43,805 bases of DNA, taken from positions 1 through 43,805 of the forward strand of contig JAOPWP010000087.1 in the NCBI GenBank assembly GCA_025965615.1, written 5' to 3'. The notes beneath the pieces are model-generated. The model had not been told where the DNA came from. It ran no database searches and saw only the letters and a list, made by a program, of their open reading frames with translations. Shown piece by piece: positions 1-43,805 of the stretch (positions within the stretch are counted from its first letter, which is position 1; each line of letters begins with the position of its first letter). This DNA is from Frankiales bacterium. GTDB taxonomy: Bacteria > Actinomycetota > Actinomycetes > Mycobacteriales > SCTD01. The position numbers were made by a program, and so were the translations under genes.

Positions 1-581
1 GCCAGGCCCTCGATGAGCACCTGCATGCCGAGGTAGGGCATGTCCCACCGGCTGTCGGACAGGGTGTCGTCCAGCAGTGTCTTGAGGTACGGGTTGATGG
101 GATACAGCAGGCCGACCTTCTCCTGCAGGAAGCGGGCGTAGGTCTCGGCGTGCCGCGCCTCGTCCATCGTCTGCGTCGCGGCGTAGAACTTGGCGTCCAG
201 GTCGGGGACCGACTCGACGATGCGGGCGGAGCAGATCATCGCCCCCTGCTCGCCGTGCAGGAACTGGCTGAACTGCCAGGCCGTCATGTGCTGCTTGAGC
301 TGGCCCACGGCCGCCCGGTCGTCCTTGATCTTGTCCCACTGCGGCGTCCCGAAGATCGCGATGCTCTCGTCGGGGAGGCCGAGGACGTCCATCGGGTCGA
401 CCTCGATGTCCCAGTCGATCCGGTGCACCTGGTCCCACTGCTTGTCCTTGCCCTTCTGGTAGAGCGACAGCAACCGGTCCCGGCCGTCGTCGTAGTCCCA
501 GGTGAAGCGGGAGGCGCCTGCCATGTCGACGTCCCACGTCGCGTGCTCGGCGGGGATCGTGTAGAGCTCGTGCGTGCTCAT
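1..581 (-). CDS. Ferritin-like diiron protein, 3' end cut by the window edge
   Basis: The first 193 residues are present; the C-terminus lies beyond the left edge. E111 (in FLHGEQGAM) and E141/H144 (in DEARH) are 30 residues apart, which matches the E-X(28-37)-D-E-X2-H iron-ligand pattern of ferritin-like diiron oxygenases such as AurF and of ribonucleotide-reductase-like proteins. A further acidic residue in IEGLA just before the edge could start the second half-site. The ATG overlaps the stop of the upstream TetR gene (ATGA), so the two are co-transcribed and probably translationally coupled. The substrate cannot be deduced. The ligand motif is seen; an oxygenase role is inferred from the family. 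Confidence 0.8.
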   Translation of the reverse strand, partial: MSTHELYTIPAEHATWDVDMAGASRFTWDYDDGRDRLLSLYQKGKDKQWDQVHRIDWDIEVDPMDVLGLPDESIAIFGTPQWDKIKDDRAAVGQLKQHMTAWQFSQFLHGEQGAMICSARIVESVPDLDAKFYAATQTMDEARHAETYARFLQEKVGLLYPINPYLKTLLDDTLSDSRWDMPYLGMQVLIEGL

Positions 582-1162
582 GCGGGGCCTCCAGAGGCGT
601 CAGACGTGGCGTGGGAGAGCAGGGAGTCGACGAGCCGGGCGATGTCGGCGCCCACCTGGTCGGGGCGAGCACCGGGCAGCACCAGGTGGGACAGCGTCAG
701 CCGGTTGACGGTGTCGGCGACGAAGAGCACGAGATCGCCTGGCAGGGAGGGCCAGTGCCCCGACAGGTAGCGGGCGCAGTGGTCGTTCGCGGCGCTCAGC
801 AGCGCCTCGGACCTCGTTGTGAGGAACGGCAGCAGCCCGCCGGTGTCATCGGTGAGCACCGCCTTGAGCAGGGGGTTGCCGGCAGCCTCGGCGAGGGTCC
901 ACTCGGTCGCGGCTCCCACGGCCTCGCCGGGACTGCCCCCGTGGCCGACCATCGCCGCGTCGGCGCCCTCCATGTAGCGGGCCGCCTCGCGCAGCGCGAG
1001 GGCCTGGGCGAGAGCGTCCTTGGAGCCGAACTCGTAGTAGAGCGTCTGCCGGCTCACGCCGGCCGCCCTCGCGACGTCGGCCATGCGCAGGCGGTCCCAG
1101 TCGGCCCCGGAGCGCACGGCGTCGGCCGCCGCCTCGAGCAGCAGGTCCCGGGTGGTGTGCAC
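578..1162 (-). CDS. TetR family transcriptional regulator
   Basis: A 194-aa protein of normal TetR length. The N-terminal helix-turn-helix reads MADVARAAGVSRQTLYYEFG (about residues 27-46), followed by the usual FGSKDAL linker; the C-terminal two thirds is helical and variable, as expected of a ligand-binding domain. The GTG start at 1162 lies just inside a strong palindrome (1172-1196) that overlaps a -35/-10 pair, which suggests autoregulation. The gene ends in a 4-bp ATGA overlap with the diiron protein, so its target probably includes that gene. The ligand is unknown. Confidence 0.93.
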   Translation of the reverse strand: MHTTRDLLLEAAADAVRSGADWDRLRMADVARAAGVSRQTLYYEFGSKDALAQALALREAARYMEGADAAMVGHGGSPGEAVGAATEWTLAEAAGNPLLKAVLTDDTGGLLPFLTTRSEALLSAANDHCARYLSGHWPSLPGDLVLFVADTVNRLTLSHLVLPGARPDQVGADIARLVDSLLSHATSDASGGPA

Positions 1163-1171
1163 GGCGTCACA

Positions 1172-1196
1172 TTGACACAGACTCGCGTGGTGTCAA
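1172..1196. promoter_or_regulatory. Candidate TetR operator overlapping the TetR promoter
   Basis: A perfect inverted repeat: TTGACAC (1172-1178), an 11-nt spacer, then GTGTCAA (1190-1196). On the minus strand its outer arm supplies a consensus -35 hexamer TTGACA, with CAATGT about 16 nt downstream as a possible -10, followed closely by the GTG at 1162. A palindrome on the promoter of a TetR gene is the usual autoregulatory arrangement. Binding itself is inferred. Confidence 0.65.
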
Positions 1197-1323
1197 GACA
1201 CCAGTCGGCTGAACGTCAAGGCAGCTGTGCGGTGGCGGCGCCCTGTCGAGGGGTCCCGCGTCGAGGAGGTCGGCGGAAAGGTCCTGCGGGTCGCGCCCGC
1301 ATAAAGCGTGGTGGACGGCGTCG

Positions 1324-2520
1324 CTAGGTCGTCTTCGCGCCGAGGTCGAACTCCCGCTGGCGCCCGGTCGCCCACTCCACCATCAGGCACGTCGCATCGT
1401 CCTGGAGTGCCTCGTCCTGGTGGTCGAGGACCGCACGGAACAACCGGCGCAGGGTCTCGGGCGGGGGTTGCTGCGCCGCAGACTCTCGGCTCAGGAAGTC
1501 CGCCAGCCGGTGGACCCCGAACTGCTCGCCGTCGGGTGCCCGGGCCTCGACGAGCCCGTCGGTGAACATCAGCAGGGCGTCACCCGGCTGGAGCCTGAAC
1601 TCCCCGACGACGTCGTCCCGGCCGCCCAGCCCCAGGGGGACGCCCGCCGCCACGTCGACGGCACCGAGGACCTTGCCGGCCCGCAGCAGCAGCGGCGCCG
1701 GGTGTCCGGCCAACAGCAGCGTGACCGTGCCTGTGCTCAGGTCCAGCTGCACGAGCAGGGCTGTCACGAAGGAGCTCTCGCCGAACTCCGCCGCCACGGC
1801 TGCGTCCATGGCGGCGGCTGTCTCGACGAGGTCCGCGCCGTACCGCCTGCTGATCCGGTACGCGGCGAGAGCCACGCTGGTCATCAGCGTGGCGGACAGC
1901 CCGTGACCCATCCCGTCGAGCACGGCCGCGTGCAGGACGGCTCCGTCGTCGGCATGGTCGAAGGCGTCCCCCGCCGCCTCCCCCCACGGCTCGAGCAGGC
2001 CGGTGACGGTCACGTGCTCGGTGCTGTAGGTGAAGGGCGGCAGCTGCCTCCACAGCAGCTGCGCCGCCACGGTCATCGGCCGGGACTCGCGTGTCCGAGC
2101 GATCAGGTCGGTGTGCTGGCTGCGGCTGCGCAGGAGCTCGGCCACGAGCGAGGCGTAGAGCTGCGCCTCGCGCCGGATCTCCTCGACCTGCTCGGCGCTG
2201 CAGAGCAGCTCCAGCACACCGAGGCGCTCGGCTCCGTCGAGGAGCGGGAGCCACAGCCGAGGCTGGTCGTCCACGGCGCTCGGAAGGACCTCGAGCGTCT
2301 TGTACGCCCGTCCCGGCACGCTGCCCTCGACCGCCACCACCGCCCGGTCCCGCTCGCCGAACGGGACGAGCCGCGCCTGGTCGCGGTCCACGAGGTAGAC
2401 GAAGGCGTCCAGCGCACCGAGCCGGCGGGCCCCCTCGGCGACGGCGGCCGGGAGGTCGTGCGGCGCGAGCAGGTGGGACCGGTCCAGCAGGAAACCCAGA
2501 CTGCCCTCGACGCCGGTCAT
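1324..2520 (-). CDS. GAF-SpoIIE (PP2C-type) serine phosphatase
   Basis: A 398-aa protein. Residues about 15-140 look like a GAF sensory domain, and about 165-385 form a PP2C/SpoIIE phosphatase: D185 in GDAFD, the metal-binding DGMGHG at 202-207, a GLGG segment, and the terminal DDATCLMVE. Such proteins in actinomycetes typically dephosphorylate anti-anti-sigma factors (RsbU-like) in response to a bound small molecule or redox signal. I chose the ATG at 2520 because AGGAGGT lies directly upstream on the minus strand; the reading frame stays open further upstream, but that part only shadows the K+ channel gene. No anti-sigma partner is visible nearby. Confidence 0.88.
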   Translation of the reverse strand: MTGVEGSLGFLLDRSHLLAPHDLPAAVAEGARRLGALDAFVYLVDRDQARLVPFGERDRAVVAVEGSVPGRAYKTLEVLPSAVDDQPRLWLPLLDGAERLGVLELLCSAEQVEEIRREAQLYASLVAELLRSRSQHTDLIARTRESRPMTVAAQLLWRQLPPFTYSTEHVTVTGLLEPWGEAAGDAFDHADDGAVLHAAVLDGMGHGLSATLMTSVALAAYRISRRYGADLVETAAAMDAAVAAEFGESSFVTALLVQLDLSTGTVTLLLAGHPAPLLLRAGKVLGAVDVAAGVPLGLGGRDDVVGEFRLQPGDALLMFTDGLVEARAPDGEQFGVHRLADFLSRESAAQQPPPETLRRLFRAVLDHQDEALQDDATCLMVEWATGRQREFDLGAKTT

Positions 2521-2627
2521 CCGACCTCCTCTGCTCGCACCACGGTCAGGTGCCCCGTCGCCCGTACCCCCACCCGCTCGGCCGTCTTGCGGATGCCAGG
2601 GCCGCGCCGGACGAGCAGGTACCTGCT

Positions 2628-3716
2628 CTACTCCCGGACACCCGGGGTGCTCACGTGCACGCCCCCGGCCGGCGCACCGCGCACGACCACGATGCGGTCG
2701 GACTTGCGCAGCTTCAAACCCTCGTCGGCGGTGAACATGAACGTCTCGCCGTCCCGGACGATGGCGACGACGAGGTCCCGGCACGCCCGCGGGGTCAGGC
2801 CGACCTCGTCGCGCTGCACCGCGCGCTCGACCAGCTCGAGACCGGACCCGGGGACCAGCAGGTCCTCGAAGATCGCGCCGGTGGTGGGGCTGCTGGCTGC
2901 GACCCCCAGCAGCCGACCGGCCGCCTCCGAGGAGACGACGACGCCGTCGGCACCGCCTTCGCGCAGCAGCGGCGCGTTCTCGCTCTCGCGCACGGCCGCG
3001 ACGACGTAGGCCGAGGGGTTGTGCCGGCGGACGGTCAGCGTCACGAGCACGGCTGCGTCGTCCCGGGGGACCGCGACGATGACCCGCTTGGCGTGCTCGA
3101 TGTCGGCCCGACGCAGGACGTCGGCCCTCGTGCCGTCGCCGACGACCGCCGTGATGCCGTCGTCGGTGGCGTCGGCGATGTGGGTCGGGTCGTTGTCGAC
3201 CGCGACGATGCTGGCCTTGTCGGCGCCGTCGTCGATCAGGGCGCGGACCGCGCTGCGCCCCTTGGTGCCGTAGCCGACGACGACGGTGTGGTCGCGCAAG
3301 GAGGACCTCCAACGGTTCTGCCGGAACTGGTCGCGCGTGCGCTCGGTCAGCACCTCGAGCGTCGTCCCGACCAGGATGATGAGGAAGAGCAGGCGCAGCG
3401 GGGTCACGCACAGGATGTTGACCAGCCGCGCGCCGTCGCTGACCGGTGTGATGTCGCCGTAGCCGGTCGTCGAGAGGCTGACCGTGGCGTAGTAGAAGGC
3501 GTCGAGCAGGTCCACCTCGCCGTCCGAGGTGTCGTTGTAGCCCTCACGGTCGAACCAGACGATCAGCGCGACGGCGGACAGCGCGACGAAGGCGATCACG
3601 ATCCGCCGCAGCACCGCCTTGACCGGTCCGATCTCGGAGCGCGGGAGGACGATGTCCGCCGTCTGGCGACCGGCAGAGCGCGACGACGGGCCCGGCACCG
3701 CGTTGGACAGGGGCAT
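2628..3716 (-). CDS. Two-TM potassium channel with RCK (TrkA-N/TrkA-C) domain
   Basis: A 362-aa protein. A first membrane helix (about residues 35-54) is followed by a pore helix with the selectivity filter TTGYGD (83-88) and a second helix (about 98-122). A cytoplasmic TrkA-N Rossmann domain follows, with the nucleotide loop GYGTKG (148-153), and then a TrkA-C domain near residues 270-355. This is the MthK/Kch-like ligand-gated K+ channel architecture. It lies 107 bp upstream of the phosphatase on the same strand; a shared transcript is possible but not proven. Confidence 0.93.
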   Translation of the reverse strand: MPLSNAVPGPSSRSAGRQTADIVLPRSEIGPVKAVLRRIVIAFVALSAVALIVWFDREGYNDTSDGEVDLLDAFYYATVSLSTTGYGDITPVSDGARLVNILCVTPLRLLFLIILVGTTLEVLTERTRDQFRQNRWRSSLRDHTVVVGYGTKGRSAVRALIDDGADKASIVAVDNDPTHIADATDDGITAVVGDGTRADVLRRADIEHAKRVIVAVPRDDAAVLVTLTVRRHNPSAYVVAAVRESENAPLLREGGADGVVVSSEAAGRLLGVAASSPTTGAIFEDLLVPGSGLELVERAVQRDEVGLTPRACRDLVVAIVRDGETFMFTADEGLKLRKSDRIVVVRGAPAGGVHVSTPGVRE

Positions 3717-4069
3717 CAGCCGGCGCGCTGGAGGCGCTCGTCGGCCGAAGCGGACACGACCGACAACGTCAACTCCTGGGGCACGGGACTGCTCGGGTGC
3801 CGGGTGCCTGGCCCCCGGCGCAGCAGCCAGTGTGAAGGATCACGGCCGCACGGCGAGCGGCGGGCTGCCCACGGGCCCGGGCAGGCGGGCGAGGCGCCCG
3901 CGCGTGTGGCCCGGGATGCCTCGTTGTGAGGCAAACCCGCAGGCGGAGCGGTTTGCGTGGAGGCGCGAGCGGTAGATCAAGCACCGTGCGTTGAGAACCC
4001 AGCGCCGTCCGGTCGGTCGACGCTGGGCGATGCCGCGTCGAGAAGCACTGCGCACAGTACGGAGAGGTC
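3717..4069. promoter_or_regulatory. Divergent intergenic region, K+ channel / polyol operon
   Basis: No gene is supported in these 353 bp. They separate divergent genes and so must hold both promoters. A tandem pair of inverted repeats lies at 3918-3956 (listed separately). TAGATC at 3973-3978 is a possible -10 for the polyol operon. Confidence 0.55.
3918..3956. promoter_or_regulatory. Two nested inverted repeats upstream of the polyol operon
   Basis: GCCTC-N5-GAGGC (3918-3932) is joined to GCAAACC-N12-GGTTTGC (3931-3956), with two bases shared. The second palindrome ends about 17 nt before the candidate -10 at 3973 and 114 bp before the first polyol dehydrogenase start, a plausible operator position. 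LacI-like or GntR-like binding is only a guess. Confidence 0.5.
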
Positions 4070-5632
4070 ATGTCGAAGCCGGTCACCTGCCTGTCGCAGG
4101 CCACCCTGGACCTGCTGCCGGAGCATGTCGCGGTCCCGTCGTACGACCGGAGCTCGCTGGTCCCCTCGGTGGTCCACATCGGCGTCGGCGGGTTCCACCG
4201 GGCGCACCAGGCGGTCTACTTCGACGACCTCGCTGAGTGCGGCGACCCGGGGTGGGGGGTCGTCGGGGTCGGGCTGCGCCGGCCGCAGATGGGGGACGTC
4301 CTCAAGGGCCAGGACGGCTTGTTCACGGTGATCGAGCGCAGCCCCGACGGTGAGCGCGCGCGGGTCATCGGCTCACTGCTGGACTACCACTTCGCACCGG
4401 ACGACCCGGAGGCGGTGCTGCGCGCGCTGGCCGACCCCCGCACCCGGCTGGTCACCCTGACCATCACGGGCGGTGGCTACCTCGTGGGCGAGGACGGCAC
4501 GCTCACAGCCTCCGACGACGATCTGCAGCACGACCTGGACAACCCCGACCGGCCACGCACCACCGCAGGCTTCCTGGTCGAGGCGCTCCGGCGCCGCCGG
4601 GACGCCGGCGCCGGGCCGTTCACGGTGCTGTCGTGCGACAACCTGCCGGACAGCGGCGCGGCCGCCCGGGCGATGGTGGTGGGCTTCGCCGAGCTGCGTG
4701 ACCCGGAGCTGGCCGGCTGGATCTGCGAGCACGCGAGCTTCCCGGCGAGCATGGTCGACCGCATCACCCCCGAGACCTCGCCGGAGCTCCGCGACGAGGT
4801 CGAGCTGGCCTTCGGCGTCCCGGACCGGTGGCCGGTCGTCACCGAGCCGTTCCGCCAGTGGGTGGTCGAGGACGACTTCTGCGCCGGGCGGCCCCCGCTC
4901 GAACAGGTCGGCGTGGAGTTCGTGAGCGACGTCGCCGCCTACAAGCTGGTCAAGGCGCGGCTGCTCAACGGCGGGCACTGCGCGCTCGGCTACCTCGGGG
5001 CCCTGCGTGGACATCACACGACGGACCAGGCCATGGCGGACCCGGTCGTGCGCGAGTGCGTCGAGCGCATGCTCGCCGACGAGGTCGTTCCCCTGCTGCC
5101 CGACGTCCCCGGCCTCGACCTGCAGGCCTACCTGCAGACGACGCTCCAGCGCTTCGCGAACCCGGCGATCAGCGACAGCCTGGACCGGCTGTGCCGGCGG
5201 GGATCGGTCAAGATGCCGTCGTACCTGCTCCCGTCGCTGCGCGAGGCACGGGCCCAGGGCCGACAGGCACCACTGCTCGTGCTCGCTGTCGCGGGCTGGT
5301 TGAAGTACCTGCGGGGCGCCGACCTCGCGGGGCAGCCCCTCGAGGTGCAGGACCCCAAGGCGCAGAACCTGGTGGCCCTGGCCCAGGCCGGCGGCGATGA
5401 CCCGCGGAGGGTGCTCGGTGCGCGCAGCGTCTTCGGCGACCTCGTGGAGGACGGTGCCCTGGTCCAGGAGCTGGGCTGGGCCCTGCGGACCCTGTCCAGG
5501 GACGGGCTGGGCGCAGCCCTGCGGGACGCCGCCCTGAGGGACGTGGCGGCTGTCCTACGGGACGCGGACGCCGTGCTGCGGGACGCTGTGCTGCAGCAGG
5601 CGGACGCGATGGTCGGGGAGAGCGCCGCCTGA
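4070..5632 (+). CDS. Mannitol dehydrogenase family polyol/uronate oxidoreductase (copy 1)
   Basis: A 520-aa member of the long-chain mannitol dehydrogenase family (mannitol 2-dehydrogenase, arabitol dehydrogenase, fructuronate reductase), which interconverts polyols and ketoses with NAD(P). The Rossmann segment HIGVGGFHRAHQA lies near residues 37-49. Catalytic positions match Pseudomonas fluorescens mannitol 2-dehydrogenase even in number: N191 in SCDN, and K295, N300 and H303 in the K-x4-N-x2-H signature. GGAGAGG precedes the ATG. The C-terminus carries four near-repeats of (A/V)LRD, which is odd. It is the first gene of a five-gene plus-strand block and a paralogue of the gene at 7146. Substrate not determined. 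Confidence 0.93.
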   Translation: MSKPVTCLSQATLDLLPEHVAVPSYDRSSLVPSVVHIGVGGFHRAHQAVYFDDLAECGDPGWGVVGVGLRRPQMGDVLKGQDGLFTVIERSPDGERARVIGSLLDYHFAPDDPEAVLRALADPRTRLVTLTITGGGYLVGEDGTLTASDDDLQHDLDNPDRPRTTAGFLVEALRRRRDAGAGPFTVLSCDNLPDSGAAARAMVVGFAELRDPELAGWICEHASFPASMVDRITPETSPELRDEVELAFGVPDRWPVVTEPFRQWVVEDDFCAGRPPLEQVGVEFVSDVAAYKLVKARLLNGGHCALGYLGALRGHHTTDQAMADPVVRECVERMLADEVVPLLPDVPGLDLQAYLQTTLQRFANPAISDSLDRLCRRGSVKMPSYLLPSLREARAQGRQAPLLVLAVAGWLKYLRGADLAGQPLEVQDPKAQNLVALAQAGGDDPRRVLGARSVFGDLVEDGALVQELGWALRTLSRDGLGAALRDAALRDVAAVLRDADAVLRDAVLQQADAMVGESAA

Positions 5633-5680
5633 CCGCTCTGCGCACAGCCACCGCCACCGCTCACGACGACGAGGAACTGC

Positions 5681-6508
5681 ATGTCGCTCGACCTGCCTGA
5701 CCTGGGCGATCTCGCGCTGGAGGCCGTGCTCTGCGACGCCGACGGCAACCTGTTCCCCTCGGAGGGGCCGGCCTTCGTCGCCTCGGCCGACGTCACGAAC
5801 GCCTTCCTCGAGCAGCTCGGTGTCCCGGCCCGGTTCACGGCTGAGCAGCTGCGGCTGGCGACGACGGGGAAGAACTTCCGGACCACCGCGGTCGACCTGG
5901 CGGTCGAGCACGGGGTCCCCGTGGAGGCGGTCCTCGCCACCCGGCGCCCCGGCGCGACGACGGCTCCCGCCGGCCCGGGGGTGCTCACGGCGGCAGCGCT
6001 CGAGCACTGGGTGCAGGAGGAGGGACGGCAGGTCACCCGCTACCTCTCCGACGTCCTGCGGCCCGACCCCGACGTCCTCGGACCGTTGACCTCCCTCGCG
6101 GACCGGTACGTGCTCGCGGCCGTCAGCAGCAGCGCGACCGCCCGGTTGACGGCCTGCTTCGAGGCGACCGGGCTCGACGCCCTGCTGCCTGCCCCGCTCC
6201 GGTTCAGCGCGGAGGACTCCCTGCCGGTCCCCACGAGCAAGCCGGACCCGGCGGTCTACCTCCACGCCTGCCAGGAGCTGGGCATCTCGCCGTCCCAGGC
6301 CGTCGCGGTCGAGGACTCCGTCCCCGGCGCCCAGTCGGCCGTCGCAGCCGGCATCGCGACCGTGGGGAACCTCCAGTTCGTCCCGGAGCCGGAGCGGGCC
6401 GAGCGGGCTGCGCAGCTGCGGGCCGCCGGTGTCGTCGCCCTGGTCACCAGCTGGGTCGAGGTCGAGGGCCTGCTGACCCGGGACTCCACCGCCCGGCGGA
6501 GCGCCTGA
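5681..6508 (+). CDS. HAD superfamily hydrolase (beta-PGM/phosphatase type)
   Basis: A 275-aa HAD-IA protein. Motif I is CDADGNLF with D19 and D21, motif II is the SSS run near residue 149, motif III is K187 in SKPDP, and motif IV is VEDSVPG with E211/D212. The family dephosphorylates or isomerises sugar phosphates and related metabolites. GAGGA six bases before the ATG supports the start. It sits between polyol dehydrogenase 1 and a sugar/nucleoside-type kinase, so a sugar or polyol phosphate is the likely substrate. It ends with a TGA that overlaps the inferred CTG start of the next gene. Confidence 0.9.
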   Translation: MSLDLPDLGDLALEAVLCDADGNLFPSEGPAFVASADVTNAFLEQLGVPARFTAEQLRLATTGKNFRTTAVDLAVEHGVPVEAVLATRRPGATTAPAGPGVLTAAALEHWVQEEGRQVTRYLSDVLRPDPDVLGPLTSLADRYVLAAVSSSATARLTACFEATGLDALLPAPLRFSAEDSLPVPTSKPDPAVYLHACQELGISPSQAVAVEDSVPGAQSAVAAGIATVGNLQFVPEPERAERAAQLRAAGVVALVTSWVEVEGLLTRDSTARRSA

Positions 6509-7149
6509 GCGCGGCGAACGCTCCGGACCAGGCCGCGCTCGCGGCGCTGGTCGCCCGCGCGCGCGAGCTCGCCTCCGGGGGGCGCCGGGTGCTCCTGGGC
6601 ATCGCCGGTTCTCCGGGTGCCGGGAAGTCCACGCTGGCCGCCGCCCTGGTCGATGCGCTCGGCCCGGAGGTCGCCGTCCTCGTCCCGCTCGACGGGTTCC
6701 ACCTCGACGACCGGGTCCTGGACGTGCTCGGGCGACGCGGCCGCAAGGGCGCCCCCGACACCTTCGACGCCGCCGGCTACGTCAGCCTGCTGCGCCGGAT
6801 CCGCGACCGGCACGACGACGTCGTCTACGCCCCGGTGTTCCTCCGCGAGCGGGAGCAGGCCGTGGCCGGCGCTCTCCCGGTCCGCGCCGAGGTCCCCCTG
6901 GTCGTCACGGAGGGCAACTACCTCCTGACCGACGGGCCGTTCGCCGCCGTGCGTCCCCTCCTGGACGAGGTGTGGTTCCTGGACGTGGACCCCGCCCTGC
7001 GCCGCCAGCGGCTGGTCTCCCGGCACGTCGCCCACGGCCGGCCCGCCGAGCAGGCAGAGCGCTGGGTCGCCTCGAGCGACGACGCCAACGCGCTGCTGAT
7101 CGAGGCCACCCGTGACCGCGCCGACCTCGTCGTGCGGCTCGAGCCGTGA
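6505..7149 (+). CDS. Uridine-kinase/PanK-like P-loop kinase (FrcK-like), probable CTG start
   Basis: A P-loop kinase with GSPGAGKST and a Mg-binding PLDGFHLDD segment, typical of the nucleoside/nucleotide kinase-like group that includes uridine kinase, pantothenate kinase and the FrcK kinase of rhizobial fructose operons. The first conventional start is GTG 6589, but it would place the P-loop only nine residues from the N-terminus and drop the conserved leading helix (ALAALVARARELASGGRR). The frame is open upstream with no ATG/GTG/TTG; CTG 6505 overlaps the previous TGA exactly as ATGA couplings do elsewhere and gives 214 aa with K41 as P-loop lysine. It overlaps the next gene by GTGA. A role phosphorylating a ketose made by the flanking dehydrogenases is inferred. 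Confidence 0.82.
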   Translation: MSAANAPDQAALAALVARARELASGGRRVLLGIAGSPGAGKSTLAAALVDALGPEVAVLVPLDGFHLDDRVLDVLGRRGRKGAPDTFDAAGYVSLLRRIRDRHDDVVYAPVFLREREQAVAGALPVRAEVPLVVTEGNYLLTDGPFAAVRPLLDEVWFLDVDPALRRQRLVSRHVAHGRPAEQAERWVASSDDANALLIEATRDRADLVVRLEP

Positions 7150-8645
7150 CGGCCTGCGGTCAGCAGCCGGACGGCGTGCCGCTTCGCGCGGCCACCGTGG
7201 CGGACCTCCCCTTGCCGCAGCCGTCGTACGACCGGAGCCAGGTCACGGTCGGCATCGTGCACCTCGGGGTGGGTGGCTTCCACCGTGCCCACGAGGCCGT
7301 GTTCGTCGACCGGCTCCTGTCGGCCGGCGCCACCGACTGGGGCATCTGTGGCGTGGGCACGCAGCCGGCCGACCGTCGGATGCGCGACGTGCTCCGGGCC
7401 CAGGACGGGCTCTACACCGTTCTGCTGAAGCACCCCGACGGGCGGATCGAGCCCCAGGTGATCGGGTCGCTGGTCGAGTACCTCTACGCGCCCGACGACC
7501 CGGAGGAGGTGGTCGAGCGCCTGGCGGCGGCCACCACCCGGCTCGTCTCCCTGACGATCACCGAAGGTGGCTACCTCGTCGACCCGCTGACCGGCGTCTT
7601 CCGCCCGGACGAGCCCGCAGTGCAGCTGGACCTGCAACCCGGGTCCCAGCCCACGACCGTGTTCGGCCTGGTCGTGGAGGCGCTGGCCCGGCGCCGCGAC
7701 CGGGGCACGCCACCGTTCACCGTGCTGTCCTGCGACAACGTCCCCCAGAACGGGGAGATCGCCCGGACGGCCTTCAGCGGCTTCGCTGCGCTCCGGGACC
7801 CCGAGCTGGGCGAGTGGGTCCGCTCTCGCGTCCTGTTCCCGAGCTCCATGGTGGACCGGATCACCCCGGCGACGACGGACGCCGACCGCGACCTGCTCGC
7901 CTCCCGGTTCGGCGTCAGGGACGCCTGGCCGGTCGTCTGCGAGCCCTACCTGCAGTGGGTCCTCGAGGACGGTTCCTCCGCCGCAGGTCCGGCGTGGGAG
8001 GACGTCGGGGTCCAGGTGGTGGAGGACGTCCATCCGTACGAGCTGATGAAGCTCCGGCTGCTCAACGCCGGCCACCAGGCCCTCGGCTACCTCGGCTACC
8101 TCGCCGGCTACCGCTACACCGACGAGGCCTGCGGCGACCCCGTCCTGACCGGCTTCCTGCTCGACTACATGGAGCTCGAGGCGACACCCACCCTGCGGCC
8201 GGTGCCCGGCGTGGACCTCCCCGCGTACTCCCGCTCCCTGCTCGAGCGGTTCGGCAACCCGGCGGTGCGGGACGCCCTGTCCCGGCTGTGCGCTGAGAGC
8301 TCGGACCGGATCGCGACCTTCCTGCTCCCGGTCGTCCGGGAGCAGCTCGCCCGGGGTGGGGACGTGCGCCGCTCCGCCCTGGTCTGCGCCGCCTGGGCCC
8401 GCTACGCCGAGGGCGTCGACGAGCAGGGCTCCCCCATCGAGGTGGTCGACCGCCTGCTCGAGACGGTGCGCGAGGCGGCCGCCGCGCAGCGCGACGACCC
8501 GACCGCCTTCCTGCGGCAGGTAGGCGTCTTCGGCGAGCTGGCCTCGGACCCCGTGTTCAGCGCGGCCTTCGTGGAGCACCTGCGCTCGCTGCACGAGCAC
8601 GGCGCTCGGGCGACGGTCGAGCGCCTGGTGGCAGCGGCCCGCTAG
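7146..8645 (+). CDS. Mannitol dehydrogenase family polyol/uronate oxidoreductase (copy 2)
   Basis: A 499-aa paralogue of the gene at 4070, alignable from PSYDRS onward through HLGVGGFHRAHEA, the SCDN segment, and K302/N307/H310 in the K-x4-N-x2-H active-site signature. The GTG start overlaps the kinase stop (GTGA), so translation is coupled. Two dehydrogenases in one operon may oxidise different polyols (for example mannitol and arabitol) or run in opposite directions. The long C-terminal (A/V)LRD repeat of copy 1 is absent. No sugar transporter is encoded alongside. Confidence 0.92.
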   Translation: MTACGQQPDGVPLRAATVADLPLPQPSYDRSQVTVGIVHLGVGGFHRAHEAVFVDRLLSAGATDWGICGVGTQPADRRMRDVLRAQDGLYTVLLKHPDGRIEPQVIGSLVEYLYAPDDPEEVVERLAAATTRLVSLTITEGGYLVDPLTGVFRPDEPAVQLDLQPGSQPTTVFGLVVEALARRRDRGTPPFTVLSCDNVPQNGEIARTAFSGFAALRDPELGEWVRSRVLFPSSMVDRITPATTDADRDLLASRFGVRDAWPVVCEPYLQWVLEDGSSAAGPAWEDVGVQVVEDVHPYELMKLRLLNAGHQALGYLGYLAGYRYTDEACGDPVLTGFLLDYMELEATPTLRPVPGVDLPAYSRSLLERFGNPAVRDALSRLCAESSDRIATFLLPVVREQLARGGDVRRSALVCAAWARYAEGVDEQGSPIEVVDRLLETVREAAAAQRDDPTAFLRQVGVFGELASDPVFSAAFVEHLRSLHEHGARATVERLVAAAR

Positions 8646-8688
8646 CGAGGGTCGGGCTCACGAACCGTCCAAGGAGGAGCACTGCGAC

Positions 8689-9069
8689 GTGCGACCCGGC
8701 CGGGCTGAGGAGTCCGCGTCCCTGTGGTTGTCTCGGCACGTGGAGCCCGAGCAGAGCAGCGAGACCGGTGCGCGGGTGGACAACTCCGCCGTCCTGCACG
8801 CACTGGCCGAGCCTCGCCGGATCGAGCTGCTGCGGTTGCTCACCGACCAGCAGCTCTGCACCCGCGACCTGGTCCTCGCCACCGGCATGGCCCAGCCCCT
8901 GGTGTCCCACCACCTGCGCGTCCTGCGGCAGAGCATGCTCGTCGACAGCACCGTCTGCGCCAACCTGCGCGTCTACCGGGTGCGTGCCGCCACCCTGCGG
9001 GTGCTCGGCGAGCGGCTGGGCGTCATGGCCCGGCGGGCCGCCCTCACGTCCGACGAGCCGCCGTGCTGA
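8689..9069 (+). CDS. ArsR/SmtB-type winged-helix regulator
   Basis: A 126-aa protein. The winged helix-turn-helix covers about residues 36-100 (LAEPRRIELLRLL, then MAQPLVSHHLRVLR as recognition helix). The classic metal-sensing CxCxxC of ArsR is not present: only one Cys lies at that place (LCTRDL), with another in VCANL and one at the C-terminus, so metal sensing is uncertain. AAGGAGG lies about 11 nt before the GTG start. It follows the polyol dehydrogenase by 43 bp on the same strand and may regulate that operon or the acyl cluster that begins 15 bp further on. Confidence 0.88.
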   Translation: MRPGRAEESASLWLSRHVEPEQSSETGARVDNSAVLHALAEPRRIELLRLLTDQQLCTRDLVLATGMAQPLVSHHLRVLRQSMLVDSTVCANLRVYRVRAATLRVLGERLGVMARRAALTSDEPPC

Positions 9070-9084
9070 GCCGGAAGACCCACG

Positions 9085-9327
9085 TCACGGGTCGAGCTGG
9101 GCCAGCAGCAGGTCGACGAGGGCGCCGACCGTCTCGATGCTCGTGACCTGCTCCTCGGGCAGCTCGACGTCGAAGGCCTCCTCGAGCGACAGGGCCCACT
9201 CGACGAGCGAGAGCGAGTCGAGCCCGAGGTCGTCCGCGAACCGGGCCGTCTCGAGCAGCGGCCCCGCCGGGACGCCGAGGGCCACGCCCCGCTCCCGCAC
9301 GAGGGCCAGGACCTGCTCGCGGGTCAT
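9085..9327 (-). CDS. Acyl carrier protein 1
   Basis: An 80-aa acidic helical protein with the phosphopantetheine attachment motif GLDSLSLVE (S38). I start it at the ATG at 9327 rather than at the longer frame to 9375, because the longer version would run into the divergent ligase gene. A TAGCGT box sits 8 nt upstream of the ATG, fitting a leaderless transcript. It faces the acyl ligase gene across 30 bp. It is one of three distinct single-domain carrier proteins in this cluster, and probably receives the acyl group from an adjacent ligase. Confidence 0.92.
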   Translation of the reverse strand: MTREQVLALVRERGVALGVPAGPLLETARFADDLGLDSLSLVEWALSLEEAFDVELPEEQVTSIETVGALVDLLLAQLDP

Positions 9328-9335
9328 GGCCCGGC

Positions 9336-9345
9336 ACGCTAGCGC
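9336..9345. promoter_or_regulatory. Shared divergent -10 region for ACP1 and acyl ligase 1
   Basis: The minus strand reads TAGCGT (9341-9336), 8 nt from the ACP1 ATG; the plus strand reads TAGCGC at 9340-9345, 12 nt from the ligase GTG. The two overlap inside the palindrome CGCTAGCG. A leaderless start is inferred from position only. Confidence 0.45.
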
Positions 9346-9357
9346 CGGGGCGGCGGG

Positions 9358-10950
9358 GTGAGCCGAGACGACCACGACCTGGACGACCGGCCCGGTGACC
9401 CCGTCGTCGTGCAGACGTGGCTCGGCGCACCAGCGCTGTCGTACGCGCGCCGGCCCGCGACCGTGCTGGACGTGCTGGACCGGGCGGTGCGCCGATGGCC
9501 GCTGCGCACCTGCTTCGTCGACGTCGACGGCACGTCGGTCAGCTACGCGGAATTCGCCGCGAGGGTCGAGGCCGCCGCGGCCTCGCTGGAGGCCCGCGGC
9601 CTCCCGGCCGGGGCGTCGGTCGCTGTGGCGTCAGGCAACACCCTGGACCTCGCCACTGCCGTGTTCGCCTGCGCACGAGCACGTCTCGTGCTGGTGGGGC
9701 TGAACACGCGGCTCGCGCCGGCGCAGTGGTCGTACATGCTGGACCACTCCCAGGCGGCGCTCGCGCTCGGCAGCGAGCCCCACCTCGCCGGGCTCGCGGC
9801 CGCAGGAGCTCCCGACGTCGTCCCGCTCGGGGAGGCCCTGCGGGAGGCATCTCCGCGACCATGGGCCCGGGCAGCTGCCGGACCGGCCGAGGACGCGACC
9901 TACGCCGTCGTCTACACCTCCGGCACGACCGGACGCCCGAAGGCGTCGCAGGTGGTGCACCGGGCATCGGTCCACTCGGCCATGAGCTACCAGCGGGTGC
10001 TGCAGCTCGGGCCCGACGACGTCACCGCCGTGCTCTTCCCGATGTCCTACATCTCCGCCATGCACGCGCACGTCCTGCCCGCGATGCTCGCCGGCGCCTC
10101 CTGCGTCCTGGTCGACACGACGTCCCCGCGGGACTACGTCGAGCTGCTCGCGACCCGGCAGGTGTCCTGGGCCTACGCGGTGCCCTCGTGGTGGCGGTTG
10201 TGCCTGCGGGTGCCGGGGCTCGCTGATCTGCCCGCCCTCACCCGGGTCGCCGCCGGCGGGGCGCCCTTCCCGGCCGACCTCGTGGCAGCCCTGCGCGAGC
10301 GCCTGCCGCACGCCCGGCTGCACGACGTCTACGGCTTGTCCGAGACGCACTCCCCCGCATGCCTCGCCGACGACGACGACCTGCGCGCGCGTCCTGGCTC
10401 GGTGGGGCGCCCCCTGCCGTGCATGGAGGCCGAGGTCCGGGACGAGGACGGCACCGCGCTCCCGGCCGGCCGCCCCGGCGAGCTGTTCCTGCGCGGGTCC
10501 CTGGTCACCACGGGCTACGCCTTCGACCCGGCGGCGACCGCGGCCGCCATCGTCGACGGCTGGTTCGCCACCGGCGACATCGCCCGCCTCGGCTCCGATG
10601 GCGAGGTCACGATCCTCGACCGGAGCAAGGACATGATCAACCACGGGGGTACGAAGGTCTTCTCGGCAGAGGTCGAGGCGCTCCTGCGCACACACCCCTC
10701 GGTGGAGGACGTCGCCGTCGTGGGCGCACCCGACGCCCTCGCCGGCGAGGTGGTGGCGGCGTTCGTGGTCGCGCGCGGTCCGCTGTCCGCCGCGGACGTG
10801 CGGTCGTGGGTGCGATCGGGCCTGGCCGACTACGCCGTCCCCCGCCGGGTCGAGCTGGTCGACGACCTGCCCCGCGGGACGATCGGCAAGGTGGACAAGA
10901 CGGCCCTGCGGGCCCGCCTGTCCAAGACCGGTGCTTGCGCTTCCCCCTGA
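9358..10950 (+). CDS. Adenylate-forming acyl ligase 1 (acyl-CoA/acyl-ACP synthetase family)
   Basis: A 530-aa ANL-superfamily enzyme that activates a carboxylate as its acyl-AMP and transfers it to CoA or a carrier protein. Motifs in order: YTSGTTGRPK (A3, near residue 187), VYGLSETHSP (A5), GWFATGDIARLGSDGE (A7), DRSKDMINHGGTKVF (A8), and the C-terminal catalytic lysine in GTIGKVDK (A10). Length fits medium/aryl acyl ligases and is shorter than typical mycobacterial FAALs. Divergent from ACP1 and placed to load it. The substrate carboxylate is unknown. Confidence 0.9.
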   Translation: MSRDDHDLDDRPGDPVVVQTWLGAPALSYARRPATVLDVLDRAVRRWPLRTCFVDVDGTSVSYAEFAARVEAAAASLEARGLPAGASVAVASGNTLDLATAVFACARARLVLVGLNTRLAPAQWSYMLDHSQAALALGSEPHLAGLAAAGAPDVVPLGEALREASPRPWARAAAGPAEDATYAVVYTSGTTGRPKASQVVHRASVHSAMSYQRVLQLGPDDVTAVLFPMSYISAMHAHVLPAMLAGASCVLVDTTSPRDYVELLATRQVSWAYAVPSWWRLCLRVPGLADLPALTRVAAGGAPFPADLVAALRERLPHARLHDVYGLSETHSPACLADDDDLRARPGSVGRPLPCMEAEVRDEDGTALPAGRPGELFLRGSLVTTGYAFDPAATAAAIVDGWFATGDIARLGSDGEVTILDRSKDMINHGGTKVFSAEVEALLRTHPSVEDVAVVGAPDALAGEVVAAFVVARGPLSAADVRSWVRSGLADYAVPRRVELVDDLPRGTIGKVDKTALRARLSKTGACASP

Positions 10951-11101
10951 GTGACGCCGAACGCCTGCCTCCTGTGGACGGAGCCGCTGGGGGTGCGGGC
11001 AGTCCGGCGGTGGTGCACCATGTCCCGACGGCACGTGGTGACCCCGGAGCAGGTTGGGGCCGTCCCGACCGCACGACCCCTCGTACGCAGCGCTGCACTC
11101 G

Positions 11102-11107
11102 TACGCT
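11102..11107 (+). promoter_or_regulatory. Leaderless-type -10 box before the InhA-like gene
   Basis: TACGCT lies 7 nt before the GTG at 11115, so transcription would begin at or next to the start codon. No Shine-Dalgarno is visible. The 164-bp gap after the ligase makes an independent promoter here plausible. Confidence 0.5.
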
Positions 11108-11114
11108 GACGGCC

Positions 11115-11915
11115 GTGACCGAGCCCGCGGGGACGCTGCTCTCCGGAAAGCGCCTGCTCGCCACAGGGGTCCTCACGGAGTCCTCGCTGGCCAGTGCCGT
11201 CGTGCGCACCGCGCGAGCGCAGGGAGCGGAGGTGCTGCTGACGTCGCCGCTGTGCAGGGGGTTCTCGGTCACCTCGCGGGTGGCACCCCGCCTCGGCGTC
11301 GAGGCCGACGTGCTCGAGCTCGACGTGACGCTCCCGGACGACCTCGCCGGCCTCGAGCAGGCCGTACGCGAGGCCGGGTGGGACCGCGTCGACGGCGTCC
11401 TCCACTCGCTCGCCTACCTCCCTGTGGCCGACCGCTCCGCGGGCTTCGCCGCGGTGCCGTGGGAGGTGGTCGGCCCGTCGCTGCAGACCGGCGCCTGGTC
11501 GCTGGCCGCCCTCGTCCACGCGGTGCGGCCCTTGCTCGTACGCGGGTCGTCGATCGTCGGGCTCGACATGGACGCCGAACGCGCGTGGCCGGGTCAGGAC
11601 TGGCTCGGGGTCGCGCAGGCGGGGCTCGAAGCCACCACCCGCTACCTGGCGCGCGAGGTCGGACCGGACGGCGTGCGCGTCAACCTGGTGGCGACCGGGC
11701 CCCAGCGCACCCTGCTCGCCAAGGCGGTCGAGGGGAGGGACGAGCTCGTCCGCTCCTGGAACGACCGGGCGCCGCTCGGGTGGGACGCCGGCGACCCCAC
11801 CGCCGTGGCCCGCGCCGCCGTCATGCTGCTGTCCGACTGGTTCCCGGCCACCACCGGCTCGATCGTGCACGTCGACGGTGGCGCTCGAGCGGTCGCCATC
11901 TCCAGCCTGCACTAG
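11115..11915 (+). CDS. InhA/FabI-like enoyl reductase family SDR with substituted active site
   Basis: A 266-aa protein clearly related to enoyl-ACP reductases: LLSGKRLLATGVLTESSLA at the N-terminus, SIVGLDMD, YLAREVGPDGVRVNLVA, ATGPQRTL and a terminal DGGARA. Aligned to InhA without gaps around the active site, F149 is replaced by M152, catalytic Y158 by Q161 and catalytic K165 by Q168; the 7-residue Tyr-Lys spacing is kept. It is thus probably not an ordinary reductase, and could be a structural partner, a nucleotide-binding regulator or an enzyme with changed chemistry. The GTG start follows a TACGCT box by 7 nt. The upstream open frame is a shadow of the ligase gene. Confidence 0.88.
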   Translation: MTEPAGTLLSGKRLLATGVLTESSLASAVVRTARAQGAEVLLTSPLCRGFSVTSRVAPRLGVEADVLELDVTLPDDLAGLEQAVREAGWDRVDGVLHSLAYLPVADRSAGFAAVPWEVVGPSLQTGAWSLAALVHAVRPLLVRGSSIVGLDMDAERAWPGQDWLGVAQAGLEATTRYLAREVGPDGVRVNLVATGPQRTLLAKAVEGRDELVRSWNDRAPLGWDAGDPTAVARAAVMLLSDWFPATTGSIVHVDGGARAVAISSLH

Positions 11916-11918
11916 CGT
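11913..11918 (+). promoter_or_regulatory. Leaderless-type -10 box overlapping a stop codon
   Basis: TAGCGT begins with the TAG stop of the InhA-like gene and ends 6 nt before the ATG at 11925. Secondary promoter inside an operon, inferred from spacing. Confidence 0.4.
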
Positions 11919-11924
11919 CGCGGC

Positions 11925-12977
11925 ATGTCCCTCGACCTCGACGCGTCGCCCGTCGTCCTCGCGGCGAGCCGGCTCGCGAGGGAGCTCGCCGGGGACGCCG
12001 CCCGGCTGGAGCGCGAGGGCGTCGGTCGACCGCTGCTCGACCGCATGGCCGCCCTGGGTCTGCTCGCCGTCGCCGGCCCGCCGGACCTCGGCGGCGCGTG
12101 GCCGGCAGAGCAGCGGCGCATCGCCGAACTGCTGTCGGGTGCGAGTCCCGACGCCTGGTTCGTGTGGTTCCAGCACGGTCCGGTGGTGCGCATGCTCAAG
12201 GCCAGCGACAACGCCGACCTCGTCGCCAAGCACCTGCCGGAGCTGTGCGCCGGCCGGACGCTGGGTGGCGTCGCCTGGAGCCACCTGCGCACGGCGGAGC
12301 CGTCGGTCTCGGCGACCCGCGTCGACGGCGGGTGGTCGCTCTCGGGCTTCCAGCCCTGGTGCACCGGCTGGGGCCTCACCGACGTCGTGCTGGTCGGGGC
12401 GCTCGTGGCTGCGGACAGCGAGCACCCCGAGCGGGTGGTCTTCGGGATCGTCGCCGCAGGCGACCGCCCTGAGATGACGAGCGCGGGCGAGCTCTCGCTC
12501 GCCGCCATGGCGGGCACGGCCACCCACGCGCTGCGGCTGCAGGACCTGCAGCTGCCGGACGCCGACGTCGTCCTGCTCACGGACAGGGAGCCGTGGGCCG
12601 TCTCCGACCAGGCGCTCAACTGCAACGTCCAGCCGTCGACGTTCGGGATCGCCATGGCCGCCCTGGACCTGCTCGCCGAGCGCGAGCCCCACACGGCTTC
12701 CCTCCTGCGCCCCCGGGTCCTCGAGCTGCGCGCCAGGGCCTACCGGCTGATCGACGAGGTGGACGGCGCAGAGCGGCTCGACCAGCGGCTGTCGCTGCGG
12801 GCCGAGGCGCTGCTGGTCTCGATGGAGGCCTGCACCGCGCTGCTCGCCGCCCGCGGCGGTCAGGGCATGGACCTGTCCGAGCCCGCCCAGCGGCTGCTGC
12901 GTGCCGCTGCCTTCCAGCTGGTCCACAGCCAGGCCGCGCACGTCCGCACGGCCACGCTGGACGCGCTCGTCGCGTGA
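11925..12977 (+). CDS. Acyl-CoA dehydrogenase-like flavoprotein 1
   Basis: A 350-aa protein with the acyl-CoA dehydrogenase fold order: N-terminal helices, a middle beta domain with GGVAWSHLRTAEPS and SGFQPWCTGWG (the place of the FAD/substrate-binding SGxKxWIT segment), and a C-terminal helical bundle. It is shorter than typical members (about 380 aa), and the usual catalytic IYEGT motif is not present; the aligned end reads QLVHSQAAHVRTATL. It resembles the protein at 18045 and together they may form a heteromer. Placed between the InhA-like protein and ligase 2, and overlapping the latter by GTGA. An acyl-ACP dehydrogenase or related flavin oxidation role is inferred. Confidence 0.84.
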   Translation: MSLDLDASPVVLAASRLARELAGDAARLEREGVGRPLLDRMAALGLLAVAGPPDLGGAWPAEQRRIAELLSGASPDAWFVWFQHGPVVRMLKASDNADLVAKHLPELCAGRTLGGVAWSHLRTAEPSVSATRVDGGWSLSGFQPWCTGWGLTDVVLVGALVAADSEHPERVVFGIVAAGDRPEMTSAGELSLAAMAGTATHALRLQDLQLPDADVVLLTDREPWAVSDQALNCNVQPSTFGIAMAALDLLAEREPHTASLLRPRVLELRARAYRLIDEVDGAERLDQRLSLRAEALLVSMEACTALLAARGGQGMDLSEPAQRLLRAAAFQLVHSQAAHVRTATLDALVA

Positions 12978-14542
12978 CCGCGCCGGCGTCCTCCCAGAGC
13001 GGCCCGGACGCCCTCGCCGTCGAGGTCGTCGGCGGGCGGCAGGTGCGCTGCTACGCCGAGAGGCCCACCTCGGTCGTCGAGGTGCTGGAGCGCGCGCTGC
13101 CCAGCTCGGCCGGCGACGTGCTCCTCGTCGACCCGGCGCTGGGGACGAGCACGACGTACGACGGGTTCGCCCGCCTGGTCGAGGGGGCGGCCGCCGTGCT
13201 CACGGCTCGCGGCCTGCCCCGGCGCTCCCGGGTGGCCGTGCTCGCCCGCAACGGGCTGGAGGCGGCTGTCGCCATCTGGGCCTGCGCCCGGGCCGACCTC
13301 GTGCACGTCGGCATCCCCGTCGACAGCCCGCCGGCCCGGACCGCCGCGCTCCTGGAGCTGACCGGCGCCTCGCTCCTGCTCGTGCAACCCGAGCTGGTCT
13401 CCTCGCTCCCGGCGACCGGGGTGCCGGTCGCCGACGCGGCCGAGGTGCTGCTCGGCGCCGAGGTCCCGTGGCGCTCCGGGCAGCCGCTGCCGGACCAGGA
13501 CACGACCTACTCCCTGATCCCGACGAGCGGTACCACCGGGCACCCGAAGGCGGTGCAGGTCACCGGGCGGATGTCCGGGCACGCCGCGGCCTTCTACGTG
13601 CGCACGCTCGGTCTGGACCGTGCGGACCGCACCGCCATCCACCTGCCCTTCGCCTGGGTGTCCGGGCACATCACCCAGCTGGCCCCTGCGATGCTGTCGG
13701 GCGGCTCCGCCGTCACGATGGCGGCCTTCACGGCTCCGAAGCTGACCGCGGTCGTGGCCGAGTACGGGGTCACCTGGCTCGACGTCGTCCCGAGCATCTG
13801 GGAGATGCTGCTGCGCACCGAGACCTTCTCCCTGCCGGAGCTGTCGGGGCTGCGCCTCGCGGTCTTCGGTGGGGCGCCGGCGCCCCCCGGCACGCTCGAC
13901 CGCGTGCGCGAGCGGATGCCGCAGATGCGCCTGCTCGACGTCTACGCGCTGTCCGAGACCTGCGCCCCCGTGACCTGCCTCGGTGACGTCGAGGCCCGTC
14001 GCCGGCCGGGCAGCGTCGGGCGGCCAGCGCCGTACTGCGATCTGCGGGTGGTGGACCCTGCCGGGCAGGACGTGCCCCGGGGCGAGGTGGGCGAGCTCTG
14101 GGTCCGCTCACCGGCGGTGACGCCCGGCTACTGGGGCGGGGCGACGACGCCCGTCGACTCCGAAGGATGGCTGCACACAGGCGATCTCGGTCGCATGGAC
14201 GACGAGGGCTACCTCTACGTCGGCGGCCGGGCCGTCGACCTGATCATCCGCGGTGGCGTCAACATCTACCCGGCGGAGGTCGAGCGGGCGCTGCTCGGCA
14301 CCGGGTTGCTGGCCGACGCGGCCGCGGTCGGCATCCCGTCGGCGGTGACCGGTCACAACGTGGGGGCGGCCGTCGTGGCGCTTCCCGGAGCCGTTCCGGA
14401 GGTGCACGTGCTGCAGGCGGCCGTACGCGAGGCACTCGGGGCCCACGCCGTGCCTCGGCCGCTGCGCGTCGTGGACGACCTGCCGCGCAACCGCAACGGC
14501 AAGGTCGACCGGCCGGCTGTGGTGGCGCTGCTGACGTCCTGA
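12974..14542 (+). CDS. Adenylate-forming acyl ligase 2
   Basis: A 522-aa ANL enzyme starting at a GTG that overlaps the dehydrogenase stop. Motifs: PTSGTTGHPK (A3), VYALSETCAP (A5), GWLHTGDLGRMDDEGYLY (A7), GRAVDLIIRGGVNIYPAEVE (A8) and the catalytic lysine in RNRNGKVDR (A10). Clearly diverged from ligase 1 at 9358, so the two probably activate different acids or load different carriers. It ends one base before the convergent ABC transporter ATPase gene. Acceptor (CoA or ACP) not determined. Confidence 0.9.
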   Translation: MTAPASSQSGPDALAVEVVGGRQVRCYAERPTSVVEVLERALPSSAGDVLLVDPALGTSTTYDGFARLVEGAAAVLTARGLPRRSRVAVLARNGLEAAVAIWACARADLVHVGIPVDSPPARTAALLELTGASLLLVQPELVSSLPATGVPVADAAEVLLGAEVPWRSGQPLPDQDTTYSLIPTSGTTGHPKAVQVTGRMSGHAAAFYVRTLGLDRADRTAIHLPFAWVSGHITQLAPAMLSGGSAVTMAAFTAPKLTAVVAEYGVTWLDVVPSIWEMLLRTETFSLPELSGLRLAVFGGAPAPPGTLDRVRERMPQMRLLDVYALSETCAPVTCLGDVEARRRPGSVGRPAPYCDLRVVDPAGQDVPRGEVGELWVRSPAVTPGYWGGATTPVDSEGWLHTGDLGRMDDEGYLYVGGRAVDLIIRGGVNIYPAEVERALLGTGLLADAAAVGIPSAVTGHNVGAAVVALPGAVPEVHVLQAAVREALGAHAVPRPLRVVDDLPRNRNGKVDRPAVVALLTS

Positions 14543-14543
14543 C

Positions 14544-15302
14544 TCAGGCGGTCAGGACGCGCTCGAGCACGGTCGCCTTGAGCCGCACGAACTCAGCATC
14601 AGCCAGCACCGCACGTCCCCGGTCCGCGCCGAACGGGACCGGCAGCTCGTCGACGACGCAGGCCGGGCGGTTGGAGAGCAGGCAGAGCCGGTCTCCGAGC
14701 AGGAGCGCCTCCTCGACGTCGTGCGTCACGAGCAGGACCGTCGTCGGGCGCTCTGCGAGCAGGGCGCGCAGCCACTCGTGCATGCGCAGCCTCGTCTGGG
14801 CGTCCAGTGCGCCGAAGGGTTCGTCCAGCAGCAGGACGGGTGGCCGGTTGGCGAGGACCTGAGCGATCGCGGCCCGCTGGCGCATGCCCCCGGACAGCTG
14901 CTTCGGGAGCGCGTCGGCGAACCCGTCGAGCCCGGTCGCGGACAGCAGCTCGTCGACGACGGCAGTCACCTGGGTGCCGGTCCTGCGGGAGGCGCGCGGC
15001 CCGAAGGCCAGGTTGTCGCGCAGGGTCAGCCACGGGAACAGCCCACCGGCCTGGGCGACCATGCCGCGGTCCGCCGAGGGCCCGCTGAGCCGCACGCCGT
15101 CGAGGAGCACCTCGCCGGAGGTCGGGGCCTCGAAGCCGGCCAGGACGCGGAGCAAGGTGGACTTCCCGCACCCGCTCGGGCCGAGGACGGACAGCACCTG
15201 ACCCGGCCGGGCCTCCAGGTCGATTCCGGCGAGCACCGACAGGTCCCCGAACGACTTGTGCAGGCCCCGGGCCGACAGAAGGCCCGTTCCGGTCCCGCTC
15301 AT
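14544..15302 (-). CDS. ABC transporter ATP-binding protein (NitT/TauT type)
   Basis: A 252-aa ATPase with Walker A GPSGCGKST, Q-loop region MVAQAGGLFPWLTL, signature LSGGMRQR, Walker B LLLDEPFGALD and H-loop VTHD. It resembles SsuB/TauB-type ATPases for sulfonates, nitrate, taurine or thiamine-precursor uptake. The ATG overlaps the permease stop by ATGA, and the gene is the last of a three-gene importer operon (binding protein, permease, ATPase). Confidence 0.93.
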   Translation of the reverse strand: MSGTGTGLLSARGLHKSFGDLSVLAGIDLEARPGQVLSVLGPSGCGKSTLLRVLAGFEAPTSGEVLLDGVRLSGPSADRGMVAQAGGLFPWLTLRDNLAFGPRASRRTGTQVTAVVDELLSATGLDGFADALPKQLSGGMRQRAAIAQVLANRPPVLLLDEPFGALDAQTRLRMHEWLRALLAERPTTVLLVTHDVEEALLLGDRLCLLSNRPACVVDELPVPFGADRGRAVLADAEFVRLKATVLERVLTA

Positions 15303-16156
15303 GCCCGTGACCACCGGACCCAGCGAGCGGTCACCCCCCGCAGCACCAGGTCGGCGAGCAGCCCGACGGCCGCGAACACCACGATCCCGACGACGACCTG
15401 CTCGGTGCGGCCGGTCTCGCGAGCGGCGCTCATCATCGCGCCGACCCCCCGGTCGGTCCCGGACAGCTCGCCGACGATGACGCAGGTCCAGGCCAGCGTG
15501 AGCGACAGCCGCAGCCCGGTGACGACCTCCGGCAGGGCCGACGGCAGGTAGACCTTGCGCCAGAGCCAGCGGCGGGGCGTGCCGAGCATCCGGGCGGTCT
15601 CGACGTGCCCGCGCGGGACCCGGGCAGTGGCGTCGCCGACGGCCACGAGCACCGGCCACAGCGCGCCGACGAAGATGATCGCCCGGGCCGCCCCTTCGCC
15701 CAGGCCGAACCAGACCAGCGCGAGCGGCAACCAGGCGAACAGCGGCACCGCGCGCAGCGCGTTGAGGATCGGGTCGAGCAGGTCGCGGGCCAGCGACGAG
15801 AGGCCGAGCAGCAGTCCGACGACCGAACCCACGAGGACGGCGAGCAGCCACGACACCCCGCAGCGGGTGAGGCTCGCCGCCAGGTGCTCCGGACCGGCAC
15901 CCGTGAAGGGGACGACCCCGGCCAGGGTGTCGTTCCGGTCGCCCGTGAAGAACTCGGCCAGGGCCGTCGCCACCGTCCCTGGGCCGGGAAGCAAGCGGGT
16001 GCTGAGGATCTCGCGGTCGGAGACGACGTACCAGGTGGCGAGCAGCAGGACCGGCACGACCAGCCCCAGCAGCCGACGACCGCGGCGCCTCGCGCGCGAG
16101 TGCGCCGGGCCCGGGCCGGCCGGGACCAGCACGTCCTCGAGCAGGGCGGCTGACAC
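15299..16156 (-). CDS. ABC transporter permease (NitT/TauT type)
   Basis: A membrane protein of about 285 aa with roughly six helices. The EAA-type loop for docking the ATPase reads ETARMLGTPRRWLWRKVYLP, near residues 190-210. I chose the GTG at 16156, 5 bp after the binding-protein stop; the start is not certain because no good ribosome site is seen and the frame is open upstream as a shadow. Works with the neighbouring binding protein and ATPase. Confidence 0.88.
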   Translation of the reverse strand: MSAALLEDVLVPAGPGPAHSRARRRGRRLLGLVVPVLLLATWYVVSDREILSTRLLPGPGTVATALAEFFTGDRNDTLAGVVPFTGAGPEHLAASLTRCGVSWLLAVLVGSVVGLLLGLSSLARDLLDPILNALRAVPLFAWLPLALVWFGLGEGAARAIIFVGALWPVLVAVGDATARVPRGHVETARMLGTPRRWLWRKVYLPSALPEVVTGLRLSLTLAWTCVIVGELSGTDRGVGAMMSAARETGRTEQVVVGIVVFAAVGLLADLVLRGVTARWVRWSRA

Positions 16157-16161
16157 GAGGG

Positions 16162-17181
16162 TCAGAGGTCCCAGTACTCGCGGGCGAACAGGGACTCGTA
16201 GTCGGGCTCGACCTTGATACCGCCCTGCTTCAGCAGCATCTTGCCCGCCCCCACGACCTCCCTGGCCCGCGCGTCGTCGAATCTCCACTCGGCGCCGACG
16301 TTCTCGAGAACGGCCTCGTACACAGGTTCGGTGTAGCCGAACTGCGTGACCAGCAGCTCCTTCCAGTTCGCCCGGTCGTTCCTGCCCCCCGGGCTGAGGT
16401 ACTCGGCGGCGGCCTTCTGCATCTTCACGACCTCGCGCACCACGTCCGGCCGTTCGGTCAGGATCTTCGCCGAAGCCCAGTTCGCCGTGTTGAAGTTCCC
16501 GACCGGCGTCTTCGTGGCCTCGGCGAGCCGCACCCCCTTGCCGCTGATGACGCTCTGCGTGCACAGCGGCTCGGTCCCGATGTAGGCGTCGATGTCCCCG
16601 CGCTCGAGCGCCGCCACGTGGTCGGCGTAGGCGAGCGGGATGCCCTGCACGTCCTTGCCGAGCACCAGACCGGCGGAGTCGAGCAGGTCGTTGAGGATGA
16701 GCACCTGGATGCCGGGCGGGGGCACGCCGATCTTCTTGCCCCGCAGGTCCGCGACCTTCTCGACCTTGCCCTTGGCTCCGATGAGGGCCACCCCGTTGCG
16801 GGCCGTCATGCTGACGATCTTCGAGGTCAGCTTCCTGTCACTGGCGGCGATGACCGTGCTGTAGGGGCCGAGCAGGCCGAAGTCGAGCTGTCCCCCCTCG
16901 AGGGCGTCCTGGATCTGCGTCGCGCTCGTGACCGGCGTGACCTCGATCGTGTAGCCCCTGGGGGCGAACTTCTGCCAGTACAGCGGCGACGAGGCGTGGT
17001 TCTTGGCGTACACGCAGGTCCGGACCGTCACCGGAGCAGCCGCTGCCGAGGCTCCCGAGGAGGACGCCGCCGACGGAGATCCGCTGTCGCCGCAGGCACC
17101 GAGCAGGACGGCTGCGCCGACCCCCGCGCCGAGGCCGAGGAACCCGCGACGGGACAGGGGCGACGGGAGGCGTACGGGCAC
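16162..17181 (-). CDS. ABC transporter substrate-binding lipoprotein (NitT/TauT-like)
   Basis: A 339-aa exported protein. The N-terminus has a Tat-like twin Arg (SRRGFLGLG) and a lipobox LLGAC, followed by a Ser/Ala-rich linker, so it should be a lipid-anchored extracellular protein. The body carries the NMT1/SsuA-type pattern: SSPLYWQKF, ATQIQDALEGGQLDFGLLGP, DLRGKKIGVPPPG and ALERGDIDAYIG. GGAG lies 6 nt before the GTG at 17181. The ligand is unknown; sulfonates, aromatic acids or pyrimidine-like compounds are possible for the family. Its location suggests it may feed the acyl cluster. Confidence 0.9.
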   Translation of the reverse strand: MPVRLPSPLSRRGFLGLGAGVGAAVLLGACGDSGSPSAASSSGASAAAAPVTVRTCVYAKNHASSPLYWQKFAPRGYTIEVTPVTSATQIQDALEGGQLDFGLLGPYSTVIAASDRKLTSKIVSMTARNGVALIGAKGKVEKVADLRGKKIGVPPPGIQVLILNDLLDSAGLVLGKDVQGIPLAYADHVAALERGDIDAYIGTEPLCTQSVISGKGVRLAEATKTPVGNFNTANWASAKILTERPDVVREVVKMQKAAAEYLSPGGRNDRANWKELLVTQFGYTEPVYEAVLENVGAEWRFDDARAREVVGAGKMLLKQGGIKVEPDYESLFAREYWDL

Positions 17182-17321
17182 GGGGCACTCCAGGAGGTGG
17201 ACGGGATCAGGGTCGGCGTCATCAAAGCAGGTGCATGAGGCCCCCGCCGGTCGCGCGCCGGCGCTCACCGCGGGCCGCTGCGCGGCGGCGCCTGGCGTGC
17301 ATAGTGAGCGAGGATGTGTCC

Positions 17322-18035
17322 GTGAACCGCCAGACGTGGATGACCCTGCTCGGCCTGGGTGAGGACGAGGTGCCGCGACTGCTGGTGCAGGAGGGCACCT
17401 GGTGGCGGCAGCAGGCACTGGAGCGCCGCCTGCCCCTGCTCACCGGCGTGCGCGAGCTGGGACTGCCGGACCTGTGGCTGGGCTGGTACGGCGAGGTGCC
17501 GGTCGCCTACTCCGTCGCCTACGGGGCCTCCCGGGCCGTGGAGCCGGTGCACGTCCTCGGCACCTGCGGAACGCCCGTCGTCGTCCAGATCGGCGCGTGC
17601 GGCGGGCTGCAGCCCACGGTGCAGACCGGCGACATCGTGCTGTCCGAGCGGGCGACGATCGGCGAGGGGGTCTCCCAGTACTACGGCGGCGAGGGCGTCG
17701 CGACCGCCAACCTGGGACGGGTCACCCGCGCAGCCTCGTTGTTCGCAGGTCGCGGCATGCACACCCACCGCGGCTTGACGATCACCGCCTCCGCCCCGCT
17801 CGCCCAGCCGCCGGGACTGCTGCGCAAGTGGGCGGCGGCCGGTCACCTGGCGGTCGACAGCGAGACCTCCGCCGTGTTCTCGGCGGCTACCGCGTTCGGC
17901 ATGCGCGCCGCCTCCGTCATGTACGTGCGCGACGAGCTCCCCGGGCGCTCGTGGACGGACGGCACCGGTGAGCAGGACCTCCCGCACGCCCAGGCGAGCG
18001 AGGCCGTGTTCGAGGTGGCCCTGGCCCTCGCCTGA
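17322..18035 (+). CDS. Nucleoside phosphorylase-like protein (PNP/UDP family)
   Basis: About 237 aa. The family core is visible: VVQIGACGGLQPTVQTGDIV (the phosphate/ribose loop) and AVDSETSAVFSAATAFGM (the place of the base/ribose-binding DMETAA segment, here DSETSA). The family cleaves purine or pyrimidine nucleosides, or related methylthioadenosine-type substrates, with phosphate. Several starts are possible (GTG 17304, 17316, 17322; ATG 17340); GAGGA 8 nt before GTG 17322 favours that one. Divergent from the ABC importer and convergent with a cluster flavoprotein at 9 bp. Confidence 0.82.
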   Translation: MNRQTWMTLLGLGEDEVPRLLVQEGTWWRQQALERRLPLLTGVRELGLPDLWLGWYGEVPVAYSVAYGASRAVEPVHVLGTCGTPVVVQIGACGGLQPTVQTGDIVLSERATIGEGVSQYYGGEGVATANLGRVTRAASLFAGRGMHTHRGLTITASAPLAQPPGLLRKWAAAGHLAVDSETSAVFSAATAFGMRAASVMYVRDELPGRSWTDGTGEQDLPHAQASEAVFEVALALA

Positions 18036-18044
18036 CGGCGGAGC

Positions 18045-19115
18045 TCAGGCCCCGGAGTCGCGGTACAGCTGCAGGGTCGCCTCGCGGACCGGCCCTGTCT
18101 GCCCCTGCACGAGGGAGAAGACCGCCTCTCGCAGGAGGCGCTGCGGAGCGGCGTCGAGCGACATCGCCGAGCCGCCCGTGGCCGCGACCAGGGCCGTCGC
18201 GCTCCGGACGACGAGGTCGAGAGCTGCTGCGCGTACGGCCAAGCGTTCGGTGACCGCCTCGTCGGGCGGCACCTCGTCCAGGAGCGTGTACGCCACCCGC
18301 CGCAACCGCTGACCCTCCTGCGCGAGCTGCTGCGCGAGCGCTGCGGCCGTCCCGTCGTCCCGCACGGACGCGGTCTCCAGCAGGCGAGCGACGCACTCGC
18401 GGTGGAGCCCGAACAGGTGGGGACCCGCGTTCGCCGTCTTCGTGGCATCAGCTGCGAGCCAGCCCGGGAGGTCCCCGACCTCGACGACGTCCGCGTCGTC
18501 GACCTCGAACCCGCGCAGGTCCAGCGAGACGGTGCGGGTCGCGCCCATCGCTGCGAGCGGCAAGGGCCCGGATGCGGTCAGTCCGCCGCCCTCGCCCGCG
18601 GGCACGAGCACCTGGACGACCTCGGCGTCGGGGCTCACCCCGGCGAGCAGGAAGACGTCGCAGATGCCCCACCCGGTCATCCACGCGACGAGACCGTCGA
18701 AGCGCCAGCCGGAACCGGTGCGCGTCGCGGTGACGGCCGGAGGTCCGGGCCGGCGCAGGTGCGCGATCGCGACGCCGGACAGCACCTCGCCGGTGCACAG
18801 CCCGGGGAGCAGCCGGTCGCAGAGCTGTCCGTTGCCCGACGCCGCGAGGGCCGCCAGGGGCGTCGCGTGCTGCGCTGCCACGAACCACGTCGCGCCGCAC
18901 GCCCCCGCCAGCACCTCGGTCACCTCACGCACGACTCCGGGGGGCGCCTGTGAGCCGCCCGCTCGGAGCGGACCGGCGAGGCCCAGCAGGCCCGCCCTCG
19001 CCCACGCGTCGAGGTGCGCGCGCGGCACGACCGAGCGGTCCACCTGCTCGGCCTGCGGACGCAGCAGCTCGTCGGCGAGGCGGCGCGCCCGGGCAACCGG
19101 ATCCGGGTCCGTCAT
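18045..19115 (-). CDS. Acyl-CoA dehydrogenase-like flavoprotein 2
   Basis: A 356-aa protein with the same layout as the one at 11925: GVAIAHLRRPGPP, DGLVAWMTGWG in the flavin/substrate-binding position, and a C-terminal helical bundle ending FSLVQGQTGPVREATL in place of the canonical IYEGT region, so no obvious catalytic Glu. It lies 8 bp downstream of ACP2 in the order AT-ACP2-flavoprotein on one strand. ACP-bound acyl substrates are the natural guess; flavin-dependent hydroxylation is an alternative, since some members of the superfamily are monooxygenases. Confidence 0.83.
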   Translation of the reverse strand: MTDPDPVARARRLADELLRPQAEQVDRSVVPRAHLDAWARAGLLGLAGPLRAGGSQAPPGVVREVTEVLAGACGATWFVAAQHATPLAALAASGNGQLCDRLLPGLCTGEVLSGVAIAHLRRPGPPAVTATRTGSGWRFDGLVAWMTGWGICDVFLLAGVSPDAEVVQVLVPAGEGGGLTASGPLPLAAMGATRTVSLDLRGFEVDDADVVEVGDLPGWLAADATKTANAGPHLFGLHRECVARLLETASVRDDGTAAALAQQLAQEGQRLRRVAYTLLDEVPPDEAVTERLAVRAAALDLVVRSATALVAATGGSAMSLDAAPQRLLREAVFSLVQGQTGPVREATLQLYRDSGA

Positions 19116-19123
19116 CCGCTGGC

Positions 19124-19369
19124 TCAGCCCTGGAGCTTGGCCACGATCACGTCCAGGAAGGCGCCGATCGTGGTGACGTCGGTCAGCTCATCCTCCGGCA
19201 GCGTGACGCCGAGGGTGTCCTCGAGGTCCATCGTGAACTCGACGAGCGAGAGCGAGTCGACGCCGAGGTCGTCGACGAAGGACGCGTCCTCCTGCACCGC
19301 GTCGGCGTCGACCTCGAGCAGCTCGACGGCCTTGTCCCGCAGGACCTGCATGACCTCAGCGCGTTCCAT
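19124..19369 (-). CDS. Acyl carrier protein 2
   Basis: An 81-aa acidic carrier protein with FVDDLGVDSLSLVEF; S39 is the phosphopantetheine site. ATG at 19369. A TAGGTT box lies 7 nt upstream and overlaps the stop codon of the transacylase gene. Together with the transacylase (upstream, 10 bp) and flavoprotein 2 (downstream, 8 bp) it forms a tight minus-strand operon, so it is the likely recipient of malonyl from that transacylase. Confidence 0.94.
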   Translation of the reverse strand: MERAEVMQVLRDKAVELLEVDADAVQEDASFVDDLGVDSLSLVEFTMDLEDTLGVTLPEDELTDVTTIGAFLDVIVAKLQG

Positions 19370-19376
19370 GGGCGCG

Positions 19377-19382
19377 AACCTA
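19377..19382 (-). promoter_or_regulatory. Leaderless-type -10 box before ACP2
   Basis: TAGGTT on the minus strand, 7 nt before the ATG at 19369. Its first three bases are the TAG stop of the transacylase, the same arrangement as at 11913. Inferred from spacing. Confidence 0.4.
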
Positions 19383-20273
19383 GCGGTCGAGCAGCGCCAC
19401 GTCGTCCGGGGCAGCCACCGACAGCACCCGCACCCCCGGCAGCGTCCTGCGCACGAGACCGGCGAGCACACCGCCGGGACCGACCTCCACGATCGTGTCG
19501 ACGTCGTACGCCCGCAGGTGCTCGAGCACCTGGCGCCAGCGGACCGGCGCCGTCAGCTGCTCGGACAGCGTCGCGGCGACGTCACTGCCGTAGGGAGCGA
19601 CCCGGGCACCGGACAGGACGGGGACGGACGGCTGCTCGTAGGCCATCCGGTCGAGCGCGGACTCGAGGCCGGGCCGCGCCGACTCCATGAGCGGCGTGTG
19701 GAAGGCCCCTCCGACCGGGAGCGGCAGCACGCGACGGGCGCCTGCCTGGCGCAGTGCGGCGCTCGCCGCCTCGACGCCGGCAGGCCGGCCCGAGATCACC
19801 ACGTGCGAGGGGGCGTTGTAGTTCGCCGTCCAGACGTCGGGCAGCCCGCGGCAGACGTCGTCCACGGCGTCCTCCTCCAGACCCAGCACGGCGGCCATGG
19901 TGCCCTGCGCCTCGTCCACTGCCGACTGCATCGCGGCCCCGCGTGCGGCCACGATCGCGAGCCCGTCCTCGACAGCGAGCACGCCGCCCGCGACCAGCGC
20001 GGTGATCTCACCGAGGGAGTGCCCGGCCACCACCGACACCGTCTGTGGTGACAGGGCCTGCCAGGCCAGCAGCGAGACGAGGTACGTCGACACCTGCGCC
20101 GCGGCCGTCCCGGCAAGCTCGTCAGCCCCGGCGTCGAGGAGCAGTCGCTCGACGTCCCTGTCGAGGACGACGCTGGCCCGCTCGACCAGTGACCACCCGG
20201 CGTCCCCGACCCAGGGCTCACCCATGCCGGGTCGTTGGGAGCCTTGGCCGGGGAAGACGAGGGCGAGGGTCAT
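19380..20273 (-). CDS. Malonyl-CoA:ACP transacylase (FabD-like)
   Basis: A 297-aa acyltransferase beginning MTLALVFPGQGSQ. The nucleophile is S86 in GHSLGE, R111 in ARGAAMQ matches the malonyl carboxylate-binding arginine, and H192 lies in GAFHTPLM. Offsets match E. coli FabD (S92, R117, H201), so malonyl specificity is expected. The ATG at 20273 is chosen because the family starts here; the frame remains open upstream over the divergent genes. It heads the minus-strand operon with ACP2 and flavoprotein 2, and faces ACP3 across 42 bp. Probably a second, cluster-dedicated transacylase beside the housekeeping one. Confidence 0.93.
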   Translation of the reverse strand: MTLALVFPGQGSQRPGMGEPWVGDAGWSLVERASVVLDRDVERLLLDAGADELAGTAAAQVSTYLVSLLAWQALSPQTVSVVAGHSLGEITALVAGGVLAVEDGLAIVAARGAAMQSAVDEAQGTMAAVLGLEEDAVDDVCRGLPDVWTANYNAPSHVVISGRPAGVEAASAALRQAGARRVLPLPVGGAFHTPLMESARPGLESALDRMAYEQPSVPVLSGARVAPYGSDVAATLSEQLTAPVRWRQVLEHLRAYDVDTIVEVGPGGVLAGLVRRTLPGVRVLSVAAPDDVALLDR

Positions 20274-20315
20274 GGGCAGCGATCCTGCCAGGACACGGGG
20301 CCTAGGCTCGGGCAG
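20274..20315. promoter_or_regulatory. 42-bp divergent promoter region, transacylase / ACP3
   Basis: Contains the palindrome CCTAGG (20301-20306). On the plus strand TAGGCT (20303-20308) stands 7 nt before the ACP3 GTG, fitting a leaderless transcript. No equally good box is seen for the transacylase. The short gap ties both arms of the cluster to one control region. Confidence 0.5.
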
Positions 20316-20618
20316 GTGACGACTCCCGGTGACCTGACCCAGCGCCTGCGGGGCCTGAGCAGCGAGCAACTGTCGGTGTCGCCCGCACAGCTGGTGCCGG
20401 ACGCCTCGCTCCTCGACGACCTGGGCGTCGACTCCCTCGCGGCGATCGAGTGGGGCATGAGCATCGAGGACGTGTTCGGGATCAGCCTCCCGGAGAACTC
20501 CTGGGAGCGGGTGGTCACCTACGGCATGGTCGAGGAGCTGGTCGTGGGCCTGGCAGCCGATCCGTCGGGCTCGGCAGGCACCGGCGCGAGAGCCTCCAGC
20601 ACCGCGTCCCGGAGCTGA
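20316..20618 (+). CDS. Acyl carrier protein 3
   Basis: A 100-aa carrier protein with LLDDLGVDSLAAIEW; S40 is the attachment serine. It differs from ACP1 and ACP2 by AAIEW after the serine and by a Ser/Ala-rich C-terminal tail. It begins at the GTG that follows TAGGCT by 7 nt, and precedes the ketosynthase by 3 bp. Likely carrier for the elongating or starter chain handled by that ketosynthase. Confidence 0.92.
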   Translation: MTTPGDLTQRLRGLSSEQLSVSPAQLVPDASLLDDLGVDSLAAIEWGMSIEDVFGISLPENSWERVVTYGMVEELVVGLAADPSGSAGTGARASSTASRS

Positions 20619-20621
20619 GCC

Positions 20622-21803
20622 GTGCGACTCCCGAAGGCCGCGCGCCGCGTCGTCGTGACCGGGATCGGCGTGGTCTCCCCCGCCGGCATCGGCCTCGAGC
20701 CGTTCTGGAAGGGCTTGCAGACCGAGCCGGAGCACCGCCAGTCGCGGACGGTGGACGACTTCGACCCGTCACCGTGGTTGTCCGGCAAGCAGGCTCGTCA
20801 CCTGGACCGCTTCACCCAGTTCGCCGTCGCCGCAGCCCAGCTCGCGCTCGATGACTGCGGCGGGCCCCCGGTCGGACCACCGGAGCGCATCGGCGTGCAG
20901 CTCGGGACGGGGATCGGCGGCGTGGGGACCCTCGAGACCCAGGTCGGCGTGCTCGCTGCCCGAGGACCCGGCCGCGTCTCGCCGTTCACGATTCCGATGG
21001 TGATGCCCAATGCCGGAGCCGCCGCTGTCTCGCTGCGGCACGGTTTCCGCGGACCTTCTGAGACCCTGACGACGGCCTGCGCCGCAGGCACGCACTCCGT
21101 GGCAGCCGGGGCGCGGATGGTCGCGGACGGGCGGTGCGACGCCGTGCTCGCCGGCGGCGCGGAGTCGTCGATCACGCCGACGACGCTCGCCGCCTTCACG
21201 GTCATGACCGCCCTGTCGCGGACCGGCCACTCCCGCCCCTTCGACACCGGCCGCGACGGCTTCTGCATCGCCGAGGGGGCCGCCGTCCTGGTTCTCGAGG
21301 AGCGCGAGGCGGCGCTGGAGCGGGGCGCCCGGGTCTACGGCGAGGTGCTCGGTGCCGCCAGCACCTGCGACGCCCACCACATCACCGCGCCGTCCCCCGG
21401 CGGGGTCGGGGCCGCCGCCTGCATGCGGCTCGCCCTCGACGATGCCGAGCTCGCACCCGAGCAGGTGCGCGCGGTCAACGCCCACGGCACCTCCACGCCC
21501 CTGAACGACGCCGCCGAGGCGGCGGCGCTGGCTTCGGTCTTCGGGCCAGGCGCCGTTCCCGTCTCGAGCATCAAGGGCGTCACCGGGCACGGCCTCGGAG
21601 CTGCTGGGGCCCTGGAGGCAGCCAGCGTCCTGCTGTCGTTCCTCCACCGCGAGCTGCCTCCGACGATGGGGACGACCGAGGTCGACCCCGCGCTGGAGCT
21701 GGACGTCGTGCTGGAGCCCCGGGCGTGGGAGCCGGGGCCGACGGTCAGCAACAGCTTCGGCTTCGGCGGCCACAACGGCTCCTTGATCCTCGCGCCGGCA
21801 TGA
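20622..21803 (+). CDS. FabF-like beta-ketoacyl-ACP synthase
   Basis: A 393-aa condensing enzyme with the intact KAS II triad: C153 in TTACAAGTHS, H288 in NAHGTSTPLND and H323 in GHGLGAAGALEA, plus the C-terminal NSFGFGGHN. The Cys is present, so it is not a chain-length factor. GTG start 3 bp after ACP3. It performs decarboxylative Claisen condensation of malonyl-ACP with an acyl primer. The stop overlaps the HisN-like gene (ATGATG). A KAS I/II specificity cannot be read from sequence alone. Confidence 0.94.
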   Translation: MRLPKAARRVVVTGIGVVSPAGIGLEPFWKGLQTEPEHRQSRTVDDFDPSPWLSGKQARHLDRFTQFAVAAAQLALDDCGGPPVGPPERIGVQLGTGIGGVGTLETQVGVLAARGPGRVSPFTIPMVMPNAGAAAVSLRHGFRGPSETLTTACAAGTHSVAAGARMVADGRCDAVLAGGAESSITPTTLAAFTVMTALSRTGHSRPFDTGRDGFCIAEGAAVLVLEEREAALERGARVYGEVLGAASTCDAHHITAPSPGGVGAAACMRLALDDAELAPEQVRAVNAHGTSTPLNDAAEAAALASVFGPGAVPVSSIKGVTGHGLGAAGALEAASVLLSFLHRELPPTMGTTEVDPALELDVVLEPRAWEPGPTVSNSFGFGGHNGSLILAPA

Positions 21804-22597
21804 TGGCTGAACCTCACGTCGACCTCGAGAGCGATCTGGCCCTCGCGCTCGAACTCGCGGACGTCGCGGACGCCATCACCCTGTCCCGGTTCCTGGCGCT
21901 GGACCTGGTCGTGGACACCAAGCCCGACCTCACCCCGGTCAGCGACGCCGACCGGGCCGTCGAGCACGCCCTGCGTCAGGCGCTGGCGACCCGCAGGCCC
22001 GACGACGCCGTGCTCGGCGAGGAGGACGGCCAGACGGGCAGCGGGCCCCGCCGGTGGATCATCGACCCGGTCGACGGCACCAAGAACTTCGTCCGGGGGG
22101 TGCCCGTGTGGGCCACCCTGATCGCGCTGCAGGTCGAGGGCGAGGGAGCCGTCGGCGTCGTCAGCGCCCCGGCACTGGGCCGTCGGTGGTGGGCCGCGCG
22201 CGGGGCCGGGGCCCACGCCGGTGGGGCCCTCACCCCCGTGCGCCGGCTCCAGGTCAGCGCGGTGGACGACCTGGCCGCAGCCTCGGTCGCCTACTCGTCC
22301 CTCACCGGCTGGGAGGACCAGGGCCGGCTGGCCGGGCTGCTCCAGCTGTCACGCGAGGTGTGGCGGACCCGGGCGTACGGCGACTTCTGGTCGCACCTGC
22401 TGGTCGCCGAGGGCGCCGTCGACGCGTCCTTCGAGCCTGAGGTCTCGCTGTGGGACCTCGCGGCCGTCCAGGTCGTGGTCGAGGAGGCCGGGGGGCGGTT
22501 CACGGACCTCGCCGGCGTCGCCCGTGCCGACGGCGGCAGCGCCGTATGCAGCAACGGCCTGCTGCACGACCGGGTCCTGCTGTCCCTGCGACCGTGA
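21800..22597 (+). CDS. hisN: Inositol-monophosphatase family protein, HisN-type
   Basis: About 265 aa. Metal-binding residues are E74/E75 in LGEEDG, D89 and D92 in WIIDPVDGTKNF, and a later Asp in LWDLAAVQ. The string PVDGTKNFVRGVPVWATLIA is characteristic of actinobacterial histidinol-phosphate phosphatase (HisN) rather than of SuhB or CysQ. The ATG at 21800 (or the next one at 21803) overlaps the ketosynthase stop. It may be the housekeeping histidine gene caught in the operon or a cluster phosphatase. No other his gene is nearby. Confidence 0.85.
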   Translation: MMAEPHVDLESDLALALELADVADAITLSRFLALDLVVDTKPDLTPVSDADRAVEHALRQALATRRPDDAVLGEEDGQTGSGPRRWIIDPVDGTKNFVRGVPVWATLIALQVEGEGAVGVVSAPALGRRWWAARGAGAHAGGALTPVRRLQVSAVDDLAAASVAYSSLTGWEDQGRLAGLLQLSREVWRTRAYGDFWSHLLVAEGAVDASFEPEVSLWDLAAVQVVVEEAGGRFTDLAGVARADGGSAVCSNGLLHDRVLLSLRP

Positions 22598-22734
22598 GGG
22601 CCGGGAGCCGGCTTCGCGACCGGCGCCCTGCAGAACCGCGTGGCGCCGCTCGGCCTCGTCGACGCTCGCCCGCTCACTGACGTCGGCACCGGCTCTCGCG
22701 CTCCCAGATGCGCAGCGCCGTCCGGCAGACGGGA

Positions 22735-23169
22735 TCAACCCGTCGCAGCCCCTGGGCGCTGGCTCCGCAGGTCGATGACGGCGGCGGTCGCTGGGGCGTC
22801 CGATCCCCGGGACCCCGCTGACTCCACGTCGACCTTGCGCTCGGCGAACGCCCAGACGAGCTCCTCCCGCGAGGAGGCGAGGTCGGCGCGCAGCCCGGTC
22901 AGCTCCGACGTGGCGGCGGCCAGCTGCTCCTCGGCGCGGCGGGCCCGCAGGTCCGCAGCGGCCGCGGAGGCGGCGTGCCGGGCCCCGAGAGCGCGGAGCC
23001 GGGCCATCTCGGCATCGACGCGGAACAGGTCAGCCTGCAGGCCGATCACCACGCGCTGCTGCTCGTCCCACTCGACCCGTGCCGACGCCCGCGGCTGGAC
23101 CCGGCGAGCCCGGCTCGGCCACAACCACGCGAGCAGGGGTGACGGGCGGCGGTGTCGTCCTCTGGCCAT
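22735..23169 (-). CDS. Hypothetical coiled-coil protein
   Basis: A 144-aa protein that I do not recognise. A basic N-terminus (MARGRHRRPS) leads into a long Ala/Arg/Glu-rich heptad-like helix, about residues 35-115, predicted to form a coiled coil. No signal peptide or membrane segment. ATG at 23169 is preceded at 7 nt by TAGCCT on the minus strand, fitting a leaderless start. Convergent with hisN, divergent from the large acyl-CoA dehydrogenase. Confidence 0.68.
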   Translation of the reverse strand: MARGRHRRPSPLLAWLWPSRARRVQPRASARVEWDEQQRVVIGLQADLFRVDAEMARLRALGARHAASAAAADLRARRAEEQLAAATSELTGLRADLASSREELVWAFAERKVDVESAGSRGSDAPATAAVIDLRSQRPGAATG

Positions 23170-23176
23170 GGTGCGC

Positions 23177-23182
23177 AGGCTA
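23177..23182 (-). promoter_or_regulatory. Leaderless-type -10 box before the coiled-coil gene
   Basis: TAGCCT on the minus strand, 7 nt before the ATG at 23169. Inferred by position. Confidence 0.4.
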
Positions 23183-23272
23183 GGCACCCCGAGGGGGTGC
23201 GGCCGGTCGCCACGCCGCACGAGCGCGCATCCGTACGGCCACGAGTTCCGCCGCACTGGGCAGGCAGACAGG

Positions 23273-23299
23273 CGTTCGTACCGAACGGCGTTCTAGTCT
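23273..23299 (+). promoter_or_regulatory. Palindromic operator candidate and -10 of the FadE5-like gene
   Basis: CGTTCG-TAC-CGAACG (23273-23287) is a perfect inverted repeat; the right arm is followed by GCGTTC, so GAACG-G-CGTTC forms a second, overlapping palindrome. TAGTCT (23294-23299) lies 6 nt before the ATG at 23306. The palindrome covers the -35 position, so a repressor (TetR-like fatty-acid regulator, by analogy) would block transcription. The regulator is not identified. Confidence 0.55.
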
Positions 23300-23305
23300 T
23301 GGCCC

Positions 23306-25090
23306 ATGGCCAGCCTGCTGCTCAGCCGTCGTGACCTCGACTTTCTGCTCTACGAGTGGCTCGACGTCGAGAGCCTGAACCAGCGCCCCCGTCACGCGGA
23401 GCACTCCCGCGAGACCTTCGACGGGGTCCTGGCCCTCGCGGAGCAGATCGCGACCGAGCACTTCGCCCCGCACAACCGCCGCAGCGACGCGGAGGAACCG
23501 CGCTTCGACGGCGAGCGCGTGCACCTGATCCCCGAGATCGGCTCAGCTCTCGAGGTCTTCGCCTCGGCTGGTCTCCTGGGCGGCACCCTCGACGAACAGG
23601 TCGGCGGCCTGCAGCTGCCGACGGTGATCGGCAACGCGGTCTTCGCCTGGTTCCAGGCCGCGAACGTCGGGACCAGCAGCTACCCGTTCCTCACGATCGC
23701 GGGCATCAACCTGCTGCTCGAGCACGGCACTGCGGAGCAGGTCGACACCTACGTGCGGCCCATGGTCGACGGGCGCTTCTTCGGGACGATGTGCCTGTCC
23801 GAGCCCCAGGCCGGTTCGTCGCTGTCCGACGTCACCACCAAGGCCGTGCCGCAGGAGGACGGCAGCTACCGCCTGTTTGGCAACAAGATGTGGATCTCTG
23901 CGGGCGACCACGAGCTGACCGAGAACATCGTCCACCTCGTGCTCGCGAAGGTCCCGGGCGGACCGGCCGGGGTGAAGGGCATCTCGTTGTTCGTCGTCCC
24001 CAAGACGGTCGTCGAGACCGGGGAGCGCAACGACGTCGTCCTCGCCGGGCTCAACCACAAGATGGGGTTCCGCGGCACGGTCAACACGCTGCTGAACTTC
24101 GGCGAGGGCAAGCACACCCCGGGCGGTCAGGCAGGCGCCGTCGGCTATCTCGTCGGCGAGCAGCACCGCGGGCTGTCGTACATGTTCCACATGATGAACG
24201 AGGCCCGCGTCGGCGTGGGCCTCGGGGCGACCGCGCTCGGCTACACCGGCTACCTGCACGCGCTCGACTACGCGAAGGGCCGCCCGCAGGGCCGCCCCAT
24301 CGGGGCGAAGGACCCGACCTCGCCGCAGGTGCCGATCATCGAGCACGCTGACGTCAAGCGGATGCTCCTGGCGCAGAAGGCCTACGTGGAGGGTGCACTC
24401 GCGCTCAACCTGTATTGCGGGCGGCTGCTCGACGAGCAGAAGACCGGCGAGACCGAGCAGGCCCGTACCTCCGCGCTGCTGCTGCTCGACGTGCTGACGC
24501 CGATCGCGAAGAGCTGGCCCTCGCAGTGGTGCCTCGAGGCCAACAGCCTCGCCATCCAGGTGCTCGGCGGCTACGGCTACACCCGGGAGTACCCGGTCGA
24601 GCAGTTCTACCGCGACAACCGGCTGAACCCGATCCACGAGGGCACCCACGGCATCCAGGGCCTCGACCTGCTCGGTCGCAAGGTCGTCATGCAGGGCGGC
24701 GCCGGTCTGCAGCTGCTCGCCACGACGCTGTCGGCGACCGCCGCCAGGGCAGCGGAGCGGGGCGGCGAGCTCGCCGTGCTCGGCGCTCAGCTCGGCGACG
24801 CCGTGGAGCGGGTGGTCAAGGCGACCAGCGCCGTCTGGAGCGCCGGCGACGTCGAGGTGTCACTCGCCAACGCCTCGGTCTACCTCGAGGCTGTCGGGCA
24901 CGTCGTCCTCGCCTGGGTCTGGCTCGAGCAGCTGCTCGCGGCCGACGGCAAGGCCGGGGACTTCTACGAGGGCAAGCGCCAGGCCGGGCGCTACTTCTTC
25001 CGCTGCGAGCTCCCGCGGACCGGGCCTCAGCTCGACCTGCTCGAGGCGCTCGACACCACCTCACTCGACACGGCCGTCGCCTGGTTCTGA
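23306..25090 (+). CDS. Large acyl-CoA dehydrogenase (FadE5/DmdC-like)
   Basis: A 594-aa member of the long acyl-CoA dehydrogenase subfamily that includes mycobacterial FadE5 and DmdC. MCLSEPQAGSSLSDVTTKA is the FAD/substrate segment, MWISAGDHE follows, and the catalytic base is E445 in NPIHEGTHGIQG. A C-terminal helical extension (residues about 470-594) is typical of this subfamily. It catalyses alpha,beta-oxidation of acyl-CoA. Unlike the two short cluster flavoproteins it has an intact active site. It has its own leaderless promoter with a palindrome. Its 3' end overlaps the convergent membrane protein gene by 64 bp. Confidence 0.95.
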   Translation: MASLLLSRRDLDFLLYEWLDVESLNQRPRHAEHSRETFDGVLALAEQIATEHFAPHNRRSDAEEPRFDGERVHLIPEIGSALEVFASAGLLGGTLDEQVGGLQLPTVIGNAVFAWFQAANVGTSSYPFLTIAGINLLLEHGTAEQVDTYVRPMVDGRFFGTMCLSEPQAGSSLSDVTTKAVPQEDGSYRLFGNKMWISAGDHELTENIVHLVLAKVPGGPAGVKGISLFVVPKTVVETGERNDVVLAGLNHKMGFRGTVNTLLNFGEGKHTPGGQAGAVGYLVGEQHRGLSYMFHMMNEARVGVGLGATALGYTGYLHALDYAKGRPQGRPIGAKDPTSPQVPIIEHADVKRMLLAQKAYVEGALALNLYCGRLLDEQKTGETEQARTSALLLLDVLTPIAKSWPSQWCLEANSLAIQVLGGYGYTREYPVEQFYRDNRLNPIHEGTHGIQGLDLLGRKVVMQGGAGLQLLATTLSATAARAAERGGELAVLGAQLGDAVERVVKATSAVWSAGDVEVSLANASVYLEAVGHVVLAWVWLEQLLAADGKAGDFYEGKRQAGRYFFRCELPRTGPQLDLLEALDTTSLDTAVAWF

Positions 25091-25821
25091 GCGGGCTCGG
25101 CGGGGCCCACGCCCCGCCAGGCGTCCCAGCGGGCGAGCAGCCGCGGCGCGACGAACAGCGCGGCGGCGTCGAAGAAGGCGTAGCCACCGGCGATCCCGCT
25201 CGGGGGGTTCCCGATCGACAGCAGTCCCGTGGGGTCCTCGGTCGACCAGGTCCAGGTGCCCAGCGACGTCCCCACCAGCTCGAGGTAGCTCACGACGAAG
25301 AAGGCGGCAGCGTAGAGCAGGGGGCTTCGCCCCTTCCACGCGAACAGCAGCAGGCAGACGTACCACCACGCACCGAGCAGGTCCTGCTGGGGCGACAGGG
25401 TCACGCCCCACACCGCCCAGCACCCCCCGAGGGTGAGGGCGGTGGGGACCAGCCACCTCGCCTGCCGGCGAGCCCAGGCGCTGCGCGCGACGGCGAAGGC
25501 GGCCAGGTAGATGAGGCCGTGCCCAGGCGGGACGAACGACGGCACGTTCTCGAGGCGGTAGACGTAGACGCCGAGCCAGTCGGCGAAGACGTACTCGATG
25601 ATCGTCGCGTAGACCACGACGACGCCGACCTGGACCCGGGTCGTGCGGTCCTCGCCTCGCAGGGCCAGGACGAGCACCAGCCAGGTGCCCAGGCCCAACA
25701 GGTGCTGCTCGGGCAGCGATGCGCCGACGTCCAGTCCGAGGACGGCGACGACCCAGACCGAGACGCCCGCGACGATGCGGGAGTCCCTGGTCGGCAGCAC
25801 CCTGGCAGGGTGCCACGTCAC
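25027..25821 (-). CDS. Multi-pass membrane protein of unknown function
   Basis: A protein of about 264 aa with some 7-8 hydrophobic segments; conspicuous motifs are [14 protein letters not shown] and [21 protein letters not shown] do not recognise a named family. The GTG at 25821 overlaps the MsrA stop by GTGA, so it is co-translated with msrA. A larger upstream frame is only the shadow of msrA. The 3' end runs 64 bp into the convergent acyl-CoA dehydrogenase. A Ser-rich tail follows the last helix. Confidence 0.78.
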
Positions 25822-26492
25822 GAGGCGGGGAGCTCGACCTCGGTCAGGGCCTGACGGTCGTACGCCACCTGGCAGAAGCCGTGGTTGCAGTAGCCGCGCG
25901 GGTTCTTGTGGAGGTACTGCTGGTGGTACGCCTCGGCGTAGTACCAGGGGCCCGCCTCGGCGAACGGCCTGATCTCGGTGGTGATCTCGCCGAAGCCGGC
26001 GGCGGACAGGGCCGCCTGGTAGCGCTCGGCCGAGGCGCGCACAGCGGCCAGCTGGGCCTCGGTCGTGGGGTAGACCGCGGTCCGGTACTGCGTGCCGTGG
26101 TCGTTTCCCTGCCCGTTCAGCTGGGTCGGGTCGTGGTTCTCCCAGAAGGCCTTGAGCAGCGTCTCGACGTCGGTCCGGGACGGGTCGTAGACGACCATCA
26201 CGGCCTCGGTGTGGCCGGTGCGCCCCGTGCAGGTCTCCTCGTAGGTGGGGTGCGGCGTGAACCCGCCGGTGTAGCCGGCGGCCGTGGTGAACACGCCCGG
26301 GATCTGCCAGAAGAAGCGCTCGGCGCCCCAGAAACAGCCCATGGCGACGTAGAGCACCTCGGACCCCTCGGGCCAGGGCGGGGTGAGCGGGGTGCCGAGC
26401 ACCTCGTGGCGGTCGGGGACCGGCAAGGGCGTCGACCGGCCAGGAAGGGCCGTCTCGGGGGTGGGCAGGTCGGGCTTGCTGCGCAGCCACAT
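25818..26492 (-). CDS. msrA: Peptide methionine sulfoxide reductase A
   Basis: A 224-aa enzyme. The catalytic cysteine is in [13 protein letters not shown], with [11 protein letters not shown] and the substrate-pocket motif [25 protein letters not shown] near the C-terminus supplies candidate recycling cysteines. It reduces methionine-S-sulfoxide using thioredoxin. An N-terminal extension of about 45 residues ([10 protein letters not shown] onward) is common in actinobacterial MsrA. It precedes, and overlaps, the unknown membrane protein. Confidence 0.96.
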
Positions 26493-26643
26493 GGTGAGCT
26501 CCAGGGTCGGGGGTCCCCCATAGCAACCCGCTCGGGTGCCCCGCCGTTCCCCACGGCGCGCCCATCGTGGTCACGTGCAGCGGCGGGGGCCCGGCAGGGC
26601 CGCTCGCGCTCGCTCTTCACGCCCTGCGCAGGTGGAGGAAGGG

Positions 26644-28137
26644 CTAGTCCGCTCCCCGGTCGCCCTTCCAGCGCGCCAGCTTTCCGCCCCGGGAGACAGC
26701 CCGCAGCCGGGCCTCGGTCTCGTCGCGGACCGCTCCGGTCGTCACGACCAGGAGCTGGTCGCCATGGGCGAAGTAGGTGTGCTGGTCCGGCACGATGGTC
26801 CGTCCGCCGCGGACGATCAGCGTGACGTGGGCCCCGACGGGCAGTCGCAGCTCCTCGACGTAGACGCCGTGCAGCTTCGAGGTGGGGGCGACCTTGAGCT
26901 GCAGCAGGTCCGCGCGCAGCTGCTCGAGCGAGGCGACCTCGATCTCGGTGTCCATGGCCAGGTTGCTGTCGACCACGCCGAGGCGACGACCGACCCAGGG
27001 CAGGGTGGGCGCCGTGACCAGGGTGTAGACGACGACCAGGACGAACACGACGTCGAGGACGCGTTCGGCCCCCACGACGCCCTCCGTGATCGGGATGGTG
27101 GCGATGACGATCGGCACCGCCCCCCGCAGCCCTGCCCACGACAGGAACACCTGCTCCTTCCAGGGCAGCCGGAAGGGCAGCGCCGACAGCGCGACAGCCA
27201 TCGGCCTCGCGAGGAACGTGGCTACCGCGCCGATGAACAGGGCCTCGGGCACGGCTGAGAGCAACCGGTCGGGGCTGACGAGCAGGCCGAGGAGCACGAA
27301 CAGGCCGGCTTCTGCGAGCAGCGCCGTCGAGCTGGCGAAGCCGAGGACGGCCCGCCGGTGGGGCAGCGGCGAGTTGCCGAGCACCAGAGCCGCTACATAG
27401 ACGGCGAGAAAGCCGGACAGGTGGAGCGCCTGGCCAGAGGCGAAGGCCAACAGGCACAGGGCGACCGTCGCCAGCGGGTACAGCCCGGAGGTGGGCAGCG
27501 CTGCCCGCACCAGGAGCTCCCGTCCGAGGCGCCCGACGAGGAGACCGAGGGCGACGCCGCCGACGAGCTCCACCAGGACCGTGCCCACTCCCGTCAGCAC
27601 CGAGGTGCGCCCCCAGGCATCGGACGATGCCAGCACGACCAGCACCACGACCGGAGCGTCGTTGAGCCCCGACTCGGCCTCGAGCACCGAGCTGATCCGG
27701 CCCTGCAGGGGCAGCCGGCGGAGCACGCTGAAGACGGCCGCGGCATCCGTCGACGCCACGACGCTGCCGAGGATCACGGCCGTACGCATGTCGGCGCCGA
27801 GGACCAGGACGACCAGGCCGGCGACCACTGCCACGCTGATCGCGACCCCGACGGTGGCGAGGACGACGGCGAAGGGCAGCACCGGCCGCACGACCGACCA
27901 GCGTGTCGTCAGCCCTCCCTCGGCGAGGATCAGCGCGAGAGCCAGGAGCCCGAGCTCGGCCGTCAGGCCGTAGTCGGAGAACTGGATGCCGAGACCGGCC
28001 TCACCGACGACGAGCCCGACCGCCAGGTAGATCAGCAGCGACGGCAGCCCCGTCCTGCTCGCCAGCCGCACGGCGACGACCGCGACGAGCAGCAGGGCGG
28101 ACGATCCGAGCAGGATCGTGTTGAAGTCGCCCTCCAC
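26644..28137 (-). CDS. CPA1 family K+(Na+)/H+ antiporter with TrkA-C domain (NhaP2/CvrA-like)
   Basis: A 497-aa antiporter. About 12-13 membrane helices cover residues 5-390, with the ion-binding region SVVASTDAAAVFSVL and ESGLNDAPVVV on neighbouring helices, and SWAGLRGAVPIVIAT later. A cytoplasmic TrkA-C domain (about 415-480: GVYVEELRLPVGAHVTLIVR) likely senses a nucleotide or ion. It exports K+ or Na+ in exchange for protons. It is followed by 151 bp without a gene before msrA. Confidence 0.92.
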   Translation of the reverse strand: MEGDFNTILLGSSALLLVAVVAVRLASRTGLPSLLIYLAVGLVVGEAGLGIQFSDYGLTAELGLLALALILAEGGLTTRWSVVRPVLPFAVVLATVGVAISVAVVAGLVVLVLGADMRTAVILGSVVASTDAAAVFSVLRRLPLQGRISSVLEAESGLNDAPVVVLVVLASSDAWGRTSVLTGVGTVLVELVGGVALGLLVGRLGRELLVRAALPTSGLYPLATVALCLLAFASGQALHLSGFLAVYVAALVLGNSPLPHRRAVLGFASSTALLAEAGLFVLLGLLVSPDRLLSAVPEALFIGAVATFLARPMAVALSALPFRLPWKEQVFLSWAGLRGAVPIVIATIPITEGVVGAERVLDVVFVLVVVYTLVTAPTLPWVGRRLGVVDSNLAMDTEIEVASLEQLRADLLQLKVAPTSKLHGVYVEELRLPVGAHVTLIVRGGRTIVPDQHTYFAHGDQLLVVTTGAVRDETEARLRAVSRGGKLARWKGDRGAD

Positions 28138-28194
28138 GCCCCGCCCTCCTGACCCGCCCCGCTCCGCCCGACCCCTCGCCCGACCGTCGCAGGA

Positions 28195-30774
28195 CTAGCT
28201 CCTCGCGCTCCCCGCCCGTGCCGGCCGGGGCGGCGGCCGACGCTTGGCAGGACGGCGCTGCGCCGAGCTCGACGTCTTGCGCTTGGGCATCGGCGGCGGC
28301 GCGGAGTTGCGCTGCTCGAACAGCAGCACCAGCGGCGACGCCACGAACGCCGAGGAGTAGGTGCCGACGAACAGGCCGATCAGCAGGGCCAGGGCGAAGT
28401 CGGTCAGCGAGCGGCCACCGAGGACGGTCAGGGCCCCGAGGATGAAGAACGCGCCGATGCCGGTGTTGATCGTACGAGGCGCCGTCGCGATGATGGCCGA
28501 GTTCACCACCTGGGCAAGCGGTTTCGTGCGGTTCTTCGCCCACGTCTCGCGGATGCGGTCCATCGTGACGACCGAGTCGTTGACCGACACACCGATGATG
28601 GTCAGCGCCGCCGCGAGGAAGATCCCGTCGATCGGCTTGCCCAGCCAGGCGAAGATGCCGAGGACGATCACCACGTCGTGGAACATCGCGAGCACGGTGC
28701 CCGCCGCGAAGGTCCACCGGAACCGCACCGCGAGGTAGGCCAGCTGGGCGAGCAGGGCGATGGCGAGGGCCAGGATCGCCTTCGTGCGCAGCTCGTCGCC
28801 GAGCGTCGGGCCGATCAGGTCATCGCTGTTGATGCGGACGTCGCCGCCGACGCTCGCCAGCCCGGCCCGCACCTGCTCGACCTGGGCGTCGTCGATGTTG
28901 CCGGTGCGCACGGTGATGTTCTCGCCGTTGCTCTCCTGCACGACGGCGGTCGGGAAGCCCGCGTCGCTGACGGCCCGGCGGGCGTCCGCCACGGAAACGC
29001 TCTGGCTCGTCGCGTACTCCACGACGCGGCCGCCGGTGAACTCCACCCCGAAGTTGAAGCCCCGGACGAACATGCCCGCCACGGCCACCAGGAGCACGGC
29101 ACCGGTGATGACGAGGTAGCGCTTGCGCCACTGCATCAGGTCGGGCTGCCGGCGCTCGAGCCACACGCGGAACCGGCCGAGCGAGGCGAGGCCCGTGATC
29201 CCCGGTCGCTTGTTCAGCAGCCCGCGCTTGAGGCCGAACTCGGTGAAGACCCGGGTGACCAGCAGCGCCGAGACGACGGAGGCGAGCACGCCGATCACGA
29301 GGGTGACACCGAAGCCCCTGACCGGCCCGGCGGCCAGCAGGAACAGCAGGCCCGCGGCCAGCAGCGTCGTGATGTTGGAGTCGGCGATCGCGCTGAACGC
29401 CTTGGCGAAGCCGTTGTCGAGCGCCGGCATGAGCCGCTTGCTGCGCGAGGCGGCGTACTCCTCGCGGGCACGTTCGAAGACGAGGACGTTCGCGTCGATC
29501 GCGAGGCCGGCCGACAGCAGCAGACCACCGAGCCCGGGGAGCGTGAGCGTCGCACCGAGGGCGACCAGCGCGCCGTAGGAGATGAGGCCGTAGCTGGCGA
29601 GCGCCACGGCGGCGAGGAACCCGACGAAGCGGTAGACGACGACCAGGAAGATCGTCGTCAGGACGAGGCCGATGATCCCGGCGCGGATGCTGGCGTCGAT
29701 CGCCTCCTGACCGAGGGTCGGGCCGACGGTGCTGCGAGAGATGATCTCGACCGGTACGGGCAGGGAGCCGCCCTTGATGAGAACGGCGAGCTCGGTGCCC
29801 GTCTCGAGGGTGAAGTCGCCCGTGATCTGGGTGCTGCCGCCCTGGATGCCCACGCCGCACTGCACGTTGGGGTTGGGGGGCGGGGAGGTGATCGCCTTGC
29901 CGTCGAGCACGATGGCGACGCGCCGCTTCGGGTCGCCGATCGGCTGGCAGGCCGCCTGCGCCGTGAGCTCCTCCCACTGACGACCGCCGTCCCCCTGGAA
30001 CTCGATCGTGACGAAGCGACCGGTCCCGGTCTGGGGGTCGACGCCGGTCGAGGCGTCGCCGACGCCCTCGCCGGTGAAGACCGCCGGTCCGACGACGATC
30101 GGCCGGCCGTCCTCGTCGAGGATCGTCTGCTGCTGGGTCGGGTCGAAGGCCGTCGGAGGGGTGGGCGGGGCGTCCGGAAGGATCGGGACCTCCTCCTCGA
30201 CCGGGGCCGGCGGAACGACGGGAGCGGCCGGGTCGACGGGAGGGGACGGGGCCTGGTCCACCGGAAGCCCGACCGCCGCGCGGTTCTGCGGCGCAGGAGC
30301 AGGCACGGCCCCCGGCGCGGGGACGGTGGCCGGGGCGGGGACGGTGGCCGGAGCGGGGGCTCCGGAGGGCGTCTGCCCGCTGGGGTCGACCACCTCGGGC
30401 TGGCGTCCTGCCGTCGGGTCAGGCGCGGCCAGGACGGCGTGGAACGTGAGCTGCGCGGTCTTGCCGAGCTGGTCTGCGGCCCTGGCTGCGTCCTGCACGC
30501 CTGGCAGCTCGACGATGATGCGGTTGCTGCCGGACCGGGCGAGCGTCGGCTCGGACACGCCGAGGGCGTCCACGCGGCGGCGGAGCACCTCGAGAGCACG
30601 ATCGGTGGCCTCGGCGTCTGCCTCGGTCGTGGGCGAGTCCTTGGTCTCCAGGGTGATGGACGTGCCACCCCGCAGGTCGAGGCCCAGCTTGGGTTCGCGG
30701 TCGATCGCGAAGAAGGCCGACAGGCCGAGGATCAGCAGCGCCGCGAGGGCGCGGAGGACGGGAGGACGGGTCAC
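28195..30774 (-). CDS. secDF: Fused protein translocase subunit SecDF
   Basis: An 859-aa single chain. The SecD half (about 1-520) has GLDLRGGTS, a P1 domain and SAGLAIDANVLVFERARE; the SecF half (about 550-830) has FGVEFTGGRVVEY and IGVSVNDSVVTMDRIRE. Twelve membrane helices are expected; the protein uses the proton gradient to drive late steps of Sec export. An Ala/Pro linker (about residues 138-205) interrupts the P1 region and includes two 18-bp DNA repeats (30319-30354). The C-terminus is a basic Arg/Pro tail. It stands apart from the usual yajC/ruvB and apt/relA neighbours, so it may be a second copy. Confidence 0.95.
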   Translation of the reverse strand: MTRPPVLRALAALLILGLSAFFAIDREPKLGLDLRGGTSITLETKDSPTTEADAEATDRALEVLRRRVDALGVSEPTLARSGSNRIIVELPGVQDAARAADQLGKTAQLTFHAVLAAPDPTAGRQPEVVDPSGQTPSGAPAPATVPAPATVPAPGAVPAPAPQNRAAVGLPVDQAPSPPVDPAAPVVPPAPVEEEVPILPDAPPTPPTAFDPTQQQTILDEDGRPIVVGPAVFTGEGVGDASTGVDPQTGTGRFVTIEFQGDGGRQWEELTAQAACQPIGDPKRRVAIVLDGKAITSPPPNPNVQCGVGIQGGSTQITGDFTLETGTELAVLIKGGSLPVPVEIISRSTVGPTLGQEAIDASIRAGIIGLVLTTIFLVVVYRFVGFLAAVALASYGLISYGALVALGATLTLPGLGGLLLSAGLAIDANVLVFERAREEYAASRSKRLMPALDNGFAKAFSAIADSNITTLLAAGLLFLLAAGPVRGFGVTLVIGVLASVVSALLVTRVFTEFGLKRGLLNKRPGITGLASLGRFRVWLERRQPDLMQWRKRYLVITGAVLLVAVAGMFVRGFNFGVEFTGGRVVEYATSQSVSVADARRAVSDAGFPTAVVQESNGENITVRTGNIDDAQVEQVRAGLASVGGDVRINSDDLIGPTLGDELRTKAILALAIALLAQLAYLAVRFRWTFAAGTVLAMFHDVVIVLGIFAWLGKPIDGIFLAAALTIIGVSVNDSVVTMDRIRETWAKNRTKPLAQVVNSAIIATAPRTINTGIGAFFILGALTVLGGRSLTDFALALLIGLFVGTYSSAFVASPLVLLFEQRNSAPPPMPKRKTSSSAQRRPAKRRPPPRPARAGSARS
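30319..30354 (-). repeat. Two tandem 18-bp units in the SecDF linker
   Basis: Units at 30319-30336 and 30337-30354 differ by one base and encode the repeated PAPATV-type hexapeptide. Probably replication slippage in a spacer. Confidence 0.8.
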
Positions 30775-30798
30775 AGCGGAGTCTCCAGAGGGGGCGGC

Positions 30799-31266
30799 CT
30801 AGGGCCGGGGCGGCAGGGTCACGTCGGTGCCTGCCGCCGGTGGAGGACCCCGGCTGCTGCGAGCGCCCGTCGCCGGTGACGCCGGGGCCTCACGAGGTGC
30901 GGCCGACAGTGACGGGGACGGGCCCCGGGGCGCGTCGGCGCTCCCCCGTCCGGGCCCGTCGGAGTCCGGCGGGTGCACCGGCGCCGGGACCCCCGCGAGG
31001 GGGACCGCGAGCGCTTCGAGGGTCCGCAGCGGGGCCTCTTGGTCAGAGGCGCTCAGCCCACCCCCCCGTCCCGTCGCCGGGACGGCAGACGCGGTGCCAG
31101 GTGTCGTTGCGGCGGTGACCGGCGCACTCCGCCCGGGCGACCGGGCGAGGTCCCACCCGCCGCAGGCCAGGACGAGGAGGGCCATCACCAGCGCGAGGAC
31201 GGCGCGGATGCCCGAGCTGTCAGGCGCGCGCGTGCTGCGCCGGCTCGGGTCCACGAACCAGGACAC
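30799..31266 (-). CDS. Hypothetical Pro-rich membrane-anchored protein
   Basis: A 155-aa open frame ending 24 bp before secDF on the same strand. An N-terminal hydrophobic stretch (about residues 21-37, IRAVLALVMALLVLACGGW) could be a signal anchor or a lipoprotein signal with LVLAC as lipobox; the rest is low-complexity Pro/Ala/Ser/Gly. Start GTG at 31266 has no good ribosome site. In very GC-rich DNA such frames can arise by chance, so support is moderate and rests on the hydrophobic segment and strand context. Confidence 0.45.
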   Translation of the reverse strand: MSWFVDPSRRSTRAPDSSGIRAVLALVMALLVLACGGWDLARSPGRSAPVTAATTPGTASAVPATGRGGGLSASDQEAPLRTLEALAVPLAGVPAPVHPPDSDGPGRGSADAPRGPSPSLSAAPREAPASPATGARSSRGPPPAAGTDVTLPPRP

Positions 31267-31354
31267 TACGTGCGGGCGAGCCCTTCAGGAGGCGTTCGGC
31301 AGCAGATCAGGCACGCCGACGGTCCTGGCCCCGGGTCGGCGTGACGGATCGGGC

Positions 31355-32968
31355 CTAGCTGCTGGCTGCCACGAGGGGCTCGAGCACGGCATCGGGGTGG
31401 TCGCGCTGGACGCGGGCGAGCCGCCAGTTGCCGGCGAACAGCGCCAGCAGCGCGCCGTCGCTCGTCCGCTCCAGCACCTCGACCCCACTCTCGCGGTCCA
31501 GGACCTGTGCCCACTGGCGGTCGGTACGGCGCGCCATGGAGTACTCGAGGCGGTCCAGGCGCACGGCAGCGGAGAACTCCCCGGCCATCCGGTGCTCGGC
31601 CACCTCGAACTGCATGGGGCCGACCGCTGCGAGCACCGGCGCCTGGTCTCCCCGCAGGTCCGAGCGCAGCACCTGCACCGTGCCCTCCTGCTCGAGCTGC
31701 TCGATGCCGCGGCGGAACTGCTTGTAGCGCCCGGAGTCCACGGCGCGGCAGACCGCGAAGTGCTCGGGGGCGAAGCTCGGGATGGGCGGGAAGGTGACGG
31801 GCTCGTCGACGTAGAGGCTGTCACCCACCCGCAGCGCGGCGGCGTTGACGAGCCCCACCACGTCGCCCGGGTAGGCGCGGTCCACGGTCTCGCGCTCGCG
31901 ACCGAACACCTGCTGGGCGTACTTCGTCGCGAAGGGCTTGCCGGTCGAGGAGTGCGTGACGACCGAGCCCCGCTCGAAGACCCCGGAGCAGACCCGCACG
32001 TAGGCGAGGCGGTCGCGGTGGGCGGTGTCCATGCCGGCCTGGATCTTGAAGACGAAGGCGCTGAAGGGCTTGTCGAGCGAGCGGGGAACCCCCTCGACGT
32101 CCGGTCGCGGCCCGGGCGGTGGAGCGACGGCCAGCAGGGTGTCGAGCAGCTGGCGCACGCCGAAGTTGAGCACCGCCGAGCCGAACAGCACCGGGGTGGT
32201 CACCCCGTCGAGGAAGGTGGACTGCTCGTGGACCTGACCAAGGGCCTCGAGCAGCTCGGTCTCCTCGACCGCGGTGTGCCAGGCCTCCCCCTCCTGCTCG
32301 GCGGCACGCTCGGCAGGCACCCGCTCCTCCGGCGCGATGGTCGCTCCACCCGCGGTCCTGGTGAACCGGAGGAAGTCACCGGTCGAGCGCTCGAGCACGC
32401 CCCGGAAATCACCGGCGATGCCGACCGGCCAGGTGAGCGGCGTCGGCTCCAGCCCGGTGCGGTCCCGGATCTCGTCCATCAGCTGCAGGGCCTCGAGGCC
32501 CGGCCGGTCCCACTTGTTGACGACCGTCAGCACCGGGATCCCCCGGTGGCGGCACACGTCGAACAGCTTCATGGTCTGCGGCTCGAGCCCCTTCGCCGCG
32601 TCGAGGAGCATCACGGCGCAGTCGACCGCGGCCAGCACGCGGTAGGTGTCCTCGGAGAAGTCGGCGTGGCCCGGGGTGTCGACGAGGTTGATCACGCAGT
32701 CGCCGTAGCCGAACTGCAGAGCGGCGGAGCTGATCGAGATGCCGCGCGCCTTCTCCATGTCCATCCAGTCGGACACCGTGCTCTTGCGGCCCGCCTTGCC
32801 GTGGATGGCACCGGCCTGCTGGATCACCCGGGCGTGCAGGGCCAGCGCCTCGGTCAGGGTCGACTTGCCGGCGTCGGGGTGACTGATGACGGCGAAGGTC
32901 CGCCGGCGGACCGCCTCGGTCGTGGCGAGGTCGGTGCTGGCGGGGCGCTCTGCATCCGCCACGGTCAT
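31355..32968 (-). CDS. prfC: Peptide chain release factor 3
   Basis: A 537-aa translational GTPase. G1 SHPDAGKST, switch I region with WMDMEKARGISI, G3 DTPGHADF, G4 NKWD; domains II and III follow (VFKIQAGMDTAHRDRLAYVR, then YSMARRTDRQWAQVL). The G domain pattern and length match RF3 rather than EF-G or LepA. It recycles RF1/RF2 from the ribosome. The ATG at 32968 is preceded at 6 nt by TACGAT (minus strand). Divergent from the thioesterase across 34 bp. Confidence 0.96.
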   Translation of the reverse strand: MTVADAERPASTDLATTEAVRRRTFAVISHPDAGKSTLTEALALHARVIQQAGAIHGKAGRKSTVSDWMDMEKARGISISSAALQFGYGDCVINLVDTPGHADFSEDTYRVLAAVDCAVMLLDAAKGLEPQTMKLFDVCRHRGIPVLTVVNKWDRPGLEALQLMDEIRDRTGLEPTPLTWPVGIAGDFRGVLERSTGDFLRFTRTAGGATIAPEERVPAERAAEQEGEAWHTAVEETELLEALGQVHEQSTFLDGVTTPVLFGSAVLNFGVRQLLDTLLAVAPPPGPRPDVEGVPRSLDKPFSAFVFKIQAGMDTAHRDRLAYVRVCSGVFERGSVVTHSSTGKPFATKYAQQVFGRERETVDRAYPGDVVGLVNAAALRVGDSLYVDEPVTFPPIPSFAPEHFAVCRAVDSGRYKQFRRGIEQLEQEGTVQVLRSDLRGDQAPVLAAVGPMQFEVAEHRMAGEFSAAVRLDRLEYSMARRTDRQWAQVLDRESGVEVLERTSDGALLALFAGNWRLARVQRDHPDAVLEPLVAASS

Positions 32969-32974
32969 GGGTCC

Positions 32975-32995
32975 ATCGTAGGTGCGGCCTACGCT
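32975..32995. promoter_or_regulatory. Paired divergent -10 boxes, prfC / thioesterase
   Basis: TACGAT on the minus strand (32980-32975), 6 nt before the prfC ATG; TACGCT on the plus strand (32990-32995), 7 nt before the thioesterase ATG at 33003. With only 34 bp between the two starts, both messages should be leaderless and the polymerases must compete. Inferred from spacing. Confidence 0.55.
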
Positions 32996-33002
32996 CGCCG
33001 GC

Positions 33003-33413
33003 ATGACACCGATCGGGTACGACCACAAGGGCTTCGACGCACTGCTCGGCCTGCAGATCACCTCCGCCACCGAGGACGAGGTCCGCGCCGAGTTCACGGT
33101 GCGCCCCGAGCTGCTCCAGCCGTACGGCCTGCTGCACGGCGGCGTGCTCTGCTCCGTCGTCGAGACGGTGGGGAGCGTTGCGGGTGCCGTCTGGTACGGC
33201 GACCGCGGCAACGTCGTCGGCACGAGCAACCACACGAACTTCCTGCGAGCGGTGCGCGAGGGGAAGCTCACGGCGGTGGCGACTCCGATCCACCGCGGAC
33301 GCACCCAGCAGCTGTGGTCGATCGACGTGCGGGACGAGCAGGACCGCCTCGTCGCGCGCGGCGAGCTGCGCGTCGCGAACCTGCCGACCGGCAACCCGGT
33401 CACCGAGGTCTAG
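33003..33413 (+). CDS. PaaI-type hotdog thioesterase
   Basis: A 136-aa hotdog protein. The core signature LLHGGVLCSVVETVGS (about residues 45-60) supplies the active-site helix, with the acidic residue E58 of SVVET and HGG loop typical of PaaI/ComA-like acyl-CoA thioesterases. It hydrolyses acyl- or phenylacetyl-type CoA esters. ATG 33003 fits the TACGCT box 7 nt upstream; the frame-open GTG at 32982 is upstream of that box. It lies 55 bp before the palindromic repeat array. Confidence 0.92.
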   Translation: MTPIGYDHKGFDALLGLQITSATEDEVRAEFTVRPELLQPYGLLHGGVLCSVVETVGSVAGAVWYGDRGNVVGTSNHTNFLRAVREGKLTAVATPIHRGRTQQLWSIDVRDEQDRLVARGELRVANLPTGNPVTEV

Positions 33414-33468
33414 ACCGCGCCCCTGCGACCAGGGGCGCCGGGTGCCTGGCCGGTGCCAGCCTGAGCAC

Positions 33469-33707
33469 GGGTTCACCCAGCCGATCATCCAGCGGGACAC
33501 GATGATCGGTCGGGTGGCCTCCCACGCCCACACCTGCGTACGGGTTCACCCAGCCGATCACCCAGCCGGACGCGATGATCGGTCGGGTGGCCTCCGACGC
33601 CCACACGTGCGTACGGGTCCACCCAGCCGATCAAGCAGCTGGACACGATGATCGGTTGGGTGGTCCTGCAGGCTCGTCGCGTTCGAGCGGGTTCACCCAG
33701 CCGATCA
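33469..33707. repeat. 73-bp palindromic tandem repeat, three copies plus a truncated fourth
   Basis: The arm CACCCAGCCGATCA occurs at 33474, 33547, 33620 and 33694, i.e. periods of 73, 73 and 74 bp. In the first three copies a matching arm TGATCGG(T)(C/T)GGGTG follows 15 nt later (33503, 33576, 33649), so each unit contains a 14-bp stem and 15-nt loop; copy 3 has T where copies 1 and 2 have C, which restores an A-T pair. Copy 4 lacks the right arm. The array sits between convergent genes and has no coding frame, as the period is not a multiple of three. REP/BIME-like element or a protein-binding array are possible. Confidence 0.9.
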
Positions 33708-33722
33708 CCTCGAGCGGGGCTG

Positions 33723-33739
33723 GCCGGCCTTCCGGGCCG
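33723..33739. terminator. Hairpin between convergent genes
   Basis: CCGGCC-ttccg-GGCCGG forms a six-pair GC stem about 20 bp beyond the MFS stop on the minus strand and beyond the repeat array for the plus-strand thioesterase. There is no T-run, so termination would be of the U-less kind common in actinomycetes. Confidence 0.4.
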
Positions 33740-33757
33740 GGACCGTCACCGACGGGC

Positions 33758-34990
33758 CTAGACGGCGTCCCTCGGGACGAGGGTGCGGCGGAACGCGAAC
33801 CCCACTGCGGCGGCCGCGACCGCCCCACCCAGGGCGACGAGCAGGGCGGTACGGGCGCTGCTGCTGTCGGCCACCGCGCCCGAGGCGGCAAAGCCGGCGG
33901 CCACGCCGACGCCGAGCCCGGAGTTGAGCCAGCTGAAGCCCTCCGTGCGGGCGGCGGGCGGGACCAGCGGGTCGACGAGACCGAAGGCCCCGATCAGGGA
34001 CGGGCTGATGGCGATGCCGGCGAGCAGGGCTGCTGGCGCCATCAGCGCGACGCTGGGCGCGAAGGTCATGGGGACGAGGCCGAACGCCAGGCCGACCAGG
34101 GCGATCAGGAAGCGCCGGTGCAGCGGCGCTGCCCAGTGCACGAGGCCGTAGCCGAGACCGGCGGCCGCGCTGCCGCCGGCGACGAGGGCCAGCAGAAGCC
34201 CCCCGGCGGCGGCGCTCCCCCGCTCCTCGGCGAAGGCCACCATGCTGACCTCGACGGTGCCGAACAGAACCCCGACGAACAGCATCGAGACGGTGAGCGT
34301 GCGCAGCCCCGGCGAGACCAGGGCGCTCGGGTGTCGGCCGCCTGACGCGCTGCGCACAGGAGGTTCCGTGGAGCGTTGAGCGACGAGCGCGAGGGTGCCG
34401 ATCGCGCCGAGCAGCGCTGCGAGGGCCAGGCCGACCGCGGGGTCGAGCAGGGCGCAGGTCACGACCACGAGAGGACCGAAGACGAAGACCACCTCGTCGA
34501 CGACGCTCTCCCAGGCGTAGGCCTTCGCGATGTCGCCCTGACGGTCGGCTGCGGTCAGCAGGTCGCTCCACCGCGAGCGCACGCACGACCCCAGCTGCGA
34601 GGACGAGGCGCTCATGACCGCAGCGGCGGCGACCAGCCAACCCGCCGGCGCCTGCGTCCCGGCGAGCAGGACCAGTGCGAAGACACCGAGAGTGCTGAGC
34701 CCCAGCGCGAACGGCAGCACGACGCGCTGACCACGGCGGTCCACCGCTCGGGAGATCAGGGGGGCGAGGACGGCGAGTCCCAGGGCGTAGGCCGCGCTGA
34801 CCAGCCCGGCCAGGGCGTACGAGCCGCGGCGGTCCTCGACGAGCAGGACCGTGCCGATGCCCAGCATGGCGATCGGGAGGCGACCGACCGCCGCGGCCCA
34901 CGTGAAGGCTGCGGCGCCGGGCGTGCGCAGGAGCGGGCCGTACCCACGGGTCAGAGCAGGAGAGGAGCCGGCGCCCGCAGTCGCTGTCAC
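33758..34990 (-). CDS. Major facilitator superfamily transporter
   Basis: A 410-aa protein with about 12 hydrophobic segments. The cytoplasmic loop 2-3 motif reads ISRAVDRRGQR (near residues 79-89), a variant of the MFS GxxxDRxGRR. The middle is basic and hydrophilic, as expected between the two halves. The GTG at 34990 overlaps the stop of the enoyl-reductase-like gene (GTGA), so the pair is co-translated. Substrate unknown; the coupling to a lipid-type enzyme suggests an exporter. Confidence 0.88.
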   Translation of the reverse strand: MTATAGAGSSPALTRGYGPLLRTPGAAAFTWAAAVGRLPIAMLGIGTVLLVEDRRGSYALAGLVSAAYALGLAVLAPLISRAVDRRGQRVVLPFALGLSTLGVFALVLLAGTQAPAGWLVAAAAVMSASSSQLGSCVRSRWSDLLTAADRQGDIAKAYAWESVVDEVVFVFGPLVVVTCALLDPAVGLALAALLGAIGTLALVAQRSTEPPVRSASGGRHPSALVSPGLRTLTVSMLFVGVLFGTVEVSMVAFAEERGSAAAGGLLLALVAGGSAAAGLGYGLVHWAAPLHRRFLIALVGLAFGLVPMTFAPSVALMAPAALLAGIAISPSLIGAFGLVDPLVPPAARTEGFSWLNSGLGVGVAAGFAASGAVADSSSARTALLVALGGAVAAAAVGFAFRRTLVPRDAV

Positions 34991-36213
34991 ACCGCTTCGG
35001 TGGAGAGGGTGAAACCGGCGGTCCGCAGCCGGTCGGCCAGGAGCCCGCCCATGGCCGTCGCGGGGGTCAGCACGCCCCCGCCCTCCGAGCCGGTCAGGTC
35101 GTCGAGGGCGAGGCAGAGCCCGCTCTGGCCGAGCATGACGGCCGTCGCGGCATAGCCCGGGTCACCCTTCGCCGCGACGGTGGTGCGGTAGCGCGCCCCG
35201 CTCGTGGTCGAGGCCGTGATCTCCATGCGGAAGTGGCCAGCCGCACGCGCCTTCTCGTCGGGCCCGCTGCCCGGTGCGGGCAGCAGCCGGTCGAGCACGG
35301 ACCGGGTCGGACCGAAGCCGAGTCCCGCACTGGCTCCCGCGACACCGGCAGCCGTGCCCGCCGCGAGCACGGGTCCGAGCGGGCTCGACCCGAAGCTCAT
35401 GGCCTCGCTGTAGCGGAAGGTCCGGCCGTAGGCCCAGTCCTGCAAGGCGTTGCTGCGGCGGACGATCCGCGTGTTGAACGGGGCCATGACGAACGGACCG
35501 GTCCAGCGGCGGCCGGACCGGCCGACGACGACCGTGTCGCTCTCGGTGCCGAGCGCCGGCTCGGCCGAGCGATCAGGGGTGAGGGCATAGGGGTCCGCGA
35601 GCACCCGGCGCAGGCCCGGCTGGGCCTTCACCGCGTCGACCTGCGCACGCAGGCTGTCGACGGTGCCCCCGCTGACGCCCCCGCGCATCGAGACGACGAC
35701 GAGTTGGGTGTCGGTGAGCTGGCCCGCCCCGTCAGCGGCAGCCCGCTCGGCCGTCGCCTGGACCCCGAGGTCGGAGGGGATCGAGTCGAAGCCGCAGGCG
35801 TGGACGATCCGCGCGCCTGAGCTCCGAGCCGTCACGTCGGCCGCGTCGATGCTGTCGCGGACGAAGAGCACCTCACCGGTGAGGTCGGCGTAGGAGGTGC
35901 CGGCCGCGGCGCAGGCCTCGACCAGGGGCAGGCCGTACCGCGCGTAGGGGCCGACGGTCGTGACGACCACCCGTGCCTGCTCGGCGAGCCTGGCGACGGC
36001 AGCACGGTCGGAGGAGTCCGCGACGAGAACCGGCCACTCGGACGCGGCCCCACCGAGCTGGTCGCGCACGGCGACGAGCCGGTCCGCCGACCGCCCCGCC
36101 AGGGCGATCGTCGTGCCGGCCGGGGCATGCTCTGCGAGGTAGGCCGCGGTGAGCGCACCGACGAACCCGCTGGCCCCGTAGAGGACGAGGTCGACGTCGG
36201 CAGAAGGCGGCAT
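34987..36213 (-). CDS. Saccharopine-dehydrogenase-like / trans-acting enoyl reductase family protein
   Basis: A 408-aa protein with an N-terminal Rossmann nucleotide-binding segment (DLVLYGASGFVGALTA, residues about 8-23), VVTTVGPYARYGLPLVEACA and CGFDSIPSDLGV. This is the family of mycobacterial Rv2449c and of the trans-acting enoyl reductase Rv2953 that acts with PKS in phthiocerol synthesis. A hydrophobic helix near residues 290-310 (VLAAGTAAGVAGASAG) may associate it with membranes. ATG 36213 is chosen because TAGCGT sits 7 nt upstream; a GTG at 36222 would overlap that box. Confidence 0.88.
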   Translation of the reverse strand: MPPSADVDLVLYGASGFVGALTAAYLAEHAPAGTTIALAGRSADRLVAVRDQLGGAASEWPVLVADSSDRAAVARLAEQARVVVTTVGPYARYGLPLVEACAAAGTSYADLTGEVLFVRDSIDAADVTARSSGARIVHACGFDSIPSDLGVQATAERAAADGAGQLTDTQLVVVSMRGGVSGGTVDSLRAQVDAVKAQPGLRRVLADPYALTPDRSAEPALGTESDTVVVGRSGRRWTGPFVMAPFNTRIVRRSNALQDWAYGRTFRYSEAMSFGSSPLGPVLAAGTAAGVAGASAGLGFGPTRSVLDRLLPAPGSGPDEKARAAGHFRMEITASTTSGARYRTTVAAKGDPGYAATAVMLGQSGLCLALDDLTGSEGGGVLTPATAMGGLLADRLRTAGFTLSTEAV

Positions 36214-36220
36214 GTCGAGC

Positions 36221-36226
36221 ACGCTA
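36221..36226 (-). promoter_or_regulatory. Leaderless-type -10 box before the enoyl-reductase-like gene
   Basis: TAGCGT on the minus strand, 7 nt before the ATG at 36213. It decides the start in favour of ATG. Confidence 0.45.
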
Positions 36227-36360
36227 ACCGCGATCCCCGACAGTCTCACCTCGGATCCTTCCCGAACCGTCCACGACGGCACGCCCGGCAGGGCGGTGTC
36301 CCTCGGCCGGGGGGCGGCGCTGCGCGAGGCGCGAGCTGCCGGGGGTGCGGGAGCCCGCGC

Positions 36361-36657
36361 CCATCCTCTCGGTGTACTGCCCAGGCAGGTTGGTCAAGCG
36401 TGACGGGCGGGTCTTGCCGATCGCGGTGTGGGGCCGGTGGTGGTCGTACTCGTGCAGCCAGGCCGGTAGTGCCTTTCGGCGGGCTGACTCGCTGGAGTAC
36501 ATGCGCTTGGAGGCCCACCGGTCAGCGAGGGTGCGGTGGAAGCGTTCGATCTTCCCGTTCGTCTGTGGGCGGTAGGGCGGGTGCGCTTGAGGGCGATGCC
36601 GAGCGCGGCGCACGTACCGGGACATCCCGCACGGCCCGGGTGAGCGTGCGCCACCAC
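36361..36657 (-). pseudogene. IS481-type transposase C-terminal remnant, frameshifted
   Basis: Minus-strand peptides spell the end of an IS481-family rve transposase: ALGIALKRT in one frame, then PYRPQTNGKIERFHRT, ALPAWLHEYDHHRPHTAIG and SRLTNLPGQY in another. A frameshift near 36585 separates the pieces, and the catalytic N-terminal part is absent. No ends or target duplication were found. It lies between the enoyl-reductase-like gene and the photolyase, and marks past insertion. Confidence 0.85.
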
Positions 36658-36663
36658 GACCAG

Positions 36664-38013
36664 CTAGCCGCGCACCTGGGCGTAGCGCTCCAGAGCGACC
36701 ACCCGCTCGTCCGCGTGGTTCACGACCCGTTCGGGATAGCCGGTCGGCACGCCACCGGGGAGCAGCCAGGGCTCGTGCACTGCCGCCCCGGCGACGTCGC
36801 GGAGTTCCGGCACCCAGCGCCGGACGTAGGCGCCGTCCGGGTCGTGCTCGCGCCCCTGGCGCACCGGGTTGAACACGCGGAAGTACGGCGAGGGGTCCGT
36901 CCCGGTCCCAGCGACCCACTGCCACCCGTGCTGGTTCGACGGCAGGTCGCCGTCCCGCAGCAGCGCCAGGAAGTGGGCCGCCCCGCGCCGCCAGTGCAGG
37001 TGCAGGTCCTTGGTGAGGAACGATGCCGTGACCATGCGCATCCGGTTGTGCATCCACGCCGCCCCCGCGAGCTGGCGCATGCCCGCGTCGACGATGGGGT
37101 AGCCGGTCGTCCCGGTGACCCACGCCTCCCAGCGCCGCTCGGCCTCGGGGCCGGTGTCGTAGGACAAGCCGCTCATCGGCGCCTGGACCTCGTCTCGGGC
37201 GGTGTCCGGAGCGTGCCAGAGCACGTCGGCGTAGAAGTCGCGGAAGGCCAGTTCCCGGCGGTAGGCCGCAGGCCCTGGTCCCTCGCCCAGGTCGGAGAGC
37301 AGGGTGCGGGGGTGCACGCACCCGTACTTCAGGTAGACCGACAGCTGCGACGTCCGGTCGGCGTCGGGCCGGTTGCGCTGCTCGGCGTAGTCGGCCAGGT
37401 CAGCGTCCGCGAACTCCCGCCACCGCGCGAGACCGGCCCGCTCCCCCGCCTCGGGCAGCTCGACGGGGCCGAGGTCGGGGTCGTCCGGCACGGCGACCGT
37501 CGGCACTCCCCCGTCCGTCCAGCGCACCGGTCCCTCGGCCACCGCAGGACCCCGCACGCCCCGTTCCTGCCAGGCCCGGAAGAACGGCGAGAAGACGCGG
37601 TAGGGCGACGCGTCGGCCTTGGTCAGCGAACCGGGCGTCACGGCGTACGGGGAACCGAGGTCCAGCAGCGGGACCTCGCCCAGCGCAGCGGCGACGGCTG
37701 CGTCCCGCGTGCGGCCGTACGGCCCGGCGTCGGTGCTGATGTGGACGTTCGAGGCACCCACCCGTCGCACGAGGTCGGGGAGGACGTCCTGCGGCCGGCC
37801 GTGCAGCACCCTTAGCGCCCCGCCGGTCCGCTCCTGCAGGTCGCGCAGGCACCGGAACAGGAAGGCACGGCGCGGGGCACCGGCGGGGCCCAGCAGGACG
37901 TCGTCGAGCACGAACAGCGGGACGACCTCGTCGGCGCAGTCCTGCGCAGCGGCCAGAGCAGGGTGGTCGCCGAGCCGCAGGTCGCGGCGGAGCCACAGGA
38001 CAGCCGTCGTCAT
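36664..38013 (-). CDS. phr: Deoxyribodipyrimidine photolyase
   Basis: A 449-aa photolyase/cryptochrome protein. N-terminal antenna domain begins VLWLRRDLRLGDHPAL; the C-terminal FAD domain has ELAFRDFYADVLWH, GYPIVDAGMRQL, WMHNRMRMVTASFL and GWQWVAGTGTDPSPYFRVFN, which fit class I CPD photolyases. It repairs cyclobutane pyrimidine dimers with light. TACCGT (38020-38025, minus) stands 6 nt before the ATG, a leaderless-type start. Confidence 0.95.
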   Translation of the reverse strand: MTTAVLWLRRDLRLGDHPALAAAQDCADEVVPLFVLDDVLLGPAGAPRRAFLFRCLRDLQERTGGALRVLHGRPQDVLPDLVRRVGASNVHISTDAGPYGRTRDAAVAAALGEVPLLDLGSPYAVTPGSLTKADASPYRVFSPFFRAWQERGVRGPAVAEGPVRWTDGGVPTVAVPDDPDLGPVELPEAGERAGLARWREFADADLADYAEQRNRPDADRTSQLSVYLKYGCVHPRTLLSDLGEGPGPAAYRRELAFRDFYADVLWHAPDTARDEVQAPMSGLSYDTGPEAERRWEAWVTGTTGYPIVDAGMRQLAGAAWMHNRMRMVTASFLTKDLHLHWRRGAAHFLALLRDGDLPSNQHGWQWVAGTGTDPSPYFRVFNPVRQGREHDPDGAYVRRWVPELRDVAGAAVHEPWLLPGGVPTGYPERVVNHADERVVALERYAQVRG

Positions 38014-38357
38014 CCCGGAACGGTAGGGCGGGGCGAGGCGGTCCGCACGCCGGGCCGGGCCTACTGGACGAAGCAGATGACGCCTGCCGCGACCGGAGCC
38101 GTGACGAGCAGGGTCACCTACGCAGCGGAGGTGCGGTCGTTCGGGCCGCCGACGGACACCCCGTCACCGACCGAGGCGGCCCCTCCCCCGGGTCCGCAGG
38201 CACCGACGATGACCTGCCTCCCAGGACCTGGGCAGGCCCAGGTCCCCGTGCCGCCCCGAGGAGCCGGTCGCTCGAGGGGCGTCAGGTCCGTACGCCTGCT
38301 CAACGGGCTTCCGCACCCGCCGCCGCGTCGGCGATCTCGCCCCCGTGCGGCGCGGGC
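38014..38357. other. Intergenic stretch without a supported gene
   Basis: Holds the photolyase -10 box (38020-38025). A minus-strand frame gives short open stretches broken by TAG codons, one reading VTLLVTAPVAAGVICFVQ near its end, which may be a decayed small membrane peptide. Nothing firmer is seen. Confidence 0.5.
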
Positions 38358-39815
38358 TCACACCGCCACCAGGCCCTTCCTCGCCGGGCGCACGGGCCGC
38401 GCGGTCGGGCCGCCGTGCCGCAGGGCGAGCTCCGTCGTCGCCTGGGCCAGCAGGTCGTCGCTGTCCACCCCGAGGTGCTCCGCCATCCCGTCGCGGAAGC
38501 CGGGAGACCAGCGCAGCTCCATCGCGCGCAGGGGCACCGTCGCCTCGAGCTGGCACAGCAGTCCCACCAGGCCGAGGGCGACCCGGTGGAGCATGAGGTA
38601 CTCCGGCGGCAGCCGCAGGTGCGACGCGACGGTGTGCGAGCTCGAGCGGGGGTTCGCCAGCTTGACCGCCTCCTCACGCAACCACCTGCGGGTGAAGGTG
38701 AACGTCGAGCCCCGGAAGACCTCACTCATCGGCGAGAGGTAGTCGATCACCTCGGCGACGGTGACCGGGGCGTCCGGGGCGAGGAACCCCAGGCCGGTCA
38801 TGGCCTCCATCAGCCCCGCCTCGTCGCCGTTGAGCACCAGCGCGGCGTTGCGCCCGAGCGGTGCCGGGATGCCTCCGGGCAGGCGGTGCACAGCGCCGAA
38901 GTCGAGCACCCCGACCCGCCCGTCGGCCAGCAGCAGGAAGTTCCCGGGGTGCGGGTCCCCGTGCATGAGCCCGGTCAGCTCGGGTCCGGCGTAGATGGCG
39001 TGCACGAGCGCCGTGCCGATCCGGTCCCGCTCGACCCGGGTCAGGCCGGCGTCGTGGATCCGGCTCGACAGGGGGATCCCGTCAAGCCATCCGGTGACGA
39101 GCACCTTGCTCGTGGCGTGGTGGACGGCGGGGACGACCACCATCGGGTCGTCGACGAAAGCCGACGCGAACCGCCGCTGGTTGTCGGCCTCGCGCTCGTA
39201 GTCCAGCTCCTCGTCGAGCCGGGCAGCGAGTTCGTCGACCAGACCGGTGGCGTCGGCGAGGTGGCCGAGGTGACCCAGCAGCCGAGCGATCCGGCGCAGC
39301 TGGCGCAGGTCGGACTGCAGCGCCTTCGCGACCCCGGGGTACTGCACCTTGACCGCGACCGCGACCGGATCGGCGTCAGCGGTGGCCCGCCACTGCCCGC
39401 GGTGCACCTGACCGATGCTCGCGGCCCCGGCCGGTGCGTGCTCGAGCGTGAGCCGGGTCGACCAGTCGGGTCCGAGCTCGGCGACGAGCACCCGCTCGAC
39501 GGTGGTCCACGGGAGCGGCGGGGCGGCGTGCTGCAGGGCGTTCAGCGTCGCGCGGTACGGGGCCGCGAGCTCCTCGGGCAGGACGGCCTCGAGCACGCTC
39601 AGGGCCTGGCCGAGCTTGAGCGCCCCGCCCTTGAGCTCACCGAGCGTCCGGCACAGCTGCTCGACGGTGCGCCGCTGCACCTCCTCGGCCACCGCCTCGG
39701 CGGGGGCGCCTCCCACCTTCTTGGCCACGCCCAGGGCGGTGCGCCCGGCGTACATGCCTGGGAGTGCGGCGAGCCGGGCGCCCCGGAGGAGGGAGTTGGT
39801 GCGCAACGTGACCAC
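38358..39815 (-). CDS. ABC1/UbiB family atypical kinase
   Basis: A 485-aa protein. UbiB-family marks in order: KLGQ in GGALKLGQALS (the KxGQ motif), the Ala-rich loop AGAASIGQVH, EELDYEREADNQRRF, HGDPHPGNF (catalytic loop) and VLDFGAVHR (metal-binding DFG). Family members act in isoprenoid-lipid/quinone metabolism, as ATPases more than as protein kinases. I start at GTG 39815, seven bases after GAGGAG on the minus strand; the open frame upstream to 39851 is not needed. Confidence 0.93.
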   Translation of the reverse strand: MVTLRTNSLLRGARLAALPGMYAGRTALGVAKKVGGAPAEAVAEEVQRRTVEQLCRTLGELKGGALKLGQALSVLEAVLPEELAAPYRATLNALQHAAPPLPWTTVERVLVAELGPDWSTRLTLEHAPAGAASIGQVHRGQWRATADADPVAVAVKVQYPGVAKALQSDLRQLRRIARLLGHLGHLADATGLVDELAARLDEELDYEREADNQRRFASAFVDDPMVVVPAVHHATSKVLVTGWLDGIPLSSRIHDAGLTRVERDRIGTALVHAIYAGPELTGLMHGDPHPGNFLLLADGRVGVLDFGAVHRLPGGIPAPLGRNAALVLNGDEAGLMEAMTGLGFLAPDAPVTVAEVIDYLSPMSEVFRGSTFTFTRRWLREEAVKLANPRSSSHTVASHLRLPPEYLMLHRVALGLVGLLCQLEATVPLRAMELRWSPGFRDGMAEHLGVDSDDLLAQATTELALRHGGPTARPVRPARKGLVAV

Positions 39816-39914
39816 GGCGGGGCTCCTCTGATGGGTCTCAGCAGGTCCCATCGGGGCCAGCGCTCGCCGGGCGGACCCCCGTTCGGGTGGTCAACCGCCC
39901 GCGGCCGGCGGCGG

Positions 39915-40799
39915 TCAGCCGAAGACGGGGAACCGGCGCTTGGCGGCCAGGCGGTCCATGCCGGCCTGGATCTCGCGCTCCACCTGGTCGTAGATCTTCT
40001 GGACGTAGGCGGTGTCGCCGAGGCGCTCCGGGTCGTGGTCGACCTCGATGGGGTCGAGCAGCTCCGTGCGGATCTTGGCGGGCAGCGGGAGGTGGGCCGG
40101 GAGCACCTCGACCGCGAGCGGGAAGGGGAAGCCGGCCACGATGGGGATGTTCGCTCCTCGCAGCTTGGAGCTCAGGCCGCCGAACTTGTCGACGACGTTC
40201 GCCAGCCACTTGCCCTCGGAGACCACGAAGACGGTGTCGTGACCGCCGACCGAGGCCACAGGCAGGATCGGCACACCGGAGCGCATCGCCTGGCGCACGA
40301 AGCCCTTGCGGCCACCGAGCGTCGCGACGTCGCGCTTGCGCCAGTTGCGCATCGCGTCGACCTCACCACCCGGCCAGACGATGACGTCCTCCCCCTTCGC
40401 GAGGGCTGCGCCGACGCTCTTGCGGTTGGCCGCGATGACCCCCGTGGCCCGGAAGTAGTCACCGAGAGCAGGCGCAGCCATGAGCACGTCGTGCGCCGTG
40501 CCGTGCAGGAGCCGCTTGCCCTCGTAGCGCTTGTGCCAGGCGTTGACGAGCGTCCACGCGTCCATCGTCAGGGCGCCGCCTGAGTGCACGCCGATCAGCA
40601 GGCAGGTCTCGTCCGGCACCCGGTCCCACCCGTCGATCTCGAGCCTGAAGTAGAACTTGTTCATCAGGTCGTAGATCGGCTGCTGCACCTTCAGCACCGT
40701 CTCGTTCGCCGGCTTGGGCTCCATGGCCGCCTCGACGCGCCTGGCGATGACCCGCTCGATCAAGCTGGGCTGCGGCTGCGGCTGGTCGGTGCTGGTCAC
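39915..40799 (-). CDS. PlsC-like lysophospholipid/glycerol acyltransferase
   Basis: A 294-aa acyltransferase-like protein. The acyl-transfer His lies in IGVHSGGALTMD (the H-x(n)-D segment, here with longer spacing than the canonical HX4D), with VIVWPGGEVDAMR at the place of the EGxR-type motif and VPILPVASVGGHD as the phosphate-binding strand. It would transfer acyl chains to a glycerolipid acceptor. GTG start at 40799 is preceded by GGGAGGA. Soluble-looking, no strong TM helix. 99 bp separate it from the UbiB-like gene. Confidence 0.86.
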   Translation of the reverse strand: MTSTDQPQPQPSLIERVIARRVEAAMEPKPANETVLKVQQPIYDLMNKFYFRLEIDGWDRVPDETCLLIGVHSGGALTMDAWTLVNAWHKRYEGKRLLHGTAHDVLMAAPALGDYFRATGVIAANRKSVGAALAKGEDVIVWPGGEVDAMRNWRKRDVATLGGRKGFVRQAMRSGVPILPVASVGGHDTVFVVSEGKWLANVVDKFGGLSSKLRGANIPIVAGFPFPLAVEVLPAHLPLPAKIRTELLDPIEVDHDPERLGDTAYVQKIYDQVEREIQAGMDRLAAKRRFPVFG

Positions 40800-41005
40800 G
40801 GCGGGTCCTCCCGGGGCGGTGAAGGCGGTCCTGGTACGACACCACGGACGAGTGTCGCGGGGAACACTTTCTCAGAGCGGCGCTTCGAGGGCGCGGGGCC
40901 CTCGCCGCACCGTCTTCCCCCTGCCGCGCTGATCACTCGGTGGCGGCGCAGGGGGGCAACGACGCAGTGGTGCGCGTGACACGAGGTAGGGGTAGACACC
41001 TGCCC
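40800..41005. promoter_or_regulatory. Divergent intergenic region, acyltransferase / APC permease
   Basis: 206 bp with no gene. TAGACA at 40993-40998, 7 nt before the ATG at 41006, is an imperfect leaderless-type -10. No operator is evident. Confidence 0.35.
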
Positions 41006-42415
41006 ATGTCGCGTCAGACGGACACAGAGCCAGCGGGTACTCCCCCCGAGGAGCTCACCCGGTCGATCACGGGTCGCCTCCTGTTCTTCTACGTCCTGGG
41101 CGACGTCCTGGGGTCCGGGGTCTACGTCCTGATCGGCCTGGTCGCCGGCGCGGTCGGGGGCGCCTTCTGGATCGCCTTCGCAGCCGGAGTCACGCTCGCG
41201 ACGATCACCGGGCTGGCGTACGCCGAGCTGGCGACGAAGTTCCCCCAGGCGGCCGGCGCCTCGCTCTACGTGCACAAGGCGTTCCGGAACCCCGTGCTGA
41301 CCTTCCTCATCACGATCTGCTCGCTGTCGGCGGTCTTCGCCGCCTCGGGTTCGCTGGCCACAGGCTTCGCCCGCTACTTCGGCTCGATCTTCGACCTCGT
41401 CCCGGCGCTGCTGGTCACGCTCGTGTTCGTCGTGCTCCTGACCCTCGTGAACTTCATCGGCATCACCGAGTCGGTCGTGGTCAACATGATCATGACGTTC
41501 ATCGAGATCTCGGGGCTGGTCCTCGTCATGGTCATCGGGATCATCGTCGTGGTGCGGGGTGACGCCGACTTCAGCGTGTTGACGTCCTTCACCGCCGAGG
41601 GCAACCCGATCTTCGCCATCGTCGCCGGCGTGGCCCTGGCCTTCTTCGCGATGACGGGCTTCGAGAACGCCGCCAACGTCGCCGAGGAGACGATCAACCC
41701 GTCCAAGACCTTCCCGCGAGCCCTCATCGGGGGGATGGCGGCGGCCGGCCTCATCTACGTGCTGGTGGCCATGTCCGCGGCCCTGGTGGTCCCCGTTGGC
41801 ACCCTGGCCGGAGCCGACGCGGCGCTGCTCGAGGTCGTCCGGGCCGACGTGTTGCCGGGCTCGGTCGAGGTGATGCTCAAGGTCTTCGCGGTCATCGCCA
41901 TGATCGCCATCACCAACACGACGCTGGTGTCGATCGTCACGCAGTCCCGGATCCTCTACGGCATGGGCCGGGAGGACGTGGTTCCCGCCGTGTTCTCGAA
42001 GATCCACCCGACGCGGCGCAGCCCGTACGTCGCGCTGGTCTTCTCCACCCTGGTCGTCGCGTCGCTGCTCATCATCGGCGAGGTGCTCAGCAACGTGGAC
42101 CCCGACCTGGACATCGTCGGCCGGTTGGCCACGGTCACGGTCGTGTTCCTGCTGTTCATCTACGCCCTCGTCATCGTCTCGGCGCTGAAGCTGCGCGGCG
42201 AGGGCGAGACGGAGGACTCCTACCGCGCCAACACCGCGCTGCTCTACCTCGGCGTCCTCGGCAACATCGTGCTGCTGGGCTATGTGGTCATCGACGACCC
42301 TGCTTCCCTGTACTGGGTGGCGGGGCTGCTCGCCCTCGGCGTCGCGCTCTATCTCGTGAAGCGCGCCGCCGGCGGCCGGAGCAGCAAGGGGATCGCAACG
42401 GGTGGGGAGGCTTGA
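41006..42415 (+). CDS. APC family amino acid permease
   Basis: A 469-aa transporter with about 12 helices. TM1 carries DVLGSGVYVLIG, matching the unwound GxG substrate-binding helix of APC carriers, and the TM6 part reads FFAMTGFENAANVAEE, with the conserved GxE. ATG 41006 is preferred over the upstream ATG at 40940, because the homology begins after it. Substrate (probably an amino acid or polyamine) not assigned. One base separates it from the UspA gene. Confidence 0.9.
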   Translation: MSRQTDTEPAGTPPEELTRSITGRLLFFYVLGDVLGSGVYVLIGLVAGAVGGAFWIAFAAGVTLATITGLAYAELATKFPQAAGASLYVHKAFRNPVLTFLITICSLSAVFAASGSLATGFARYFGSIFDLVPALLVTLVFVVLLTLVNFIGITESVVVNMIMTFIEISGLVLVMVIGIIVVVRGDADFSVLTSFTAEGNPIFAIVAGVALAFFAMTGFENAANVAEETINPSKTFPRALIGGMAAAGLIYVLVAMSAALVVPVGTLAGADAALLEVVRADVLPGSVEVMLKVFAVIAMIAITNTTLVSIVTQSRILYGMGREDVVPAVFSKIHPTRRSPYVALVFSTLVVASLLIIGEVLSNVDPDLDIVGRLATVTVVFLLFIYALVIVSALKLRGEGETEDSYRANTALLYLGVLGNIVLLGYVVIDDPASLYWVAGLLALGVALYLVKRAAGGRSSKGIATGGEA

Positions 42416-42416
42416 C

Positions 42417-42863
42417 GTGCACGTCATGGTCGCGACCGACGGGTCGAAGCAGTCGCTGGCGGCGGCGCAGCAGTTCATGTCGTTCGCCGACGTCGCGAAA
42501 GTCGAGCAGGTCTCGGTCGTCGCGGTCATCAGCCCCCTCGCGACGGTGCCGTTCGCCAACGAGCTCGGCGGTGACCGCCCCGACGACCCCACCCGGCTCA
42601 GCTTCCGCGAAGAGGCCAACGCCGCCGCAGGGGTCGTCGCGGCCGAGTTCGAGGGCTGGGGAGTGCCGGTCGTGCACCGGCGGATCCTGAGCGGCTCGCC
42701 AGCAGCCCAGATCGTCAAGGCCGCCGCGGAGCACCGCGCCGACCTGATCGTGGTCGCGAGCGGAAGCGGCGGGCTCAGCGAGACGATCCTGCTCGGCGCC
42801 ACGGCCCAGCGGGTCCAGCACTCCGCCCCGTGCCCTGTCCTGGTGACGCGGCCGAAGAGGTAG
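42417..42863 (+). CDS. Universal stress protein (UspA)
   Basis: A 148-aa UspA domain. VMVATDGSKQSL starts the fold and LIVVASGSGGLSETILLGATAQRVQ forms the ATP loop; the loop is G-x2-G-x7-G rather than the usual x9, so two residues shorter. GGGGAGG at a 6-nt distance favours GTG 42417 over the in-frame GTG at 42402. It follows the permease by 1 bp, a frequent pairing in which a Usp protein regulates a transporter. Confidence 0.9.
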   Translation: MHVMVATDGSKQSLAAAQQFMSFADVAKVEQVSVVAVISPLATVPFANELGGDRPDDPTRLSFREEANAAAGVVAAEFEGWGVPVVHRRILSGSPAAQIVKAAAEHRADLIVVASGSGGLSETILLGATAQRVQHSAPCPVLVTRPKR

Positions 42864-43508
42864 GTCACCGGTGAGCGATGGACTGTTCAGCACCGCGCGG
42901 GGCCTCTCCCGACGAGCCCAGACCAGCGCCAGAGGCGCGTCGGGCGGAGCCCGCACTGGAAGCGGCCCGCGTTCCCTGCCGTCCTCATGTGGTCAGCGCT
43001 GACGGCCGTCATGGCATGACGAGGACTAGCTCGACCTGCAGGCCGAGGTTCACACCCTCAAGACCGGACGGGCCGACGCCGAAGTAGCACGGTGACCGTC
43101 AGCCCAGGTGACCTGTACACCGCGCTCGGCGTGGTGACGTCCCATCGCGTGGTGTAGCTCGGCGCGGATTCTGCGGGTGGACCATGACGCGATCGGAAGG
43201 GCTCGTTCTGGCCGCCCGGGGATCCGGACGACCGCGTTGGTCGGCCAGTGCGCCTTTTGATGGGCGACGGCGGCACGCATCCCCGTACAGGTGCACCAGC
43301 ATGAGCGCCTCCCCACTCAGGTCTGCGCCCGCCCGTTACCCCGCTTTTAGCCGCTCGACACGGCGACCCGAGGAGTCGGAGTGCGGCGGCGAAGCGGTGG
43401 CGCGGAAGCTTCAGTCGCACCTGATGAGGCCCCACCATGGGCGGGTGGGCTGTCGGGAGCGGTCATGCACGGTCGGCGTTGCCTATGAGGTGCCTACGCA
43501 CGACCAAC
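42864..43508. other. Gene-poor stretch with decayed sequence
   Basis: No supportable gene in 645 bp. Two adjacent palindromes lie at 42993-43002 (TCAGCGCTGA) and 43008-43020 (GTCATG-G-CATGAC). A minus-strand fragment around 43140-43175 (RRIRAELHHAMG) faintly recalls IS3-type transposases, and LDLQAEVHTLKTGRADAEVA on the plus strand could be a coiled remnant. Taken together it looks like a decayed insertion zone next to a tRNA gene. Confidence 0.45.
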
Positions 43509-43538
43509 GGCCCCACCGCCCTTGCGGGCGGCGGGGCC
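43509..43538. terminator. Strong GC hairpin downstream of the tRNA gene
   Basis: A 13-nt left arm (43509-43521) and a 13-nt right arm (43526-43538) pair with one A-C mismatch around a 4-nt loop. TTT follows on the plus strand; the minus strand has GTTGGT after the stem, 20 bp beyond the tRNA end. It can end the tRNA transcript. Confidence 0.65.
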
Positions 43539-43558
43539 TTTGACCGGCACTTCTTCTG

Positions 43559-43632
43559 TAGCGGGGGCAGGATTTGAACCTGCGACCTCTGGGTTATGAG
43601 CCCAGCGAGCTACCGAGCTGCTCCACCCCGCG
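43559..43632 (-). tRNA. Initiator tRNA-Met (CAT)
   Basis: A 74-nt cloverleaf on the minus strand. Acceptor arm CGCGGGG pairs from position 2 with CCCCGC; base 1 is C facing T72, so the first pair is broken. The anticodon arm is CTGGG-CTCATAA-CCCAG with three consecutive G-C pairs next to the loop. T arm contains GGTTCAAATCC. The broken 1-72 pair and three G-C pairs are the marks of the initiator tRNA. CCA is not encoded (TACAG follows). Confidence 0.95.
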
Positions 43633-43644
43633 TCGGTGAACACA

Positions 43645-43674
43645 ACGTTAGCGGACCTCCCGGCGACGACCCAA
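43645..43674 (-). promoter_or_regulatory. Promoter of the initiator tRNA
   Basis: On the minus strand TTGGGT (-35, 43674-43669) and TAACGT (-10, 43650-43645) are 18 bp apart, and the -10 lies 12 bp before the mature 5' end. Inferred. Confidence 0.6.
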
Positions 43675-43687
43675 ATCGGGTGGAGCG

Positions 43688-43805
43688 TCAGGCCGACTCG
43701 GCGTCCCGGAACACGTCTGGACGCCAGTGCGCCATCGCCTGGGTGAAGGCGGCAGGGTCGACGACGCGACGGTCGACCTGGACCGGCCCGAGGCCGCGGC
43801 GGCCC
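43688..43805 (-). CDS. C-terminal tail of an unidentified protein (start beyond the window)
   Basis: The last 38 codons of a minus-strand gene, ending AHWRPDVFRDAESA and a TGA at 43688-43690. The fragment contains VDRRVVDPAAFTQAM. Too short to name. It ends about 55 bp before the tRNA gene, whose promoter lies in that gap. Confidence 0.5.
   Translation of the reverse strand, partial: GRRGLGPVQVDRRVVDPAAFTQAMAHWRPDVFRDAESA

Follow-up and report, generated by a model that had tools for sequence, protein, structure and literature searches.

A lineage-specific REP/BIME-like repeat of rigidly spaced 62-bp dyads in a Frankiales genome, a putative site for a dimeric protein

The 43,805-nucleotide stretch of Frankiales DNA analyzed here (the window) carries, between two convergent genes, one array of a repeat family found at many intergenic loci of the same genome. 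We favor, somewhat above even confidence, the reading that this is a lineage-specific REP/BIME-like interspersed repeat whose dyad is a putative DNA-level site for a dimeric protein, multiplied into phased arrays. Its half-sites, their spacings and gene context, the restriction to one species, the absence of a RAYT transposase and the lack of covariation between arms are direct observations, whereas the protein itself is a candidate predicted from sequence.

The array in the window and its genome-wide family

The preliminary description of this region reported a palindromic tandem repeat with a period of exactly 73 bp. TRF analysis confirmed the repeat (33460-33707, period 73, 3.4 copies, score 324), with copies starting at 33460, 33533 and 33606 and a half copy at 33680; the period holds for the first two intervals (73 and 73 bp), whereas the half unit follows after 74 bp. 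The convergent flanking genes were correctly recognized, and the repeat encodes no peptide repeat, as 73 is not a multiple of three. The features of the region are as follows:

33003..33413, plus strand: 4HBT thioesterase, 136 aa (Pfam PF03061, 60.5 bits)
33415..33440, plus strand: terminator-like hairpin (GCGCCCCTG-CGAC-CAGGGGCGC; z -3.1) assigned to the thioesterase gene and lying outside the array
33460..33707, no strand: tandem array, period 73/73/74 bp, about 3.4 units (TRF)
33471..33489, plus strand: half-site F1 (GTTCACCCAGCCGATCATC), PWM score 32
33501..33519, minus strand: half-site R1, PWM score 25
33544..33562, plus strand: half-site F2, PWM score 30
33574..33592, minus strand: half-site R2, PWM score 25
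33617..33635, plus strand: half-site F3, PWM score 27
33647..33665, minus strand: half-site R3, PWM score 27
33691..33709, plus strand: half-site F4 (the half unit described previously), PWM score 30
33501..33562, no strand: R-F dyad 1, 62 bp, core spacing 45
33574..33635, no strand: R-F dyad 2, 62 bp, core spacing 45
33647..33709, no strand: R-F dyad 3, 63 bp, core spacing 46
33758..34990, minus strand: MFS transporter, 410 aa, convergent (Pfam PF07690, 60.3 bits)

Arm matches with at most two mismatches number 10 in the window, against 1.4 in shuffled sequence. Elsewhere in the window, an integrase-core transposase fragment (rve_3, 54.8 bits; 36395-36660, minus strand) adjoins a photolyase gene and is apparently what remains of an insertion sequence.

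A blastn search of the array against its own genome (a MAG of 3.14 Mb in 282 contigs; completeness 99.5%, contamination 3.5%) returned many further loci. The genome-wide arm search that the preliminary description had proposed recovered 135 exact occurrences of the core CCCRRCCGATC, against 2 for a reversed-pattern control, and the exact R-F pair pattern is present at 38 places per strand, against none in the reversed control. Using a 19-column weight matrix for half-sites (the 17-bp GTYCMCCCRRCCGATCW plus flank), we identified 24 array loci (23 strong and one, on contig C221, weak) with 108 paired half-sites, a copy number that is a minimum, since the MAG is fragmented and many arrays lie near contig ends. 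The array is, as had been suggested, a REP-like palindromic array, and 23 further loci of its family exist in the genome.

Forward (F) and reverse (R) half-sites alternate strictly across these loci, the sole exception being one extra R on contig C38. The R-F core-to-core distance is 45 bp in 38 of the 43 units (44 bp in one, 46 bp in four), and F-R distances fall at 25-30 (32 cases), 37-39 (4) and 50 bp (4). The R-F arrangement forms a 62-bp dyad of inverted half-sites with GATC on both outer edges and outer ends of the form TGATC...GATCA. All five strong lone pairs in the genome (C74, C81, C110, C217 and C252) are R-F, as is a pair on contig C144 of a relative, G003; the only two F-R-only pairs are the weak C221 and one near a contig end in G003 (C113). 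Because the strong lone pairs are all R-F, the 62-bp R-F dyad is the natural unit, and not the F-R hairpin originally put forward, whose units it straddles.

Between loci, the spacer sequence is nearly saturated with changes (identity 0.38 against 0.32 by chance), yet spacer length hardly varies. Only a C (36/38) and its symmetric G (33/38) are strongly conserved; CGTACG was rejected as a conserved spacer motif, since GTAC occurs in only about half of the dyads and at varying positions. Groups of units at a single locus often match almost exactly, whereas different loci diverge, the pattern expected after local tandem duplication. Most distances between half-sites on the same strand are 72-75, 84 or 95 bp, corresponding to 7, 8 and 9 turns at 10.5 bp (Rayleigh R 0.86 at 10.5 bp). 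The long gaps also fit whole helical turns (P = 0.002), in a post hoc test on four distinct events at only three loci.

Known repeat systems and distribution among relatives

Like REPINs, the REP doublets of Pseudomonas fluorescens SBW25, the dyads combine two inverted conserved 16-17-mers at a fixed distance with a variable spacer of constrained length, and occur as many extragenic doublets, sometimes in tandem clusters (PMC3116915). In REPINs, however, the spacer forms a hairpin in which compensatory changes are reported to be common, whereas the dyads of this genome lack such a spacer and their pairing falls below chance; REPs, moreover, bear the tag GTAG, and their mobilization is attributed to RAYTs (PMC3116915). 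The GTAG- and CGTC-tagged REPs are likewise palindromic and mostly 3' of coding regions, and the CGTC type also occurs without a dedicated transposase, but their sequences are unrelated and their units measure 20-40 bp instead of 62 (PMC3733652, a text in which the word 'Actinobacteria' is absent). Neither GTAG nor CGTC is present at the palindrome ends here, the outer tetramer being GATC on both. BIMEs (alternating, regularly spaced REPs; PMC2817692) share with these arrays the alternating half-sites, the two alternating spacer lengths, tandem growth and intergenic position, but the palindromic unit of a BIME is itself a stem-loop, whereas a single half-site here is not a palindrome. Helical quantization of the period does not appear in the portions of the BIME accounts drawn on here, one of which describes BIME-2 as sites of DNA gyrase binding and cleavage (PMC6379681).

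The preliminary description had suggested an adjacent RAYT, but neither this genome nor 23 others of its family yielded a tyrosine transposase of the PF01797 type, in searches that did detect the positive controls. Lacking a RAYT, a GTAG/CGTC tag and a hairpin spacer, the array is REP/BIME-like without being placed as a member of either class. Rfam returned no match for the window array or for the sampled elements of relatives. The array was also correctly judged not to be a CRISPR: its repeats are inverted and its spacers alike within an array.

In G003 (thioesterase 82% identical) and in G001, the thioesterase gene remains next to the MFS gene, with no array between them. Likewise, cysM and murI lie about 30 bp apart in G003 and about 1.4 kb apart in the present genome, with two arrays flanking one gene. 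This gene (L088, contig C38, 998-1950), which encodes about 310 aa and matches DUF559 weakly (E 0.019), is not found between cysM and murI in G003 and represents a gene insertion bounded by the repeats. The arms are absent from the other orthologous G003 sites compared; the sites corresponding to C250 and C252 carry a different palindrome, which may be coincidence, since such palindromes are common in G003. Two pairs were found among the G003 loci examined, and none in 456 kb of G008. Across some 85,000 genomes scanned, with own-genome records possibly excluded, there were 12 scattered single matches, G003 among them. One viral contig matched the repeat; plasmids and phages gave no match. The exact repeat family is essentially confined to this species.

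Sampled G003 DNA contains GATC-bounded imperfect palindromes with several unrelated arms and recurring spans of 56, 61, 62 and 69 bp, and low-copy families of such palindromes were noted at L140, L142, L146, L147, L149, L155 and L159. A central palindrome, GACACGCCsGGCGTGTC, is common to elements in G003, G006, G008 and G018 (L191, L192, L197, L201, L227-L237 and L241), in which GATC stands at a symmetric, species-specific distance (15, 27 or 32-33 bp); the dyad of the present genome is without this center. A text search of a collection of papers for the central palindrome GACACGCCGGGCGTGTC found no mention of it. The spans of relatives' GATC-bounded palindromes (37, 61, 69 and 70 bp) are not all whole-turn multiples, which counts against the DNA-site reading favored here. 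A separate 15-bp tandem repeat of the AGCAACTGGGCGGCC type in G008 (L178, contig C6, 14878-15024) would encode a short peptide repeat.

These data bear on the possibility that the repeats are miniature elements of a purely selfish kind (MITE- or REPIN-like), with half-sites kept as terminal inverted repeats for a transposase lost or encoded elsewhere and arrays as by-products. The TGATC...GATCA outer ends, the empty orthologous sites such as thioesterase/MFS in G003 and G001, the other low-copy GATC-bounded families in G003 and the lineage-specific distribution all suit such elements, and a transposase synapse could equally be served by the rigid R-F spacing. However, a PF01797 transposase is absent from all 24 genomes; among the 100 of 135 arm-core places listed, no arm pair bounds a transposase-sized element in this genome of 282 contigs; no target-site duplication is evident by eye at the lone pairs, whose flanks are too diverged for exact empty sites; and helical-turn phasing is not expected of a passive element. 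We therefore regard a purely selfish origin as rather unlikely.

Arm complementarity and gene context

The arrays are all intergenic according to codon-usage gene calls, which are approximate. Including two G003 loci, 8 arrays lie between convergent, 11 between tandem and 3 between divergent genes, with 4 undetermined at contig ends. A stop codon usually lies no more than about 50 bp away from an array, and the nearest facing stop is at a median of 18 bp (21 loci of this genome with one). From sequence, we take the neighbors to include groEL (two), metK, purM, prfB, RNase J and murI. At two loci (L097, contig C110, near 1150; L108, contig C278, near 2325) the TGA stop of the upstream gene is apparently provided by the dyad's TGATC end. 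By their position in G008 the loci are dispersed, five of them loosely grouped within 180 kb of a single contig.

A position 3' of genes, including the 8 convergent loci, could suggest RNA hairpins that terminate transcription, possibly in both directions, or stabilize mRNA 3' ends, and the three F-R hairpins of the window array do fold better than shuffles (RNA z -3.2 to -5.2). The 14-bp stems described previously exist, but the first two carry two mismatches each and the third one. The pairing-improving change noted in copy 3 is likewise real locally and reflects no family trend. In R-F dyads, variable columns are complementary less often than expected (2.52 against 3.21 after re-pairing arms, z -3.0), F-R arms also fall below their re-paired expectation (z -1.5) and a per-column test agrees that arm positions do the opposite of covarying. 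Nor does pairing continue from the arms into the spacer (4.11 against 4.60 pairs, z -1.5; mean folding z -0.2). Arm complementarity below chance together with non-pairing spacers indicates that an RNA or single-stranded DNA stem is not what is conserved, contrary to the initial emphasis on the stem. The anti-complementarity could reflect selection against perfect palindromes and not protein contacts.

Other observations also argue against RNA hairpins. A scan of the array region found neither promoter nor terminator, and no T-tract, so that the stem followed by a U-tract of an intrinsic terminator is missing. A separate hairpin stands between gene and array in the window, at C202 (groEL) and at C243, and the groEL hairpin is kept in G003, where the array is absent. 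Three arrays lie between divergent genes, and the fixed R-F spacing is unneeded for a loop. Taken together, these results make a terminator or stabilizer role improbable. A chance slippage product, of which near-identical units inside one array might be a sign and which the preliminary description expected to occur only here, is refuted by the R-F pattern (38 places per strand against 0) and by 24 loci sharing half-site and spacing with unrelated spacers.

A candidate site for a dimeric protein

Under the DNA-site reading that we favor, a sequence-specific candidate protein would bind each dyad as a dimer, which would fix the 45-bp R-F spacing. Adjacent dyads would be kept on the same helix face, in steps of about 10.5 bp, so that binding would be cooperative along the array and would probably form an architectural or topological node locally, 3' of the genes and close to them. 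Copying or insertion would have brought the repeat to its loci, where tandem duplication would then have lengthened the arrays.

More tentatively, the family to which this actinobacterium belongs may harbor a RAYT-free class of GATC-bounded dyads with species-specific arms, several relatives sharing the GACACGCCsGGCGTGTC center, that evolved here into helically phased architectural arrays for a candidate cooperative protein. The bacterial palindromic repeats studied to date are mostly explained through RAYTs and hairpins, and the family described here fails both tests while following a clean geometric rule, a rigid dyad with whole-turn periods. This rule, in the absence of RAYT or hairpin, makes the old question of parasite versus architectural site directly testable: the predicted binding unit, its spacing and the corresponding mutants are defined.
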